A stretch of DNA of 64,000 bases from Pseudomonas abietaniphila. Its GTDB lineage: Bacteria; Pseudomonadota; Gammaproteobacteria; Pseudomonadales; Pseudomonadaceae. The position numbers were made by a program, and so were the translations under genes. The notes under the pieces were generated by a model. It saw only the letters and a list, made by a program, of their open reading frames with translations, searched no databases and was not told the origin of the DNA. The stretch spans positions 2,666,001 through 2,730,000 of the forward strand of contig NZ_CP155619.1 of NCBI RefSeq assembly GCF_039697315.1. The letters run 5' to 3'. This document shows, piece after piece, positions 1 to 64,000 of the stretch. Positions within the stretch are counted from its first letter, which is position 1. Every line of letters starts with the position of its first letter.

Positions 1-549
1 AACGTCAAACGGGGCGAGGAAGGCCAGCCGGTCGGTGGCCCGAACCCACGGGCGAAAAACCAGTACGGGCAGATTCTGCGCTGGCAGGAAACGGGGTCCG
101 ATGCAGCGTCCATGGCGTTCGCGTGGGATCTGTTCGTGGTCGCCGGCAATCCCGGCGTGCATGCCGGAACGCCGCAAGGCGGCTCAAGCAACATCACCCC
201 GCAAAACATGTTCAACAGCCCCGATGGCCTGGGCTTCGACAAGGCCGGGCGGTTGTGGATTCTGACCGATGGCGACTCGACCAACGCGGGTGACTTCGCC
301 GGCATGGGCAACAACCAGATGCTGTGCGCCGATCCGCAAAGCGGCGAGATTCGCCGGTTCATGGTCGGACCGGTGGGCTGCGAAGTCACGGGCATCAGCT
401 TTGCGCCGGACCAGAAGGCGCTCTTCGTCGGCATTCAGCATCCCGGCGAAAACGGCGGCTCGACCTTTCCCGAGCATCTGCCCAATGGAAAGCCAAGGTC
501 TTCGGTGATGGTGATCACGCGAGAGGATGGCGGAGTGATTGGCGCGTGA
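1..549 (+). CDS. PhoX-family phosphatase, C-terminal part (5' end outside window)
   Basis: The reading frame is open from the first base and ends at TGA 547-549, giving 182 visible residues. The sequence reads like the C-terminal half of PhoX/DUF839 phosphatases: a beta-propeller-like stretch with NSPDGLGFDKAGRLWILTDG, followed by CADPQSGEIRRFMVGP, CEVTGISFAPDQ and the HPGE motif near the end. PhoX enzymes are periplasmic, Tat-exported, calcium- and iron-dependent phosphomonoesterases. The N-terminus with any signal peptide is not visible, so export cannot be judged here. The internal ATG at 112 is not the start, because the frame upstream of it codes for family-like sequence. Confidence 0.85.
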   Translation, partial: NVKRGEEGQPVGGPNPRAKNQYGQILRWQETGSDAASMAFAWDLFVVAGNPGVHAGTPQGGSSNITPQNMFNSPDGLGFDKAGRLWILTDGDSTNAGDFAGMGNNQMLCADPQSGEIRRFMVGPVGCEVTGISFAPDQKALFVGIQHPGENGGSTFPEHLPNGKPRSSVMVITREDGGVIGA

Positions 550-586
550 GTTGAACGGGCCGATCTTAAAGCGTGTGGATAACTCA

Positions 587-674
587 CTGTGGGAGCGAAT
601 TTATTCGCGGAAAATGCTTCAGGCGATAAAGATGTGTCAACTGGACGCCCGCATCGCGAATGAATCGCCCACAG
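587..674. repeat. REP-type palindrome pair, GAATTCATTCGCGA family, degenerate
   Basis: The left arm CTGTGGGAGCGAATTTATTC and a decayed right arm ending in GCCCACAG face each other about 90 bp apart. This is the same family as the copies at 11493, 17837, 23951, 35491, 39969, 58312 and 59433. The right arm has lost several bases. Confidence 0.7.
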
Positions 675-804
675 TGGATCAGCGTCGTGCCCACATTCTC
701 GTCGGGCGTAAAAGCCGGTGGGGGTAACGCGGTGTGTCCGCTGCCCCACGCCTGAGTTACCATGACGGGCCCGACGCGGCAGCCTGCCGCGCGCAGGAGT
801 AAGC

Positions 805-1779
805 ATGGCCCACCCGTTTGCAACACTCACGCCTGACCTGGTGCTCGATGCCGTCGAAAGCATCGGTTTCGTCAGCGACGCCCGCATTCTCGCGCTCAAC
901 AGCTACGAAAATCGCGTCTATCAGGTCGGCATCGATGAAAGCCAGCCGCTGATCGCCAAGTTCTACCGGCCCAACCGCTGGACCAACGAAGCCATTCTCG
1001 AAGAACACAGCTTCACCGCAGAACTGGCCGACGTCGAAATCCCGGTGGTCGCGCCTCTGGTTCATAACGGTCAGACCCTGTTCGAACACGCAGGCTTTCG
1101 TTTCACGCTGTTCCCGCGTCGCGGCGGCCGGGCGCCGGAGCCGGGCAATCTGGATCAGCTTTATCGTCTGGGTCAGTTGCTGGGCCGCATCCACGCCGTC
1201 GGCGCCACTCGCCCTTTCGAGCACCGAGAAGCCCTGGGCGTCAAAAACTTCGGCCACGACTCGCTGAATTACCTGCTGGACAACGATGTGATTCCCCGCA
1301 GCCTGCTCCCGGCCTACTCGTCGGTGGCCAAAGATCTGCTCAAGCGCGTTGAAGATGCCTACGCCGCGACGCCTCACCAGAACATCCGCATGCACGGTGA
1401 TTGCCACCCCGGCAACATGATGACCCGCGATGAGATCTTCCACATTGTCGACCTCGACGACTGCCGCATGGGCCCGGCGGTTCAGGACATCTGGATGATG
1501 CTGGCCGGTGATCGCCAGGATTGCCTAAGTCAGTTGTCGGAGTTGATGGACGGCTACAACGAATTCAACGACTTCGACCCCCGCGAGCTCGCACTGATCG
1601 AACCGCTGCGCGCTCTGCGCCTGCTGCATTACAGCGCCTGGCTCGCACGCCGCTGGGATGACCCGGCGTTCCCGCACAGCTTTTCCTGGTTTGGCACCGA
1701 GCGCTATTGGGGCGATCAGGTATTGGCCTTGCGTGAGCAACTCGCTGCCTTGAACGAGGAACCGCTGAAGCTGTTTTGA
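805..1779 (+). CDS. srkA: stress response serine/threonine protein kinase SrkA (YihE family)
   Basis: A 324-residue cytoplasmic kinase of the aminoglycoside phosphotransferase/RdoA fold; the E. coli homologue SrkA phosphorylates Ser/Thr and protects against MazEF-linked stress death. The catalytic loop HGDCHPGN is visible with Asp199 and Asn204, followed by the metal-binding Asp in IVDLDDC (Asp216). Spacing and length match the E. coli protein. The ATG at 805 follows GCAGGAGTAAGC, a good ribosome site. The gene stands alone between two palindromic repeats. In E. coli srkA lies upstream of dsbA, which is not the case here. Confidence 0.93.
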   Translation: MAHPFATLTPDLVLDAVESIGFVSDARILALNSYENRVYQVGIDESQPLIAKFYRPNRWTNEAILEEHSFTAELADVEIPVVAPLVHNGQTLFEHAGFRFTLFPRRGGRAPEPGNLDQLYRLGQLLGRIHAVGATRPFEHREALGVKNFGHDSLNYLLDNDVIPRSLLPAYSSVAKDLLKRVEDAYAATPHQNIRMHGDCHPGNMMTRDEIFHIVDLDDCRMGPAVQDIWMMLAGDRQDCLSQLSELMDGYNEFNDFDPRELALIEPLRALRLLHYSAWLARRWDDPAFPHSFSWFGTERYWGDQVLALREQLAALNEEPLKLF

Positions 1780-1787
1780 CCTGACCG

Positions 1788-1876
1788 TCGTAGGCGTGAG
1801 CTTGCTCGCAATTGGAAGTAGCGGACAAATGGATGCGATTGCTAAATCGTTTTCGCGAGCAAGCTCACGCCTACAG
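1788..1876. repeat. REP-type palindrome pair, AGCTTGCTCGCGA family
   Basis: The arm GTAGGCGTGAGCTTGCTCGC is mirrored about 70 bp later by GCGAGCAAGCTCACGCCTAC. It sits between srkA and rarD. Related copies are at 31926, 48585 and, shorter, 19567. Confidence 0.8.
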
Positions 1877-1920
1877 GTATCTGCCAGACCACATAAGAAA
1901 AACTTGCCGAAGGACCACCC

Positions 1921-2814
1921 ATGCAAGCTGCCAACCCGCGTCGCGGGTACATTCTGGGCCTGAGTGCCTACATCATCTGGGGACTGTTTCCGATCTACTT
2001 CAAGCTGCTGGCCTCAGTGCCGGCGCTCGAAATCATCGTCAATCGCGCGATCTGGTCGGCGATCTCCGGTTCTTTGCTGCTGCTGGTGTGGAAGCATCCT
2101 GGCTGGTGGCGTGAGCTGCGAGACAACCCCAAGCGCCTGGCAATTCTGGCGGGAAGCGGGACACTGATCGCCGTTAACTGGCTGATCTACGTCTGGGCGG
2201 TGAACAACAACCACATGGTCGAGGCAAGCCTGGGTTACTTCATCAACCCGCTGATCAACGTCATGCTGGGCCTGGTGTTGCTGCGCGAACGGCTGCGCCC
2301 GTTGCAATGGGTCGCGGTGCTGTTGGCGTTGGTCGGCGTGGCGCAACAGGTATGGCAAGTCGGCAGCCTGCCGTGGATCTCCCTCGCGCTGGCGTTCAGC
2401 TTCGGTTTCTACGGATTGATTCGCAAGCAAGCGCCGGTCGCGGCATTGCCGGGCTTGGTGGTGGAAACCTGGATTCTCGTGCCGCTGGCCGTGGGCTGGT
2501 TGCTCTTCAATCCAATGGCCCACAGCGCGCAACCCGCATTCTGGACCACGTCCGAAGCGATCTGGCTGGCCATGGCCGGGCCGGTAACCCTCATCCCGCT
2601 GGTGTGTTTCAACGCCGCTGCCCGGCATCTCCCCTACGCAACGCTGGGCTTTTTGCAGTACATCGCACCGACGCTGGTGCTGTCGCTGGCCGTGTTGATG
2701 TTCGGCGAACACATGCCTTCGGCGACGCTGGTGACGTTCCTGTTCATCTGGGCGGGTCTGATTATCTACACCGTCGACGGCTGGCTGGCGATGAAACGTC
2801 GCGCGCAACGTTGA
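1921..2814 (+). CDS. rarD: EamA-family transporter RarD
   Basis: A 297-residue inner-membrane protein with ten predicted hydrophobic helices in two EamA halves. The opening motif YILGLSAYIIWGLFPIYFKL is typical of RarD, and the SLGYFINPLINVMLGL and YATLGFLQYIAPTLVLSLAV segments mark the repeated halves. RarD belongs to the drug/metabolite transporter superfamily; its substrate is unsettled (chloramphenicol resistance was the founding phenotype in E. coli). The start ATG follows the purine-rich GCCGAAGGACC. Single gene, not obviously in an operon. Confidence 0.92.
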   Translation: MQAANPRRGYILGLSAYIIWGLFPIYFKLLASVPALEIIVNRAIWSAISGSLLLLVWKHPGWWRELRDNPKRLAILAGSGTLIAVNWLIYVWAVNNNHMVEASLGYFINPLINVMLGLVLLRERLRPLQWVAVLLALVGVAQQVWQVGSLPWISLALAFSFGFYGLIRKQAPVAALPGLVVETWILVPLAVGWLLFNPMAHSAQPAFWTTSEAIWLAMAGPVTLIPLVCFNAAARHLPYATLGFLQYIAPTLVLSLAVLMFGEHMPSATLVTFLFIWAGLIIYTVDGWLAMKRRAQR

Positions 2815-2846
2815 CCGATCAATAAACAGAGGCTTTCAACCCTCGC

Positions 2847-2898
2847 GGGCCATCCAGACTGCGTGAGCGTTAACTCACTCACACAGACTGGATGGCCC
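2847..2898. terminator. long imperfect hairpin between convergent rarD and gcvR-like gene
   Basis: GGGCCATCCAGACTG (2847-2861) pairs with CAGACTGGATGGCCC (2884-2898), apart from one mispair, and a GTGAG/CTCAC stem lies nested inside. It stands in the gap between two converging genes, so a bidirectional terminator is the simplest reading. There is no clear T-run. Confidence 0.45.
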
Positions 2899-2908
2899 TG
2901 GCATCACA

Positions 2909-3427
2909 TTACTCGTCCGTCTTCAGTTTCAACTCCACCATCAGATCGTCCGCTAGCGTCTCAAGGCGTTTCTGCAAGACGTCCAGCGACAAGGTCTGCG
3001 GCAGTCCCAGCAAGGCATTTGCCCGGAACAGCAGTTCGCTGCTCATGGGTGCCGGTTCGACGTTGGTCACCAGTTGCTGGACATTCACCCCCTGCTCGGT
3101 CAGCAACCGCGTGACGTCCCGCACAATGCCCGGACGATCTGCCCCCACCAGCTCCATGTTGATCGGCTTCCAGGTGGGGGGCGTTTCGATGCCGATGTCG
3201 GCGAACTGCACCCGGATACCGTGAGCGGATAACCCCTGCAACGCTTCGCGCAATCTGGTGTGCGCCTCGGTTGGTACGCCGATGCGCAGGATCCCGGCGA
3301 ACTGCCCGGCCATGTGAGTCATACGGCTTTCCAGCCAATTACCACCGTGATTTGCAATACACGATGCGATCTGTTCGACCTGCCCCGGCTTGTCGGGGGC
3401 AAATACGGTGACGATAAGATGATCCAC
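2909..3427 (-). CDS. GcvR-like glycine cleavage system regulator (double ACT domain)
   Basis: 172 residues made of two ACT domains: the first from about residue 3 (LIVTVFAPDKPGQVEQIAS) and the second from about residue 93 (NMELVGADRPGIVRDVTRLL). Family members resemble GcvR, the glycine-responsive partner of GcvA that represses glycine cleavage genes, and lack any DNA-binding domain. I chose the GTG at 3427 because GAGGAA lies 6 nt upstream and the homology begins there; the longer open frame up to 3826 has no family resemblance. The role in glycine metabolism is inferred from the family and fits the glycine-rich theme of the region. Confidence 0.85.
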   Translation of the reverse strand: MDHLIVTVFAPDKPGQVEQIASCIANHGGNWLESRMTHMAGQFAGILRIGVPTEAHTRLREALQGLSAHGIRVQFADIGIETPPTWKPINMELVGADRPGIVRDVTRLLTEQGVNVQQLVTNVEPAPMSSELLFRANALLGLPQTLSLDVLQKRLETLADDLMVELKLKTDE

Positions 3428-3908
3428 GGTCGATTCCTCTTCTTTGCGTGTCCGCAAGCCGTTTGCGCGGCCTGCGCGGCTGTCGGGCAAGTATAGGCAA
3501 GGGCTCGTGGAGCGCCCGACTGCTTCCATGCGAAACAATCTGTGTACCATTTCCATAATTCTCTGGAACAATTCACAGGTTTTTTGAGAACATCCGTAAC
3601 CCCGACGTGACCAAAGGTGAAAATCCAGTCGCTCGGTGACATATTTAGTCTGATTTTCACACCGCGATGCATCATGTAGTATTCCGCCGCGTTCACTACA
3701 TAAACGTTGGAACGATGCCTGACCCAGCATCGCCGCTCGTTGAAACCTGTTCCGCAAAGCGCACAACGCCTTTCCTTCAGGTCTTCCGGCCCCGGCCCAG
3801 CCGCCAGCAATGGCATGATCTGGCAAGGGTGAGCGTTTGATGTCGATGGCTTTAACAAGAGAGCGCTCGAGATTGAAGCGCAGATAGCTGAGCAGAGTGA
3901 GGCAAGCA
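3428..3908. other. divergent intergenic region gcvR-like / glcB
   Basis: 481 bases without a supported gene. It must carry the promoters of the leftward gcvR-like gene and of rightward glcB. Several open frames cross it but none has recognisable protein sequence. I see no convincing sigma-54 or sigma-70 element and no palindromic repeat. Confidence 0.5.
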
Positions 3909-6086
3909 ATGACTGAACACGTTCAAGTCGGTGGCCTTCAGGTCGCCAAAGTCCTTCTGGATTTCGTGAACAACGAAGCCCTTCCTGGAACCGGCATCGA
4001 AGCCGCCGCGTTCTGGGCCGGCGCCGACAAGCTGATCCACGAGCTCGCGCCGAAGAACAAAGCCCTACTCGCCAAACGTGACGACTTCCAGGCGCGCATC
4101 GATGCCTGGCACCAGTCCAATGCCGGCAAGGCTCACGACGCTGCCGCCTACAAGACTTTCCTGCAGGAAATCGGCTATCTGCTGCCAGAAGCGGCGGACT
4201 TCCAGGCCACGACGCAAAACGTCGACGAAGAAATTGCCCGCATGGCCGGCCCGCAACTGGTGGTGCCGGTCATGAACGCCCGTTTCGCCCTCAACGCCTC
4301 GAACGCCCGCTGGGGCTCGTTGTACGACGCGCTGTATGGCACTGACGCGATCAGCGAAGAAGGCGGCGCCGAAAAAGGCAAAGGCTACAACAAGGTTCGC
4401 GGCGACAAAGTCATCGCATTCGCGCGCGCTTTCCTCGATGAAGCGGCGCCACTGGCGGCCGGCTCCCATGTCGATTCCACCGGTTACAAACTGGTCGACG
4501 GCGTTCTGATCGTCAGCCTCAAGGGCGGCAGCAACACCGGGCTGCGTGACGACGCACAGCTGATCGGTTTCCAGGGCGACGCTTCGGCACCGACCTCGAT
4601 CCTGCTCAAGCACAACGGCCTGCACTTCGAAATCCAGATCGACGCCACCAGCCCGGTCGGTCAGACCGATGCGGCCGGCGTCAAAGACGTGCTGATGGAA
4701 GCGGCGTTGACCACCATCATGGACTGCGAAGACTCGATCGCAGCCGTCGATGCCGACGACAAGGTCGTGGTCTACCGCAACTGGCTGGGCCTGATGAAGG
4801 GCGATCTGTCCGAAGAAGTCTCCAAGGGCGGCACGCGTTTCACCCGCACCATGAACGCCGACCGCGTTTACACCTCGCCAACCGGTGAAGCGGTGACGCT
4901 GCACGGCCGCTCGCTGCTGTTCGTACGTAATGTCGGTCACTTGATGACCATCGACGCGATTCTCGACAACCAGGGCAACGAAGTGCCGGAAGGCATCCTC
5001 GACGGTCTGCTGACCAGCCTGGCAGCGATCCATAACCTCAAAGGCAATACGTCGCGCGCCAACAGCCGTACAGGCTCGGTGTACATCGTCAAACCGAAGA
5101 TGCACGGCCCGGAAGAAGTGGCGTTTACCAGCGAGCTGTTCGGGCGCATTGAGGACGTCCTCAGCCTGCCACGCAACACGCTGAAAGTAGGGATCATGGA
5201 CGAGGAACGCCGCACCACGGTGAACCTCAAGGCCTGTATCAAAGCCGCCAGCGAGCGCGTGGTGTTCATCAACACCGGCTTCCTGGACCGCACCGGTGAC
5301 GAAATCCACACCTCCATGGAAGCCGGCCCGGTGGTGCGCAAGGCGCAGATGAAGGGCGAGAAGTGGATCGGTGCCTATGAAAACTCAAACGTCGACATCG
5401 GTTTGAAGTGTGGCCTGCAAGGCCGTGCGCAGATCGGTAAAGGCATGTGGGCGATGCCGGACCTGATGGCCGCGATGCTGGAACAAAAGATCGCTCATCC
5501 GCTGGCCGGCGCCAACACCGCATGGGTTCCGTCGCCGACGGCGGCTGCCCTGCACGCGCTGCATTACCACAAGGTCGACGTGTTCGCCCGCCAGGCCGAA
5601 CTGGCTCAACGCGCACCGGCCTCGGTCGATGACATCCTGACCATTCCGCTGGCGCCGAACGCCAACTGGACGCCTGAGGAAATCCAGAACGAACTGGACA
5701 ACAACTCGCAGGGCATCCTCGGTTACGTGGTGCGCTGGATCGATCAGGGCGTCGGTTGCTCGAAAGTGCCGGACATCAATGACGTCGGCCTGATGGAAGA
5801 CCGTGCAACGCTGCGTATCTCCAGCCAGCACATCGCCAACTGGTTGCGTCATGGTGTGGTCAACGAGCAGCAGGTGATGGAAAGCCTCAAGCGCATGGCG
5901 CCGGTCGTGGATCGCCAGAACGCCAACGATGCGCTGTATCGCCCTCTCGCACCGGATTTCGACAACAACATCGCCTTCCAGGCGGCGGTCGAACTGGTCA
6001 TCGAAGGCACTAAACAGCCGAACGGTTACACCGAGCCGGTGCTGCATCGCCGTCGTCGGGAGTTCAAGGCCAAGAACGGGCTGTAA
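3909..6086 (+). CDS. glcB: malate synthase G
   Basis: 725 residues, the size of E. coli GlcB (723). It condenses glyoxylate and acetyl-CoA to malate, the second step of the glyoxylate bypass. Family blocks include [48 protein letters not shown], the [20 protein letters not shown] loop near the active site, and [19 protein letters not shown] prefer the ATG at 3909 (GAGG 6 nt upstream) over the in-frame GTG at 3897. The gene is monocistronic with a strong terminator just behind. Glyoxylate and acetyl-CoA from two-carbon substrates would feed it. Confidence 0.97.
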
Positions 6087-6101
6087 AGAGCGCCGTTGAA
6101 C

Positions 6102-6139
6102 AAAAAGGCGGTGTGTCGCAGGACGCACCGCCTTTTTTT
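6102..6139 (+). terminator. rho-independent terminator of glcB
   Basis: AAGGCGGTGTGTC faces GACGCACCGCCTT around a short loop and is followed by a run of seven T. It starts 16 bases after the glcB stop codon. Confidence 0.9.
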
Positions 6140-6181
6140 ATTCTTCCCACAAGCTCGGAAACAACTGACACGGCGCAATCA

Positions 6182-6271
6182 CTGTAGGAGCAATCCGAGG
6201 TTACGAGGGTCGCGATGCGGTCTACCTGGCACACCGCATCGCGACCGTCGTAACCTCCGATTGCTCCTACA
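6182..6271. repeat. REP-type palindrome pair, GTCGTAACCTCCG family
   Basis: TGTAGGAGCAATCCGAGGTTACGA is mirrored by TCGTAACCTCCGATTGCTCCTACA, with inner arms GTCGCGATGCGGT and ACCGCATCGCGAC. Related copies are at 9741 (half), 42830 and 63541. Confidence 0.8.
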
Positions 6272-6287
6272 AGAAATCAGGATGCTG

Positions 6288-6734
6288 TCAGCTCATCCCC
6301 AATTCCCGCTTCACCAACCGCAACAGCTGCTTGGTGTTGATCGGCTTGAGCAGAAAATCCACCACGCTCAGATGCATGGCATCAATGGCATCACGCACGT
6401 GGGCGTCACCGGAGACGATGATGATCGGCAGCGCGGCCCGATCCGAATCGCGGACCTTGCGAATCAAGTCCAGCCCGTCGCACGGCGCCATGCGCAGATC
6501 GGTGATCAGCAGCGCAATGGACGGTCGCGTCTGGAGCAGATGCATGGCACTGGTGCCGCCCGCAGCCGTAATGCAGCTGATGTCGTTGAGGCTGAGGATC
6601 TCGGAAAGAATTTCCCTGGCATCCTTGTCGTCATCGACGATCAACACCCGTTGTGGCGATTGCGATGGAGGCGCGAGCATCACCTCATTGAGGGCTTCAC
6701 GCTCTTCATCACTCAAAATGTCGTGATCGAACAT
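6288..6734 (-). CDS. single-domain response regulator
   Basis: 148 residues with one receiver domain from about residue 28 to the end. The acidic pocket is VDDDKD, the phosphoacceptor Asp is in LLITDLRMAPCDGLDL, the conserved switch residue lies in IIIVSGDA, and the conserved Lys is in DFLLKPINTKQ. There is no output domain, so it probably signals by protein contact. A 25-residue N-terminal extension precedes the domain. The start ATG at 6734 follows GGAAGATGAGACGGGT; the longer frame to 6881 looks non-coding. No cognate histidine kinase lies nearby. Confidence 0.87.
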   Translation of the reverse strand: MFDHDILSDEEREALNEVMLAPPSQSPQRVLIVDDDKDAREILSEILSLNDISCITAAGGTSAMHLLQTRPSIALLITDLRMAPCDGLDLIRKVRDSDRAALPIIIVSGDAHVRDAIDAMHLSVVDFLLKPINTKQLLRLVKRELGMS

Positions 6735-6971
6735 ACCCGTCTCATCTTCCTGTCGACTCCCATTCTGACAGCGCAAACAGACCGAATACGCTGCACGCTT
6801 TGTCGGCTTCCTGCCAGGCCATAACAGCCTCCGCGCGGTGCACATCGACGTGGTTTTACACCACGGACCAATGCCCTCCAACGCCTTTTCAATCGCCTAA
6901 GACTTACGTCCAATGGGCACTGCCTGATAAGCGGTCGACCATGGAGCCATAAAAACAAGTGGTACCCCGTC

Positions 6972-8906
6972 ATGAGCAAAGCCGACGCTTTCACCCAGGC
7001 AGGCAAAACAGCCGTGTTGCAGAACGTCCACGGCACCATGCAATTCCTGCAAAAATTTCCGCCATTCAACCAGATGGAGAATGCGCATCTCGCGTACCTG
7101 GTGGAACAGTGCCAGCTGCGTTTCTACGCTACGGATGAGAGCATCATCAAGCCTGGCGATGGGCCAGTAGAGCACTTTTATATTGTGAAACAGGGTCGTG
7201 TGGTCGGTGAACGCCCACATTCGGCGAAAGGCGGCACTGAAACCACGTTTGAAATCACCACGGGCGAATGTTTCCCGCTCGCGGCGCTTCTGGGCGAACG
7301 CGCCACGCGAACCGAGCATCTGGCCGCCGAGGACACGTTCTGCCTGCAATTGAACAAGCAGGCATTCATCAAGCTGTTCGCCCTCTCCAGTACCTTCCGC
7401 GATTTCGCCCTGCGCGGCGTCAGCAGCCTGCTCGAACAGGTGAATCAACAAGTAAAGCAGAAGGCCGTGGAAACACTCGGCACGCAGTATTCGCTGAACA
7501 CCCGTCTGGGCGAATTGGCGATGCGTCATCCCGTGACCTGTTCGCCCGACACGCCGCTGCGTGAAGCCGTGAAGCTGATGGACGAGCAGCAGGTCGGCAG
7601 CATCGTGATCGTCGACGATGCCAAGGCGCCGTTGGGCATTTTCACCTTGCGCGACTTGCGTCAGGTGGTCGCGGATGTGAACGCTGACTTTGGCCAGCCG
7701 ATCAAGCTCAGCATGATTCAGGCGCCCTTCTATCTAAGCCCCGACGCCAGTGCCTTCGATGCCGCCATCGCCATGACCCAGCGGCACATCGCCCATGTCT
7801 GTCTGGTGAAAGATCAACGCCTGTGTGGCGTGGTGTCGGAGCGCGACCTGTTTTCCCTGCAACGGGTGGACCTGGTGCACCTGGCCCGAACCATCCGCAG
7901 CGCGCCGCGCATCGATTCGCTGAGCAATCTGCGCGGCGACATCGTGCAATTGGTCGATCGTATGCTGGCCCATGGCGCGTCCTCGACGCAGATCACCCAG
8001 ATCATCACGTTGCTCAACGATCACATGGTCTGTCGCGTCATCGAGCTCACACTGGAGGAAAAAGGCGACCCCGGCATTCCCTTCAGTTGGCTGTGCTTTG
8101 GCAGTGAAGGCCGGCGTGAGCAGACGCTTTACACCGACCAGGACAACGGCATTCTGTTCGAAGCCAAAGACGCCGCCGAAGCCGCCGCCATTCGCGGCCG
8201 CCTGCTGCCGATCGCCGAGCGTATCAATCAGGGTCTGGCGTTGTGCGGCTTTGCGCTGTGCAAGGGCGGGATCATGGCCAGTAACCCCGAACTGTGTTTG
8301 TCGCGGGTTGAATGGGCGCGGCGGTTCGGTTCGTTCATTCGTGAGGCGACGCCGGAAAATCTGCTGTCCTCCAGCATTTACTTCGACTTGCGTGTGGTCT
8401 GGGGTGATGAAAGCGGTGGCGAGCAACTGCGCCAGAGCATCCTGGCGCAGGTGGCGGAAAATCAGCTGTTTCAGCGCATGATGGCTGACAACGCCTTGCG
8501 CCAGCGCCCGCCCGTTGGGCGCTTCAAGGACTTCGTGGTGGCGCGCAAAGGCAGTGAAAAAGACACGCTGGACCTCAAGACTCAAGGCCTCACACCCTTC
8601 GTCGACGGCGCGCGGCTCCTCGCGCTGGCCAACGGCGTGGCCGCCAACAACACCCTTGAACGCTTGCGTCAGCTGGTGGCCAAAGAAGTCATCGACCCAC
8701 TGGACGGCGCGGCCTATGAAGAGGCCTATCACTTCATCCAGCAAACCCGGATGCAACAGCACCAACAACAGAGCCGACAGAACCTGCCCTATTCCAACCG
8801 CATCGACCCGGACGTGCTCAATCACCTGGATCGGCGGATTTTGCGAGAGTCCTTCCGTCAGGCGCAGCGCCTGCAAACCAGCCTGAACGTGCGTTATCAA
8901 CTTTAA
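6972..8906 (+). CDS. cyclic-nucleotide-binding / CBS / DUF294 putative nucleotidyltransferase
   Basis: 644 residues. In order: a cNMP-binding fold (about 25-140), two CBS motifs (about 175-290, with MDEQQVGSIVIVDD and VCLVKDQRLCGVVSERDL), a DUF294 nucleotidyltransferase-like domain with the motif GSEGRREQTLYTDQDNGIL near residue 377, then the DUF294 C-terminal substrate-binding domain. In many Pseudomonas this gene and the following exonuclease lie beside the acetate permease genes actP/yjcH; those are not in this window. GlnD-like adenylyl- or uridylyl-transfer is suggested by the motif but the substrate is unknown. It probably forms an operon with the exonuclease 10 bases downstream. Confidence 0.9.
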   Translation: MSKADAFTQAGKTAVLQNVHGTMQFLQKFPPFNQMENAHLAYLVEQCQLRFYATDESIIKPGDGPVEHFYIVKQGRVVGERPHSAKGGTETTFEITTGECFPLAALLGERATRTEHLAAEDTFCLQLNKQAFIKLFALSSTFRDFALRGVSSLLEQVNQQVKQKAVETLGTQYSLNTRLGELAMRHPVTCSPDTPLREAVKLMDEQQVGSIVIVDDAKAPLGIFTLRDLRQVVADVNADFGQPIKLSMIQAPFYLSPDASAFDAAIAMTQRHIAHVCLVKDQRLCGVVSERDLFSLQRVDLVHLARTIRSAPRIDSLSNLRGDIVQLVDRMLAHGASSTQITQIITLLNDHMVCRVIELTLEEKGDPGIPFSWLCFGSEGRREQTLYTDQDNGILFEAKDAAEAAAIRGRLLPIAERINQGLALCGFALCKGGIMASNPELCLSRVEWARRFGSFIREATPENLLSSSIYFDLRVVWGDESGGEQLRQSILAQVAENQLFQRMMADNALRQRPPVGRFKDFVVARKGSEKDTLDLKTQGLTPFVDGARLLALANGVAANNTLERLRQLVAKEVIDPLDGAAYEEAYHFIQQTRMQQHQQQSRQNLPYSNRIDPDVLNHLDRRILRESFRQAQRLQTSLNVRYQL

Positions 8907-8916
8907 GCGACAGACC

Positions 8917-9633
8917 ATGAACCTGTTTCAGTGGCTAAAACCACCCAAGCGCGCGAAGGCGCCAGACCTGACACCCGAGCAATTGCAGCGTCTCAGCGCG
9001 CTGCCACGTCCTGCGCCCCTGAATGAAAACCCGCTGCGTCAGCAACGCTGGGTGGTGCTCGACCTTGAGACCAGCGGCCTGAACATGAGCCGCGACGAGG
9101 TGCTGTCCATTGGCGCGGTGGTCATCGAAGACGGCGCGATCGATCTGGGTCAGCCCTTCGAGCGCACGCTGCTGCGTCACGACCACAAACTTAGCCCCAG
9201 CGTCTTGATTCACGGGCTGGGACCGAGTGCGATTGCAGCGGGCAGTGAGCCGGTCGAGGCGCTGCTCGACTTCATGGAATTCGTCGGCGACAGCCCGTTG
9301 CTGGCGTTTCATGCGCCGTTCGATCAACACATGATTGGACGTGCATTAAAGGAAAGCCTGGGGTATCGCCTGCAACACCCGTTTCTGGACGTGGCCGAGA
9401 TCGCACCGATGCTGTGCCCGCAAGCCTGTCTGCGTCAGGCAGGCCTGGATGACTGGACTGCCTTCTTTGGGCTGCACGCTGAAGAACGCCATCACGCCAG
9501 CGCCGATGCACTGGTGACCGCGGAACTCGCACTGATCCTGTTCAGCCATGCGCGAAAGCAAGCAATGGACAGCCCGGCGCAGCTGGACCAATGCCTGGCG
9601 AAGTGGCGCAGGCAGCAGTCCCATTCGTTTTGA
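8917..9633 (+). CDS. DEDDh 3'-5' exonuclease (DnaQ-like)
   Basis: 238 residues with the full exonuclease signature: Exo I VVLDLETSGLN, Exo II HAPFDQHMIGRAL and Exo III HHASADALVTAEL. This puts it with the epsilon-subunit-like DEDDh nucleases. An N-terminal extension of about 40 basic residues precedes the catalytic fold. It begins 10 bases after the DUF294 gene and is probably co-transcribed with it. The pairing of these two genes is conserved in Pseudomonas. Whether the target is DNA or RNA cannot be read from the sequence. Confidence 0.92.
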   Translation: MNLFQWLKPPKRAKAPDLTPEQLQRLSALPRPAPLNENPLRQQRWVVLDLETSGLNMSRDEVLSIGAVVIEDGAIDLGQPFERTLLRHDHKLSPSVLIHGLGPSAIAAGSEPVEALLDFMEFVGDSPLLAFHAPFDQHMIGRALKESLGYRLQHPFLDVAEIAPMLCPQACLRQAGLDDWTAFFGLHAEERHHASADALVTAELALILFSHARKQAMDSPAQLDQCLAKWRRQQSHSF

Positions 9634-9740
9634 GCGGATGCCCCCCCATGTGTCTGTTTCACGAACCCGGTGGGAGCGAGCCTGGTCTGGGCGGCATTAC
9701 GACGAATGTGGAGGATCAGCGCCATCAACGGTGACTGTCA

Positions 9741-9782
9741 CACCGCGTTCGCGGCCGTCGTAACCTCCGACTGCTCCTACAG
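9741..9782. repeat. half REP element, GTCGTAACCTCCG family
   Basis: Only the right half (CACCGCGTTCGC, GTCGTAACCTCCGACTGCTCCTACAG) is present. I could not find the mirrored left arm in the preceding 100 bases, so the element looks truncated. Confidence 0.55.
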
Positions 9783-9923
9783 GTCCTGCGTGGTACCGAT
9801 GCCCCGTGGATGACGCTCCCACGGCAACGCACTCCAGATGCAGTCTTTATTTACCTCGCGCAAACCGTTCAGCCGCTCAGTCGCAACGACCAATTGCCAG
9901 CATTCATTGGCTCTGACAGAATC

Positions 9924-9942
9924 GCGAATAATTCTCGTTAGT
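9924..9942. promoter_or_regulatory. candidate Fur box upstream of FecI-like sigma gene
   Basis: GCGAATAATTCTCGTTAGT matches 11 of 19 positions of the Fur consensus GATAATGATAATCATTATC and lies just in front of an iron-starvation sigma factor gene, where Fur control is the rule in Pseudomonas. The match is by eye only. Confidence 0.5.
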
Positions 9943-9966
9943 TACTTTGTTCTCTTCGGTGTGTAC

Positions 9967-10485
9967 GTGTCGTCTTTCCACAGTCCCCAACATCAGCTTG
10001 TCGGAACGCTCTATCGCGACCATCGCAGCTGGTTGCTGGCCTGGCTGAAACGCAATGTCGCCTGCCCGCACCGCGCCGAAGACCTGAGTCAGGACACCTT
10101 CATACGCCTTCTTGGCCGCGAGCAATTGACCGAACCTCGTGAACCTCGGGCGTTTCTGGTTCAAGTGGCCAAAGGTTTGCTGTTCGACCACTTCCGTCGA
10201 GCGGCACTGGAACAGGCTTACCTCAGCGAACTGATGCTGATCCCGGAAGCCGAACAGCCTTCTCTCGAAGAACAGCAACTGATCCTCGAAGACCTTAAAG
10301 CCATCGACCGCCTGCTCGGCAAGTTGTCGAGCAAGGCGCGCGCGGCGTTTTTGTACAGCCGTCTGGATGGCATGGCTCATGCCGAAATCGCCGACACACT
10401 CGGCGTTTCCGTCCCGCGTATACGTCAGTATCTGGCTCAGGGCATGCGCCAGTGCTATGTCGCCCTGTACGGCGAACCGACATGA
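9967..10485 (+). CDS. FecI-like iron-starvation ECF sigma factor
   Basis: About 172 residues. Region 2 includes YRDHRSWLLAWLKRN and AEDLSQDTFIRLL, and region 4 carries the helix-turn-helix HAEIADTLGVSVPRIRQYL. Such factors direct transcription of a neighbouring TonB receptor when the receptor senses its siderophore. I place the start at the GTG 9967 (reading MSSFHSPQHQ), because upstream residues do not resemble the family and this gives the usual FecI length; the in-frame GTG at 9961 is also possible. The stop overlaps the ATG of the fecR-like gene by ATGA, so the two are translationally coupled. Confidence 0.88.
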   Translation: MSSFHSPQHQLVGTLYRDHRSWLLAWLKRNVACPHRAEDLSQDTFIRLLGREQLTEPREPRAFLVQVAKGLLFDHFRRAALEQAYLSELMLIPEAEQPSLEEQQLILEDLKAIDRLLGKLSSKARAAFLYSRLDGMAHAEIADTLGVSVPRIRQYLAQGMRQCYVALYGEPT

Positions 10486-11471
10486 GCATCACCACCCGCC
10501 CCGTCTCGTCGCAGGTACTCGATGCCGCCATCGCCTGGCAGTTATGCCTGGATTGCGGTCAGGGCAGCGAGGCGGAGCGCGAAGAGTTCGCCAAGTGGTA
10601 CGCCGCGAGTGAAGAACACGCCCGCGCCTGGATGCAACTCGGCATGCTCGACCAGCGCTTTGTCGGCACCACCGGCCCGGCTCGCTCCGCGCTGCTGCGT
10701 TCGCGGGAAGGGGTTGGCCGCAAGATCCGCAAGCTCGGCCGAGGGGTTGCGGGTATCGCCATCGCACTGGGGCTGACCCTGTTTCTCGGCGAGCGTTATC
10801 TGCCGGTCAGTTATTGGCTGGCGGATCTACGCACGGCAACCGGCGAGCAACGCACGATTCGACTGTCGGACAACACCCTGATTCGCCTCAATACCCACAG
10901 CGCGGTAGACGTACGATTCGATGCGAAGCAGCGTCGGGTGATTCTTCAAGACGGCGAAATTTTTGTGGAAACCGGCAGCCACGACGACCCAAGGCCGTTC
11001 ATCGTCGAAACCGACGAAGGCAGCATGCGTGCGCTGGGGACGAAGTTTTTGGTCAAGCGCGCGGACGATGGCACGTTGCTAAGTGTCCTGCAGTCCGCCG
11101 TCGCAGCTCATCCACAAGCCGCCGACACGGAAATGATTCTGCGCGAAGGCCAGCAAATGCTGATTCAGCGCCACAGCCTTGGCCCGATGCTCGCGCTCGC
11201 ACCAGGGACGGACGCGTGGATGCGCGGCATGCTGGTGGTGGACAACGCACCGCTCAAGGACGTGATCGCAGAACTGGCCCGGTATCGTCAGGGCCACCTC
11301 GGCGTGGCGCCGGAAGTGGCGGATTTGCGCATCACCGGCAGCTTCCCCCTCAAAGACACCGATCTGGCCTTGAAGGCGTTGATGCCGACCTTGCCGGTTG
11401 AAATCGAGCAGCGCACGCATTGGTGGGTGACGGTGGTGGCAAGCACAGCCAGGCCGAGCAGCAAGTTGTAG
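10482..11471 (+). CDS. FecR-like anti-sigma/sigma regulator
   Basis: 329 residues. The cytoplasmic N-terminal part (DUF4880 type, AIAWQLCLDCGQGSEAEREE through HARAWMQLG) would hold the sigma factor. One membrane span lies near residues 90-108 (GVAGIAIALGLTLFLGE). The periplasmic FecR domain (TGEQRTIRLSDNTLIRLNTHS, FIVETDEGSMRALGTKF) and a C-terminal STN-contacting region follow. It relays the signal from the TonB receptor to the sigma factor. It starts inside the sigma stop codon. The receptor gene follows after 300 bases that include a palindromic repeat. Confidence 0.9.
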   Translation: MSITTRPVSSQVLDAAIAWQLCLDCGQGSEAEREEFAKWYAASEEHARAWMQLGMLDQRFVGTTGPARSALLRSREGVGRKIRKLGRGVAGIAIALGLTLFLGERYLPVSYWLADLRTATGEQRTIRLSDNTLIRLNTHSAVDVRFDAKQRRVILQDGEIFVETGSHDDPRPFIVETDEGSMRALGTKFLVKRADDGTLLSVLQSAVAAHPQAADTEMILREGQQMLIQRHSLGPMLALAPGTDAWMRGMLVVDNAPLKDVIAELARYRQGHLGVAPEVADLRITGSFPLKDTDLALKALMPTLPVEIEQRTHWWVTVVASTARPSSKL

Positions 11472-11492
11472 CCCTCCCACCGGTGAAAAAAA

Positions 11493-11582
11493 GTGGGAGC
11501 GAATTCATTCGCGAGACGGCGGGACGGTCGATAGATATTCATCGTCTGAAATACCTCATCGCGAATGAATTCGCTCCCACAG
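11493..11582. repeat. REP-type palindrome pair, GAATTCATTCGCGA family
   Basis: GTGGGAGCGAATTCATTCGC and its mirror image GCGAATGAATTCGCTCCCAC lie 50 bp apart. Together they fill much of the fecR-receptor gap. Confidence 0.85.
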
Positions 11583-11771
11583 AGCGGACTTCCTCCAAAA
11601 AGGTGGATGGGTCTCCAACTTCTTGGGGGCACTCCAGAGTGTGGTTCATGCATGAAGTCAAATCACCCAGCCGCAAAGTGTGAATCTAAATTATTTTCGA
11701 TTAGCCCTATCACTTTCCCGATCTCGTCCGGCACATAGGCATTGAGAACACTTTCCACTCAGGAGCCGCCC

Positions 11772-14228
11772 ATGTCCCGCACGCTTCAAAACCTTCTGCG
11801 ACCGAGCTTGCTGGCTGTCGCTGTCGCCCTTGCGACGCCGATGGCCAGCACGCAACTGCTGGCGGCCTCTCAGGCGTCCAGCGTTCGTGCGTACAACCTG
11901 CCAGCGGCACCGCTGTCGACCACGCTGACCCAGATCGCCAGTCAGGCCGGCATCGCGCTGTCGCTGGATCCGTCGCTGGCCGCGGGCCGTACTTCGGCCC
12001 CGGTTCAGGGCCAGTTCGACGCACCGGGCGCCATGGCGCAAGCGCTGCGTGGCACGGGTTTGCAGTTGAGCCAGACATCAGCGGGCACGTACAGTCTGAT
12101 CGCAGCGCCTGAGGGCGTGATGGCGCTGCCTGAAACCAGCATTCAGGGGCGTCAGGACGGTTTTGAAAGCGCGTGGGGACCCACCGAAACCTACGCCGCC
12201 ACTCGCACCGCGTCCGGCACCAAGACCGACACCGCGCTGATTGAAGCGCCACGTTCGATCTCTGTCGCCACCCGTCAACAGATGGAAGATCGTGCGGTAC
12301 AGAACCTCGACGACGCCGTGCGCTACATGCCTGGCGTTGTGGCCAGCAGCTATGGCAGCGACAGCCGCGCCGAGTGGTTGAAGGTGCGTGGCTTCGAGCC
12401 GACGCAGTTCCTCGATGGTCTGCCGCTTCCCAAGGGCGCCTATGTGATGCCGAAGATGGAAACCTGGGACCTGGACCGCGTCGCCCTGCTGCGCGGCCCG
12501 GCTTCTTCGGTGTATGGCCAGACGCCTCCGGGCGGCCTGCTGGACATGGTCAGTCGTCGCCCTGAAGCCCAAGCCAGCCACGAAGTTCAGGTTCAGGTGG
12601 GCAGCTACAACCGCAAGCAGATCAGCTTCGACAGCACCGGCAAGATCGATGATGCCGACACCTTCGAATACCGCGTCAGCGGCGTGGTGCGCGACAGTGG
12701 CACGTCCGTGGAGCACGTCGACGACAAGCGTTACAACATCGCCCCCAGCCTGACCTGGAACATCAATCCGGACACCAAGCTGACCTTCCTCAGCCAGTTC
12801 AACCGCGACGATACCGGCATCACCAGCCAGTTTCTGCCCATTCAAGGCACCAAGTACCCGTCGGCGGCCGGCGAAATTCGCTACCACAAAAACCTGGGCG
12901 ATCCGGACTGGGAGTTCTACGACAAGACCTATTACGCACTGGGTTACGCTTTCGAAACACGCCTGAACGATGTCTGGCAGTTCAAGCAGAACCTGCGTTA
13001 CACCAAGAGCGATCTGTCGTTCCAGGGCATCACTGCGGGCGGTTTCTACGGCTCGGTTGCCGATGACGGCACCGTGCAGCGCGGCGCTAACGTCGTGAAC
13101 GAGGACATCAGCCAGTTCGCGCTGGACAACAACTTCCAGGCCGACTTCGACACCGGCATCCTCAAGCACACCCTGCTGCTCGGTGCCGACTACCAGCGCG
13201 TCAACCACAATTACAAGTGGCAATACGGCAGCGCGCCGACCAGCAACATCATCAACCCGGTTTACGGTCAGGACTTCAGCAACGTCGCTTACACCGCGTT
13301 CCAGAACTACAACCAGAAGACCGACGACTTTGGTGTCTACGTTCAGGACCAACTGGCGCTGGATAACTGGCGTCTGACCTTGGGCGGTCGTCAGGACCTG
13401 CTCAAGACCAAAACGAAGTTCTACAACCTCGCGGACGAACGTGACGACCGCACTGACAGCGCCTTTACCGGCAACGCGGCGCTGAGCTACGTCTTCGATT
13501 CCGGCTTCACGCCGTACATCTCGTACGCAGAGTCGTTTCAGGCAGAACAAGGTGGCGCGGCAGACGTCACCACCGGTCAGAGCAACGCGTTCAAGCCTGG
13601 CACGGGCAAGCAGTACGAAGTGGGCCTGAAATACCAGCCGCCCGGCAGCGACATCATGTTCACCGCCGCGGCCTATGACCTGACCCGCAAAGACATCGTG
13701 CTCAGCGACACCTTCGGGACTTCGCGGCCGCTCGGGGAAGCCAAGGTCCGTGGTTTCGAACTGGAAGCGGTGGGTAACGTCACTGAAAACCTGAAAGTGA
13801 CGGCGTCCTACACCTACGCCAACAGCAAAATGACCAAGGTCACCGATCCGCTGGACAAAAACCGTCCGCTGCCGCTGACGCCGGAAAACGCCGCCTCGAT
13901 CTGGGGTGACTACACCTGGCACACCGGCGTGCTCGACGGCTTCGGAATCGGGTTCGGTGCGCGTTACATCGGCGAAACCGACAACATTGCCATCGGCAGT
14001 TACGGTTTCGTGGCCAACCCGAACTACGGCCACAGCAACGCTTACACCGTCTATGACGCAGCGGTTCATTACGACCTCGGACGCATGACCAACGCGCTCA
14101 AAGGCGTGAGCGTGTCGGTCAACGCCAACAACGTCTTCGACAAGGAATACATTTCCACCTGTGACGGCTTCTATTGCTACTACGGCGATCGTCGAAGTGT
14201 GCTCGCAAGCGTGGATTACAAATGGTAA
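11772..14228 (+). CDS. TonB-dependent siderophore receptor with signalling (STN) domain
   Basis: 818 residues. The signal peptide ends near residue 32 (STQLLAAS). The STN/secretin signalling domain spans about 38-110 (VRAYNLPAAPLSTTLTQIAS), the plug about 140-270 (RSISVATRQQMEDRAVQNLDD, LLRGPASSVYGQTPPGGLLD), then a 22-strand barrel ending in VDYKW with the usual terminal aromatic residue. A late CDGFYCYYGDRRS loop with paired cysteines is typical of FhuA/FoxA hydroxamate-siderophore receptors. The gene order sigma, FecR, receptor, PepSY matches the P. aeruginosa fox operon for ferrioxamine, so a hydroxamate ligand is likely but not proven. The start ATG follows AGGAGCCGCCC. Confidence 0.92.
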   Translation: MSRTLQNLLRPSLLAVAVALATPMASTQLLAASQASSVRAYNLPAAPLSTTLTQIASQAGIALSLDPSLAAGRTSAPVQGQFDAPGAMAQALRGTGLQLSQTSAGTYSLIAAPEGVMALPETSIQGRQDGFESAWGPTETYAATRTASGTKTDTALIEAPRSISVATRQQMEDRAVQNLDDAVRYMPGVVASSYGSDSRAEWLKVRGFEPTQFLDGLPLPKGAYVMPKMETWDLDRVALLRGPASSVYGQTPPGGLLDMVSRRPEAQASHEVQVQVGSYNRKQISFDSTGKIDDADTFEYRVSGVVRDSGTSVEHVDDKRYNIAPSLTWNINPDTKLTFLSQFNRDDTGITSQFLPIQGTKYPSAAGEIRYHKNLGDPDWEFYDKTYYALGYAFETRLNDVWQFKQNLRYTKSDLSFQGITAGGFYGSVADDGTVQRGANVVNEDISQFALDNNFQADFDTGILKHTLLLGADYQRVNHNYKWQYGSAPTSNIINPVYGQDFSNVAYTAFQNYNQKTDDFGVYVQDQLALDNWRLTLGGRQDLLKTKTKFYNLADERDDRTDSAFTGNAALSYVFDSGFTPYISYAESFQAEQGGAADVTTGQSNAFKPGTGKQYEVGLKYQPPGSDIMFTAAAYDLTRKDIVLSDTFGTSRPLGEAKVRGFELEAVGNVTENLKVTASYTYANSKMTKVTDPLDKNRPLPLTPENAASIWGDYTWHTGVLDGFGIGFGARYIGETDNIAIGSYGFVANPNYGHSNAYTVYDAAVHYDLGRMTNALKGVSVSVNANNVFDKEYISTCDGFYCYYGDRRSVLASVDYKW

Positions 14229-14254
14229 TGGTTTAAACTCTCATTTCTGAAAAC

Positions 14255-14284
14255 AAGGGCCGCTCTTAACAGCGGCCCTTTTAG
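14255..14284 (+). terminator. rho-independent terminator behind the TonB receptor
   Basis: AAGGGCCGCTcttaacAGCGGCCCTT followed by TTT. It stands 26 bases before the PepSY gene, so it may partly uncouple the two genes. Confidence 0.75.
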
Positions 14285-14310
14285 CTTTCGTTCAAACCGG
14301 TATTCGCCCC

Positions 14311-15444
14311 ATGAAGAGCCAAACCATCCGCCGCTGGTCGTTCATCCACACGTGGAGCAGCCTGGTCTGCACGCTGTTCCTGCTGATGCTGGCCATCACC
14401 GGCCTGCCGCTGGTGTTCCATCACGAGATCGAGGATCTGACGGGGAATGCGCCCGCGCTCAAGGAAATGCCCGCCAATACGCCGCGCATGGACCTGCAGC
14501 AACTGGTGAAAGCGGCCGAAGCGCATCGTCCGGGCGAAGTGGTGCAGTATTTCGGCTGGGACGAAGACGAACCCAACGGCATGTATGCCTTCATGGGTAA
14601 AACGGCGGGCGGTGATCCCAACGACACGCACACCTTCATGCTCGACGCACGCAGCGGCGAGGCGGTGGAAACCCCCTCGGCCAACGGCGGTTTCATGAAC
14701 ATCATGTTGCGTCTGCACGTGGACATGTACGCAGGGCTGCCCGGCAAGCTGCTTCTGGCCTTCATGGGCCTGCTCTTTGTGTTAGCGATTATTTCGGGCG
14801 TGGTGCTGTACGCGCCGTTCATGCGCCGACTGGATTTCGCCACGGTTCGGCCGAACAAATCGACCCGGGTGCGCTGGCTGGACCTGCACAACCTCATCGG
14901 CGTCGTCACCTTGACCTGGGCGTTTGTCGTCGGGTTGACCGGCGTGCTCAATGCCTGCGCCGACCTTGTGATCGCGCAATGGCGCAACGATTCGCTGGCT
15001 GCGATGGTTGCCCCCTATCGCGATGCGCCGCCGCTGACGGAACGCGCACCGGCCACCGACCTGCTGCGCATCGCGCAGACCACCGTTCCGGGCTCGGAGC
15101 CATCGTTCATCGCGTTCCCCGGCTCGCGCTTTTCCAGCGAGCACCACTACGCGGTCTTCATGAAAGGCAACACGCACCTGACCTCTCACTTGCTGACCCC
15201 CGTCCTGATCGATGCCGAAACGCTGAACGTAACCGCGATCGTCAGCAGCCCTTGGTACATGGACGCGCTGCTGCTCTCGCAACCGCTGCACTTCGGCGAT
15301 TACGGCGGCATGCCAATGAAAATCCTCTGGGGCATTCTCGACGTGCTGACCATCATCGTCCTGGGCAGTGGCGTTTATCTGTGGTGGGTACGCCGTCGCG
15401 CCGCAGCAACCGTCAATGTGCCTAATGCGGTGGAAGCGGCATGA
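14311..15444 (+). CDS. PepSY-domain inner-membrane protein (FoxB/PiuB-like)
   Basis: 377 residues with four main membrane spans: residues about 12-33 (WSSLVCTLFLLMLAITGLPL), 145-170, 195-220 (GVVTLTWAFVVGLTGVLNA) and 335-358 (ILDVLTIIVLGSGVYLWWV). PepSY-type periplasmic segments lie between them. Relatives next to siderophore receptors (PiuB, FoxB) are thought to reduce or release iron from the siderophore at the inner membrane. Its place directly behind the receptor supports that role, which is inferred. The last codons overlap the next small gene by ATGA. Confidence 0.88.
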   Translation: MKSQTIRRWSFIHTWSSLVCTLFLLMLAITGLPLVFHHEIEDLTGNAPALKEMPANTPRMDLQQLVKAAEAHRPGEVVQYFGWDEDEPNGMYAFMGKTAGGDPNDTHTFMLDARSGEAVETPSANGGFMNIMLRLHVDMYAGLPGKLLLAFMGLLFVLAIISGVVLYAPFMRRLDFATVRPNKSTRVRWLDLHNLIGVVTLTWAFVVGLTGVLNACADLVIAQWRNDSLAAMVAPYRDAPPLTERAPATDLLRIAQTTVPGSEPSFIAFPGSRFSSEHHYAVFMKGNTHLTSHLLTPVLIDAETLNVTAIVSSPWYMDALLLSQPLHFGDYGGMPMKILWGILDVLTIIVLGSGVYLWWVRRRAAATVNVPNAVEAA

Positions 15445-15632
15445 CACGACACAAGAAACACCCGGCGTTCTGGAAAACCTTCGCCAAGCCGACCTGGATC
15501 GCACTCCTGACCGCCGTTGGCCTGTTCGCTGCGCTGCTGGGCGACGGCGCGTGGGACGTTCTCGCCTGGGTCGGCATGGGGATTCCCGCCTGGCTAAGCA
15601 TCAAGGGCTTGATGGTGCGCCGCAGGGTTTGA
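15441..15632 (+). CDS. small membrane protein of the siderophore cluster
   Basis: 63 residues. A basic N-terminus (MTRHKKHPAFWKTFAKPTW) is followed by two hydrophobic segments (IALLTAVGLFAALLGDGAW and LAWVGMGIPAWLSIKGL) and a basic tail. It overlaps the PepSY stop codon by 4 bases, so co-translation is likely. Similar small proteins follow PepSY genes in other Pseudomonas siderophore operons. No function is known to me. Confidence 0.75.
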   Translation: MTRHKKHPAFWKTFAKPTWIALLTAVGLFAALLGDGAWDVLAWVGMGIPAWLSIKGLMVRRRV

Positions 15633-15737
15633 ATGGAAGGCGGGGCCTTTCTGCGGGGACTCTTCTCATCCGTTTAAGTAATGCCTTGAACGGTTCGATT
15701 CCTCTGTAAGCACACTCCTGCAACAGAGCAGAACGCA

Positions 15738-15758
15738 TCTGACCCCTTTCAGGTCAGA
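15738..15758. other. perfect hairpin upstream of hcp
   Basis: TCTGACC (15738-15744) pairs with GGTCAGA (15752-15758) around a 7-base loop. No T-run follows, so it is a weak terminator candidate or an RNA structure in the hcp leader. Confidence 0.4.
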
Positions 15759-15784
15759 AGCTGTCCCACCATGCGGCTCGCTCG

Positions 15785-15834
15785 TCCGGACAATCAATAG
15801 TCAGCCATAACGGCATTCACACTATTGGTCCGGA
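15785..15834 (+). promoter_or_regulatory. hairpin able to mask the hcp ribosome site
   Basis: TCCGGACAATCAATAGT (15785-15801) can pair with ACTATTGGTCCGGA (15821-15834), with a three-base bulge. The right arm runs into the GGAGA ribosome site (15832-15836) in front of the hcp ATG at 15844. If it lies in the transcript it would hide the Shine-Dalgarno sequence. Inference from sequence only. Confidence 0.4.
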
Positions 15835-15843
15835 GATACACAG

Positions 15844-16332
15844 ATGACGCTTGACGCATTTCTCAAAATTGACGGTATTCCCGGCGAGTCACTGGATGAG
15901 CAGTGCAAAGACTGGATTGAAATCACCGGCTACTCGTTTGGCACCCACCAGAGCGCGTCCGTGACGGCCAGCACCGCGGGCGGCGCAACCTCCGGGCGAA
16001 CCACGCTCAGCAACCTCACGCTGACCAAAATGCTCGACAAGTCGAGCTGCAAACTGATGGCGGCCAGTTGCGCGGGACAGCACTTCAAAGAGGTGAAGCT
16101 TTCCGTTCACCGTGCAGGGGGTGACAAGATGAAGTTCTACGAAATCATTCTCGAAGAAGTGATCATTGCCGAATACAACCAGAACGCTAACGAGGGCATT
16201 CCTACAGAACTCATTCAACTCAATTACGGCCGCATCCGCTCAACCTACACAATGCAGAACAGAGCCGACGGGGGCGCGGCCGGCGTTGTGGCGGGCGGAT
16301 GGGACAGGATAGGCAATAAGGAATATTGCTGA
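15844..16332 (+). CDS. hcp: Hcp-family type VI secretion tube protein (orphan)
   Basis: 162 residues. Hcp proteins form hexameric rings that build the T6SS inner tube and carry small effectors in the lumen. The family pattern is clear: DAFLKIDGIPGESLDEQCKD, WIEITGYSFGTHQSAS, FKEVKLSVHRAGGDKMKFYE, and the C-terminal LNYGRIRSTYTMQN. No other T6SS gene occurs in the window, so this is an auxiliary hcp. The two genes that follow at 12 and -4 bases look like its cargo and the cognate immunity protein. GGAGA 8 bases before the ATG supports the start. Confidence 0.93.
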   Translation: MTLDAFLKIDGIPGESLDEQCKDWIEITGYSFGTHQSASVTASTAGGATSGRTTLSNLTLTKMLDKSSCKLMAASCAGQHFKEVKLSVHRAGGDKMKFYEIILEEVIIAEYNQNANEGIPTELIQLNYGRIRSTYTMQNRADGGAAGVVAGGWDRIGNKEYC

Positions 16333-16344
16333 GGGAGACGTGTC

Positions 16345-16830
16345 ATGGACGTTGTACGTACCCAACACGTCGGCCATTACGGCGTTGTGTTTACACTGAT
16401 TCACTTTACTGTGGGGCCAGGCGGTGCGGCCTACTTGAGAACCCTCAACCTGCCAGAAATCACAACAGGACAATTCGAGGTCACTCAGCTAATTGAGGAC
16501 ACCTACGCGCGAATGCTGGCGCAGGGCCGTCCGTGCCGAATAACGCTCGCGATCTCACGACCCATGAGCCGAAATTCAGCGGATCTATTGAATGATCAAA
16601 GGGCAACCATTGGAACAATCGTTGGTTCAATCAGTGGCAAGATAGCAGCCCCGGCGGGCGCTGTAGTTGGCGCGGTCACGGGAACCACATTGGCTGCCGC
16701 CTCTAAAAACAAACTGCCTACCTATCATGCGGGTGACGTTATCTTCAGCGTCGATGCTGAGGTATCCGGTGGCATCGGTCCTCAACGCTCGTCGACATCC
16801 TTGATTCTGAAAGTGAACGGCGGTCGTTGA
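16345..16830 (+). CDS. putative Hcp-dependent T6SS effector with glycine zipper
   Basis: 161 residues, no signal peptide. The N-terminal 80 residues look like a soluble domain. Residues 88-118 form a glycine zipper: Gly90, Gly94 and Gly98 are spaced by four, and again Gly105, Gly109 and Gly113, with small residues in between (IVGSISGKIAAPAGAVVGAV). This arrangement is found in membrane-inserting proteins; P. aeruginosa Tse4 is a known glycine-zipper, Hcp-dependent, pore-forming effector. It follows hcp by 12 bases and overlaps the next gene by 4. The effector role is inferred from architecture and context. I do not recognise the N-terminal domain. Confidence 0.65.
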   Translation: MDVVRTQHVGHYGVVFTLIHFTVGPGGAAYLRTLNLPEITTGQFEVTQLIEDTYARMLAQGRPCRITLAISRPMSRNSADLLNDQRATIGTIVGSISGKIAAPAGAVVGAVTGTTLAAASKNKLPTYHAGDVIFSVDAEVSGGIGPQRSSTSLILKVNGGR

Positions 16831-17099
16831 TGGGAACGCTGTTATCGGTGGCAGTCGTTGTGCTGGTGATTTGGGGGATATCACGGATCATCAGACGCTG
16901 GCGACATCAATGGATAGCAGGCCTGGCCCTCATTGCCTTCTATTTTAAATACCTAATTCCGTGGGTCGTGGTGGCGGAAGAGACCAGAGATGCGCACTTT
17001 CTGAATTACGAGATATTGCTTCTTGGGATTTGTTTTCTGGGACTGGAACTCGTGACAAACAGTTTGCGCCGGTGGTGGCGGGACGATGAGCTGAAATAG
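16827..17099 (+). CDS. putative immunity membrane protein
   Basis: 90 residues with three hydrophobic helices: about 4-20 (LLSVAVVVLVIWGISRI), 29-49 (IAGLALIAFYFKYLIPWVVVA) and 60-78 (YEILLLGICFLGLELVTNS), followed by a charged tail. The ATG overlaps the stop of the glycine-zipper gene (ATGA). A small polytopic protein coupled directly behind a pore-former candidate is the usual layout for immunity to a membrane-acting toxin. No homologue recognised. Confidence 0.6.
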   Translation: MMGTLLSVAVVVLVIWGISRIIRRWRHQWIAGLALIAFYFKYLIPWVVVAEETRDAHFLNYEILLLGICFLGLELVTNSLRRWWRDDELK

Positions 17100-17182
17100 C
17101 GAACGCAGCACAATGCATCAGTACGTTGCGCAGCGTTGCGGCGCTGACTAGTCTAAGGGCCGGTCCGATCAGAGGAATGTCC

Positions 17183-17812
17183 ATGTCTGTTCCCAGCATG
17201 ACGCTGTACTACAACGCCGCTTCGCCCTTCGCGCGCAAAGTGTTGATTCTGCTATACGAAACGGGACAGACGGGACGGGTCACTCTCAAGCCGGTCAATG
17301 TAACCCCGGTCAATCCTCATCTCGAGGTGTGTCACGACAATCCTTGCGGGAAAATCCCGGCGCTGTGCCTGGCCGATGACAACGTCATCCACGACAGCCG
17401 GGTGATTCTCGACTATCTCGACCACCAGCATGTCGGCAATCCTTTGATTCCACGCGACGGATCAGCACGCTGGAGACGCCTCACGCTGGCGTCTCTGGCG
17501 GACGCGTTACTGGATGCCGCGCTGCTGATCCGCTACGAAACGTTTTTGCGGCCGGAAGAGAAGCGCTGGGACGAATGGGTCGATAACCAGAGCGAGAAAA
17601 TTTCCCGCTCGCTGGCCTACTTCGAAACTGAAGCGGTCACCGAGCTGAGCGCGCACTTCGACATCGCGTCGATCAGCCTGGCCAGCGCACTCGGGTACCT
17701 CGACTTCCGCCAACCCAATCTGGGCTGGCGCAGCAGCTACCCTCGCCTTGCCAGCTGGTATTACGAAGTCAGCCAGCGGCCTTCAATGCTGGAAACGCAG
17801 CCGCCAGCGTAA
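17183..17812 (+). CDS. glutathione S-transferase family protein
   Basis: About 209 residues. N-terminal thioredoxin-like domain (TLYYNAASPFARKVLILLYE, cis-Pro region NPCGKIPALCLADDNVIHDS, residues about 5-80) and an all-helical C-terminal domain with LGYLDFRQPNLGWRSSYPRL. It resembles the YibF-type bacterial GSTs. The ATG at 17183 is preceded by AGAGGA with good spacing; an ATG two codons earlier (17177) overlaps that site. Substrate unknown. Confidence 0.85.
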   Translation: MSVPSMTLYYNAASPFARKVLILLYETGQTGRVTLKPVNVTPVNPHLEVCHDNPCGKIPALCLADDNVIHDSRVILDYLDHQHVGNPLIPRDGSARWRRLTLASLADALLDAALLIRYETFLRPEEKRWDEWVDNQSEKISRSLAYFETEAVTELSAHFDIASISLASALGYLDFRQPNLGWRSSYPRLASWYYEVSQRPSMLETQPPA

Positions 17813-17836
17813 ATTCGGCAGATTCGCCGGAGCTTC

Positions 17837-17928
17837 CTGTGGGAGCGAATTCATTCGCGAAAGGCCGGCACATCCGTTTCAGATGCAGTGCCTGGCCCCT
17901 CCCATCGCGAATGAATTCGCTTCCACAG
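17837..17928. repeat. REP-type palindrome pair, GAATTCATTCGCGA family
   Basis: CTGTGGGAGCGAATTCATTC is mirrored by GCGAATGAATTCGCTTCCAC in the gap between the converging GST and retropepsin-like genes. Confidence 0.85.
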
Positions 17929-17958
17929 GTGATCAGCGTCGCCCCAGTGGTCCGACAA

Positions 17959-18459
17959 TCAGCACTCCGGTTTGTCGGCGGTATAGCGACGCGCCGGGTT
18001 CACTGCCGCGCCGAACTCGCGCAAGGCTTTGGCGCCGATCAGCAGCGGGTAGTTGAAGTGGCTGCGGTCGACCAGATTGACCTCGACGGTACGCTTGACG
18101 TTACCCAGGCACAGTTCCAGGTCCACCACCGGGCGCTTGGTCGGGTCGACCGGTTCATCGTCGTCTTCGCCATCGGCGCGGGCTTTGATGCGGCTGATGC
18201 GCGACACCTTGTGCTCGTAGACCTTGTTGTCGGCATCTTTCGTCGCCAGGCGGAAGCGCACCCAGTCGTCACCATCACGTTTGAACAGTTCGATGTCCTT
18301 CGCCGACAGCGACGCAGTGAGCGCGCCGGTGTCCATCTTGGCTTTGAAGGTCTCGCCGAATTCGGAGACCTGAATGTATTCGTAGCGACCATACAACGTC
18401 GGTTCGGCGGCCATGACAGGCAACGCCAGCAGGGACAGAAGCGCCAGAAGGGATTTCAC
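17959..18459 (-). CDS. retropepsin-like exported protein (Zn_protease family PF05618)
   Basis: 166 residues. A signal peptide (KSLLALLSLLALPVMA) precedes one retropepsin-like domain with the DTGA motif in FKAKMDTGALTASLSA and a second conserved block FNYPLLIGAKALREFG. The family is usually annotated as an ATP-dependent zinc protease, but the DTG motif indicates an aspartic-protease fold. It is probably periplasmic. The GTG at 18459 is chosen because GAGGAA lies 8 bases upstream; a TTG six codons earlier is the alternative. Partner or substrate unknown. Confidence 0.85.
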   Translation of the reverse strand: MKSLLALLSLLALPVMAAEPTLYGRYEYIQVSEFGETFKAKMDTGALTASLSAKDIELFKRDGDDWVRFRLATKDADNKVYEHKVSRISRIKARADGEDDDEPVDPTKRPVVDLELCLGNVKRTVEVNLVDRSHFNYPLLIGAKALREFGAAVNPARRYTADKPEC

Positions 18460-18657
18460 GTAACAGGTTCCTCGCAATGAATGGTGGCCGTCGCACGGGC
18501 CCGATTTTAGACCGCAACTTTGCCGTTCGTTCGTTCACTAAGGTAGAACACCATCCTAAGGGCCTGCGCGTGAAACATTTGTCAGCGACCGCCGGATTTG
18601 GCTCTCTGGGCATAGCTGCTTATCATTGCCAGCCCTTTTCATGACCACGAGTGATTT

Positions 18658-19551
18658 ATGCGTCACCTGCTCACCGGTATCGCCGTCACGCTGCTGCTTT
18701 TGCTCAATACCTTGGTGCTGTTCGGCCCGCTGATGGTCTTCGCGCTGCTCAAACTGGTGTTCCAGAGCGAACTGCGCGACCGCTGCTCGTGGGCGGTGAT
18801 GTGGATCGCCGAGACCTGGATCGAGATCAACAAGCTGATCTTCAAGCTGTGTATCCCGACGCGCTGGGAGATCAGCGGTCACGAGGGGCTGCGCCGCGAC
18901 ACGTCTTATCTGGTAATCAGCAACCATCAATCATGGGTAGACATCCCGGCGCTGGTCCAGGCGCTGAACCGTCGCACGCCGTTTTTCAAATTCTTCCTGA
19001 AGAGAGAGCTGATCTGGGTACCGTTCCTGGGGCTGGCATGGTGGGCGCTCGATTATCCGTTCATGAAGCGCTACACCAAGGCGTTTCTCGACAAACACCC
19101 GGAGCTCAAAGGCAAGGATCTGGAGATCACCAAAGAAGCGTGCGAGCTGTTCAAGCGCCAACCCGTCACGGTGGTGAACTACCTGGAAGGCACACGCTTC
19201 ACCCCGGTCAAACACGCCGAACAGGCCTCGCCCTATCGCTACCTGCTCAAGCCCAAGGCAGGCGGTGTGGCGTTTGTTCTTGCAGCCTTGGGTGAACAGC
19301 TGGACGCGGTGCTCGACGTGACAGTGGTCTATCCCGGCGCACGTATTCCCGGGTTCTGGGACCTGATTTCAGGTCGGGTGCCACGCGTGATCATCGACAT
19401 CCAGACCTGCGAACTCGACCCCGCACTCTGGCAAGGCGATTACGAGAACGACCCGGTGTTTCGTGAGTATGTGCAAAAGTGGGTGAATCGGTTGTGGGTA
19501 GAGAAGGATGCGCGGATTGCGGTATTGCGCGGGGATAATCCACCCATTTGA
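18658..19551 (+). CDS. 1-acyl-glycerol-3-phosphate acyltransferase-like protein (YihG-like)
   Basis: 297 residues with an N-terminal membrane anchor (GIAVTLLLLLNTLVLFGPLM) and a PlsC domain. The acyltransferase HX4D motif is NHQSWVD (near residue 91-97) and the substrate motif is EGTRF (near residue 178). Length and the start pattern fit YihG-type LPA acyltransferases, which in E. coli adjust phospholipid acyl chains. Inner-membrane, single gene. The ATG at 18658 fits the homology start; the ribosome site is weak. Confidence 0.88.
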   Translation: MRHLLTGIAVTLLLLLNTLVLFGPLMVFALLKLVFQSELRDRCSWAVMWIAETWIEINKLIFKLCIPTRWEISGHEGLRRDTSYLVISNHQSWVDIPALVQALNRRTPFFKFFLKRELIWVPFLGLAWWALDYPFMKRYTKAFLDKHPELKGKDLEITKEACELFKRQPVTVVNYLEGTRFTPVKHAEQASPYRYLLKPKAGGVAFVLAALGEQLDAVLDVTVVYPGARIPGFWDLISGRVPRVIIDIQTCELDPALWQGDYENDPVFREYVQKWVNRLWVEKDARIAVLRGDNPPI

Positions 19552-19566
19552 TGACCGCAACCTGAC

Positions 19567-19596
19567 CTGTGGGAGTGAGCAAGCTCCCTCCCACAG
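19567..19596. repeat. short REP palindrome
   Basis: CTGTGGGAGTGAGCAAGCTCCCTCCCACAG is a single collapsed palindrome of the AGCTTGCTC family, between two converging genes. Confidence 0.65.
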
Positions 19597-19624
19597 GGTT
19601 CGAGGCGACCTGCCGCAGCTTTCC

Positions 19625-20188
19625 CTACTTAGCGCCCCACACCCCGCTCAACGCCGACAACGCCGAACCGCTCGCGCCTTGCTGACCCAGGTATTGCAGG
19701 ATCACCGGCACAAACTGGCTGACCATGCCGCTGTCCATTCCCAGCGCGCTGAAGGCTTTGTTCACGTCACCCATGCTTTGCACGTTGCCCAGCGCGCTGT
19801 TGAGCACCGAGTTACTGCCGGAGTTACCGCCGAGCATGCCGCCCAGACCGCCGAGGCTGCCCAGTGCGGTGCTGCCCGACAGTTGATCGAGACCCGGCAC
19901 AGACTGGCTCAGGCTGGAGTAGTCATTGCCCGCCAGCTTGTTCTTGGCCAGCCCCAACAATGCGCCGGTACCGCCCACCGCTTGTTGCGGCGTGACATTC
20001 AATTGTGTGCCCAGCGTGTTGAGCAGCCCGGCGGCTTCCGGGGCGGCGGTGGCTTTCTGTTGTCCGCCTGTGGCGCCGGAAACAGCGTTCGCCGCATCGT
20101 TCAGGTTGAAGGCGAAGACCGGTGTTGCTGCCAGGGCCATCAAGGTCGCCAGTGCAGCGCGGCGTGCGTTTTTCATCGAAACCTTCAT
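19625..20188 (-). CDS. DUF2780 exported protein
   Basis: 187 residues. A signal peptide (RRAALATLMALAATPVFAFNL) is followed by a Gly/Ser/Leu-rich sequence that matches the DUF2780 pattern (LLNTLGTQLNVTPQQAVGGTGALLGLAKNKL, shortened here, and NKAFSALGMDSGMVSQFVPVIL). Such proteins are small helical periplasmic proteins of unknown role. The ATG at 20188 follows GAGGTGGG. An extracytoplasmic-stress-type promoter candidate lies 50-75 bases upstream. Confidence 0.85.
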   Translation of the reverse strand: MKVSMKNARRAALATLMALAATPVFAFNLNDAANAVSGATGGQQKATAAPEAAGLLNTLGTQLNVTPQQAVGGTGALLGLAKNKLAGNDYSSLSQSVPGLDQLSGSTALGSLGGLGGMLGGNSGSNSVLNSALGNVQSMGDVNKAFSALGMDSGMVSQFVPVILQYLGQQGASGSALSALSGVWGAK

Positions 20189-20238
20189 TGAACCCACCTC
20201 ATTTGCCAGAGAGCCGGCCATGGCCGGGTAAACACGCG

Positions 20239-20264
20239 TTGGACCCTTGTGCAGAGATAAGTTC
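20239..20264 (-). promoter_or_regulatory. candidate AlgU/RpoE-type promoter for the DUF2780 gene
   Basis: On the minus strand GAACTT (20264-20259) is followed after 15 bases by TCCAA (20243-20239). The AlgU consensus is GAACTT-N16/17-TCTGA, so the -35 is perfect, while the -10 and spacer are near matches. The position about 50 bases before the start codon is sensible. Confidence 0.35.
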
Positions 20265-20501
20265 CAAAGGACCGGACTTCACTGCAACTGAGAAATAGAT
20301 GCGCCGCCCTGCATCCAGTTTATAGGCGGGCAACGTATCCCTTGCACGAGCCGCGACTTTGGCGACGGCGTCGCGTGACAGGCGCTGGATTTCCCATTTC
20401 TTGAACGAGTAAAAAAGGTGGATGGAACTGCGGCTCAACCTGGACTAACCTGCCAGCATTCGGGCGACCAGCGGGGTCGTCGTCGTTTTAATGTCTGGAG
20501 A

Positions 20502-21056
20502 GTGCCCATTTCTTCTGTCGACGCCGATGAACTCCGGCAATTGCTGGCTCAGTGTTCTCTGGGTAACCGCCGCGCTTTCGAAAGCCTCTATCGCAAGGTT
20601 TCCGGGCACCTGTTCGCCGTCGCCCTTCGCTGCATGGGTCACCGCGATCAGGCTGAAGACGTGGTGCAGGAAGCCTTCGTGCGGATCTGGAACAGCGCCT
20701 CTCAGTACGATGCCCACCTGTCTGCGCCGATGACCTGGATGGTCAGCATCACCCGCAACAAGGCAATCGACCAGTTACGCAAACACCGCGAAGAGCCGCT
20801 GACCGACGAACAGGCACAGGCACTGTTCGATCAGGCGCCTTCTGCTCACGAGCAAATGGAAAGCCAGCGGGATGCCAAAGCACTGCAGCGCTGCCTCGAC
20901 ACACTCGAAGGCATGCAGCGTCAGTCGATCATCACCGCGTACTTTCATGGCGCGTCGCACGGTGATCTGGTGACACAGCTTGCCGCGCCTCTGGGTACGG
21001 TGAAATCGTGGATCCGCCGAGGTATGGAGCGTCTGCGCAGGTGCCTCGAATCATGA
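20502..21056 (+). CDS. ECF-type RNA polymerase sigma factor
   Basis: About 184 residues. Region 2 (YRKVSGHLFAVALRCMGHRDQAEDVVQEAFVRIW, shortened: AEDVVQEAFVRIW) and region 4 (SHGDLVTQLAAPLGTVKSWIRRGMERLRRC, shortened: LGTVKSWIRRGMERL) are both present. The family partner is the anti-sigma factor encoded directly behind with ATGA overlap. The start is uncertain: GTG 20502 lies only one base after GGAG, while ATT at 20508 would have ideal spacing, and the GTG at 20418 gives an extension with no family resemblance. Confidence 0.87.
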   Translation: MPISSVDADELRQLLAQCSLGNRRAFESLYRKVSGHLFAVALRCMGHRDQAEDVVQEAFVRIWNSASQYDAHLSAPMTWMVSITRNKAIDQLRKHREEPLTDEQAQALFDQAPSAHEQMESQRDAKALQRCLDTLEGMQRQSIITAYFHGASHGDLVTQLAAPLGTVKSWIRRGMERLRRCLES

Positions 21057-21727
21057 ACTATCGCCAACCCGAATTACGCCGCGCCCTGGCTGCCGATTAC
21101 GCCATCGGCCTGATGCCCTCGACCGCTCGCAGACGCTTCGAAAGCCTGCTGCTCGACGATCCGACGCTACGGGCAGAAGTGGCCCAGTGGCAGGAGCACC
21201 TGGTCGGCCTGACCACGTCCCTGGCACCTCAACCGGTCCCTGAACGGGTGTGGCAACACATCCTCGCGAGGATTGAACCGCAGCGCCTGCATGTGCCGGA
21301 AAAACGACCGTTCTGGAGCTGGATGCGCGTCACGGCCGTGGCCTGCACGCTGCTCGTCGCCGTCATCGTCGGCGTGATCTATAAGCGTGACACACCTGAC
21401 TTCAACGCCACGCTGGTCGCGTCCAACCAGCAACCCGCGCTGACCGTGCAAGCCTTTGACCGTTACCTGAAAGTCGAGCCGGTCACCGTCGCCTCCGTGG
21501 AAACCGGCCGCAGCCTGGAACTGTGGGCCATTCCGGCAGATGGCGTTCCGGTGTCGCTGGGCGTCATCCCGGACAACGGAAAAGGCCGTGTCGAGCTGAA
21601 CGAAAGCCAGCGCAAATTGCTGGGGACACAGACCACGATGGCGATCACGCTGGAACCCAAAGGTGGTTCGCCATCCGGCAAACCGACCGGGCCGGTTCTG
21701 TATAAAGGGCAGTTGGCATCGTTGTGA
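21053..21727 (+). CDS. anti-sigma factor (RskA-like, zinc-less)
   Basis: 224 residues. N-terminal anti-sigma domain (RALAADYAIGLMPSTARRRFESLL), one membrane span at about residues 101-121 (VTAVACTLLVAVIVGVIY) and a periplasmic RskA domain (SLELWAIPADGVPVSLGVIP). It would hold the preceding ECF sigma at the membrane until a signal arrives. The ATG overlaps the sigma stop codon. The regulon is unknown; the pair resembles the SigK/RskA arrangement. Confidence 0.87.
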   Translation: MNYRQPELRRALAADYAIGLMPSTARRRFESLLLDDPTLRAEVAQWQEHLVGLTTSLAPQPVPERVWQHILARIEPQRLHVPEKRPFWSWMRVTAVACTLLVAVIVGVIYKRDTPDFNATLVASNQQPALTVQAFDRYLKVEPVTVASVETGRSLELWAIPADGVPVSLGVIPDNGKGRVELNESQRKLLGTQTTMAITLEPKGGSPSGKPTGPVLYKGQLASL

Positions 21728-21733
21728 CGCCGG

Positions 21734-22402
21734 TTACGGTACAGCGACATCAATCAGCCGTTGTGGCTCGAAGATCCGGGAAAGCTGACGCGTCCAAAGC
21801 GCCGACCCCGCCTGAACGGGCGGGCGTCGGCTGAATGCATGGGCGAATTGCTCTCCATTGCGCAGCTTTTCTCGCAGGCTCGTGAGCCTGAATCCGCCTT
21901 GATGATCGCGCTCCCAATACAGCGGCTCGCTGAAATAGCGCACCCGCGTCGCCACTTCCGGCGACGCCTTGATCCCCTGCAGGTGCTGCCACCAGGACCG
22001 GTCCACAGGCGCCTTCTGCGCCTGGCGATGCGCGTGCAACGACGAGGGTGGCAATCGGGCGTGGGTGATCAGCGAGAAACCGGACAACCAGGGCGTCCAC
22101 AGATGAGAGACGCCACTGACAAAACATTCGCCCGGAGCAAAATCAGCCTCACAGTCCTTTTGCAGACGGTACGCCGGCGCGATCCGGACATGCTGCCGAT
22201 AAGCGGAGCGATAGCCGGACTGACACACCTGCTTGGGAATACCTGCCCACATGCAGGCATTGGCGTTCTCGAAGAACGCGGTGGAAGAAATCCAGCGCTG
22301 CGCATCCGGTCCCAGCTCGGCACTTGCCAATACGGCGGGCACCACAAAAAAACACGCCCCGATCCACATGAAAACCAACGTCTGTAGCGCCCGCATCAAC
22401 AT
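21734..22402 (-). CDS. DUF1190-like (YgiB-type) exported protein
   Basis: About 222 residues. An N-terminal hydrophobic segment (LQTLVFMWIGACFFVVPAVL) is followed by a Cys-containing core (ACMWAGIPKQVCQSGYRSAY, HVRIAPAYRLQKDCEADF) that recalls the DUF1190/YgiB pattern of spaced cysteines and an AP-Y motif. The C-terminal third is not recognisable. It converges with the anti-sigma gene, 6 bases away. The start at ATG 22402 is the first ATG; a TTG at 22438 extends the frame. The family call is tentative. Confidence 0.6.
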   Translation of the reverse strand: MLMRALQTLVFMWIGACFFVVPAVLASAELGPDAQRWISSTAFFENANACMWAGIPKQVCQSGYRSAYRQHVRIAPAYRLQKDCEADFAPGECFVSGVSHLWTPWLSGFSLITHARLPPSSLHAHRQAQKAPVDRSWWQHLQGIKASPEVATRVRYFSEPLYWERDHQGGFRLTSLREKLRNGEQFAHAFSRRPPVQAGSALWTRQLSRIFEPQRLIDVAVP

Positions 22403-22545
22403 GTATTGCCCACGACCTGAAAAAAACCGGGCGGACAAATAGCACGCAGAACCGACGCTCGATACAAGCCGGATCGGAAGTCAAAATTTCCCCTTCAAAT
22501 TGCAGAAATATCCTACGCGGCTAACTGCAACAGCTTACGACAGGC

Positions 22546-22578
22546 ACAAAAAAGCGACCCGAAGGTCGCCTTTTTTTC
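22546..22578 (-). terminator. rho-independent terminator of fdhA
   Basis: GCGACCCGAAGGTCGC forms a stem with A- and T-runs on both sides (AAAAAA and TTTTTTT), so it can act in both directions. It lies 16 bases downstream of fdhA. Confidence 0.85.
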
Positions 22579-22593
22579 TTGTCCCTGACGGCG

Positions 22594-23793
22594 TTAAGCC
22601 GCGCTGAACAGCTTGTGTGGGTCGATCACGAATTTCTTCGGTACGCCCGCATCGAACTCACCGTAGCCACGCGGTGCGTCGTCCAGGCTGATGACCTGCA
22701 CGCCGACCACTTCGGCGATGTTGATGCGGTCCCACATGATGGCTTGCATCAGTTGGCGGTTGTACTTCATGACCGGGGTCTGGCCGGTGTGGAAGCTATG
22801 GGATTTTGCCCAGCCCAGGCCGAAGCGGATGCTCAGGCTGCCCATTTTGGCGGCAGCGTCGACCGCACCCGGGTCTTCGGTGACGTACAGGCCGGGGATA
22901 CCGATCTTGCCGGCAACACGCACCACGCCCATCAGCGAGTTGAGGACGGTGGCCGGGGCTTCCGCCTTGACGCCAGCATGACCGTGACCACGGGCTTCGA
23001 AGCCCACGGCATCGACGGCGCAGTCCACTTCAGGCTCGCCCAGCAATGCCGCGATCTGTTCGTGCAGCGGAGTGTCCTTGGACAGGTCGGCGATTTCAAA
23101 GCCCTGTGCCTTGGCGTGAGCCAGACGCACCGGGTTGACGTCACCCACGATGACCACTGCAGCGCCAAGCAGACGCGCCGAAGCAGCAGCCGCCAGACCA
23201 ACAGGGCCTGCACCGGCGATGTACACCGAACTGCCAGGGCCGACGCCGGCCGTCACTGCGCCGTGGTAACCGGTTGGCAGGATGTCCGAGAGGCAAGTCA
23301 GGTCGCGGATCTTTTCCATCGCCTTGTCACGATCAGGCAGTTTGAGCAGGTTGAAGTCGGCATAGGGCACCAGCACGTATTCAGCCTGGCCACCGGTCCA
23401 GTCGCCCATGTCGACATAGCCGTAAGCACCGCCAGGACGGGCCGGGTTGACGGTCAGGCACACGCCGGTGTGTTGCTCTTTGCACGAGCGGCACAAACCA
23501 CAGGCGACGTTGAACGGAACCGATACCAGGTCGCCGATTTTCAGGTTTTCGACACCGCTGCCCATTTCGATCACCTCACCGGTGATCTCGTGACCGAGTA
23601 CCAGGCCGACCTGGGCAGTGGTACGACCGCGGACCATGTGTTGGTCCGAGCCGCAGATGTTGGTGGATACGACGCGCAGGATGACACCGTGCTCAATCTT
23701 CTTGCCGCGCGGGTCCTGCATTTTTGGATAGTCAATTTTCTGTACTTCGACCTTGCCAGCGCCGAGATACACCACACCACGATTACCAGACAT
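22594..23793 (-). CDS. fdhA: glutathione-independent formaldehyde dehydrogenase
   Basis: 399 residues, zinc-dependent medium-chain dehydrogenase/reductase of the P. putida FDH type with tightly bound NAD. Catalytic zinc site in NICGSDQHMV and GHEITGEVIEMG, structural zinc cysteines in CGLCRSCKEQHTGVC, cofactor motif VYIAGAGPVGLAAAASARLLG. It oxidises the formaldehyde released by oxidative demethylation of dimethylglycine and sarcosine. It is the last gene of the glyA-soxBDAG-purU-fdhA series, separated from purU by a palindromic repeat. ATG follows GAGGTGAAAGC. Confidence 0.96.
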   Translation of the reverse strand: MSGNRGVVYLGAGKVEVQKIDYPKMQDPRGKKIEHGVILRVVSTNICGSDQHMVRGRTTAQVGLVLGHEITGEVIEMGSGVENLKIGDLVSVPFNVACGLCRSCKEQHTGVCLTVNPARPGGAYGYVDMGDWTGGQAEYVLVPYADFNLLKLPDRDKAMEKIRDLTCLSDILPTGYHGAVTAGVGPGSSVYIAGAGPVGLAAAASARLLGAAVVIVGDVNPVRLAHAKAQGFEIADLSKDTPLHEQIAALLGEPEVDCAVDAVGFEARGHGHAGVKAEAPATVLNSLMGVVRVAGKIGIPGLYVTEDPGAVDAAAKMGSLSIRFGLGWAKSHSFHTGQTPVMKYNRQLMQAIMWDRINIAEVVGVQVISLDDAPRGYGEFDAGVPKKFVIDPHKLFSAA

Positions 23794-23950
23794 GCTTTCA
23801 CCTCGCTGAATTGTTTTTATGGATGCAGCTGTGTAACGGAGAAATGCGTTGCTTGGTGTTGCGGCAACGCACTGGTTGCTCTGGGGTGTTGCGTTTGTTG
23901 CTGAAGGCTGACTTAAGCGCTGCTGACTTCCATCTGGCCACGCCCAAATC

Positions 23951-24041
23951 CTGTGGGAGCGAATTCATTCGCGATTGGCCGATACATCCGACGCATTTCC
24001 ATCTGATGTAACCATTTTCGCGAATGAATTCGCTCCCACAG
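23951..24041. repeat. REP-type palindrome pair, GAATTCATTCGCGA family
   Basis: CTGTGGGAGCGAATTCATTC mirrored by CGCGAATGAATTCGCTCCCA. It is located between purU and fdhA inside the sarcosine gene series. Confidence 0.87.
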
Positions 24042-24062
24042 GTGGTCATGCTCGCCTACAGA

Positions 24063-24920
24063 TCACAGGACCACCGTCCTGTTGGCGTTCAGGAACACGC
24101 GCCGTTCAATGTGATAACCCACCGCCCGGGCCAGGGTCAGGCCTTCGATGTCGCGGCCCTTGGCGATCAGGTCCTCAGGATAGTGGCTGTGGTCCACCAC
24201 CTCGACGCCCTGGGCGATGATCGGACCTTCATCCAGATCGTTGTTGATGTAATGCGCGGTCGCACCGACCAGTTTCACGCCCTTGTTGTAGGCCTGGTGG
24301 TAAGGCTTGGCGCCCTTGAAACCTGGCAACAACGAGTGGTGAATGTTGATCGCGCGGCCGTCGAGCTTGCGGCACAACTCGGGCGACAGCACTTGCATGT
24401 AGCGGGCAAGCACCACCAGCTCAGCCCCTGTGTCTTCGATCACCTGCATCACCTTGGCTTCCTGCGAAGGTTTGTCGTTAGGGTCGAGGGGGAAATGGTA
24501 GTAGGGAATGTCGTGCCAGCGCGCCAAAGGTTCGAGATCGGGGTGGTTGGACACCACCGCGACGACGTCCATCGACAACTGGTTGATGCGCTGGCGGTAG
24601 AGCAGGTCGTTGAGACAGTGATCGGCCTTGGAGACCATGATCACGACTTTTGGCCGGTAGTTCGGTGCTGTCAGCTCGAAGATCATGCCGAACGCTTCAC
24701 CGCGCTCAGCCAGGCCTGCCCGGAAAGAAGCCTCATCGAAGCCGTCCGGCTGACGGAATTCGACACGAATGAAAAAACGGCTGGAGAGCCGGTCATCGAA
24801 CGAATGGTGCTCGGTAACGTAGCAGCCCTGCTCGAACAGGTAACGCGTCACCGCGTCCACCGTGCCCAGTACGCTCGGGCAGTCGGCAGTCAAAATCCAG
24901 GTATCGGGGGCGCGGCTCAT
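24063..24920 (-). CDS. purU: formyltetrahydrofolate deformylase
   Basis: 285 residues. N-terminal ACT domain (WILTADCPSVLGTVDAVTRYL) and a formyltransferase-like catalytic domain with IPYYHFPLDPNDKP, NIHHSLLPGFKGAKPYHQAY and VGATAHYINNDLDEGPIIAQ, which hold the catalytic Asn-His-Asp set. It hydrolyses 10-formyl-THF to formate and THF. Here it recycles the C1-folate formed by sarcosine oxidase. The ATG at 24920 follows GAGGAACACCCC. The P. aeruginosa counterpart is the purU copy in the sox cluster. Confidence 0.96.
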   Translation of the reverse strand: MSRAPDTWILTADCPSVLGTVDAVTRYLFEQGCYVTEHHSFDDRLSSRFFIRVEFRQPDGFDEASFRAGLAERGEAFGMIFELTAPNYRPKVVIMVSKADHCLNDLLYRQRINQLSMDVVAVVSNHPDLEPLARWHDIPYYHFPLDPNDKPSQEAKVMQVIEDTGAELVVLARYMQVLSPELCRKLDGRAINIHHSLLPGFKGAKPYHQAYNKGVKLVGATAHYINNDLDEGPIIAQGVEVVDHSHYPEDLIAKGRDIEGLTLARAVGYHIERRVFLNANRTVVL

Positions 24921-24938
24921 GGGGTGTTCCTCTGATCG

Positions 24939-25046
24939 GATCGTTCCCACGCTCTGCGTGGGAATGCAGTTCAGGACGCTCCGCGTCCTTCACATGGGAC
25001 GCGGAGCGTCCCGGGATGCGTTCCCACGCGGAGCGAGGGAACGATC
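24939..25046. repeat. long dispersed repeat (GATCGTTCCCACGCT family)
   Basis: A 108-base element with outer ends GATCGTTCCC and GGGAACGATC, and an inner stem GGACGCTCCGCGTCC / GGGACGCGGAGCGTCCC. A second copy of the same design is at 53531-53639. It lies between soxG and purU. Confidence 0.75.
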
Positions 25047-25051
25047 AGTGC

Positions 25052-25684
25052 TTATGCCGCGACGCCCAGGCCGTATTCAGCACTCGCGTCCTGCAGCCAC
25101 AGCCACCAGTAATCGGCGAAGCTGCGGCGAATCACCAGTTCCCAGGTCTCTTCACCGGTACGACGGATCACCAGTTGCGACTTGGCGAACACGGTGCCGA
25201 CTGCCTTGCCGACCGGAAAGTTGCTCGGGTGGACGTCATAGCTGGTGGATTTCATCAGCACTTCGCGGACCTTCGGGCCGGTCAGTTCCAGCAGCGATTG
25301 ACCGCCGCTGACGTTGACCACCTGAATATGCAGCCCGGCCAGTGCTTCACGCAGTTTCTGCTCGACGGCGAATTCTTCGCCGGTCGGTACGATCAGCAGC
25401 CACTCATCCGGCCCCATCCATTGAATCGAGCTGTCGCCACTGCTCACCAGCGCCAGCGCGCCTGGCAATTCCATGCCCAGCGCTTTGTGGACGCCAGCGG
25501 CGAAGGCTGGATCGTGGGCGTCGCCACGAATAGTCAGGTGGCCCAGCAATTTTTTCTCGCGCAGCACCACACCCGGGTTGGTGCGGCCTTTGCCGACCAG
25601 GCTTTTCAGGTCGGCGTGAAACAGAGGCGACTCGACTTTGACGTCGGTCGTGGGCCGCTGTTGGAAAACGTTGGCTGTGGTCAT
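25052..25684 (-). CDS. soxG: sarcosine oxidase gamma subunit
   Basis: 210 residues. GcvT-like fold with the family stretches KLLGHLTIRGDAHDPAFAAG, DSSIQWMGPDEWLLIVPTG, VVNVSGGQSLLELTGP and CAAX-less C-terminus ending AEYGLGVAA. It is the smallest structural partner next to the alpha subunit in heterotetrameric sarcosine oxidase (alpha, beta, gamma, delta), needed for assembly. It lies 165 bases behind soxA, with a palindromic repeat in the gap that may stabilise or separate the upstream message. Confidence 0.94.
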   Translation of the reverse strand: MTTANVFQQRPTTDVKVESPLFHADLKSLVGKGRTNPGVVLREKKLLGHLTIRGDAHDPAFAAGVHKALGMELPGALALVSSGDSSIQWMGPDEWLLIVPTGEEFAVEQKLREALAGLHIQVVNVSGGQSLLELTGPKVREVLMKSTSYDVHPSNFPVGKAVGTVFAKSQLVIRRTGEETWELVIRRSFADYWWLWLQDASAEYGLGVAA

Positions 25685-25727
25685 AGAGCACCTGTGTTGA
25701 ATTCTGTTGTGTTGCCGAAGCGCCTCA

Positions 25728-25818
25728 CTGTAGGAGCGCGCTTGCCCGCGAATTCGGTGTGTCAGTCACCATCGATGTATCTGATCTGACGCATTCGCGG
25801 GCAAGCGCGCTCCTACAG
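25728..25818. repeat. REP-type palindrome pair, GCGCTTGCCCGCGA family
   Basis: CTGTAGGAGCGCGCTTGCCC and its mirror GGGCAAGCGCGCTCCTACAG. It lies within the sox operon between soxA and soxG. The only sister copy in the window is at 33476. Confidence 0.87.
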
Positions 25819-25849
25819 GTCAAAACCGTTGGAGCGAACTTTCGCCCTC

Positions 25850-28800
25850 TTACTCCACGTTCTGCCGGTCACCCTTCGGATCGAAGAACACCGAGGACAC
25901 GATTTCCGCCTCGATCACCGAGCCATCAGCCTGCGGCGAGAACACACGCTCGCCCATGCGCTTGAGGCCGCCTTTGACCACGCCCATCGCGAACGAGTAA
26001 CCCAGCGAGTTCGCCGCGTAGCTCGACGTCACGTGACCGACCATGGTCATCGGAATCGACTGCTTCGGATCGAACACCAGTTGCGCGCCTTCCGGCAGCC
26101 ACTTGTTCGGGTCGATCGGCTTGAGGCCCACCAGTTGCTTACGCTGATCACGCACGCAGTCTTCACGGTTCATGCCGCGCTGGCCGATCCACGAGAACGG
26201 TTTGGTGCGACCGACACACCAGCCCATGTTCAAGTCATCCGGGGTCATCGAGCCGTCGGTGTCCTGACCCACGATGATGAAGCCCTTCTCGGCACGCAGT
26301 ACGTGCATGGTCTCGGTGCCGTAAGGCGTCAGGTTGTACTTCTTGCCCGCCTCGGCGATTTTTTCCAGAACGCCCATGGCGTAGTCAGCCTGGATGTTCA
26401 CTTCGTAGGAAAGCTCACCGGTGAACGAGATCCGGAAGACGCGAGCCGGTACGCCACCGACCAGACCTTCTTTCCAGGTCATGAACGGGAAGGCTTCACG
26501 GTCCAGATCGATGTCGGTCACTTCGCTGAGCAGCTTGCGGCTGTTCGGGCCCGACAGGGTCAGGGTCGCGTAGTGGTCGGTGACAGAAGTGAAGTAAACC
26601 TTCAGGTCCGGCCATTCGGTCTGCTGATAGATTTCCAGCCATTGCAGAACGCGTGCAGCGCCGCCCGTGGTGGTGGTCATGATGAAGTGGTTGTCGGCGA
26701 CGCAGGCGGTTACGCCGTCGTCGAAGACCATGCCGTCTTCTTTACACATCAGGCCGTAACGCGCCTTGCCCACATCGAGCTTGGTCCAGGCGTTGGTGTA
26801 GATGCGGTTCAGGAACTCACGGGCATCCGGGCCTTGAATGTCGATTTTGCCCAGGGTCGAAGCGTCCAGCAGGCCGACGCTGTCGCGCACGGCTTTGCAT
26901 TCGCGGCGGACGGCGGCATGGATGTCTTCACCGGCTTTCGGGAAGTACCAAGGACGTTTCCATTGACCGACGTCTTCGAATTCGGCGCCGTTCTTGACGT
27001 GCCAGGCGTGCAGCGCGGTGAAGCGCACAGGCTCGAAGATGTGGCCGCAGTGACGACCGGCTACCGCACCGAAGGTCACCGGCGTGTAGTTCGGGCGGAA
27101 CATGGTGGTGCCCATTTCCGGAATCGAGACGTTCAGCGAGCGCGCCGCGATGGCCAGACCGTTGACGTTACCCAGCTTGCCCTGATCGGTACCGAAGCCC
27201 AGCGCGGTGTAGCGCTTGACGTGCTCGACCGACTCGAAGCCTTCGCGGGTTGCCAGTTCGATGGCGGCCGCAGTGACGTCGTTCTGCAGGTCGACGAATT
27301 GTTTCGGCGCGCGGGAAGTGCCCTTCTCGTGCGGCACCTGGAACAGCGCCAGGGTCGGTTCCTCAACGCGGCTCAAGGCTTTTGGCATGACGCCTTCGAC
27401 CGGCTGGAAACCGGCTTCGCTGGCAGCACGAACCCCACCTTCGAAACCGTCGGCCAGCGAGTCAGCCAGTGCGTAGACGCCGTTTACGCCCCCGACACAC
27501 ACGCGCTTCTGAGGTGCTTCACCCGGCACGAAGCCGAGGATGTCTTCACGCCAGACCGGCTTGCCGCCCAAATGGGACGCCAAGTGAACGATCGGGCTGT
27601 AACCGCCGGAGCTGGCAACCAGGTCGCAGTCGAGCCATTCGCCAGGGCTGGTGACCTTGTGTGCTTTGACATCGATGGCTGCAACGCGAGCACCGGTGAC
27701 GCGTTTGCTGCCACGGGCTTCGATCACGGCGCTGCCAGTGAGGATGCGAATGCCTTTGGCGCGTGCTTCTTCAACCAGCGCACCACGCGGATTGTGACGG
27801 GCGTCGGCAACCGCGATGACTTGCAGGCCGGCGTCGAGCCAGTCCAGCGCAACGCGGTAGGCGTAATCGTTATTGGTCGACAGCACCAGCTTCTTGCCCG
27901 GCGCCACGCCATAACGGCGGACGTAGGTGGAAACGGCACCGGCCAGCATGTTGCCCGGTACGTCGTTGTTGCCGTAAACCAGAGGACGCTCGTGTGTACC
28001 GGTTGCCAGCACGACACGCTTGGCGCGGACGCGGTGCATGCGCTGACGCACCTGGCCGATCGGCGCGCGGTCACCCAGGTGATCGGTCAGACGCTCATGA
28101 ATGGTCAGGAAGTTGTGGTCGTGGTAGCCGTTGACGGTAGCGCGTGGCAGCAGGATCACATTGGCCAGACCTTTGAGCTCGGCAACGACCGTGGCCACCC
28201 ACTCCGCCGCCGGCTTGCCGTCCAGGCTCTCGCGGGAATCCAGCAGACTGCCGCCGAACTCTTCCTGTTCATCGGCAACGATCACGCGGGCACCGCTGCG
28301 CGCAGCGGCCAGCGCGGCCGCCAGACCCGAAGGGCCTGCGCCGACGACGAGCACGTCGCAGTGATGGTTCATGTTGTCGTAGGTGTCCGGATCGATTTCG
28401 GTCGGCGAACGACCGAGACCGGCGGCCTTACGAATGTATTTCTCGTAGGTCATCCAGAACGACTGTGGGTACATGAAGGTTTTGTAGTAGAAGCCCGGCG
28501 GCATCAGCTTGCCGCCGACCTTGCCGAGGATGCCCATCATGTCGGTGTTCACGCTCGGCCAGCCGTTGGTGCTGGTGGCGACCAGACCCGAGTAAAGCGC
28601 TTGTTGAGTAGCGCGCACGTTCGGGATCTGAGTGGCTTCGGTCGCGCCGATCTGCAGGACCGCGTTCGGCTCTTCGGAACCGGCCGCGAAGATGCCGCGA
28701 GGGCGCGAGTATTTGAAGCTACGGCCGATGATGTCGACGCCGTTGGCCAGCAGGGCTGCGGCCAGGGTGTCGCCTTCAAAGCCTTGGTAGGTCTGACCGT

Positions 28801-28870
28801 TGAAGCTGAAGTTCAGGACCTTGCTACGGTCGATGCGGCCGCCGTTGGGCAGGCGATTGGACTGGCTCAT
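25850..28870 (-). CDS. soxA: sarcosine oxidase alpha subunit
   Basis: 1006 residues. N-terminal 2Fe-2S-like Fer2_4 domain (FSFNGQTYQGFEGDTLAAALL), FAD/NAD domain with VLVVGAGPSGLAAALAAARSG near residue 170, then a C-terminal GcvT-type folate-binding domain (about 610-1000, including DASTLGKIDIQGPDAREFLN and FMTWKEGLVGGVPARVFRISF). The enzyme oxidises sarcosine to glycine and transfers the methyl carbon to tetrahydrofolate as 5,10-methylene-THF. It overlaps soxD by 4 bases. Start MSQSNRLPNGGRID is family-typical. Confidence 0.97.
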   Translation of the reverse strand: MSQSNRLPNGGRIDRSKVLNFSFNGQTYQGFEGDTLAAALLANGVDIIGRSFKYSRPRGIFAAGSEEPNAVLQIGATEATQIPNVRATQQALYSGLVATSTNGWPSVNTDMMGILGKVGGKLMPPGFYYKTFMYPQSFWMTYEKYIRKAAGLGRSPTEIDPDTYDNMNHHCDVLVVGAGPSGLAAALAAARSGARVIVADEQEEFGGSLLDSRESLDGKPAAEWVATVVAELKGLANVILLPRATVNGYHDHNFLTIHERLTDHLGDRAPIGQVRQRMHRVRAKRVVLATGTHERPLVYGNNDVPGNMLAGAVSTYVRRYGVAPGKKLVLSTNNDYAYRVALDWLDAGLQVIAVADARHNPRGALVEEARAKGIRILTGSAVIEARGSKRVTGARVAAIDVKAHKVTSPGEWLDCDLVASSGGYSPIVHLASHLGGKPVWREDILGFVPGEAPQKRVCVGGVNGVYALADSLADGFEGGVRAASEAGFQPVEGVMPKALSRVEEPTLALFQVPHEKGTSRAPKQFVDLQNDVTAAAIELATREGFESVEHVKRYTALGFGTDQGKLGNVNGLAIAARSLNVSIPEMGTTMFRPNYTPVTFGAVAGRHCGHIFEPVRFTALHAWHVKNGAEFEDVGQWKRPWYFPKAGEDIHAAVRRECKAVRDSVGLLDASTLGKIDIQGPDAREFLNRIYTNAWTKLDVGKARYGLMCKEDGMVFDDGVTACVADNHFIMTTTTGGAARVLQWLEIYQQTEWPDLKVYFTSVTDHYATLTLSGPNSRKLLSEVTDIDLDREAFPFMTWKEGLVGGVPARVFRISFTGELSYEVNIQADYAMGVLEKIAEAGKKYNLTPYGTETMHVLRAEKGFIIVGQDTDGSMTPDDLNMGWCVGRTKPFSWIGQRGMNREDCVRDQRKQLVGLKPIDPNKWLPEGAQLVFDPKQSIPMTMVGHVTSSYAANSLGYSFAMGVVKGGLKRMGERVFSPQADGSVIEAEIVSSVFFDPKGDRQNVE

Positions 28871-29181
28871 ACCTTGTCTCCCTTCCCGACGGCTGGAACC
28901 TTGTTCACAAACTGAGGTTTGCTACCGATCGGATAGGTTTCGAGAATTTCGTAAGTCACGGTGTCACGCGTGGCGTTGAAGTACTGACGGCAACCGGCTG
29001 CGTGAATCCACAGTTCGTGGTGCAGGCCGCGCGGATTGTCGCGGAAGAACATGTAGTCGCCCCACTCTTCGTCGGTGCAGGCGGCCGGGTCCAGTGGACG
29101 CGGGATGTGGGCCTGACCGGACCCGTGGAATTCCTCTTCGGAGCGCAGTTCGCCACAGTGAGGACAGAAGATATGCAGCAT
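28867..29181 (-). CDS. soxD: sarcosine oxidase delta subunit
   Basis: 104 residues, cytoplasmic zinc protein. Cys6 and Cys9 in FCPHCGELRSEEEF with later Cys/His supply the zinc site; GDYMFFRDNPRGLHHELWIH and AAGCRQYFNATRDTVTYE are family hallmarks. The delta subunit caps the alpha/beta interface. ATG 29181 follows GGAGAAATTCCT; its stop overlaps soxA by 4 bases. The longer frame to 29442 is the antisense-side continuation inside soxB and not coding. Confidence 0.96.
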   Translation of the reverse strand: MLHIFCPHCGELRSEEEFHGSGQAHIPRPLDPAACTDEEWGDYMFFRDNPRGLHHELWIHAAGCRQYFNATRDTVTYEILETYPIGSKPQFVNKVPAVGKGDKV

Positions 29182-29195
29182 AGGAATTTCTCCTG

Positions 29196-30446
29196 TTAGT
29201 GGGCGACGGCAGCAGCGCCGTGTTCGTCGATGAGGGCGCCGTTGTGAAAGCGGTCGATGGAGAACGGCTTGGCCAGCGGGTGCATTTCGCCCTTCGCCAG
29301 GCTCGCGGCGAAGACGTTGCCCGATCCCGGGGTCGCCTTGAAGCCACCGGTGCCCCACCCGCAGTTGAAGAACATGTTCGGCACAGGCGTCTTGGAAATG
29401 ATCGGGCACGCATCCGGCGTGGTGTCGACGATGCCGCCCCACTGACGGTTCATGCGCACGCGCGACAGCACCGGGAACATTTCGACGATGGCTTGAATGG
29501 TGTGCTCGATGACCGGGTACGAACCGCGCTGACCGTAGCCCACCCAGCCGTCGATACCGGCGCCGATCACCAGGTCGCCCTTGTCGGACTGGCTGATGTA
29601 GCCGTGCACGGCGTTGGACATGATCACGCTGTCGATAATTGGTTTGATCGGCTCCGACACCAGCGCCTGCAGCGGGTGGGATTCGATCGGCAGACGGAAG
29701 CCCGCCAGCTTGGCCATGTGGCCCGAGTTACCGGCGGTCACTACACCGACGCGCTTGGCGCCGATGAAGCCTTTATTGGTTTCAACGCCGATGCACACGC
29801 CGTTTTCCTTGCGGAAGCCGGTCACTTCGGTTTGCTGGATCAGGTCAACGCCCAACGCGTCAGCGGCGCGGGCAAAGCCCCAGGCCACGGCGTCGTGACG
29901 CGCAACACCGCCGCGACGTTGAACCGTCGCGCCGATGATCGGGTAACGGGTGTTCTTCGAGCAGTCCAGGTACGGGATCTCTTCGGCCACTTGCTTGCCG
30001 TTGAGCAGTTCGCCGTCCACGCCGTTCAGGCGGTTGGCACTGACCCGACGCTCGGAATCACGCATGTCCTGCAGGGTGTGGCACAGGTTGTACACGCCGC
30101 GCTGCGAGAACATGACGTTGTAGTTCAGGTCCTGGGACAGGCCTTCCCACAGTTTCATTGCGTGTTCGTACAGGTGCGCGGACTCGTCCCACAGGTAGTT
30201 GGAACGCACGATGGTGGTGTTACGGGCAGTGTTGCCGCCGCCCAACCAGCCCTTCTCGACCACGGCTACGTTGGTGATGCCGTGCTCTTTGGCCAGGTAG
30301 TAAGCCGTCGCCAGACCATGACCACCGCCGCCGACGATAACCACGTCGTAGACTTTTTTCGGGGTCGGCGTGCGCCACATGCGCTGCCAGTTTTCGTGGT
30401 GGCTGAGGGAGTGTTTGAAGAGGCCGAAGCCTGAGTAATGTTGCAT
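29196..30446 (-). CDS. soxB: sarcosine oxidase beta subunit
   Basis: 416 residues. FAD-dependent oxidoreductase of the DAO family with the dinucleotide motif [20 protein letters not shown] and the conserved [20 protein letters not shown] near residue 68, where the covalent FMN-binding His of the family would be expected further along. It carries the sarcosine oxidation site. It opens the soxBDAG series 15 bases behind glyA. The C-terminal [20 protein letters not shown] block confirms the family. Confidence 0.96.
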
Positions 30447-30461
30447 GGTGCTACTCCTGAC

Positions 30462-31715
30462 TCAGCGGTAAACCGGGAAATCGGCGCACAGCGCGGCGAC
30501 CTGACCGGCAACATTGGCCTCGACATCGGCATCGCCGAGGTTGTCGAGAATGTCGCAGATCCAACCGGCCAGCGTGATGCACTGGGTGACTTTGAAACCG
30601 CGGGTGGTGACCGCCGGGGTGCCGATACGCAGGCCCGAGGTCACGAACGGCGATTGTGGATCGTTCGGAACGGCGTTCTTGTTCACAGTAATGTGGGCGC
30701 GACCCAGTGCAGCGTCTGCGTCCTTACCGGTAAGGCCCTGACGGATCAGGCTGACCAGGAACAAGTGGTTGTCGGTACCACCGGAAACCACGTCGTAACC
30801 GCGATCGATGAACACCTGCGCCATGGCCTGGGCGTTGTCGATCACTTGCTGTTGATACGCCTTGAAGCCAGGCTCCATCGCCTCCTTGAAGCACACGGCC
30901 TTGCCGGCGATGACGTGCATCAGCGGGCCGCCTTGAGCGCCAGGGAACACGGCAGAGTTGAGCTTTTTCTCGATCTCTTCGTTGGCCTTGGCCAGGATCA
31001 GGCCACCACGAGGGCCGCGCAGGGTTTTGTGCGTGGTAGTAGTGACGACGTCAGCGTACGGCAGCGGGTTCGGGTACAGGCCAGCGGCGACCAGACCGGC
31101 GACGTGAGCCATGTCCACGAACAGCAGCGCACCGACTTTGTCAGCGATCTGACGGAAGCGCGGGAAGTCCAGCGTCTTGGAGTACGCCGAGAAACCGGCA
31201 ACGATCATCTTGGGCTTGTGTTCAACGGCGAGACGCTCGACTTCGTCGTAATCGATCAGGCCGGTGTTGGTGTCGATCCCGTATTGAACGGCGTTGTAGA
31301 GCTTGCCCGAGGACGACACTTTGGCGCCGTGGGTCAGGTGGCCGCCGTGGGCCAGGCTCATGCCCAGAATGGTGTCGCCCGCTTGAATGAGTGCCAGGTA
31401 AACCGCGCTGTTGGCCGACGAACCGGAGTGCGGCTGAACGTTGGCGTAGTCGGCACCGAACAGCTGCTTGGCGCGGTCGATGGCCAGTTGCTCGACCTTA
31501 TCGACGTGCTCGCAACCGCCGTAGTAACGCTTGCCCGGATAGCCTTCGGCGTACTTGTTGGTCAGACCGCTGCCTTGAGCTTCCATTACGCGCTTGCTGG
31601 TGTAGTTCTCCGAGGCGATCAGCTCAATGTGATCTTCCTGACGCTGATCTTCGGCATTCATCGCTGCCAAGAGTGCATCGTCATAACCCTGGATCTGGTC
31701 TTGCTTGCTGAACAT
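30462..31715 (-). CDS. glyA: serine hydroxymethyltransferase
   Basis: 417 residues, PLP enzyme interconverting serine and glycine with 5,10-methylene-THF. PLP lysine lies in [19 protein letters not shown]; other blocks are [20 protein letters not shown] and [15 protein letters not shown] [16 protein letters not shown]. It leads the sox operon, so the C1 unit and the glycine made by sarcosine oxidase can be joined to serine. This corresponds to the glyA1 copy of the P. aeruginosa sox cluster. ATG follows GGGAGAACCGCG. Confidence 0.97.
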
Positions 31716-31925
31716 CGCGGTTCTCCCAGCGGCGGCGCGGCGCCTGAATTATCGATAGGGCTTTGGATTACCCCTTGGAAGCGATGGTATGGCCGACGCA
31801 GACTGCCTAGATGCCTACGGGCGCCACACAAAGGTGCGTTTACGACATGGATTAGCGGGGAGAGATAAATGCCGGATTTTGACGAACCACAGCCGTCCAC
31901 ATACCCGGCCACAAAAACACTCACT

Positions 31926-32018
31926 TGTGGGAGCGAGCTTGCTCGCGAAGGCTGAGGATCAGGCGCTGGAGATGCGTTGAATGTGCCGCCCCCTTCGCGA
32001 GCAAGCTCGCTCCCACAG
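31926..32018. repeat. REP-type palindrome pair, AGCTTGCTCGCGA family
   Basis: TGTGGGAGCGAGCTTGCTCG mirrored by CGAGCAAGCTCGCTCCCACA. Confidence 0.87.
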
Positions 32019-32060
32019 TGTCGGCGGATGACATAAAACGTGTTTTATCGTCCAGAAAAC

Positions 32061-32093
32061 AAAAATCCCCCGGTGATAAGCCGGGGGATTTTT
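32061..32093 (-). terminator. rho-independent terminator of alaC
   Basis: ATCCCCCGGtgataagCCGGGGGAT with A5 on the left and T5 on the right. It lies 18 bases beyond the alaC stop. Confidence 0.88.
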
Positions 32094-32111
32094 GATGAGG
32101 CAATGTCGCAA

Positions 32112-33329
32112 TCAGACAGATTTGGCAGGCAACAAACCGTCGGCCCGGAACATCCCGCGAATGCCACGCACTGCCTGACGAATCCGGTCCTGGTTCTCGA
32201 TCAGGGCGAAACGGACGTGATCGTCGCCGTATTCACCAAAACCGACACCCGGCGAGACGCAGACCTTGGCCTCCAGCAGCAGCTTCTTGGCAAATTCCAG
32301 CGAGCCCAGGTGCGCGTAGGCCTCAGGAATTTTCGCCCAGACGTACATCGAGGCTTTCGGGTTCTCGACCATCCAGCCCAGTTCGTGCAAGCCTTTGACC
32401 AGCACGTTACGACGCTGGCGGTACTGCTCGGCGATGTCGAGCACGCACTGTTGGTCGCCTTCCAGCGCAGCAATCGCCGCGACCTGCAACGGCGTGAATG
32501 TGCCGTAGTCGTGGTAACTCTTGATGCGGGCCAATGCGTTAACCAGTTCAGGGTTTCCGACCATGAAGCCAATCCGCCAGCCGGCCATGTTGTAGCTCTT
32601 GGACAAGGTGAAAAATTCCACCGCGATGTCCTTGGCGCCCGGCACCTGCATGATCGACGGGGCTTTCCAACCGTCATAGACGATGTCGGCATACGCCAGG
32701 TCGTGAACCACCAGCACGTCGTATTGCTTGGCCAGCGCGACCACACGCTCGAAGAAGTCGAGCTCGACGCACTGAGCCGTCGGGTTGGACGGGAAGCCGA
32801 GGATCATCATCTTCGGCTTCGGGATCGAGCCACGAATGGCTTTTTCAAGCTCGGCGAAGAAGTCCACGCCCGGCACCAGCGGCACGGACCGCACTTGAGC
32901 GCCAGCGATCACTGCGCCGTAGATATGAATCGGATAACTGGGGTTAGGCACAAGCACCGTGTCGCCCTGATCGAGCGTGGCAAGCATCAGATGCGCCAGG
33001 CCTTCCTTGGAGCCAATGGTGACAATGGCTTCGGTTTCCGGGTCGATGTCGACCTCGTAACGCTTTTTGTACCAACTGGAGATCGCCCGACGCAGACGCG
33101 GGATGCCACGCGAAGTCGAGTAGCCGTGAGTGTCTTCACGTTGGGCGACAGTGACCAGTTTTTCGACGATGTGCGGTGGCGTTGCCCCGTCGGGGTTGCC
33201 CATGCTCAGGTCGATGATGTCCTCACCACGACGACGAGCGGCCATTTTCAGCTCGGCAGTGATGTTGAACACGTAAGGGGGGAGTCGATCGATGCGCGCA
33301 AAGCGGCGCGGCGAACCTTGGTCAGCCAT
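32112..33329 (-). CDS. alaC: alanine transaminase AlaC
   Basis: 405 residues, PLP class I/II aminotransferase making alanine from pyruvate and glutamate. The PLP lysine is in [20 protein letters not shown], substrate-binding Arg in the C-terminal [18 protein letters not shown], and the start [20 protein letters not shown] is nearly invariant in this family. ATG 33329 is preferred over the longer frame to 33455, whose first 42 residues are low-complexity and unlike the family. Monocistronic with its own terminator. Confidence 0.93.
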
Positions 33330-33475
33330 GAGATGCCTCTGAAGACGTAAGCGCCCGGAACCGTCCGAGCGACGCTGGCCACTGCGGTGGCCTGGTGCGG
33401 AAGATAAAGGCGCTGATGGCGGTTTGTCTACAGGGATTTGAGCGCCATCCAACAAACGGTGAGTCGCTGCAAATC

Positions 33476-33565
33476 CTGTAGGAGCGCGCTTGCCCGCGAT
33501 GCGTCAGATCAAATACATCAACGGTGACTGACACACCGCATTCGCGGGCAAGCGCGCTCCTACAG
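33476..33565. repeat. REP-type palindrome pair, GCGCTTGCCCGCGA family
   Basis: CTGTAGGAGCGCGCTTGCCC mirrored by GGGCAAGCGCGCTCCTACAG. Same family and almost same inner sequence (TCAGTCACCGT / ACGGTGACTGA type) as 25728-25818. Confidence 0.87.
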
Positions 33566-33573
33566 GGAATGCG

Positions 33574-34317
33574 TCAGGCAAGAACCTGGCGCAACCCGAG
33601 CAACAGCAGGAAATGCAGCGGATAAATCAGGTACGCCCAACGCCGCATCGGCCAGACCGCAAAGGCGGGTCGCCAGCGCAGGAGCGCCAGGCCCAGCCAA
33701 GGCCCGATCAGACAGGCGATCAACGCCCCTACCGAAATGGGATCGCCCCACAGCATGCCGTCGATGATCTTAGGCCACTCGTTGCTGAGCAGGCACACCA
33801 CGCCGGGCAGGATCGCCAACCAGAGCGATCCCCTCAGCACGAGCAGGAAAGCAGTCGGCAGCAACACGCCGTAGGCGCCAAACATCAGCAACGGCGCAAA
33901 TGCGACGCCGATACCCAGCGCAATCACCGCCATGATCCGCATCGGCCAGGAACGGCTGCTCGCACCCTGCGCAACCAACAACCCGAGTACCAGCGTGGGC
34001 AGTACGTTAAGCGTGGTGACTTCATCGGCCATGTACAACCGATACGGAAACTCGGCGATAACTGAAAACACCGCCAGCCAGGCCAGGTACTTCCAGCGAA
34101 TGCCGGGGTGAACCGGACGCGAAACACTGCGCCCGACATTGACTGCAATGGCCAGGCAAAACCACGCAAAGGCCAGCCTGCCGGGCACGTAAAGCCAGTC
34201 CGCCGACCATCCGACGTAACGCAGGTGGTCGAGCACCATGCTCAACATCGCCAGCCATTTGAGCAGGTCCAGCGCGCGGTCACGTACCGGCTGTATCGTT
34301 GAATGTGCCTCGCTCAT
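33574..34317 (-). CDS. TraX-family inner-membrane acyl/acetyltransferase-like protein
   Basis: 247 residues with about eight hydrophobic helices. Typical TraX features are RDRALDLLKWLAMLSMVLDH at the start and AYLIYPLHFLLLLGLRQVL at the end. F-plasmid TraX acetylates pilin; chromosomal relatives have no known substrate. There are no conjugation genes nearby, so the plasmid role does not apply. It is divergent from ltaE with 99 bases between. Confidence 0.88.
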   Translation of the reverse strand: MSEAHSTIQPVRDRALDLLKWLAMLSMVLDHLRYVGWSADWLYVPGRLAFAWFCLAIAVNVGRSVSRPVHPGIRWKYLAWLAVFSVIAEFPYRLYMADEVTTLNVLPTLVLGLLVAQGASSRSWPMRIMAVIALGIGVAFAPLLMFGAYGVLLPTAFLLVLRGSLWLAILPGVVCLLSNEWPKIIDGMLWGDPISVGALIACLIGPWLGLALLRWRPAFAVWPMRRWAYLIYPLHFLLLLGLRQVLA

Positions 34318-34416
34318 CGTGCTCCGCTGTTTGACTGAATTTTCTGACGCAAGAATGCATGACCAAACCAGTGAATCTTGGTTACAGTCGCAGCCTTCGA
34401 TTACAGGGAACCGGCC

Positions 34417-35457
34417 ATGTCAGACCAAAGCCAGCAGTTTGCCAGCGACAACTATTCGGGAATCTGCCCCGAAGCCTGGGCGGCCATGGAACAAGCGAAC
34501 CATGGCCATCAACGTGCGTATGGTGACGATCAATGGACAGCGCGGGCGGCCGATCAATTCCGTCAGCTGTTCGAAACCGACTGTGAAGTGTTCTTTGCCT
34601 TCAACGGTACGGCCGCCAACTCGCTGGCTTTGTCATCGTTGTGCCAGAGTTACCACAGCGTCATCTGCTCCGAAACCGCCCACGTCGAGACCGACGAATG
34701 CGGCGCCCCCGAGTTTTTCTCCAACGGCTCCAAGCTGCTGACCGCCCGTAGCGAGAACGGCAAGCTGACCCCCGAATCGATTCGTGAAGTCGCGCTCAAG
34801 CGGGCCGACATTCATTACCCAAAACCGCGCGTGGTGACGCTGACCCAGGCGACCGAAGTGGGCAGCGTGTACTTGCCCGAAGAGCTGAAAGCAATCAGCG
34901 ACACCTGCAAGGAACTGGGCCTGAACCTGCACATGGACGGTGCCAGGTTCGCGAACGCGTGCGCTTACCTGGGCTGCACGCCCGCCGAGTTGACCTGGAA
35001 AGCCGGCATTGACGTGCTGTGTTTCGGCGGCACCAAGAACGGCATGGCGGTGGGTGAAGCGATTCTGTTCTTCAACCACAAGCTGGCCGAAGACTTTGAC
35101 TACCGCTGCAAACAGGCCGGGCAACTGGCGTCGAAAATGCGCTTCCTGTCGGCGCCTTGGGTCGGGCTGCTGGAAAACGACGCCTGGCTCAAACACGCTC
35201 GCCACGCCAACCGCTGCGCGCAATTGCTTGCTGAGTTGGTAAAAGACATTCCCGGCGTAGAACTGATGTTCCCGGTGCAGGCCAACGGCGTGTTTCTGCA
35301 ATTGTCGGAAGCGGCGATCGCGGCGCTGACCGCCAGGGGCTGGCGCTTCTACACCTTCATCGGCAACGGCGGCGCACGGTTCATGTGCTCGTGGGACACC
35401 GAAGAATCACGCGTGCGTGAACTGGCTGCGGACATCCGGTTGGTGATGGGGGCCTGA
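34417..35457 (+). CDS. ltaE: low-specificity L-threonine aldolase
   Basis: 346 residues, PLP enzyme cleaving L-threonine and allo-threonine to glycine and acetaldehyde. The PLP lysine lies in DVLCFGGTKNGMAVGEAILF; other blocks are FASDNYSGICPEAWAAME and HMDGARFANACAYLG. Length equals the well-studied Pseudomonas enzyme. It stands in the betaine/sarcosine region as in P. aeruginosa (there called ltaA), where it links glycine and threonine pools. ATG 34417 is chosen; the frame extends 13 codons upstream without resemblance. Confidence 0.95.
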   Translation: MSDQSQQFASDNYSGICPEAWAAMEQANHGHQRAYGDDQWTARAADQFRQLFETDCEVFFAFNGTAANSLALSSLCQSYHSVICSETAHVETDECGAPEFFSNGSKLLTARSENGKLTPESIREVALKRADIHYPKPRVVTLTQATEVGSVYLPEELKAISDTCKELGLNLHMDGARFANACAYLGCTPAELTWKAGIDVLCFGGTKNGMAVGEAILFFNHKLAEDFDYRCKQAGQLASKMRFLSAPWVGLLENDAWLKHARHANRCAQLLAELVKDIPGVELMFPVQANGVFLQLSEAAIAALTARGWRFYTFIGNGGARFMCSWDTEESRVRELAADIRLVMGA

Positions 35458-35490
35458 TTGCCCCCGGTCTTCCTGACACCGCGAATGACC

Positions 35491-35580
35491 CTGTGGGAGC
35501 GAATTCATTCGCGATTGGCCGGTTCAGCCGACAGAAATCAATCAACCGAGCCTGCATCGCGAATAAATTCGCTCCCACAG
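35491..35580. repeat. REP-type palindrome pair, GAATTCATTCGCGA family
   Basis: CTGTGGGAGCGAATTCATTC mirrored by GCGAATAAATTCGCTCCCAC between converging ltaE and the zapA-like gene. Confidence 0.87.
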
Positions 35581-35628
35581 GAATGTGTCAGGCGGACTAC
35601 CAGAGTATGCGCATACCTGAAAGCGCTA

Positions 35629-35931
35629 TCACCCCTGCGAAATCACCTTCTCGATCACCTCGACCGTCGCACTGACCTTGTCCTCATAACGGCTCAGCTC
35701 ATCGGCATGTTGCTGCTTGAGTTCGATCTGCTTCGAGCACAGGTTCAGCGCCGCCAGCACCAGCAGACGGTCGCCGATGAGTGTCGGGTAATTGCGCTTG
35801 GTTTCCGACAACGCCGACTTGAGCATGACCACCGCATCCATCAAGGTCTGCTCTTGCCCGGCAGGTGCCTTGATCGTGTAGTCGTTGCCGAGAATGGAAA
35901 TGACTTTGGTGGCGTCGCGGTCGATGATCAT
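35629..35931 (-). CDS. ZapA-like cell division protein (paralogue)
   Basis: 100 residues. ZapA fold: N-terminal beta part VISILGNDYTIKAPAGQEQ and a C-terminal helix (RLLVLAALNLCSKQIELKQQ) that would form the coiled coil. It differs from the main Pseudomonas ZapA and has no 6S RNA or 5-formyl-THF cyclo-ligase gene behind it, so I read it as the second, divergent copy found in the betaine gene region of Pseudomonas. It overlaps the preceding coiled-coil gene by 4 bases. A role with FtsZ is inferred from the family only. Confidence 0.75.
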   Translation of the reverse strand: MIIDRDATKVISILGNDYTIKAPAGQEQTLMDAVVMLKSALSETKRNYPTLIGDRLLVLAALNLCSKQIELKQQHADELSRYEDKVSATVEVIEKVISQG

Positions 35932-36161
35932 GCGCTGACCGCACTCGCGCTGGTGGCGCGATCAACCAGCGCCTGAATACGGGCTGCCGTGGCGCCTTGT
36001 TTCTCTTCCTGCTCCAGCAGGCTCAACTGCAAACTGTCGTTGTCATCCCTGGCTTGTTTCAGCGCTTCGGCGAGCTGCGCATTCGTGTTCTGCAGATCCT
36101 GGTTCTGCTGCACCAGGTCACCGACGAGTTTTTCCAACTGGCTTAGGGATGCTTCCAACAT
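35928..36161 (-). CDS. small coiled-coil protein paired with ZapA-like gene
   Basis: 77 residues, nearly all helix: LEKLVGDLVQQNQDLQNTNA and ALKQARDDNDSLQLSLLEQE show heptad spacing of Leu/Val. It recalls the small coiled-coil proteins (ZapB or TIGR02449 type) that accompany ZapA. Translationally coupled to the ZapA-like gene by a 4-base overlap. Function unknown; a complex of the two products is the obvious guess. Confidence 0.7.
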   Translation of the reverse strand: MLEASLSQLEKLVGDLVQQNQDLQNTNAQLAEALKQARDDNDSLQLSLLEQEEKQGATAARIQALVDRATSASAVSA

Positions 36162-36479
36162 TTTGATATCTCAGGCAAATTTCAAAGGGCGCGTACGATA
36201 AAGAAAAGTCACTTCAGCTACCAGTGAAATCAGGGCATTCACGCCACTACACCGACCAGAAAAGCACTTGTTTGCTTCAATTCCGCAAACGCATCAGGGT
36301 CCTGATTGACTGCGTTTTGCCCATCTTGTTCCTGCTGTTCGTCAGATCAACCGCCTGCGACATAAGCGCACAGCACCAGACCAAAGGGGTCAAGTCCTCC
36401 TTCGGCGGACCGATAAGCATGCATCTCTGGCAACACTCCCCCTTTGCACGCATGGATCGCGGCTTTCTCAGGAACCGTC
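36162..36479. other. divergent intergenic region coiled-coil gene / chemoreceptor
   Basis: 318 bases without a supported gene. A GTCAGATCAACCGCC to CCAAAGGGGTCAAG stretch shows no clear motif. It carries the leader of the first chemoreceptor. Confidence 0.4.
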
Positions 36480-38105
36480 ATGTCCCTACGCAATATGAAC
36501 ATCGCGCCCCGCGCCTTCCTCGGTTTTTCCATCATCGGTTTACTGATGCTGATCCTGGGCATCTTCGCCCTCAGCCAGATGAGCAAGATCAACGATGCCA
36601 CCGAGACGATGGCCACCAACAATGTGCCGAGCATCAAGTCGCTGGATAAACTGACCGAGGCAAGCATTCGTCTGCGCGTGCTGTCCTATCGCCTGATGCT
36701 CAATCGCGACCCCGACACGCTGCAGAAAACCGTCGACCTGCTGGCCATGCGCAACAAGCAGATCGACGACGCGCGCGCGATCTACGTCAAACTGATTTCG
36801 GCACCGGAAGAACAGGCCGCTTACGATCAGTACCTCTCCTTGCTCAATGACTATCGTCGGCTCGAAGACCGCATGAAGTCGCTGAGTAGCGCCAACAAAC
36901 TCGACGAACTGACCTCGCTGCTCAGCGCCGACCTGCAGACCAACTCGGACCAAATGAACGTGGTACTGGGCAAGCTGGTCGAGATCAATACCCAACAGAT
37001 CAATGACACCAACAAGGACGCAGCACGGCAGTATTCGACCGCCTTCACCATGGTCGTCACCCTGCTTATTATCGCGACCGTCCTGACCCTGCTGTTCGCC
37101 TGGCTGCTGACCAACAGCATCACACGCCCTATCGCCTCTGCCTTGAAAGCGGCTGAAGAGATCGCCGAAGGCGACTTGACCCGTACGATTCACGTCGACG
37201 GGACCGACGAAGCCGGTCGCCTGCTGACCGCGATGCTGAAAATGCAGTCCAAGTTGCGCGATACGCTGCAACGCATTTCCGGCTCGGCCACACAACTGGC
37301 GTCCGCTGCCGAAGAGCTGAATGCCGTCACCGACGAGAGCGCTCGGGGCTTGTCGCAACAGAACAATGAAATCGAACAAGCCGCCACGGCCGTCAACGAG
37401 ATGACCAGCGCCGTCGAAGAAGTGGCACGCAACGCCGTGAGCACGTCCGAAGCCTCGAAAAACGCCACCAGCTCGGCCAGCGACGGCCGCGACCTGGTGC
37501 AGGAAACCGTCAGCGCCATCGAGCGCATGAGCGGCGACGTCCAAAGCACAGCGACGTTGATCGGCAACCTGGCCGATGAATCCCGCGACATCGGCAAGGT
37601 GCTGGACGTGATTCGCGGCCTGGCGGACCAGACCAACCTCCTCGCCCTCAACGCCGCCATCGAAGCCGCACGGGCCGGTGAGGCCGGTCGTGGCTTTGCG
37701 GTCGTGGCCGATGAGGTGCGCGCACTGGCGCACCGCACTCAACAATCGACCAGTGAAATCGAACGCATGATCGGCAGCATTCAGGGCGGCACCGAGCAGG
37801 CCGTGAACTCGATGCGCAGCAGCACCGAGCGTGCCGAATCGACATTGAACATCGCCAAAGGCGCTGGTGTGGCGCTGGATACCATTAACAGCGCGGTGGT
37901 GGAAATCAATGAACGCAATCTGGTCATCGCCAGCGCGGCCGAGGAACAAGCGCAAGTTGCACGGGAAGTAGACCGCAACCTGGTGAACATCCGTGACCTG
38001 TCGACTCAGTCGGCGACCGGCGCGCATCAGACCACTGCAGCCAGCAGCGAACTGTCGCGTCTGGCGGTCGACCTGAACGGGATGGTTGCGCGCTTCCGCG
38101 TTTAA
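36480..38105 (+). CDS. methyl-accepting chemotaxis protein, copy 1
   Basis: 541 residues. TM1 at about 11-30 ([20 protein letters not shown]), a periplasmic four-helix-bundle-type ligand domain (about 31-190), TM2 at about 191-215 ([22 protein letters not shown]), HAMP (about 216-270) and a signalling domain with the invariant tip [20 protein letters not shown]. No C-terminal CheR pentapeptide. From residue about 227 to 540 it is identical to the next gene, while the ligand domains differ clearly. The ligand is unknown; the setting among betaine genes suggests quaternary amines or amino acids, which is inference. ATG 36480 follows CAGGAACCGTC. Confidence 0.93.
37159..38105 (+). repeat. 947-bp direct repeat, left copy (HAMP and signalling domain)
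   Basis: Nearly identical to 38995-39941, with scattered third-position differences such as CTGGCGTCC against CTGGCATCC. It covers the HAMP and cytoplasmic part of the first chemoreceptor. Confidence 0.9.
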
Positions 38106-38122
38106 CGCACAGCGCCGCCAAA

Positions 38123-38158
38123 GAGGGGAATGCGCCGAGCGTGCATTCCCCTTTTTTG
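38123..38158 (+). terminator. rho-independent terminator behind chemoreceptor 1
   Basis: GGGGAATGCgccgagcgtGCATTCCCC followed by six T. It separates the two chemoreceptor transcripts. Confidence 0.88.
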
Positions 38159-38315
38159 TTTCCGGCCTAGCTGTCTGTTCGCTGAACGAAGCCGTTATTT
38201 GTTTCAAATCCTGCAGTTTCATTCAAGCGCCGGGTTTTCCAACCGATAGGCAGTTAACCGCCTGCACTTTTCTGTCTGGGCCGCCCCCTGCGCCCATCCG
38301 TTCGGAATACCCTCT

Positions 38316-39941
38316 ATGTCATTGCGCAACATGAACATCGCTCCACGCGCGTTTTTCAGCTTTGCCCTGATCGGGGTTCTCATGCTGATTCTCGGCATCT
38401 TTTCGCTCACACAGATGAGCAATATCCGAGCGACAAGCGATGAGATCGCACGCAATACCGTGCCGAGCATTCGCAGCCTGGACAAGATGATCGACACCAG
38501 CGTGCGCTTGCGAGTGTTGTCGTTTCGGCTATTGGTCAACCGCGATCCGGCCATTCAGCAGAAGACCCTGGATGCGATGACGGCCCGCTTCCAGCAAATG
38601 GGGATTGCCCAGGCGACCTATGAAAAACTGCCAACAACGGCGGAAGAACAGTCGAACTACGCCGAATTCCAGAAGCTGCTGAGCCAATACCGGCAGCTTG
38701 AAGACCGCATGCGCGCCCTGAGTCGTGACGGGAAAATAGAAGAGCTGACCCAGTTGCTCAATGTCGAGTTGCAGGAAAACTCCGACAAGATGAATGCCGC
38801 TCTGTCGAAACTGGTTGAGTTCAACGGCAAGGAGTCCGATGCCGCCAACGCCAGTGCCGGCGAGCAGTACAACAGAGCGTTCAACCTGGTCGTCGGTCTG
38901 CTGATCATCGCGACGGTGCTGACGGTACTTTTCGCCTGGCTGCTGACCAGCAGCATCACTCGCCCCATTGGCGCTGCGCTGAAGGCCGCCGAAGAGATCG
39001 CCGAAGGCGACTTGACCCGTACGATTCACGTCGACGGGACCGACGAAGCCGGTCGCCTGCTGACCGCGATGCTGAAAATGCAGTCCAAGTTGCGCGATAC
39101 GCTGCAACGCATTTCCGGCTCGGCCACACAACTGGCATCCGCTGCCGAAGAGCTGAATGCCGTCACCGACGAGAGCGCTCGAGGCTTGTCGCAACAGAAT
39201 AATGAAATCGAACAAGCCGCCACGGCCGTCAACGAGATGACCAGCGCCGTCGAAGAAGTGGCACGCAACGCCGTGAGCACGTCCGAAGCCTCGAAAAACG
39301 CCACCAGCTCGGCCAGCGACGGCCGCGATCTGGTGCAGGAAACCGTCAGCGCCATCGAGCGCATGAGCGGCGACGTGCAAAGCACCGCGACGTTGATCGG
39401 TAACCTCGCCGATGAATCCCGCGACATCGGCAAGGTGCTGGACGTGATTCGCGGCCTGGCGGACCAGACCAACCTGCTCGCCCTCAACGCCGCCATCGAA
39501 GCCGCGCGGGCCGGTGAGGCCGGTCGTGGTTTTGCGGTCGTGGCCGATGAGGTGCGCGCACTGGCGCACCGCACCCAGCAATCGACCAGTGAAATCGAAC
39601 GCATGATCGGCAGCATTCAGGGCGGCACCGAGCAGGCCGTGAACTCGATGCGCAGCAGCACCGAGCGTGCCGAATCGACATTGAATATTGCGAAAGGCGC
39701 CGGCGTGGCGCTGGACACCATTAACAGCGCGGTGGTGGAAATCAATGAACGCAATCTGGTCATCGCCAGCGCAGCCGAGGAACAGGCGCAAGTTGCACGG
39801 GAAGTAGACCGCAACCTGGTGAACATCCGTGACCTGTCGACTCAGTCGGCGACCGGCGCGCATCAGACCACTGCAGCCAGCAGCGAACTGTCGCGTCTGG
39901 CGGTGGATTTGAACGGCATGGTGGCGCGGTTCAGGTTGTAA
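38316..39941 (+). CDS. methyl-accepting chemotaxis protein, copy 2
   Basis: 541 residues, same layout as copy 1: TM1 ([19 protein letters not shown]), periplasmic ligand domain about 31-190 of the same four-helix type but with many changes, TM2 ([21 protein letters not shown]), HAMP and signalling domain. The cytoplasmic half is the twin of copy 1. It has its own 210-base leader behind the copy 1 terminator. Two receptors with one output and different sensors imply two ligands feeding the same array. ATG 38316 begins [13 protein letters not shown] exactly like copy 1. Confidence 0.93.
38995..39941 (+). repeat. 947-bp direct repeat, right copy (HAMP and signalling domain)
   Basis: Partner of 37159-38105, at an offset of 1836 bp. 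Confidence 0.9.
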
Positions 39942-39968
39942 AGAATCATCAACCTAGACACATAAACA

Positions 39969-40060
39969 CTGTGGGAGCGAATTCATTCGCGATGAGGCCA
40001 AGCCAAGCGATACCTCTATATCGACTGAAAGCCCCATCGCGGATGAATCCGCTCCCACAG
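39969..40060. repeat. REP-type palindrome pair, GAATTCATTCGCGA family
   Basis: CTGTGGGAGCGAATTCATTC mirrored by GCGGATGAATCCGCTCCCAC between converging genes. Confidence 0.85.
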
Positions 40061-40080
40061 GCGTGATGACGCCGAATTAA

Positions 40081-41181
40081 TCAATATTCGATACGAACGT
40101 CGCCTTTCGGCACGCTGCAGCAAGACAGGATGTATCCCTCTTCCACGTCGTCGTCGGTAATCCCGCCGTTGTGCTCCATTTCCACTTCCCCGCTCAGTTT
40201 CATCACCTTGCAGGTGCCGCAGATGCCCATGCCGCAGGCTTTCGGGATCATCAGACCGAGTTTCGCAGCCGCCGCGTGTACGGTTTCGCCCGGCGCCACG
40301 CGAATGCTCTTGCCGGTGTCGGTGAACTCAACCTGATGCAGTTCGGCCACATCGACTTCCGGCGCATCGGCCGCCTGCTCGGCATGCTCGACCGCGTCTG
40401 CGCGGGCTTCCGGTGGCGTCGCGCCGAAAGACTCTTCGTGGTACTGCGCCATGTTGAAGCCGTTGGCTTCCAGCAGGCGCTTGACCGCATTCATGTACGG
40501 CGTCGGGCCGCAACAGAAGACTTCGCGCTCCATGAAGTCCGGCGCCATCAGCTCGAGCATCTTCTGGTTCAGATACCCGCGATAACCGGCCCACGGCTCA
40601 CCCAGCCCGTGTTTCTCGCAGACGATGTGCAGCGAGAAGTTGTTGATTCGCGACGCCATCTGCTCCAGTTCACGGTGGTAGATGATGTCTTTGGGCGAAC
40701 GCGAGCTGTGAACGAAGACCATGTCGACGTTGGCGTTGGTGTCGTAATACCAGCGCGCCATGGACATGACCGGCGTGATACCGACACCGCCACTGAGGTA
40801 GAGAATCTTCGGATTGGGGAAGTCGATGGCGTTGAACAGACCGACCGGCCCGTGAACGGCCAGTTCCTGACCTTCATGCAGGGTGTCGTGCAACCAGTTG
40901 GATACCTTGCCGCCCGGTACGCGCTTGATGGTGATCGAGAAGCTGTACGGCACTGAAGGCGAGCTGGAGATGGTGTACGACCGCATGATCGGCACGCCTT
41001 CGATTTCCAGCTCCAGGGTCACGAACTGACCCGGCTTGAAGAAGAACAGGATTGGCTGGTCGGCCATGAAGCAAAAGGTGCGCACGTCCCAGGTTTCCTG
41101 GATCACTTTGACGACCCGCACCAGATGGCGGCCATTGGCCCAAGTCTGTGTGTTGACCGGGCTGAGGAAACTCTGGGACAT
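40081..41181 (-). CDS. gbcB: glycine betaine demethylase, reductase subunit
   Basis: 366 residues. FAD domain with the RSYTISSSPS motif (about residue 67), NAD(P)-binding GGVGITPVMSMARWY, and C-terminal plant-type 2Fe-2S ferredoxin domain with the cysteines in CGMGICGTCKVMKLSGEV and SCC near the end. It passes electrons from NADH to the GbcA oxygenase. ATG 41181 has GGAGAG in front; a GTG two codons earlier is less likely. Divergent from gbcA, as in P. aeruginosa, with a shared control region. Confidence 0.95.
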   Translation of the reverse strand: MSQSFLSPVNTQTWANGRHLVRVVKVIQETWDVRTFCFMADQPILFFFKPGQFVTLELEIEGVPIMRSYTISSSPSVPYSFSITIKRVPGGKVSNWLHDTLHEGQELAVHGPVGLFNAIDFPNPKILYLSGGVGITPVMSMARWYYDTNANVDMVFVHSSRSPKDIIYHRELEQMASRINNFSLHIVCEKHGLGEPWAGYRGYLNQKMLELMAPDFMEREVFCCGPTPYMNAVKRLLEANGFNMAQYHEESFGATPPEARADAVEHAEQAADAPEVDVAELHQVEFTDTGKSIRVAPGETVHAAAAKLGLMIPKACGMGICGTCKVMKLSGEVEMEHNGGITDDDVEEGYILSCCSVPKGDVRIEY

Positions 41182-41512
41182 ACTCACTCTCCACGGCCGA
41201 CTGTCGGCCTCTTATGGTGGCGATTCTGCGTAACGCACGACGCGCCTATTTACCTATCAGCGACATTCACATACTTATGGCGACCAGCCCCGATCTATAG
41301 GGGTTACGGAGTCGGAAACGGATTCGGCCATGTCGCCCATGGATAAGGTTCACGTCGCGCCCGGCTACACACTCGCCGTCAATCGATTACAGATTTTTTA
41401 TTTATAAGGATGAGCGACAGAACGCACCGTCGCCTTGCCTGCAAACCACTCAAACACAACCGTATCAGCCACATTCGTAGACCGTTGAAACCACGGTCTG
41501 AGGACTTGAAAG
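41182..41512. promoter_or_regulatory. divergent gbcB-gbcA control region
   Basis: 331 bases between the two subunit genes. In P. aeruginosa both are activated by the AraC-family protein GbdR in response to betaine or dimethylglycine. A direct repeat AGCGAC (41259) and GGCGAC (41279), 20 bp apart, is the best candidate for a dimeric AraC-type site; half-sites two helical turns apart are usual for that family. No gbdR gene lies in the window. Confidence 0.4.
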
Positions 41513-42811
41513 ATGGACGTCACCGCAACTCTGAGCCTGGGCGATCCGCTGGAACCCGCACGCAAGGCCACCGCTGAAATGCTGCAGAACCGGGAGCGCA
41601 CCTACTCGCTGCCGCAGCCTTTCTACAGCGATGAGCGGCTGTTTGAAATCGACATGCAGGAAATCTTTCAAAAAGAATGGCTGATTGCAGGCATGACCTG
41701 TGAAATCCCGGCCAAGGGCAACTTCCTGACCCTGCAGATCGGCAAGAACCCGATTCTGGTCGTGCGTGCGCCGGACGGTTCGATCAACGCCTTCCACAAC
41801 GTCTGCCGTCACCGCGGTTCGCGTCTGTGCACCAAGGAAAAAGGCAAAGTCGCCAAGCTGGTGTGCCCTTACCACCAGTGGACCTATGAACTCGACGGTC
41901 GTCTGCTGTATGCAGGCACCGAAATGGGCGCTGACTTCGACATGAAGCAGTTCAGCCTCAAGCCCGTGAACTGCAAAGTCGCTGGCGGTTACATCTTCAT
42001 CAGCCTGGCGGCCAATCCGCCAGCCATCGACGAGTTCCTGCAGACGCTGAATCACTACATGGAACCGTACGACATGGAGAACACCAAGGTGGCGGTACAA
42101 ACCACCTTGATGGAAAAAGCCAACTGGAAACTCGTGCTGGAAAACAACCGTGAGTGCTACCACTGCAACGGTTCGCATCCGGAGCTGCTGAACACTCTGC
42201 TGGAATGGGACGACGTGACCGATCCACGCGCCGACCAGGCGTTCAAGGACCACGTCGCAGCATCCGCCGCTGCCTGGGAAGCCGAGAAGATCCCGTTTGC
42301 TCACGCCAGCTTCGGTCTGCGCAACCGCATCGTGCGCATGCCGCTGCTCAAAGGTACCGTGTCCATGACCATGGACGGCAAACAAGGCAGCCAGAAGCTC
42401 ATGGGCCGTATCAAGAATCCGGACCTGGGTTCGATGCGCATCCTGCACCTGCCGCACGCCTGGAACCACTGCATGGGCGACCACGTGATCGTATTCACCG
42501 TGTGGCCGATCAGCGCCCAGGAAACCATGGTCACCACCAAATGGCTGGTGCATAAAGACGCCGTTGAAGGCGTGGACTACGACGTCGCGCGCCTGCGTGA
42601 AGTCTGGGACGCGACCAACGATCAGGATCGTCGTCTGGCCGAAGAAAACCAGCGCGGCATCAACTCCATCGCCTACCAGCCAGGCCCGTACTCCAAGACC
42701 TACGAGTTCGGCGTGGTCAACTTCATCGACTGGTACAGCGCCAAGCTCCTGGAAAACATGGGTGCCGAGCCTGCGCCGTATTTGAAAGGTGTGGCGGTTA
42801 ACCACGAGTAA
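41513..42811 (+). CDS. gbcA: glycine betaine demethylase, Rieske oxygenase subunit
   Basis: 432 residues. The Rieske 2Fe-2S motif is CRHRGSRLCTKE...CPYHQW (residues about 98-122), the mononuclear iron His pair lies in NNRECYHCNGSHPELL, and the downstream catalytic Asp is in the C-terminal third. It converts glycine betaine and O2 to dimethylglycine and formaldehyde. The start MDVTATLSLGDPLEPARKAT is family-typical and sits behind GGACTTGAAAG. Confidence 0.96.
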   Translation: MDVTATLSLGDPLEPARKATAEMLQNRERTYSLPQPFYSDERLFEIDMQEIFQKEWLIAGMTCEIPAKGNFLTLQIGKNPILVVRAPDGSINAFHNVCRHRGSRLCTKEKGKVAKLVCPYHQWTYELDGRLLYAGTEMGADFDMKQFSLKPVNCKVAGGYIFISLAANPPAIDEFLQTLNHYMEPYDMENTKVAVQTTLMEKANWKLVLENNRECYHCNGSHPELLNTLLEWDDVTDPRADQAFKDHVAASAAAWEAEKIPFAHASFGLRNRIVRMPLLKGTVSMTMDGKQGSQKLMGRIKNPDLGSMRILHLPHAWNHCMGDHVIVFTVWPISAQETMVTTKWLVHKDAVEGVDYDVARLREVWDATNDQDRRLAEENQRGINSIAYQPGPYSKTYEFGVVNFIDWYSAKLLENMGAEPAPYLKGVAVNHE

Positions 42812-42829
42812 GGCTCAATCACTCGGAAC

Positions 42830-42921
42830 CTGTGGAGATTCCGACAGTGATGACGGTGGCGAAAGCGTTGTATTACACAGACCGCATTCGCCACCGTCGT
42901 AACCTCCGGCAGCTCCCACAG
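42830..42921. repeat. REP-type palindrome pair, GTCGTAACCTCCG family
   Basis: CTGTGGAGATTCCGACAGTG on the left is a worn partner of CCACCGTCGTAACCTCCGGC and GCTCCCACAG on the right. Same family as 63541-63630, with which it shares the right half. Confidence 0.75.
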
Positions 42922-43023
42922 GTTTCCAAGACAGTCCCCTGAACGCCACTCAAGCCTGATCAAAAAACACTCAAACCTCCCGGACACCATCTCCGCCGCA
43001 CCCGCGCGACATCCACAAACAAC

Positions 43024-43058
43024 TTATCCACAGCACAACCCACAGCAATTGTGGGAAA
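43024..43058 (+). other. DnaA box pair 1
   Basis: TTATCCACA (43024-43032) with inverted TGTGGGAAA at 43050-43058. Confidence 0.8.
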
Positions 43059-43195
43059 GTCGATTTCTCCCTGTGCAAAAAGCCAAGAAAAACCGTGACT
43101 TATTCAAGAAGCTGTATACCTGCCAATACTGTTCATTTATTGATCAACCATGTGCAGGCCACGGTTTATAAGGCCCTCAAGGGATAGCGAACACC

Positions 43196-43230
43196 TTATC
43201 CACAGAAGCGCCAACAGAGAATGTGCGCAA
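43196..43230 (+). other. DnaA box pair 2
   Basis: TTATCCACA (43196-43204) with inverted TGTGCGCAA at 43222-43230; TTGATCAA upstream at 43140-43147. Confidence 0.8.
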
Positions 43231-43387
43231 CTCGGGTTATTACGTTTCGAGGTGTGGAAAAGTCGCTTGGATACTCGAAATGGTAGGCTTCAAGCTATGA
43301 ATCGCTGAAGAAACTCCAGATTGATCAATTTTTGATCAATACCTTGAAGCCCCCTATCTATATGGCTTGCCGGCGATGACGAACAAC

Positions 43388-43422
43388 TTATCCACACAAG
43401 CGCTAACAGAGAATGTGGGCAA
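43388..43422 (+). other. DnaA box pair 3
   Basis: TTATCCACA (43388-43396) with inverted TGTGGGCAA at 43414-43422; TTGATCAA doublet upstream at 43321 and 43332. Confidence 0.8.
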
Positions 43423-43548
43423 ATATGAGCAGGCCCAAAACTCGACGCGTGGAAAAAAACGTTTAAAAACCAATGGATACAGTGATCAATATTTGATCAA
43501 CGGCTGGAAACCCTCTAGATACGTGGCCTGGAGAAGACGGCGAACACC

Positions 43549-43583
43549 TTATCCACAGGTGAGCTCACAGAGATTGTGGGTAG
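43549..43583 (+). other. DnaA box pair 4
   Basis: TTATCCACA (43549-43557) with inverted TGTGGGTAG at 43575-43583, the latter just inside the 3' end of the rhs-core gene; GTGATCAA/TTGATCAA doublet upstream at 43482 and 43493. Confidence 0.8.
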
Positions 43584-44482
43584 GTGTGCGCCATGATCAC
43601 TTCCACGTTTATCTGCTCTCCTTCGTCCAGTCCGTCGAAGTAGTGGGTTCTCAGGCGTTGCGCGCTTGTTAATGGGGGACTCGCCGGTTGCGTTTTACTG
43701 ATGCTGGCAATACTACCCCGCACTTTGCTGAGATCATCACGCAGTGCATTCCCGTATGGGTTGGCAACAATTGAGGGACGAACAGAAACGGCGCCCGGCA
43801 TTTTTGGCGTGACGGGGGTTCTGCCGAACAACTGTGTGACTCGGTTGACAGCGGCCCTCCTCAGCTCTTTCTTGGCAACCAGACTCTGAACACCCAACCC
43901 TACGCGGGTCACGGCTCCCAATGCCGAGATCGCGGTGCCCACATGGGCGACGTAACGCGCCTCTTTAACACCGGCGAGCGTCAACGAAGACGCAGCGATT
44001 GCGAGGCTTGAACCGACCAATGTCATTCGTGCGGCCACCAAGGTGGCCCCGACCGGCGGACCGGCTACGGCGGCTGCTATTACCGTGGCGGCGATTGTGA
44101 AAGCGTGAAGGCCGATCGTCAGTACAGGCTGCAGCCAGTCAGGCGTTCGCCCTGTCGGATCAACATAGTTGACCGGATCACCCAGGCAATAGGTGTAGGC
44201 ATTGAGCCCGCCTTTATCAAAGGGGCTTAGCGCGTCGGGACTGTGGAAACGCTTGAGCGCAGGGTTATAGATCCGATGACCGTTACCGAGGTGATACCAG
44301 CCCGTGCCCTGCTCTCGTAACTGGCCATTGAAGCCCGAGTGGCTAATCTGCGCCTCATCGCGGGGTTGGGTGCCATAAGCCGTATAGGCCATATGCCCTG
44401 ATTCAGACGGCGCAAATCCTGCCAGGACAGTGTTGTGGCGATCCGTGGCCAGCAGCAGCGAACGAAAGGAAGGCGCATCCAT
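43565..44482 (-). CDS. RHS repeat-associated core domain protein (orphan, short)
   Basis: 305 residues. The first 110 residues carry the Rhs/YD core end: YTAYGTQPRDEAQISHSGFN, HLGNGHRIYNPALKRFHSPD and DALSPFDKGGLNAYTYCLGD, closing with DPTGRTPDWLQP. The remaining 190 residues are a variable tail with two hydrophobic stretches (IAATVIAAAVAGPPVGATLV and VGSSLAIAASSLTLAGV) and a polar end. Such short stand-alone proteins, beginning FRSLLLATDRHNTVLAG, are common in Pseudomonas. In full-length Rhs proteins the tail after this core is the toxin. No clear immunity gene sits behind its stop, where the DnaA-box array begins. Confidence 0.8.
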   Translation of the reverse strand: MDAPSFRSLLLATDRHNTVLAGFAPSESGHMAYTAYGTQPRDEAQISHSGFNGQLREQGTGWYHLGNGHRIYNPALKRFHSPDALSPFDKGGLNAYTYCLGDPVNYVDPTGRTPDWLQPVLTIGLHAFTIAATVIAAAVAGPPVGATLVAARMTLVGSSLAIAASSLTLAGVKEARYVAHVGTAISALGAVTRVGLGVQSLVAKKELRRAAVNRVTQLFGRTPVTPKMPGAVSVRPSIVANPYGNALRDDLSKVRGSIASISKTQPASPPLTSAQRLRTHYFDGLDEGEQINVEVIMAHTYPQSL

Positions 44483-44508
44483 CAGGCTGACTCACTTGCC
44501 AGAAGGTC

Positions 44509-44517
44509 TGTGGATAA
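44509..44517 (-). other. DnaA box between rhs-core gene and etfB
   Basis: TGTGGATAA, perfect on the minus strand, followed by a looser TGTGGGTAA at 44537-44545 in the same orientation. Confidence 0.65.
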
Positions 44518-44571
44518 GCTTAATCCTGCCGTTCGCTGTGGGTAACTAATAGAAGTGATAGGTCAGCGGGC

Positions 44572-45375
44572 CTAGCGCACCACCCCTTCTTCAATCAACA
44601 ACTTCAAGATCGCCGCAGCGCCTTCCTGAGGGCTGACCCCCTTAAGCACCTGACCGCCGCCACCGCTGGCCTTCGCCGTCGCAGCCTTCATGCGATCCGC
44701 ACCGCTTTTGGCCTTGATGACCTTCAGGCGTTTCGGGCGAGGTTTGGCGGGGCTGAGTTCGGCACCTGTGAATAACTCGTCGATGACGACGTCGATCTGC
44801 TCGACATCCAGCACGCCCCGTTGGGCGGGACCGTACGCGCTTTGGCGGGGTTTGGGCGCTGCGTTATCCACAGTGGCGAGAAAGGGCAATCTCACCTTGA
44901 GGCGACGACGCTGGCCACGGGGCAGCGCTTGCAGCACCTGAGCGGTGCCGTTGCTCATGGATTCGACCTCGGCCATGCCCACGACGAGCGGCCAACCGAG
45001 CTTTTCAGCCAGTAGATAAGGCAGCATGCCGGAACCTTCGCCGGTTTCGGCCTGACTGCCCGCAAGCACCAACTGAACACCGGATTCACGGATGTAATCG
45101 GTCAATCCCGGCAGCGCATCGGCGCCTTCAGGCTGTTCCAAGACGTGTAGTTCACTCAGGCCCATGCCGAGATACGCCCGCAGTGCAGGCTCTTCGGCGT
45201 TGCCCGCGTGCAACACGTGCAAGTTATCCCCAGCCAGTTGAAGGCCAAGCTCCACAGCACGCGCGTCTTGCTCGGCGCGACGCGGACGACCGGATGTTGG
45301 ATGCGCGCCGATGGAAACCAGGCTGATGACGTGCAGCGCGCTTTTATCCACAGGTGTGTTGTTGTCAGGCTGCAT
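44572..45375 (-). CDS. electron transfer flavoprotein beta-type subunit (dimethylglycine pathway)
   Basis: 267 residues, ETF beta/FixA-type fold: ALHVISLVSIGAHPTSGRPR at the start, EQDARAVELGLQL, and VQLVLAGSQAETGEGSGMLP with the typical AMP-binding loop. The C-terminal part (SPQEGAAAILKLLIEEGVV) ends like other ETF beta subunits. It pairs with the alpha subunit, whose stop codon overlaps its start by 11 bases. It would accept electrons from DgcAB. It is more divergent than general EtfB and matches the PA5401 position in P. aeruginosa. It contains two perfect DnaA boxes (44864-44872, 45344-45352). Confidence 0.85.
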   Translation of the reverse strand: MQPDNNTPVDKSALHVISLVSIGAHPTSGRPRRAEQDARAVELGLQLAGDNLHVLHAGNAEEPALRAYLGMGLSELHVLEQPEGADALPGLTDYIRESGVQLVLAGSQAETGEGSGMLPYLLAEKLGWPLVVGMAEVESMSNGTAQVLQALPRGQRRRLKVRLPFLATVDNAAPKPRQSAYGPAQRGVLDVEQIDVVIDELFTGAELSPAKPRPKRLKVIKAKSGADRMKAATAKASGGGGQVLKGVSPQEGAAAILKLLIEEGVVR

Positions 45376-46585
45376 CGCGTTTTGCCTCGTTCCGGTAAGC
45401 CTCGACGGCCTCAATCAGGGCGTTGAGCACGTCGGCGCTCTCGCCAATGACTGACAAATCAGCACGTTTGATCATGTCGCAGGTCGGGTCGAGGTTAATC
45501 GCCACGACTTTGTCGCAGGCCCCGATACCCTGTAAATGCTGGATCGCGCCCGAGATACCCACAGCCACGTAAACACGCGCAGTGACCCAGGTACCAGACG
45601 CACCGACCTGGCGATCACGGGTCATGAACCCATCGTCCACGGCCACGCGGGATGCGCCCTCCGTAGCGCCCAGCGCTGCGGCGGTGCGGTGGAAAAGCGC
45701 CCAGTCCTTCACGCCGTTGCCGCCGGAGAAAATGAATTCTGCTTCCGCCATGGGGATAAGTGCCGGGTCGACGGCCACGGCCCCAAGGTCTTCGATCCGG
45801 GCGATGCTGCGCGCGATGGTTGTGGACAACTCAACCGGCAGCGCTTCATGACGTGTTTCGCTGACGGGTTCGGCACACTCTGCAGCGGCCAGAATCAAGC
45901 GCGAGACAGGACGCGAAAGGTCTTCACGCCCAGCGCCTGCACGGCCAGTGCTGCGTTCGTCCTTGACCTGCCAGACGCGCGTTGCAGGGCGCTCACCCAG
46001 GCTCGCCGCGAAACGGCGGCCCAGTTCACCGCCACCGCTGCGGCTGTCAGGCAGCAACCAATGGCGTGGGTCGAACTGGTTATCCACAGCCCGCAGACCT
46101 TGCACCCGTTGCTCGGGCGAATAACCGTTGAATTCACTGCCTTCCAGCACCAGCAGACGGTCCACGCCTGCCGTCTCGAAAGTGCTTTCTTTATGCTCGC
46201 CGAAGACCACGGCCAGCACAGCACCGTCCTTGCCGGCCAGGCTGTGAGCCAGGCCAAGCAGGTCGCGATCGTGGCTGCTCAGGCGACCGCCAACCATGTC
46301 CGGAACTACCGCGATGTAGAAAGTCGGCTCGGCGACTTGATGCAGTGGCAGCTGGACCTCCACAGACGCGGAGCGTTTGACGGCCCCACCCTGCTGCGCC
46401 CCGCTACGGTCGATGCGCTTGATGCCGTTCGGCCCGATGAAGCCAATCCCGTGGACGTTTTTGCGGATGACGCCGTTAGGCCCCATCCAACTGGCTTGTG
46501 TCGGCTGCATGGCCGCGTGCAAAGGATGCAGGCGGTTGCGGGCGATCCACTCGGCACGAGGGTCGCGGCGGATAATGTCGCTCAT
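45365..46585 (-). CDS. etfA: electron transfer flavoprotein alpha subunit (dimethylglycine pathway)
   Basis: 406 residues, longer than the usual 310 because of an N-terminal extension with repeats (WMGPNGVIRKNVHGIGFIGP). The C-terminal FAD domain is clear: VGASGTWVTARVYVAVGISG, AIQHLQGI, VVAINLDPTCDMIKRADLSV. It forms the ETF that takes electrons from the dimethylglycine dehydrogenase. Position equals PA5400. It overlaps dgcB by one base at its start and etfB at its end, so the four genes form one leftward operon. A DnaA box (46080-46088) lies within it. Confidence 0.9.
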   Translation of the reverse strand: MSDIIRRDPRAEWIARNRLHPLHAAMQPTQASWMGPNGVIRKNVHGIGFIGPNGIKRIDRSGAQQGGAVKRSASVEVQLPLHQVAEPTFYIAVVPDMVGGRLSSHDRDLLGLAHSLAGKDGAVLAVVFGEHKESTFETAGVDRLLVLEGSEFNGYSPEQRVQGLRAVDNQFDPRHWLLPDSRSGGGELGRRFAASLGERPATRVWQVKDERSTGRAGAGREDLSRPVSRLILAAAECAEPVSETRHEALPVELSTTIARSIARIEDLGAVAVDPALIPMAEAEFIFSGGNGVKDWALFHRTAAALGATEGASRVAVDDGFMTRDRQVGASGTWVTARVYVAVGISGAIQHLQGIGACDKVVAINLDPTCDMIKRADLSVIGESADVLNALIEAVEAYRNEAKRDAA

Positions 46586-48531
46586 CAGTGCGCCTCCGCA
46601 GGTTCACGTTTGACAGGGACCGGCTTTGCAGGCGCTGCGTCTTCAAGCAACGCATCGGCGACCAGTTCGGCGATGTCCTTGATCATCGGGCGCGGCTCGA
46701 CCACACCTTCAAGCATCGCGGTGCATTGTGGGCAACCGACGGCGACCAGTTCGGCGCCGGTTTCACGGATGTCTTCCATGCGCATGTCAGGGATACGTTG
46801 CTTGCCAGGGATGTCGGTGATCGGCGCGCCGCCACCACCGCCGCAGCAGCGGGAGCGGAAACCGGACCGCTGCATTTCCTTGACCTCGATGCCCAGCGCC
46901 TTGAGCACATCACGCGGCGCTTCGTACTCGCCATTGTAACGGCCCAGGTAGCACGGATCGTGATAGGTCACGCTGGAGCCCTTGTGTTGGCCGAGATTCA
47001 GCGCGTTGTCGCCGATCAGCTCAGCCATGTAGGTGCTGTGGTGCTGCACGAGGTAATTGCCATCGAAAGCGCCGTATTCGTTTTTCAGCACGTGGAAGCT
47101 GTGCGGATCGCAGGTGACGATGCGTTTGAAGCTGTACTTGCTCAGGGTCTGAATGTTGCGTTTGGCAAGCATCTGGAATGTCGCTTCGTCGCCCAGACGA
47201 CGAGCCACGTCACCGCTGTCGCGCTCTTCGAGCCCAAGCACGGCGAAATCGACCTTGGCGGCTTTCAGGACTTTGACGAAAGCGCGTAGCGTGCGCTGGT
47301 TACGCATGTCGAAGGCACCGTCGCCGACCCAGAACAGCACGTCAGCCGTCTTCTTCTCACTCATGACGCTGAGGTTAAGGTCTGCCGCCCAGTTCATCCG
47401 GCCGCCCGGCGCGAAACCGCCCGGGTTATCGGTGGCGATGAGGTTTTCCAGCACTTCGGCGCCCTTGTTCGGGGTCGCGCCTTTTTCAAGCGTGAGGTGA
47501 CGACGCATGTCGACGATGGCGTCCACGTGCTCGATCATCATCGGGCACTCTTCCACACAAGCGCGGCAGGTGGTGCAGGACCACAGGGTTTCGGCATCGA
47601 CCAGACCGTTGACGATCGGTTGATGGGGGTTGCCGCCGTGTTCGCCGATGGGCTTGCCAGGGTAAGGACTGCCTGCGAAGTTGGCGTCAGTGCCGCCCGC
47701 CAGACCGACGACCATGTCCTGAATCAGTTTTTTCGGGTTCAGCGGCTGGCCTGCAGCATAGGCCGGGCACGCGGCTTCGCATTTGCCGCACTGCACACAG
47801 GCGTCGAAGCCCAGCAACTGGTTCCAGGTGAAATCCTTGGGTTTTTCCACGCCCAGCGGCGCAGTCGGGTCGGTCAGGTCCAGCGGCTTGAGGCCGGTGG
47901 AGCGACCACCGCCAAAACGTTCGGCGCGACGGTGCCAGGCCAGGTGCAGCGCGCCGGCGAAGGCGTGTTTCATCGGGCCGCCCCAGGTCATGCCGAAGAA
48001 CAGCTCGGAAACGCCCCACAGCACGCCGATCCCCAGAATCACCGCCAGCAACCAGCCACCGAAGTTTTCCGGCAGGATGCCAGCAACCGGCAAGGTCACC
48101 AGAAAGAAGGAAGCGGAGAACGCCAGCAGGCTTTTCGGCAACCGCATCCACGGGCCTTTCGACAGGCGCGACGGCGGGTTGCGACGGCGCAGGTAAACGA
48201 AGATCGCCCCGACGAACATCACCGCCGACATCAGCAGCAACGCGTAACCGAGAATGCGGTTATGCAGGCCGAAACCATGGACCAGAATCGCCAGAATGAT
48301 CGACGCGACTGCGCCACCCGCGGTCGCGACGTGGGTGTTGGCGATGTATTTGTCCCGCGCCACCACATGGTGCAGATCGACCATGTAACGTTTGGGCATC
48401 GCCAGCAGGCCGCCCAGCAGATCGACCTTGGACGCACGACCGTTGCGCCACATGGCCACCCGCCGCAAAGCACCCAGGACACCGAGGCCGAGGGCTGCGA
48501 ACAGCAGGATTGGAAGAAGGGTGTTCAACAT
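46585..48531 (-). CDS. dgcB: dimethylglycine catabolism protein DgcB, Fe-S oxidoreductase
   Basis: 648 residues. Four or five N-terminal membrane spans (VHGFGLHNRILGYALLLMSA, FFLVTLPVAGILPENFGGWL), then two 4Fe-4S motifs (CVQCGKCEAACP and CTTCRACVEECP, near residues 254 and 321), and two C-terminal CCG domains (YHDPCYLGRYNGEY, SRCCGGGGG) of the heterodisulfide-reductase type. With DgcA it converts dimethylglycine to sarcosine and probably hands electrons to the adjacent ETF or the quinone pool. A palindromic repeat separates it from dgcA. Confidence 0.94.
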   Translation of the reverse strand: MLNTLLPILLFAALGLGVLGALRRVAMWRNGRASKVDLLGGLLAMPKRYMVDLHHVVARDKYIANTHVATAGGAVASIILAILVHGFGLHNRILGYALLLMSAVMFVGAIFVYLRRRNPPSRLSKGPWMRLPKSLLAFSASFFLVTLPVAGILPENFGGWLLAVILGIGVLWGVSELFFGMTWGGPMKHAFAGALHLAWHRRAERFGGGRSTGLKPLDLTDPTAPLGVEKPKDFTWNQLLGFDACVQCGKCEAACPAYAAGQPLNPKKLIQDMVVGLAGGTDANFAGSPYPGKPIGEHGGNPHQPIVNGLVDAETLWSCTTCRACVEECPMMIEHVDAIVDMRRHLTLEKGATPNKGAEVLENLIATDNPGGFAPGGRMNWAADLNLSVMSEKKTADVLFWVGDGAFDMRNQRTLRAFVKVLKAAKVDFAVLGLEERDSGDVARRLGDEATFQMLAKRNIQTLSKYSFKRIVTCDPHSFHVLKNEYGAFDGNYLVQHHSTYMAELIGDNALNLGQHKGSSVTYHDPCYLGRYNGEYEAPRDVLKALGIEVKEMQRSGFRSRCCGGGGGAPITDIPGKQRIPDMRMEDIRETGAELVAVGCPQCTAMLEGVVEPRPMIKDIAELVADALLEDAAPAKPVPVKREPAEAH

Positions 48532-48584
48532 GTGGAGCTCCCAAAGACCGGGGGTCTTGCAGGTCGAGATGCCTTACTCGTTCC

Positions 48585-48676
48585 CTGTGGGAGTGAGCTT
48601 GCTCACGAATGCAATCTGTCAGGCGACATGGATGTCGACTGACTCACCGCTTTCGCGAGCAAGCTCGCTCCCACAG
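48585..48676. repeat. REP-type palindrome pair, AGCTTGCTCGCGA family
   Basis: CTGTGGGAGTGAGCTTGCTC mirrored by CGCGAGCAAGCTCGCTCCCA. It lies within the dgc operon between dgcA and dgcB. Confidence 0.87.
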
Positions 48677-48692
48677 GGTTATGTGCAAGCCG

Positions 48693-50753
48693 TCAGAAGT
48701 CTTTACACAGTCTGAGTGCGTCATAAATGGCCGCATGCGTATTACGCTGCGCCACGCAGTCACCGATGCGGAACAGCAGGTAGCCATCGCCGGGTTGGCT
48801 CAACGACGGTTGAGGCTGGATCGCGAACAAGGCGTCGATGTCGATCTGGCCCTTGTTGCGCGAGCCTTCCTTCAAGCCGTAATACAGCTCTTCGTCAGGA
48901 CGCACGCCGTTCTCGATCACTACTTGATCGACCACCCGCTCCTCTTTGGCGCCGGTGTACTCGTTCTCCAGCACCGCCACCAGCTTGTCGCCTTCGCGGT
49001 AGACCTTCTCCAGCATCATGTCGCCGGTCATGATCACTTCTTTCGGGTACATGCTGCGGTAGTAGGTCGGGAACGACGTACCGCCGATGGCCACGCCCGG
49101 CTTGATGTCGTCGGTGACGATCTCGACCTGACTGCCTTTGTCCGCCATGAAGTCGGCCACCGACATCCCGGTGAATTCGCAGATGGTGTCGTAGACCAGC
49201 ACGTTCTTGCCCGGCGCCACCTTGCCGTCGAGCACGTCCCAACTGCTGACCACCAGACCTTCGGCGGCGCCCCAGTGTTCGTTCTGCTCGAGGAACGGAT
49301 GACCGCCGACGGCCAGCACCACCACATCCGGACGCAAGTCCATGATGGTCGGGATGTCAGCCGCCGTGCCCAGACGCAGATCGACCTTCAGGCGCGCCAG
49401 CTCCAGCTGATACCAGCGCGTGATACCGGCGATCTGATCACGTTGCGGCGCCTTGGACGCCGTCACGATCTGCCCACCGATGAAATCTTTCTTCTCGAAC
49501 AGCGTCACGTCATGGCCCCGTTCGGCCGACACACGCGCAGCTTCCATCCCCGCAGGGCCAGCACCGACGATCACCACTTTGCGCTTCACGCCGGTGGTTT
49601 TCTCGATGATGTGCGGCACGCCCATGTATTCACGAGACGTCGCGGCGTTCTGGATGCACAACACGTCCAGGCCCTGGTACTGACGGTCGATGCAGTAGTT
49701 GGCGCCGACACACTGACGGATCTGGTCAACCTGGCCCATCTTGATCTTGGCGATCAGGTGCGGGTCAGCGATGTGCGCGCGGGTCATGCCGACCATGTCG
49801 ACGTAACCGCCTTCCAGAATGCGCGTTGCCTGGTTCGGGTCCTTGATGTTCTGCGCGTGCAGAACGGGTGCCTTGACCACTTCCTTGATACCGGCCGCCA
49901 GGTGCAGGAACGGCTCCGGTGGGTAACTCATGTTGGGGATGACGTTGGCCAGGGTGTTGTGCGTGTCGCAACCCGAACCCACCACACCGATGAAATCGAT
50001 CATGCCGGTCTGGTCGTAATACTTGGCGATCTCTTTCATGTCTTCATGACTGAGACCGTCCGGGTGGAATTCGTCACCGCAGATACGCAGACCGACGCAG
50101 AAGTCCGGACCGACTTCTTTACGCACGGCCTTGATCACTTCCAGACCAAAACGCATGCGGTTCTCGAAGCTGCCGCCCCACTCGTCAGTACGCTTGTTGA
50201 CGCGCGGGCTCCAGAACTGGTCGATCATGTGCTGGTGCACCGCCGACAGCTCCACGCCGTCCAGGCCACCGGCCTTGGCACGTGCCGCTGCGCTTGCGTA
50301 ATTGCCGATCACGCGCCAGATTTCTTCCGGCTCGATGGTCTTGCAGGTTGCGCGGTGCACGGGCTCACGGATGCCCGATGGCGACATCAGCGTCGGCCAG
50401 TGATCGCCGTCCCAACGGGAGCGACGGCCCATGTGGGTAATCTGGATCATGATCTTGGCGCCGTGCTTGTGCATGGCGTCGGCGAGATTCTGGAAGTGCG
50501 GGATGATCTTGTCGGTCGCCAGGTTGACCGACTTCCACCAGCCTTGCGGGCTGTCGATCGCAACGCTTGAGGAGCCGCCACAAATGGCCAGACCGATGCC
50601 GCCCTTGGCTTTCTCCTCGTAGTACTTCACGTAACGGTCAGTGGTCATGCCGCCATCAGTGGCATAGACCTCGGCGTGCGCGGTACTGAGGACGCGGTTG
50701 CGGATGGTGAGTTTGCCGATCTGGATCGGCTGAAACATTGCTTCGAAAGCCAT
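48693..50753 (-). CDS. dgcA: dimethylglycine dehydrogenase DgcA
   Basis: 686 residues of the trimethylamine-dehydrogenase type: N-terminal old-yellow-enzyme FMN barrel (LFQPIQIGKLTIRNRVLSTA-like start, RSRWDGDHWPTLMSPS, GLDGVELSAVHQHMIDQFWS), a 4Fe-4S cysteine set (CVGANYCIDRQ, CIQNAATSRE near residues 345-370) and a C-terminal FAD/NAD domain (VVIVGAGPAGMEAARVSAER). It oxidises dimethylglycine to sarcosine, releasing formaldehyde. ATG 50753 starts 15 bases behind the DUF5943 gene. Confidence 0.95.
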   Translation of the reverse strand: MAFEAMFQPIQIGKLTIRNRVLSTAHAEVYATDGGMTTDRYVKYYEEKAKGGIGLAICGGSSSVAIDSPQGWWKSVNLATDKIIPHFQNLADAMHKHGAKIMIQITHMGRRSRWDGDHWPTLMSPSGIREPVHRATCKTIEPEEIWRVIGNYASAAARAKAGGLDGVELSAVHQHMIDQFWSPRVNKRTDEWGGSFENRMRFGLEVIKAVRKEVGPDFCVGLRICGDEFHPDGLSHEDMKEIAKYYDQTGMIDFIGVVGSGCDTHNTLANVIPNMSYPPEPFLHLAAGIKEVVKAPVLHAQNIKDPNQATRILEGGYVDMVGMTRAHIADPHLIAKIKMGQVDQIRQCVGANYCIDRQYQGLDVLCIQNAATSREYMGVPHIIEKTTGVKRKVVIVGAGPAGMEAARVSAERGHDVTLFEKKDFIGGQIVTASKAPQRDQIAGITRWYQLELARLKVDLRLGTAADIPTIMDLRPDVVVLAVGGHPFLEQNEHWGAAEGLVVSSWDVLDGKVAPGKNVLVYDTICEFTGMSVADFMADKGSQVEIVTDDIKPGVAIGGTSFPTYYRSMYPKEVIMTGDMMLEKVYREGDKLVAVLENEYTGAKEERVVDQVVIENGVRPDEELYYGLKEGSRNKGQIDIDALFAIQPQPSLSQPGDGYLLFRIGDCVAQRNTHAAIYDALRLCKDF

Positions 50754-50768
50754 GGCAGGGTCCTCGGC

Positions 50769-51299
50769 TTACAACGGTTTTACGACAAACAGGCCATCTT
50801 CGTGGCCTTCTTCCGAACCGCCGTAAACCTGCTCGGCCACGGTGCGAACGGCACTGCCTTTGGCAGCGAGAATCTGGTCCATGGCGCCAGCGAACCAGCC
50901 GGTGAACATGTAATCGACCTTGCGACCCACCTTGCCGTACACGTACACGAACGCGGAATGCTCAAGCTTGACGCTGGCGGTGCCTTTATCGAGGTCGATT
51001 TCCTGAATCTTGAACAAGCCCCAGCCGCGCTGCGACAGACGGTTCATGTAGTGCTCGAAGACCGCGACGCCTTCGATGCCATGGCATTCGGCTTCTTTCT
51101 CGCACCAGTGCCAGGCGGACTTGTAACCGGCCTTGTAGAGAATCTCGGCATAGGCTTCAGCGCCCAGCACTTCCTCGATGCCCATGTGGTTATTGACGAA
51201 GAAGTGACGCGGCACGTACAGCATTGGCAGGGCGTCGGACGTCCAGACACCGGTTTCGCTGTCGACTTCGATTGGCAATTGCGGGGCGATCTTGGCCAT
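50769..51299 (-). CDS. DUF5943 protein of the dimethylglycine operon
   Basis: 176 residues, cytoplasmic, with a 4-vinyl-reductase (V4R)-like small-molecule-binding fold suggested by the C-terminal CHGIEGVAVFEHYMNRLSQR region and DYMFTGWFAGAMDQIL. It lies between the dipeptidase-like gene and dgcA, the same order as PA5397 in P. aeruginosa. Its role is not known; tight linkage to dgcAB suggests a part in betaine or dimethylglycine use. ATG follows GGAGTTAAGTTTCC. Confidence 0.87.
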   Translation of the reverse strand: MAKIAPQLPIEVDSETGVWTSDALPMLYVPRHFFVNNHMGIEEVLGAEAYAEILYKAGYKSAWHWCEKEAECHGIEGVAVFEHYMNRLSQRGWGLFKIQEIDLDKGTASVKLEHSAFVYVYGKVGRKVDYMFTGWFAGAMDQILAAKGSAVRTVAEQVYGGSEEGHEDGLFVVKPL

Positions 51300-51383
51300 G
51301 GAAACTTAACTCCAGAAAAATTCAGGTGATGCCCTCTCCGCGAAAGGGAGAGGGAAAAATTCGGTGATGAGCGGCTGTAGGAC

Positions 51384-52361
51384 TTACTCGCCCCAGACGT
51401 CGCCCAAGATGCGGACCCAGTTCTCGCCCATGATCTTGCGTACAACGCGCTCCGAATGGCCGCGTTTGAGCAGGGTTTCGGTCAGGTTCGGGAACTCGCC
51501 GACGGTACGGATACCCAGCGGGTTGATGATCTTGCCGAAGTTGGTCAGGCGACGGGCGTAGCCCTTGTCGTGGGTCAAGTACTCAAAGAACTCCTGGCCA
51601 TGGCCCTGCGTGAAGTCAGTGCCGATACCGATGGCGTCCTCGCCGACGATGTTCATTACGTACTCGATGGCTTCGGCGTAGTCGTCGATGGTCGAATCGA
51701 TGCCTTTGGCCAGGAATGGCGCAAACATGGTCACGCCCACGAAGCCGCCGTGGTCGGCGATGAACTTCAGTTCCGCGTCGGATTTGTTGCGAGGGTGTTC
51801 TTTGAGACCCGAAGGCAGGCAGTGGGAATACGTCACTGGCTTCTTCGATTCGAGGATGACTTCTTCGGAGGTTTTGGAACCGACGTGGGACAGGTCGCAC
51901 ATGATGCCGACGCGGTTCATTTCCGCGACGATTTCACGGCCGAAGCCCGACAGGCCGCCATCACGCTCGTAGCAACCGGTGCCCACGAGGTTCTGGGTGT
52001 TGTAGCACATCTGCACGATGCCCACGCCCAGCTGCTTGAAGATCTCGACGTAGCCGATCTGGTCTTCGAAGGCGTGCGCGTTCTGGAAGCCGAACAGGAT
52101 GCCGGTCTTGCCCAGCTCTTTGGCTTTGCGGATGTCGGCGGTGTTGCGCACCTGAATCACCAGGTCGCTGTTCTCACGGATCAGCTTCTGGCTCGACGCG
52201 ATGCTGTTGACGGTCTGCTGAAAACCTTCCCACACCGAAACAGTGCAGTTGGCCATGGTCAGGCCACCTTTGCGCATGTCCTCGAACAGCTCACGGTTCC
52301 ATTTGGCAATGATCAGCCCGTCAATAACGATGCTGTCGGCGTGCAACTCGGCTGGGCTCAT
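51384..52361 (-). CDS. membrane dipeptidase-family (M19) protein with missing metal ligands
   Basis: 325 residues, amidohydrolase TIM barrel of renal-dipeptidase type. His159 (CDLSHVG), His180 (YSHCLPSG) and Asp249 (GIGTDFTQG) of the metal centre are present. The family motif DGHNDLP reads DGLIIAK here (Leu16, Ile18), and the bridging Glu is replaced by Gln93 in GFQNAHAF. So a normal two-metal site cannot form. It is the first gene of the leftward dgc operon, as PA5396 is in P. aeruginosa. A one-metal enzyme, another substrate, or a non-catalytic role are all open. Confidence 0.88.
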   Translation of the reverse strand: MSPAELHADSIVIDGLIIAKWNRELFEDMRKGGLTMANCTVSVWEGFQQTVNSIASSQKLIRENSDLVIQVRNTADIRKAKELGKTGILFGFQNAHAFEDQIGYVEIFKQLGVGIVQMCYNTQNLVGTGCYERDGGLSGFGREIVAEMNRVGIMCDLSHVGSKTSEEVILESKKPVTYSHCLPSGLKEHPRNKSDAELKFIADHGGFVGVTMFAPFLAKGIDSTIDDYAEAIEYVMNIVGEDAIGIGTDFTQGHGQEFFEYLTHDKGYARRLTNFGKIINPLGIRTVGEFPNLTETLLKRGHSERVVRKIMGENWVRILGDVWGE

Positions 52362-52589
52362 CAGGCTGTCCCCTTTAGGTTAATCGCGCGCCGAAACGTC
52401 TGCCGGCGCTTTGGGGCCAGCATATGCCTGAGGGTCGGAGGAGCCGGGTGCAAAAACGACAGGGGAATTGCCGAAAGCGTCAAGAAACGACAAAGGGCGA
52501 CCGCGAGCGTCTGCCGCCTGTGTTTGATAACTGTTCTTTGGCGCGCGCTTGGGCGAGAATCCGCCGTATCACTGAATCGGGAAGCTCCA

Positions 52590-52994
52590 ATGAAGACGAT
52601 TTTTCTGGCTCTGGCTCTATTCGCGACAGGCGCCCACGCCGCCGCTAACCCCGACGCCACGCCATGCGACGGCGTAGACGAAGACAAACAGACCCTCGAA
52701 TGTTCGGTGTATTCGCGCGACACGGCAGTCAAGTTGCTGGATGAGAACTTTCAGAACCTGCTGGAGCGGGTAAACACGCAGTACGGCGCCAACAAGGCCG
52801 AAGCGAACGACTTGATCGCCAAGCTGAAAACCGCCCAGGACGCCTGGAAGAAACTGCGCGACGCCGATTGCGCCGTTGAAGTCTTCCCGGCCAAACCCGG
52901 CAGCAAGGAATTCAACATCGACCAGAACGACTGCCTGGCGCGCACCAGTGACGAGCGCTCGGAGTACGTGGAAAGCATCATCCAGCCTGAATGA
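52590..52994 (+). CDS. LprI-family (DUF1311) exported protein
   Basis: 134 residues. A signal peptide (MKTIFLALALFATGAHAAAN) precedes a small helical domain with conserved cysteines (PCDGVDEDKQTLECSVYSRD, DADCAVEVF, NDCLARTSDERSEYVESI). The pattern of Q-W-K, C and R residues is that of the LprI/DUF1311 lysozyme-inhibitor-like proteins. Periplasmic. ATG 52590 follows GGGAAGCTCC. The much longer frame from 51456 runs antisense to the dipeptidase gene and is not coding there. Confidence 0.87.
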   Translation: MKTIFLALALFATGAHAAANPDATPCDGVDEDKQTLECSVYSRDTAVKLLDENFQNLLERVNTQYGANKAEANDLIAKLKTAQDAWKKLRDADCAVEVFPAKPGSKEFNIDQNDCLARTSDERSEYVESIIQPE

Positions 52995-53042
52995 CGATCG
53001 AATGCGCTACCCTGATGCCCGTTATCAGCTCAAGGTAGGCAC

Positions 53043-53465
53043 ATGAACATCTGCGGCGTAGAAATCAAAGGCAGCGAAGCGATCTTCGCTGTCGCCACTC
53101 GCGCATCCGGCACCCTCGAACACGTGCCACTGGCGATTAAAAAGATCGCTCTTGAAGACGATGACGAAGCCGTCAATGTCAAAAATTTCGCCACGCAGAT
53201 CACCCGCTTCGTGCGCGAAAACGGCGTCGCCCACATCGCCATCAAAAAACGCAGCAAGAAAGGCGAGTTCGCCGGCGGCCCGACCACCTTCAAGATCGAG
53301 ACGGTTTTCCAGCTGCTGGAGGACTGCGACGTGGTCCTGCTGTCACCGCAGACGATCAATGCCCAGATGAAAAAGCACAATTTCGAACTGCCGGCGGCGC
53401 TGAACAAGTATCAGCATGAGGCGTATAAAGCGGCGTGCTCGGCGTTGATGAAGGGCGTTAAATAG
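53043..53465 (+). CDS. DUF3010 family protein
   Basis: 140 residues, cytoplasmic. Begins MNICGVEIKGSEAIFAVATR, with an RNase-H-like fold expected from the Gly-rich first strand and the later HIAIKKRSKKGEFAGGPTTF block; ends EAYKAACSALMKG. The family is conserved in gammaproteobacteria with no known function. AGGTAGGCAC lies in front of the ATG. It stands alone, 48 bases behind the LprI-like gene. Confidence 0.88.
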   Translation: MNICGVEIKGSEAIFAVATRASGTLEHVPLAIKKIALEDDDEAVNVKNFATQITRFVRENGVAHIAIKKRSKKGEFAGGPTTFKIETVFQLLEDCDVVLLSPQTINAQMKKHNFELPAALNKYQHEAYKAACSALMKGVK

Positions 53466-53530
53466 CCGTCTTTGCGCAAGGACTGACGTGCTGACACGCA
53501 AAAAGATTGCACGGTGGTAGCCGACACAAT

Positions 53531-53639
53531 GATCGTTCCCACGCTCCGCGTGGGAATGCAGCACTGGACGCTCCGCGTCCGCTGTTGAGGGACGCAGAGC
53601 GTCCACAAAGGCGTTACCACACGGAGGGTGGGAACGATC
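53531..53639. repeat. long dispersed repeat (GATCGTTCCCACGCT family)
   Basis: Second copy of the element at 24939-25046, with the same outer ends GATCGTTCCC / GGGAACGATC and inner GGACGCTCCGCGTCC / GGACGCAGAGCGTCC. It lies in the gap between converging DUF3010 and cdhR. Confidence 0.75.
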
Positions 53640-53647
53640 AGTTTCGG

Positions 53648-54622
53648 TTATTTAGCGTCTGCCGACACCGGCTTTGGCTCCCGCGCCACCCGCCCGCGAT
53701 CCTCCCTCGGGCACACCACAAACCGAGCCTTGTAGCTGCGCGTGAAATACGACGGCGACTCAAACCCGCACGCAATGCTGACTTCCAGCACGCTCATGTC
53801 GCTCTGGCGCAACAGTTGCCGGGCCTTTTCAAGCCGCAGGCCGAGGTAGAAGTTACTCGGTGTGTCGTTCAGGTGCAGACGAAACAGGCGCTCCAACTGA
53901 CGACGCGTTACCTGAATGCCTTCGGCCAGTTCGAGAGTGCTGAGGGGCGGCTCGGTGTGTTGCTCCATCACCCCGATCACCTGCACCAGCTTCTTGTTGT
54001 TGATGCCGTAGCGCGTGGCGATCTGCATGCGCTGGTGGTCTTTGCGCTGACGAATGCGGCCGAGCACGAATTGTTCGGACACCTTGATCGCTAGATCCGG
54101 GCCGTGCGACTGACCGATCAGATCAAGCATCAGGTCAATGGACGCCGTGCCGCCTGCCGACGTGATACGGCGGCGGTCGATTTCGAACAATTCCTGGGTG
54201 GCCTGCAGGTTTGGGTAGGTTTCCTTGAACGCGTCCAGCGCCTCCCAATGCAGGGTCAGGCGATAGCTTTCCAGCAACCCTGCCTCGGCCAGCACAAAGC
54301 TGCCGGTGTCGATCGCGCCCAGCGTCACGCCTTCCAGATCGAGTCGACGCAGCCAGTGCTCCAGTGTCGAGGTGTAAAACTTCAGCGGGTCGACACTGCC
54401 CATCACCCACAGCGTTGCGCCCTTTTTCAACGGCTCCAGCGCCGCATCGGCGTTGACCGACATGCCGTTGCTGGCAATCACCGGCCCGCCGTCGATGCTC
54501 AGGATGTGCCAGCGATACAACTCGCCCCCAAAACGATTGGCCACGCGCAACGGCTCCAGCGCCGAGACGAAACCCATCATGGAAAAGCCGGGCATGAGCA
54601 AGAAGTAGAAATCCTGGGACAT
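53648..54622 (-). CDS. cdhR: carnitine catabolism transcriptional activator CdhR (GlxA family)
   Basis: 324 residues. N-terminal DJ-1/PfpI-like domain (FYFLLMPGFSMMGFVSALEP, GAIDTGSFVLAEAGLLESYR) and a C-terminal AraC DNA-binding domain (about 215-310: TLELAEGIQVTRRQLERLFR, VLEVSIACGFESPSYFTRSY). CdhR senses carnitine and activates the carnitine genes in P. aeruginosa. The start MSQDFYFLLMPGFS and the nearby carnitine genes favour CdhR over its paralogue GbdR. It is transcribed away from the carnitine genes, from which it is separated by the 2.5-kb bacteriocin module. Confidence 0.87.
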   Translation of the reverse strand: MSQDFYFLLMPGFSMMGFVSALEPLRVANRFGGELYRWHILSIDGGPVIASNGMSVNADAALEPLKKGATLWVMGSVDPLKFYTSTLEHWLRRLDLEGVTLGAIDTGSFVLAEAGLLESYRLTLHWEALDAFKETYPNLQATQELFEIDRRRITSAGGTASIDLMLDLIGQSHGPDLAIKVSEQFVLGRIRQRKDHQRMQIATRYGINNKKLVQVIGVMEQHTEPPLSTLELAEGIQVTRRQLERLFRLHLNDTPSNFYLGLRLEKARQLLRQSDMSVLEVSIACGFESPSYFTRSYKARFVVCPREDRGRVAREPKPVSADAK

Positions 54623-54857
54623 TCACGGAACTCATGAAAATAGATGAGCAGCAAGTGCCATATTAAACCGAACACTCGCGACAAATCGACAAGCATCAAC
54701 CGATAGATAATGACTATCAAGAAACATACTTTCGGTTAACTCTTTAAATTTTGACTTGACCCAAAATGATGAACAAGGTTAGGTCGATATTGCCAATATA
54801 TTTCTGGTCAGAACAAACACCTCAAACACAGGCGATTACATTTAACACCGCGCTTAT

Positions 54858-54881
54858 CCCATGTGATTATCGTCACATGGG
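54858..54881. promoter_or_regulatory. perfect inverted repeat with CRP/Vfr consensus
   Basis: CCCATGTGA TTATCG TCACATGGG. The core TGTGA-N6-TCACA is the exact CRP/Vfr recognition pattern, flanked by symmetric CCCA/TGGG. It ends 35 bases before the bacteriocin ATG, so it could act on the bacteriocin promoter. A plain operator or hairpin is the alternative. Confidence 0.5.
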
Positions 54882-54916
54882 CAAGGCCTGCCTATGCGCA
54901 AAAAGGAAAAATTAAA

Positions 54917-55390
54917 ATGAAGCCAAAACCTGCCAATACTCGAAGCACATTAGTTATTGAACAGCCCATAGTCATCACTCCAGATCAGATCCAAGTTTAC
55001 TCTGATAATGGTTCCGGTGGAGGTTATACGCCGCAGGAATTCGATTGGGGCTCCACTATCAATGGCAGCGGTTGGGGAGCAGACATGGAACGCCCTAAAG
55101 GCGTGGGGGGAAAAGGGACGATTCATAACATTGCGACACCTAATGTAATGATCGATTTCATGGGTGAGCAAACTTACAATCAATCAGTCATCGACGCACA
55201 GTACAACTCGCGATTTAGCACCGCGGCCGCGGAAATCGAACGCGAGTTGCAAGAGGCGAAGTCAGGAGCAAAAAAAGGTCGCGACCTAACACTAAGCGAA
55301 TCGCTCGCTATCGACCAAAGCACAACATTAGACTTGATAGACACGAAAAAAGCAACATATCTAACCTATCCGATCGCGCCAGAAGCCTGA
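54917..55390 (+). CDS. pore-forming bacteriocin, N-terminal fragment (frameshifted)
   Basis: 157 residues before an out-of-frame TGA. It starts MKPKPANTRSTLVIEQPIVI behind AAGGAAAAATTAAA, a good ribosome site. There is a Gly-rich flexible segment (SDNGSGGGYTPQEFDWGS, GVGGKGTIHN) as in colicin translocation regions. TLVIE near residue 10 could be a TonB box. After about residue 140 (DTKKATYL) the frame leaves the family; the continuation is found one base back, in the next feature. AT-rich relative to neighbours. Read with the next entry as one broken gene. Confidence 0.7.
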   Translation: MKPKPANTRSTLVIEQPIVITPDQIQVYSDNGSGGGYTPQEFDWGSTINGSGWGADMERPKGVGGKGTIHNIATPNVMIDFMGEQTYNQSVIDAQYNSRFSTAAAEIERELQEAKSGAKKGRDLTLSESLAIDQSTTLDLIDTKKATYLTYPIAPEA

Positions 55391-55410
55391 ATGGACTTAG
55401 TCCTTATTAT

Positions 55411-56628
55411 TTGATGGAGGTTATCCCACGCGAGATGATGGCAAAGTTCTTGAATGAGCGAACAGCGAATCTGGAAGAGCTTGCGAAATTGTACAAACTC
55501 TTTGATGACGCATACTCAGCTGCATTAGAGATAAAGCTTTTGACATTATCGGAAAAAACTCTATCGGGCATGTTGCCCGGAATCGCAGCTCAAAAGGATA
55601 ATGCAGAGTATGAAGCAGGAACAAGCGCCACGTTTGCTGCCCAAGACCTGCGGATGTCTGTTATTGAAAGAGAGCGTGATATTTACGTTCAACAGCTTCC
55701 AAAATTTCTGCAATCTGAATTTGCGACCGAAGCGGGTCACATGGAGGACCTGCCTACCTCTCAGGCCCTAAGGCATTACCAAGCAACGCTCGAACGAATG
55801 GCTGCAAATAAACTCTCGGAGATCCAGCCCATCCAAGCGCCACCTCCATACAGTAGAGGCGGGATCACTATCTACTTCTCGCCTAACAACCCGCAGATCA
55901 GTGCTCCTCTCAGCAAGCCAGAGCTGGAGGCTCTAAATGAGCTTGTCTACCTGCAGAACAATACCAAATTGGGCACCAAGTGGTTGACCTATCACGAAGC
56001 CCTTTTGAAAACTGAATCTGCGGCGCACTTGAAAGGCACGTCTGAAAAATTCTCCGACTTAGGGAATCGGGCGGATGACGCTGAGCAAATGAAAGACGCC
56101 ATAAAATTCACAATGGACTTCTATGCAGAAGCGGGGGAAAAATTTGGAGACAACGCCTCCGCGTTGGCAGAAAAAATTTCTCAGCGTGCCAGAGGTAAGA
56201 AAATCAGAAACGCCGAGGAGGCGCTTAAAGCTTATGACAAATATAAACATACGCTGGATACAAAATTCAGTGTCAAGGACCGAGATGCCATTGCCAAAGC
56301 GCTAGAGTCGCTTGACGCCGAAACTATGGCTAAAAGTCTTACAAAACTTGGAAAGTCTTTAGGAGCTGCAGGAGTCGCGATCGATGCTTACGACCTAATA
56401 GATGAGGCAAGAAAATCCACGACTACCGGGGACTGGAGCCCATTCTTTATTAAAGTTGAAACTATTCTTCTTGGCAAAACCGCATCCGTGTTGATTGCTG
56501 TTATGTTCGGCCTGACGGCCTCTACCCCCATTGGGATCTTAGGATTTGCTTTGATAATGGCAGCGACTAGCGCGATGATCGACGACGAATTAACCACTCA
56601 AATAAACGATTTTATCATGAGTTTGTAA
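55411..56628 (+). CDS. pore-forming bacteriocin (pyocin S5/colicin Ia type), C-terminal part
   Basis: 405 residues as an open frame; the frame is open further left to about 55346 (LSDRARSLNGLSPYY), so this is the rest of the gene upstream. A middle coiled-coil-like part is followed by a pore-forming colicin domain (about 230-405): AIKFTMDFYAEAGEKFGDNA, KKIRNAEEALKAYDKYKHTL, DRDAIAKALESLDAETMAKS, and the hydrophobic hairpin ending TASTPIGILGFALIMAATSA. It depolarises the inner membrane of related bacteria. The TTG at 55411 is not a convincing natural start. Whole gene 54917-56628 would give about 570 residues, the size expected for an S5-like bacteriocin. Confidence 0.85.
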   Translation: MMEVIPREMMAKFLNERTANLEELAKLYKLFDDAYSAALEIKLLTLSEKTLSGMLPGIAAQKDNAEYEAGTSATFAAQDLRMSVIERERDIYVQQLPKFLQSEFATEAGHMEDLPTSQALRHYQATLERMAANKLSEIQPIQAPPPYSRGGITIYFSPNNPQISAPLSKPELEALNELVYLQNNTKLGTKWLTYHEALLKTESAAHLKGTSEKFSDLGNRADDAEQMKDAIKFTMDFYAEAGEKFGDNASALAEKISQRARGKKIRNAEEALKAYDKYKHTLDTKFSVKDRDAIAKALESLDAETMAKSLTKLGKSLGAAGVAIDAYDLIDEARKSTTTGDWSPFFIKVETILLGKTASVLIAVMFGLTASTPIGILGFALIMAATSAMIDDELTTQINDFIMSL

Positions 56629-56638
56629 CCAGTCTATC

Positions 56639-56658
56639 GGGATGACGCAAGTCATCCC
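56639..56658. terminator. hairpin between converging bacteriocin and immunity genes
   Basis: GGGATGAC gcaa GTCATCCC, a perfect 8-bp stem over the 3' ends of both genes, the last bases of the immunity gene included. No long T-run. Confidence 0.5.
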
Positions 56659-56978
56659 TTCCTCGCAAGTAGCCATGCGACATAACCAATACCAACAGGA
56701 ATAGCTGCCACCATACATATCAAACCGAAAAGAGCGGTCATCCCCGAAACTCTAGACCCAACCAGCACCCGTTCTTGGCCGCAGCGGGGAATTAAGACGC
56801 AAACGAATGCCCAAATAAAATAACGAGACACCGGATACAAAATAGCACTTGCAATCATTACAATCATGAAAGCTACATTTTCTTTCCAGCTCGGAGCAAA
56901 GTCGCAGAAAACCATTCCTCCCAATATCGAATACAAACATCCCATAGGAAAATTTCTCATAAAAAAACTTTTATCCAT
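56652..56978 (-). CDS. bacteriocin immunity protein (colicin Ia/S5 type)
   Basis: 108 residues with three or four membrane spans (LYSILGGMVFCDF, NVAFMIVMIASAILYPVSRY, FIWAFVCVLIPR, GMTALFGLICMVAAIPVGIG). Immunity to pore-forming colicins is given by small polytopic inner-membrane proteins encoded on the opposite strand directly behind the toxin, exactly this layout. ATG 56978 follows GAAGGGCGATAAG; the frame extends five codons to a TTG. It appears intact although the toxin gene is broken. Confidence 0.8.
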   Translation of the reverse strand: MDKSFFMRNFPMGCLYSILGGMVFCDFAPSWKENVAFMIVMIASAILYPVSRYFIWAFVCVLIPRCGQERVLVGSRVSGMTALFGLICMVAAIPVGIGYVAWLLARKG

Positions 56979-57402
56979 CTTATCGCCCTTCAATTTAATT
57001 CATATCTCAACGATACTCAGCTTGAGTCGAATGCTTTCACCAAAGCATAAGCATCAATAATCTTACAAGCCTTATCCTATGAGCGCCCCCATAATTTCAG
57101 ACTCGCGCATAGCTCACCCATCATCATGCGTAAAACCGTGAGGTATCTAGCGATCAATTCAGGAATTAAGAGCGTTACGTGAAGCAGAACACATTTGGCA
57201 TCCGCGGAAACAATCTTTGAAAAAAGTGTTTCTTGTTTCTCCACTCCTATGCCTTCAAGCAATCGTACAGGTCGCTACCGTGCAAGAGCTTGTCGCCGCT
57301 GTGCGTTTTGAAGCGCCTTGGCCTGCGTAGCTTTGCACCTCAAAAGCGGGTGGCAAACGCCCGCGTCAGACAAACGACCCTGGCCTGCAAGGAAACTCAC
57401 TC
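56979..57402. other. right flank of the bacteriocin module
   Basis: 424 bases with no supported gene. The first 200 or so are AT-rich like the bacteriocin genes, and base composition returns to the chromosomal norm near 57260. The promoter of the carnitine cleavage-enzyme gene must lie in the last 150 bases. I see no direct repeats marking an integration site. Confidence 0.45.
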
Positions 57403-58290
57403 ATGAACCACGACGTCATCATCACCTGCGCACTCACCGGTGCTGGCGACACGACCGGGAAAAGCCATCTGGTCCCGATCACACCCAAACAAATCGCCGC
57501 CGCTGCCGTTGAAGCCGCCAAAGCAGGCGCGACCGTCGTGCATTGTCATGTGCGTGATCCTCAAACCGGCAAATTCAGCCGCGACGTCGAGCTGTACCGC
57601 GAAACCATGGACCGGATCCGCGAGGCGGACATCGACATCATCGTCAACCTGACGGCCGGCATGGGCGGCGACCTGGAAATCGGCCCGGGTGAGCGTCCTA
57701 CCGATTTCGGTCCGAACACCGATCTGGTCGGTCCTCTTGCACGTCTGGCCCACGTTGAGGCGCTGTTGCCGGAGATCTGCACACTGGACTGCGGCACGCT
57801 TAATTTCGGCGACGGCGACACCATTTATGTCTCCACCCCGGCGCAACTGCGTGCGGGCGCCAAGCGCATTCAGGAATTGGGCGTGAAGGCTGAGCTGGAA
57901 ATCTTCGACACCGGTCATCTGTGGTTCGCCAAGCAGATGATGAAAGAAGGCCTGCTGGACAACCCGCTGTTCCAGCTGTGCCTGGGCATTCCGTGGGGCG
58001 CGCCTGCCGACACCACCACCATGAAAGCGATGGTCGACAACCTGCCAGCCGACGTGGTCTGGGCCGGGTTCGGCATTGGTCGCATGCAGATGCCGATGGC
58101 GGCACAAGCGGTGCTGCTGGGCGGCAACGTGCGCGTCGGGCTGGAAGACAACATCTGGCTCGATAAAGGCGTACTGGCGAGCAACGGCGCACTGGTCGAA
58201 CGCGCCAGCGAAATCCTCAGCCGCATGGGCGCACGGGTCATGACCCCCGCCGAAGGCCGCGTGAAGATGGGCCTGAAAAAGCGTTTCTGA
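57403..58290 (+). CDS. cdhC: 3-dehydrocarnitine cleavage enzyme (BKACE family)
   Basis: 295 residues, zinc-dependent beta-keto acid cleavage enzyme. It joins acetyl-CoA with 3-dehydrocarnitine to give acetoacetate and betainyl-CoA. The metal-binding pair is in [15 protein letters not shown] (His about 46 and 48); other blocks are [36 protein letters not shown] and [20 protein letters not shown], with the catalytic Glu in [14 protein letters not shown]. Start [20 protein letters not shown] is family-typical. Betainyl-CoA is then hydrolysed to betaine, which enters the gbc/dgc/sox route. Confidence 0.92.
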
Positions 58291-58311
58291 TCCCGAGTTT
58301 CACCTATCTCC

Positions 58312-58403
58312 CTGTGGGAGCGAATTCATTCGCGAGACGCCAGTACATCCGACGGAGATGTATTGGCTGATACCGGCCCCTGCGAATGAATTCGCTCCAA
58401 CAG
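58312..58403. repeat. REP-type palindrome pair, GAATTCATTCGCGA family
   Basis: CTGTGGGAGCGAATTCATTC mirrored by TGCGAATGAATTCGCTCCAA; the right arm has a C to A change. Located within the carnitine gene series. Confidence 0.85.
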
Positions 58404-58443
58404 TTGATCGCATCGACCACAGAATTTTCGTCAGGACATCACC

Positions 58444-59409
58444 ATGACCTTCATCACCAACATCAAAACCTTCGCCGCACTCGGTAGCGGTGTCATCGGC
58501 AGCGGCTGGGTGGCGCGCGCCCTCGCCCACGGCCTGGATGTCGTGGCCTGGGACCCGGCGCCGGGTGCCGAAGCCGCGCTGCGCAAACGCGTCGCCAATG
58601 CCTGGCCCGCGCTGGAACAGAAAGGCCTGGCCGCCGGTGCTTCGCAGGACCGTCTGCGCTTTGTAGCGACCATCGAAGAATGTGTGCGTGATGCCGACTT
58701 CATTCAGGAAAGCGCCCCGGAGCGCCTCGATCTCAAACTGGACCTGCACAGCAAGATCAGCGCGGCCGCCAAACCCGACGCAATCATCGGCTCCAGCACC
58801 TCGGGCCTGTTGCCTTCGGAATTCTACGAAAGCGCGACCCACCCCGAGCGCTGCGTGGTCGGCCACCCCTTCAACCCGGTGTACCTACTGCCATTGGTCG
58901 AAGTCGTTGGCGGCAAGAACACTGCGCCGGAAGCCGTTCAGGCGGCGATCAAGGTCTACGAATCACTGGGCATGCGTCCCCTGCACGTGCGTAAGGAAGT
59001 CCCGGGCTTTATTGCCGACCGTCTGCTGGAAGCGCTGTGGCGTGAGGCCCTGCACCTGGTCAACGACGGCGTGGCCACGACCGGAGAAATCGACGATGCC
59101 ATCCGATTTGGCGCCGGGCTTCGCTGGTCGTTCATGGGCACCTTCCTGACATATACCTTGGCGGGCGGCGACGCTGGCATGCGTCACTTCATGGCGCAGT
59201 TCGGCCCGGCGTTGCAGTTGCCGTGGACCTACCTGCCAGCGCCGGAACTGACCGACAAGCTGATCGACGATGTCGTCGACGGCACCAGCGATCAGCTCGG
59301 AACGCACAGCATCTCGGCACTCGAGCGCTATCGCGATGACTGCCTGCTGGCCGTGCTGGAAGCGGTGAAAACCACCAAGGCTAAACACGGGATGGCGTTC
59401 AGCGATTAA
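58444..59409 (+). CDS. cdhA: L-carnitine dehydrogenase
   Basis: 321 residues of the 3-hydroxyacyl-CoA dehydrogenase superfamily, oxidising L-carnitine to 3-dehydrocarnitine with NAD. The Rossmann motif is [20 protein letters not shown] (residues about 12-31), the catalytic region includes [20 protein letters not shown] (His), and the C-terminal helical domain includes [20 protein letters not shown]. Length and order (cleavage enzyme, dehydrogenase, thioesterase) equal P. aeruginosa PA5387-PA5385. Palindromic repeats stand on both sides. Confidence 0.94.
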
Positions 59410-59432
59410 GTCCCGCGCCATCCGCCTTTTAC

Positions 59433-59524
59433 CTGTGGGAGCGAATTCATTCGCGACGTGGTGGCACAGACGACAGGAATGTGTCGAATGTTCCGGCCAA
59501 TCGCGAATGAATTCGCTCCCACAG
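59433..59524. repeat. REP-type palindrome pair, GAATTCATTCGCGA family
   Basis: CTGTGGGAGCGAATTCATTC mirrored by GCGAATGAATTCGCTCCCAC, between cdhA and cdhB. Confidence 0.87.
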
Positions 59525-59552
59525 TGAGTTCAACCTGCTCCGGATATTCATC

Positions 59553-60032
59553 ATGCCCGCCCTGACCACTTACAAAACCCCGATCCTCGCCGATTGGGTC
59601 GATTACAACGGCCATCTTCGCGACGCGTTCTACCTGTTGATCTTCAGCTACGCGACCGACGCGTTCATGGACCGCATTGGCCTGGCCAGCGATGACCGCG
59701 ATGCCAGTAAAAATTCGCTGTTCACCCTGGAAGCCCATATCAACTACCTGCATGAGGTGAAACTCGGCGAAGACGTTGAAGTGCGTACCCAGATCGTCGC
59801 CCATGACCGCAAGCGCGTTCAGCTCTACCACAGCCTTTACAAGGTCGGTGGCGAGGAGGAACTGGCGGCCAGCGACCAAATGCTGCTGCACGTGGATCTC
59901 GCTGCGGGTCCCAAGTCCGCGCCGTTCAGCGAATCGTCGCTGGAAGCGCTGCGTCAGCTCACCGAAGCCCAACACGATCAACCGGCTCCCGCCTATGTGG
60001 GTCGCGTAATCGGGCTGCCCGCCAAAGCCTGA
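59553..60032 (+). CDS. cdhB: betainyl-CoA thioesterase
   Basis: 159 residues, hot-dog fold thioesterase of the 4-hydroxybenzoyl-CoA type. The catalytic Asp region is PILADWVDYNGHLRDAFYLL and the second strand block is YLHEVKLGEDVEVRTQIVAH. In P. aeruginosa the CdhB product hydrolyses betainyl-CoA to glycine betaine, closing the route from carnitine to betaine. It converges with the MFS gene 3 bases away. Confidence 0.92.
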   Translation: MPALTTYKTPILADWVDYNGHLRDAFYLLIFSYATDAFMDRIGLASDDRDASKNSLFTLEAHINYLHEVKLGEDVEVRTQIVAHDRKRVQLYHSLYKVGGEEELAASDQMLLHVDLAAGPKSAPFSESSLEALRQLTEAQHDQPAPAYVGRVIGLPAKA

Positions 60033-60035
60033 ACC

Positions 60036-61304
60036 TCACGCCACGGCGCGCTTCCCGGTGGTCGGTGAAGCGACGCTGGCAGTAGGCTCGTCATCCAGTT
60101 TGATGAACATCGCCAACACCGGGCCCAGCAACACGACAACGATGGAGGCGCTGAAAGCCGCCATCCAGTTCGTGCCCGTCACGTCCAGCAACCAGCCGAT
60201 CACCACTGGAGAGACTGCGCCAGCCACTGCCATGCCAAAGAACGTGCAGGCGCTGGACGTCGCCGAATGCTCATGTGACACCTCTGTCCCGATGACCCAC
60301 AACGGGGAATCCGCGAGCTCGGAGCAGAAGAATGAAAAGCTCAGCCCAGCCGCGCAGATATAGATGTTTTGCGTGAACATCAGCGGTATCAGCCCGATGA
60401 TCGATGCAAGAAAGCCGAAGATGATCAGGTCGCGTCGCGAGCGGAGTTTGTTGCCGGTCACCTTGAAGCGCCAGTCCGACAGCATCCCGCCCACCGCCGT
60501 TCCTACGGTGCCGCCGAGCAAGACGAACGTTGAAAACAACGCGGTCTTGGACAGATCCATCCCGTAACGCTGTGTGAAAAACGACGGAATCCAGTTCAGG
60601 AAAAACCACAGCACCCAGCCATGACAAAAGCACGTCGCCGCTGCGGGCCAGACCTTGCGCAACATGGTGGGCCAATGCACCGGGGTCGGCGCTTTCACGG
60701 GCTCCATGACCACCGCTTCGACCTGTTTCTTCGACTCGCCGAGAATGAAATACATGGCAAACATGTACACCAACGTCAGCACGCCGAGGATGATGAACGC
60801 CGCGCGCCAGGAGAACTGCAGAATCAGGAACGTGACAATCAACGGTGCCAGCGCGTTGGCCAGCCGCCCGGAAGCATGCATGACGCCCTGGGCCGTACCG
60901 CGTTGCGTGATAGGAATAGCCCTCGCGATCATCCGCGCCGCCGTGGGATAGATCGGCGCTTCACCAATGCCGACAACGAAACGGGCAATCACCAGAATGA
61001 TGAGGCCGCTGACCAGACCCGTGGCGATGGTCGCCACCGACCAGATCACACCGTAAAGCAGCATCGCCTTGCGCGAGCCGATCCGGTCACTCAGCCAGCC
61101 ACCAGGAATCATGAAACAGCTGTAAGCGACCGCAAAGGCCGAGAACATCATGCCCAGGTTGGTGTTGCTGAAGCCCAGTTCCTTACTGATGGTGGGCGCG
61201 GCGACCGCAAGGTTCGTGCGGTCGACATACATGATGAAAGCCATGACGCAGAGCAACACGAACGTCAGTGTTGCCCTGCGCTTCTGCGCAAGAGTCGGTA
61301 ACAT
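60036..61304 (-). CDS. MFS transporter, anion:cation symporter (GudP/ACS) family
   Basis: About 422 residues with 12 membrane spans. ACS-family signatures are visible: TLTFVLLCVMAFIMYVDRTN, FMIPGGWLSDRIGSRKAMLL between helices 2 and 3, and VVGIGEAPIYPTAARMIARA in helix 4. Such transporters carry sugar acids, tartrate or small aromatic acids with protons or sodium. It is the last gene of a leftward cluster with the hydrolase and PdxA2-like genes, so it likely imports their shared substrate. ATG 61304 has AGGTGG in front; a GTG three codons earlier is possible. Confidence 0.9.
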   Translation of the reverse strand: MLPTLAQKRRATLTFVLLCVMAFIMYVDRTNLAVAAPTISKELGFSNTNLGMMFSAFAVAYSCFMIPGGWLSDRIGSRKAMLLYGVIWSVATIATGLVSGLIILVIARFVVGIGEAPIYPTAARMIARAIPITQRGTAQGVMHASGRLANALAPLIVTFLILQFSWRAAFIILGVLTLVYMFAMYFILGESKKQVEAVVMEPVKAPTPVHWPTMLRKVWPAAATCFCHGWVLWFFLNWIPSFFTQRYGMDLSKTALFSTFVLLGGTVGTAVGGMLSDWRFKVTGNKLRSRRDLIIFGFLASIIGLIPLMFTQNIYICAAGLSFSFFCSELADSPLWVIGTEVSHEHSATSSACTFFGMAVAGAVSPVVIGWLLDVTGTNWMAAFSASIVVVLLGPVLAMFIKLDDEPTASVASPTTGKRAVA

Positions 61305-61395
61305 TTTATCCACCTGTTGTTATCTTTATCGTGGAACGAGCAGCCCGTTCGGACCGCTCGCGTCGCTAATTCGTACAGAGAACCTGTACCGCGAC

Positions 61396-62274
61396 TTACT
61401 TGAAGAAGCCCTGAAGCACTTCATAGGTTTCGTCAGGGCATTCTTCCTGCAGGTAATGACCTGAGGGCACTGTGGCCGTCTGCACGATGTTGGTCGCGTA
61501 ACGGCTCCAGACTTCTGCGGCGTTGTGGTTACGGCCGACCCCGCCTTTTTCGCCCCAGAGAATCAACGCCGGGGTGTCGACACGACGACCTGCGTCGAAG
61601 TCAGCGGTGTCCATGTCCAGATCGATGCCGAACGTGGCCCGGTAGTCTTCGCACATGGCATGAGTGGTGGCCGGATTCTTGATGCAGCGAATGTAATCGG
61701 CCAGCGCCTCGGGACCGAAAAAGGCGGTTCCCTGTGCGGTTTTAGACAGTTTGCGCAGAATGAAGAACTCAGGATCGGCGTCCATCATCCGCTCAGGCGT
61801 CGGCGCATCCTGGGTCATGAAGAACCAGTGCCAAGAGAATTTCGCCCACTGACGCGTGACGTTATTGAGCAGGTGATGCTGCGGCAGCATGTCGACGAAG
61901 CCGGCCTTGAGCACTTTTTCCGGGTGATCCAGGCACATGCGGTGCAGCACGCGGGCGCCACGGTCGTGCCCGGCCGCATTGAACCGCTCGAAGCCAAGCG
62001 ACTGCATCACTTCGACCTGATCCTGCGCCATGGCACGGAACGAATAATCAGAGTGATCACCCCCGCCCTCGGGCTTGGAGCTGTCGCCATAGCCACGCAG
62101 GTCGGTGCACACCACGGTGAAGTCCTTTGCCAGACGTGGTGCGATTTTGTGCCAGGACAGATGGTTGAATGGGTTGCCATGCATCAGCAACAGCGGAGGA
62201 CCCTCGCCGCCCACGACGGTGACGATCTCGGCGCCGCTGGTTTTGACGGTGGTTTTGGTGAAATTCTCGAACAT
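61396..62274 (-). CDS. alpha/beta hydrolase, haloacetate (fluoroacetate) dehalogenase-like
   Basis: 292 residues. The nucleophile region AAGHDRGARVLHRMCLDHPE has the Asp-Arg-Gly-X-Arg arrangement of fluoroacetate dehalogenases, in which the two Arg hold the substrate carboxylate. The oxyanion motif HGNPFNHLSWHKI, a HW pair in FSWHWFFMTQD (halide pocket in the true enzymes) and the late His in VPSGHYLQEECP complete the set. True dehalogenase activity cannot be decided by eye; hydrolysis of another small acid ester is possible. It is the middle gene of the three-gene cluster. Confidence 0.85.
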   Translation of the reverse strand: MFENFTKTTVKTSGAEIVTVVGGEGPPLLLMHGNPFNHLSWHKIAPRLAKDFTVVCTDLRGYGDSSKPEGGGDHSDYSFRAMAQDQVEVMQSLGFERFNAAGHDRGARVLHRMCLDHPEKVLKAGFVDMLPQHHLLNNVTRQWAKFSWHWFFMTQDAPTPERMMDADPEFFILRKLSKTAQGTAFFGPEALADYIRCIKNPATTHAMCEDYRATFGIDLDMDTADFDAGRRVDTPALILWGEKGGVGRNHNAAEVWSRYATNIVQTATVPSGHYLQEECPDETYEVLQGFFK

Positions 62275-62350
62275 ATCGCCAGCCTCTTCTTATCGATTTT
62301 ATGCTTGGGTACGAACGTCCTTTCCTGCGGGAAGCATTCCTTGTCTCGGT

Positions 62351-63370
62351 CTAGGCAGTGGCCACTTCACGTTTGTGTTTGCGTGCCGCAGCGTTGTCTG
62401 TCGCGACCCGGAAAGCAGCGGCCATCGCACCCACGTCCGCCTTGCCGGTGCCGACAATGTCGTAGGCCACGCCGTGTGCCGGGGTTGCGTAAACGGTTTT
62501 GAGGCCGCCGGTCAGGGTCACACCCTGAGAGAAACCCAGCAGCTTGGTCGCGATCTGCCCCTGATCGTGGTACATGATCACCACCGCATCGAAGTCGCCG
62601 TTTCGCGCCTTGATGAACACCGTGTCCGACGGAAACGGGCCTTCGCTGGCCAAACCCTTGGCGCGCAGCTTTTCCAGCGTTGGGCGAATGATCGTGATCT
62701 CTTCGTCGCCGAACAGGCCGTTTTCGCCATTGTGCGGATTGAGCGCCGCCACGCCGATCCGCGGGCTCGGGTTACCCAAGGCACGCAACGTGTCGTGGGC
62801 CAGTTGCAGCGCGCCTTCGATGCGGTCCGGCTGGACCATATCAACGGCTTTGCGCAAGGCAACGTGCGAGGTCACGCGGAAGGTCGAGAACTGCGGGATG
62901 ATGTTGACTTCGCCGAAGTAGCCGACATGATCGGTCCAGGCTGCGAACATCTGGTGCTCGTCGTGATAGTTCCAGCCGCCGCGATGCAGACCGGCCTTGT
63001 TCAGCGGCGCGAAGCAGATGCCGTCCAACTCACCGGCGAGCGCCAGGTCGGTCATGACTTTCAGGGTTTCGCCGGTCAGGCGGCCGGACTCGGCGCTGAC
63101 CTGCCCCCGCTCGAACAACGAAGGGTCGACGTTGTGAAGGTCCAGCAATGGAACGGCTTCGCCGGCATGGTCGGCTTCGCTCAACTTGGAGATCTTGACG
63201 TAGGGAAGGGTCAGGCCCGCATCACGCATGCCGAGCTTCAGCACGCGTTCGTCACCGATGATCACCACGTCAGCCCGTTCACGCGCCTGGGGTGTCGACA
63301 GCAGTTTGACCACCAGCTCAGGGCCGATGCCTGTGACGTCACCGAGCATAAGTCCAATCAGAGGCTTCAT
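62351..63370 (-). CDS. 4-hydroxythreonine-4-phosphate dehydrogenase family protein (PdxA2-like)
   Basis: 339 residues, metal- and NAD-dependent beta-hydroxyacid oxidative decarboxylase. The N-terminal motif is GLMLGDVTGIGPELVVKLL (standard PdxA has GDPAGIGPE), the metal site blocks are NYHDEHQMFAAW and MYHDQGQIATKLLG, and GVAALNPHNGENGLFGDEE is present. The variant motif and the catabolic neighbours point to the PdxA2 branch, some of which act on phosphorylated four-carbon acids such as threonate or erythronate. No DUF1537 kinase is beside it. First gene of the leftward cluster. Confidence 0.87.
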   Translation of the reverse strand: MKPLIGLMLGDVTGIGPELVVKLLSTPQARERADVVIIGDERVLKLGMRDAGLTLPYVKISKLSEADHAGEAVPLLDLHNVDPSLFERGQVSAESGRLTGETLKVMTDLALAGELDGICFAPLNKAGLHRGGWNYHDEHQMFAAWTDHVGYFGEVNIIPQFSTFRVTSHVALRKAVDMVQPDRIEGALQLAHDTLRALGNPSPRIGVAALNPHNGENGLFGDEEITIIRPTLEKLRAKGLASEGPFPSDTVFIKARNGDFDAVVIMYHDQGQIATKLLGFSQGVTLTGGLKTVYATPAHGVAYDIVGTGKADVGAMAAAFRVATDNAAARKHKREVATA

Positions 63371-63540
63371 CAGGTGTTTCTCCGGTCAGGGGTGTTGTTC
63401 TTGTAGTGACCCCCATCCTATTCCTGCCTCGATCCACAACAACGTGCAAACCGTGGGCGGCCAATTCACGGAATGTGGTTTCAAGATGTTTCACTGACTA
63501 GAGGGAATGCGCCTTAAAACCTGATTGGCATGCATATCCT

Positions 63541-63630
63541 CGTGGGAGCTGCTGGAGATGACGACAGTGGCGAATTGTCCTCGCCTGACACACCGCATTC
63601 GCCACCGTCGTAACCTCCGGCAGCTCCCAT
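63541..63630. repeat. REP-type palindrome pair, GTCGTAACCTCCG family
   Basis: CGTGGGAGCTGCTGGAGATG on the left, CCACCGTCGTAACCTCCGGC and AGCTCCCA on the right; inner arms CAGTGGCGAAT and ATTCGCCACCG. Confidence 0.75.
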
Positions 63631-63650
63631 CACACAGAATCCCGGGCAGA

Positions 63651-63684
63651 AAAAAAGCCCGCATCGCTGCGGGCTTTCTGTTTT
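63651..63684 (-). terminator. rho-independent terminator of fba
   Basis: AAAGCCCGCatcgctGCGGGCTTT with A6 on the left, which is the T-run on the minus strand. Confidence 0.88.
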
Positions 63685-63706
63685 CGGTTAACCGATCAAT
63701 TCACGA

Positions 63707-64000
63707 TCAGTTGACCTTGGCGTTCAACTCGCCTTTGGCGTAACGCTCGAACATCTTCTCCAGGGAGATCGGTTTGATCTTGGAGGCGTTGCCGGCGGTG
63801 CCGAAGGCTTCGTAACGGGCGATGCAGACGTCGCGCATGGCCGAAACGGTTTTCGCCAGGTATTTACGTGGGTCGAACTCGCTCGGGTTCTTGGCCATGA
63901 ACTCACGGATGGCACCGGTGGACGCCAGACGCAGGTCGGTGTCGATGTTGACCTTGCGCACGCCGTGCTTGATGCCTTCAACGATCTCCTCGACCGGCAC
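63707..64000 (-). CDS. fba: fructose-1,6-bisphosphate aldolase class II, C-terminal part
   Basis: The last 98 residues of class II aldolase; the 5' end lies beyond the window and the first codon (GTG) at 64000 is internal. Clear family blocks are VRKVNIDTDLRLASTGAIRE, where the Asn-Ile-Asp-Thr-Asp binds the substrate phosphate, and DPRKYLAKTVSAMRDVCIAR. Glycolytic and gluconeogenic enzyme, zinc-dependent. Cytoplasmic. Confidence 0.95.
   Translation of the reverse strand: MPVEEIVEGIKHGVRKVNIDTDLRLASTGAIREFMAKNPSEFDPRKYLAKTVSAMRDVCIARYEAFGTAGNASKIKPISLEKMFERYAKGELNAKVN

Follow-up and report, generated by a model that had tools for sequence, protein, structure and literature searches.

A Tandem, Helically Phased Array of DnaA Boxes with DARS-Like Geometry in Pseudomonas

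An array of four DnaA-box units was found in a 64-kb window (the whole stretch of Pseudomonas abietaniphila DNA that was analyzed, 64,000 nucleotides), and selection on the geometry of this array is well supported by sequence comparison. We give somewhat less than an even chance to the reading that, by its sequence, the array is a tandem, helically phased, conserved, and noncoding DnaA control locus resembling DARS of Escherichia coli; it looks like a switch that would help to set the timing of chromosome copying. This reading is ranked first because the three-box geometry of the units is their most exact and most widespread feature, and the chief competing explanation is a site that resembles datA or titrates DnaA.

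A DnaA-Box Array between Two Gene 3′ Ends

The four perfect DnaA boxes (TTATCCACA), all on the + strand, open the unit cores listed in Table 1, and looser inverted boxes (TTTCCCACA, TTGCGCACA, TTGCCCACA, and CTACCCACA) start at +26 of boxes 1 to 4, coordinates that bear out a preceding sequence-only reading of four perfect boxes, each followed at 26 bp by a looser box in inverted orientation. That reading had also placed the palindrome TTGATCAA 56 bp before three of the boxes; the positions are right (43140, 43332, and 43493 for boxes 2, 3, and 4), but TTGATCAA forms one half of a longer dyad, which begins at -65 and agrees with the Fis consensus. A fourth TTGATCAA copy lies at 43321. Identity among units 2 to 4 is 70-72% over 109 nt. 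With at most one mismatch, the window contains 21 DnaA sites against 5.93 expected (SD 2.22), a number that none of 100 shuffles reached. Perfect boxes number nine in the whole window, and those at 44509, 44864, 45344, and 46080 lie just past the array, within the etf genes or next to them. The extra inverted box of unit 2 sits at +47 in many relatives, one turn shorter than in the window. DnaA-like boxes at 45821-45829 and 46080-46088 are within etfA and have matching places in the etfA of many relatives, for which coding constraint may be the explanation.

Table 1. Features of the array and its neighbors (window positions)
Feature	Position	Strand	Description
GbcA-like Rieske oxygenase, left neighbor	41513..42811	+	PF00848, PF00355; 3′ end toward array
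Fis-like dyad, unit 1	42958..42972	.	starts at -66; one mismatch to GNNYANNNNNTRNNC
Unit 1 core	43024..43058	+	TTATCCACA, 3 bp, CAACCCACA, 5 bp, TGTGGGAAA; III-II-I geometry
Perfect Fis consensus, box 2	43131..43145	.	starts 65 bp upstream of box 2
Unit 2 core	43196..43230	+	perfect box; +12 place weak; +26 box inverted
Extra DnaA box TTTTCCACA	43253..43261	-	inverted; +57 of unit 2
Perfect Fis consensus, box 3	43323..43337	.	starts 65 bp upstream of box 3
Unit 3 core	43388..43422	+	perfect box; +12 place weak; +26 box inverted
Perfect Fis consensus, box 4	43484..43498	.	starts 65 bp upstream of box 4
Unit 4 core	43549..43583	+	perfect box; +12 place weak; +26 box inverted; overlaps stop end of Rhs-core ORF
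ORF with Rhs-associated core domain	43565-44482	-	TIGR03696; between array and etfB
ETF-domain protein (etfB), right neighbor past Rhs-core ORF	44572..45414	-	PF01012; 3′ end toward array

The array sits between gbcA and the etf/dgc genes, flanked by the 3′ ends of two convergent neighbors, and so is the promoter of neither gene. The names gbcA, dgc, and etf are provisional and follow the earlier reading, the analysis itself yielding only Pfam domains. The stop of the Rhs-core ORF falls within the fourth DnaA core, and a relative of this ORF was found in one of 80 other gbcA loci (51% over part of the sequence). Directly past gbcA, at 42834-42916, there is an imperfect 34-nt inverted repeat, perhaps a terminator or a REP-like hairpin.

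Units repeated between two 3′ gene ends could also be small RNA genes in tandem, or gene-end sequences in which TTATCCACA occurs by chance, and seven of eight consensus folds are lower in energy than column shuffles (z -3.3 to -19). We nevertheless consider this very improbable: the fold energies are tiny (lowest -4.05 kcal/mol), the folds resemble short DNA dyads by eye, no Rfam family is found at gathering score, and the array persists where insertions separate it from gbcA (G083 and G319) or from etfB (the P. abietaniphila genome and G314).

Unit Spacing Changes by Whole Helical Turns

A scan for units covered 141 loci from 130 genomes and found at least two clustered units in 63 genomes. 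Of these, 49 passed a filter that required four units spaced 145-200 bp apart; the 14 genomes dropped have two or three units or distances such as 123, 127, 128, 135, 140, 158, 159, and 506 bp, some of them off the lattice formed by the rest. Box-to-box distances in the 49 four-unit genomes are 149-150, 160-162, 171-172, 182-183, or 192-193 bp: the first interval is 160/161, 171/172, or 182/183, the second 182/183 or 192/193, and the third 149/150, 160-162, or 172, most commonly 161. Steps between the distance classes are about 10.7 bp, one DNA turn, and the commonest values of adjacent classes are 10-12 bp apart. The best period for the 147 spacings of these 49 genomes, which as related genomes are not independent evidence, is 10.65 bp (R 0.965). 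For the 16 distinct values per interval the period is 10.80 bp (R 0.930), which none of 20,000 random sets equaled, a result that overstates the phasing because values 1 bp apart are not independent.

The four-unit filter was checked with 119 further loci, among the matches listed, that were picked by the sequence of one unit and in which units were clustered if no more than 260 bp apart. There, 322 of 327 spacings are at 149-151, 159-162, 170-172, 181-183, or 192-194 bp, and the five off the lattice are 54, 65, 65, 106, and 139 bp; the species of this set may overlap with those of the 49 genomes. A gbcA tree took in 38 of the 49 genomes (the other 11 being without a gbcA piece in the fetched loci), and with spacings rounded to lattice classes, changes of class number three, one, and seven for intervals one to three. 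Distances that change by whole turns while the linker sequence drifts point to selection on the helix face, and the earlier proposal that the locus is selected for its geometry draws good support from these shifts among relatives.

Geometry of the Unit Core and Likeness to DARS

Counted from the perfect box, each unit has partner places at +12 in the same direction and at +26 inverted. Mismatches to TTWTNCACA summed over the three places are 4 in unit 1, 6 in unit 4, and 7 in units 2 and 3, and outside the array the 64 kb hold one place with a score of 7 and none lower. In an offset scan of the 49 genomes, the inverted +26 place ranks high in all units (mean mismatches 1.94, 2.82, 2.78, and 1.10). 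The +12 place ranks high in unit 1 only; its means are 3.1 in unit 1 and 4.65, 4.78, and 4.12 in units 2 to 4 (medians about 5.7-5.9), and in units 2 to 4 this place is outside the nine best offsets of that scan. When both gaps were left free from 0 to 20 in 59 genomes of the genus, 121 matches were obtained in 51 genomes, with a first gap of 6 in 121 of 121 and a second gap of 6 in 116; the other five have 14 or 16, and four of these five are longer readings of units already counted. The matches were tallied by hand from rows, the first gap being checked by script on 29 strings, and because the pattern demands that the first box be perfect and that the second contain YCCACA, it passes over units whose second box is weak, among them units 2 to 4 of the window. 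The fixed three-box pattern matched 152 of 298 family genomes in 6 of 19 genera, and its reversed control matched none. Around 98 boxes of the P. abietaniphila genome outside the array, tandem partner boxes number eight at -12 and three at +12 (mean 0.83 per offset), and inverted ones five at +26 and four at +14 (mean 0.57 per offset).

Such a layout might instead serve another protein, or DnaA in organizing the chromosome (through a loop or domain close to the origin, for instance) rather than in the nucleotide cycle. Helical phasing suits any large complex in which DNA is wrapped, units 2 to 4 have at +12 a place that is conserved yet unlike a DnaA box, and the upstream stretch (one dyad between about -66 and -50 and, judged by eye, another closer to the box) is alike at the array, locus A, and at the sister loci B, C, and D described below. 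The best conserved element of the unit is, however, the perfect DnaA box, and partner boxes at equal distances also occur around nonarray boxes; we regard this explanation as improbable.

The DARS-like reading starts from E. coli DARS1 and DARS2, which we placed by presumed gene neighbors and by the best three-box match. DARS1 reads TAATACACA, 3 bp, TTATCCACA, 5 bp, and an inverted box, and the distances in DARS2 are identical. The array unit has the same order (III-3 bp-II-5 bp-I), the same spacings of 12 and 14 bp, and the same inverted box I, so its core spacing is that of DARS, and boxes I and II face each other as they do there. In DARS1 box II is the perfect one, in the array box III, and the array differs further in having four cores in tandem and a weak box II. 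Boxes I and II of the array are not near consensus (box II has 3, 5, 5, and 4 mismatches in units 1 to 4, and box I has 1, 2, 2, and 2), and for these mismatches the array is filed as DARS-like; it is not classed as DARS itself because of the weak box II in units 2 to 4, the displaced best box, and the lack of an IHF site. In the scanned stretch of DARS2, IHF- and Fis-consensus sites are on the box III side, where the array also has its bending-protein consensus sites, although the array has the Fis consensus and no perfect IHF consensus. For both DARS and the array the distance from the origin is conserved, with DARS1 and DARS2 at about 1.53 and 0.96 Mb from oriC, by a presumed E. coli oriC coordinate, versus 0.38-0.65 Mb from dnaA for the array. 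According to PMC5742627, PMC4585315, and PMC8682772, DARS boxes I and II are opposed and ADP-DnaA pairs head-to-head there with release of ADP, IHF and Fis assist at DARS2, and datA has same-direction boxes with IHF between them.

An Upstream Fis-Like Dyad and the datA Alternative

The upstream dyad spans -66 to -50 and agrees with the Fis consensus GnnYAnnnnnTRnnC given in PMC8682772. Among the 49 genomes, a perfect Fis consensus is found at -65 of unit 2 in 35, of unit 3 in 32, and of unit 4 in 9, and at -66 of unit 1 in 18. The consensus is short, occurring 0.87 times per kb in the window outside the array. In the P. abietaniphila genome, 102 of 112 perfect boxes were covered and array box 1 is short of flank, which left 101 boxes; over 111 upstream offsets these have 10 perfect Fis matches, three of them at -65, all at array boxes 2 to 4. 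At -65 the 98 nonarray boxes have a mean of 3.73 mismatches, a fit little better than the average of 4.00 and the third lowest of the 111 offsets, and the other perfect boxes of this genome show no clear preference for a Fis consensus offset. The sister units at B, C, and 4133822 have the Fis consensus with one mismatch at -65, and a perfect match at -65/-66 occurs in five of nine C units, all four D units, three of five B units of genome G376, and none of four other B units. The IHF consensus fits the array less well than the Fis consensus: no perfect one is present in the array of the window, where the closest is a one-mismatch site at 43334, and in 196 upstream stretches from the 49 genomes the best match has at least two mismatches in 159 and at most one in 37.

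These sites bear on the datA-like explanation, by which the array would gather ATP-DnaA head-to-tail and promote ATP hydrolysis after initiation, or simply titrate DnaA; its loss would then lead to premature or additional initiation. We think it somewhat unlikely but give it serious weight. All four perfect boxes point in one direction, and the E. coli datA stretch has same-direction boxes at 1745 and 1907, 162 bp apart and close to the commonest third interval of 161, with a bender site between the boxes in both. The array, 381-648 kb from dnaA in 23 genomes, lies at a distance similar to that of datA, about 467 kb from oriC, so that same-direction boxes about 160 bp apart near the origin are common to the two. 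PMC5742627 states that the boxes essential to datA all point the same way and that clusters of DnaA boxes in Bacillus subtilis and Streptomyces coelicolor act analogously; like the array, to which we liken them by description only, these clusters are away from oriC. The bender site of datA, however, is a perfect IHF consensus at 1810 of its stretch, and the array has no perfect IHF site between its boxes. Nothing in datA corresponds well to the inverted box at +26 or to the 12/14 spacing, its best three-box score being 6 with four mismatches at the box I place, and for pure titration the one-turn phasing would be needless. A datA-like function had been among the proposals of the sequence-only reading; the same-direction boxes at about 161 bp and the position at 0.38-0.65 Mb stand on its side, whereas the DARS three-box geometry and the better fit of Fis than IHF do not.

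Distribution among Relatives

A 721-bp stretch of the locus matched 152 of 199 genomes of the genus at E 0.001 or better, although some of these matches cover little sequence and may come from sister loci. A pair of perfect boxes 161-191 bp apart was found in 178 of 298 family genomes and, among the matches listed, never for the reversed control; some of these matches resemble coding sequence by eye, so this is not a count of arrays. gbcA is present in 97 of 198 family genomes, and 80 of the 97 loci were fetched. Among 27 gbcA loci of the same genus, all 13 from genomes of at least 5.6 Mb carry boxes near gbcA, 12 with at least three perfect boxes in line and one (G379) with two. The array beside gbcA is absent from the other 14, all from genomes of at most 5.4 Mb, one of which (G382) shows a single perfect box together with weak boxes there. 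Genome size is not a strict rule, since G176, at 5.3 Mb, carries the array.

Outside the genus, the array was found in one genome (G326) of 21 loci in genus g9, and no array was found at gbcA in 14 loci of g12, 7 of g15, 2 of g10, and 1 each of g14 and g3, which have one stray box (G322). In g4, each of the two loci has a single perfect box preceded at 158 bp by TTTTCCACA, and in g6 the five loci carry two to four boxes at other spacings. On the etfB side, 19 genomes of other genera have no array and three single perfect boxes; of 11 genomes of the same genus, G083 has the array and the other ten do not, and G379 has two perfect boxes within etfB. The array is thus a feature of part of the genus, and elsewhere it was lost, moved, or never present; absence from close relatives, which had been named as grounds for refuting a DnaA-binding locus, is borne out only in part, the array being kept in many relatives and missing from some of the genus.

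When named genomes were scanned with a single unit, at least 119 stretches were obtained, 97 of 119 with at least four units, and gbcA or etfA/etfB is in the same stretch in 111 of 119 among the matches listed. Titles of 80 listed matches name 78 Pseudomonas, one Neobacillus, and one Paucimonas metagenome-assembled genome; the Pseudomonas among the matches listed include P. fluorescens, P. syringae, P. chlororaphis, P. brassicacearum, P. viridiflava, and others.

Sister Loci and Position on the Chromosome

The alternative of an ordinary dispersed repeat is not borne out, but related modules do occupy other fixed loci. Sister locus B (4056388 in the P. abietaniphila genome) adjoins a histone-deacetylase-like gene, a neighbor kept in five of five fetched B loci; locus C (3783344) adjoins a 280-residue ORF without a Pfam match, a relative of which is kept in nine of nine; and locus D is a unit pair (4133822 and 4134024) by a UPF0029 gene, kept in four of four. 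The places of the sister loci were drawn from hits of the fixed pattern, among the matches listed. Locus B is multiplied in some genomes, with five units at intervals of about 257 bp in G376 (contig C13) and three units in G323 (C1:6026489-6026964).

The source genome is a single contig of 6.55 Mb with 112 perfect DnaA boxes. dnaA is near 3,101 kb and the array 392 kb off, a measurement that agrees with the earlier statement that the array is far from dnaA. dnaA was placed in 32 genomes, and coordinates were taken as samples (27 for locus A, 17 for B, and 19 for C), values from rounded genome lengths being kept apart (4, 4, and 1); for a few genomes the locus A coordinate is a partial match of the 721-bp query. 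Locus C is 589-709 kb from dnaA in 18 genomes and locus B 788-993 kb in 13. In the P. abietaniphila genome, G018, and G183, the array is on the opposite side of dnaA from that in the other 24 genomes at a similar distance, as symmetric inversions would leave it.

That the array could be a secondary or cryptic replication origin, also proposed from sequence alone, now appears scarcely credible. A second putative origin of P. aeruginosa, reportedly described by Yee and Smith (1990) and by Jiang et al. (2006), would be, like the array, a second DnaA-linked element in a pseudomonad. Two autonomously replicating elements from P. aeruginosa are reported in PMC4403523. The DnaA-box cluster has a GC content of 0.464 versus 0.574-0.614 in window blocks, but its most AT-rich 60 bp reach 0.67 versus 0.77 at oriC, and GC skew is negative on both sides (-0.012 over 20 kb to the left and -0.0245 to the right), so that neither a skew switch nor an oriC-like AT-rich unwinding element is found at the array. 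The box layout is also unlike that of oriC, and the candidate of an oriC copy was rejected for this difference.

A Proposed Multicore DnaA-Fis Complex

It is possible, and from sequence features we put it forward tentatively, that Pseudomonas has its own DnaA control loci (A to D), each built from a module with a core of DARS geometry and two dyads, one of them Fis-like, and that the four modules in one register at the main locus would form a single DnaA-Fis complex, a new multicore reactivating, or reactivating and titrating, site. Residues 418-510 of the P. abietaniphila DnaA match PDB 1j1v (E 1.9e-45), which we take to be E. coli DnaA domain IV bound to a DnaA box. DnaA would anchor on box III, a second DnaA would join head-to-tail at box II, and a third head-to-head at box I. 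Fis would bend the DNA and bring the four cores onto one face in a single complex, in which the head-to-head contact could loosen the nucleotide and convert ADP-DnaA to ATP-DnaA, as at DARS1 and DARS2. Replicated soon after initiation, the locus would double in dose early in each round, and the array would presumably act together with loci B, C, and D.

We found no description of the array in open-licence literature, in keeping with the earlier remark that no such element had been described. To our knowledge, little is known of initiation timing in pseudomonads, and we know of no Dam/SeqA system like that of E. coli in them. The array and its sister loci are defined and deletable, and the one-turn phasing is a sharp structural prediction; if true, the DARS-like reading would extend DARS-type control past the relatives of E. 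coli, in tandem form.

Two further groups of boxes in the P. abietaniphila genome were observed. At 3,067-3,184 kb, 44 of the 102 covered perfect boxes are within 85 kb of dnaA, a strong enrichment around the origin, and seven DnaA boxes lie in 1.2 kb at 3138.2-3139.4 kb. The closest match to the DARS core among the stretches of this genome that were scanned is at 4664.5 kb (1041-1075 of its stretch), in the first part of a DUF1232 ORF, with two mismatches in all and the perfect box at II, as in DARS1.
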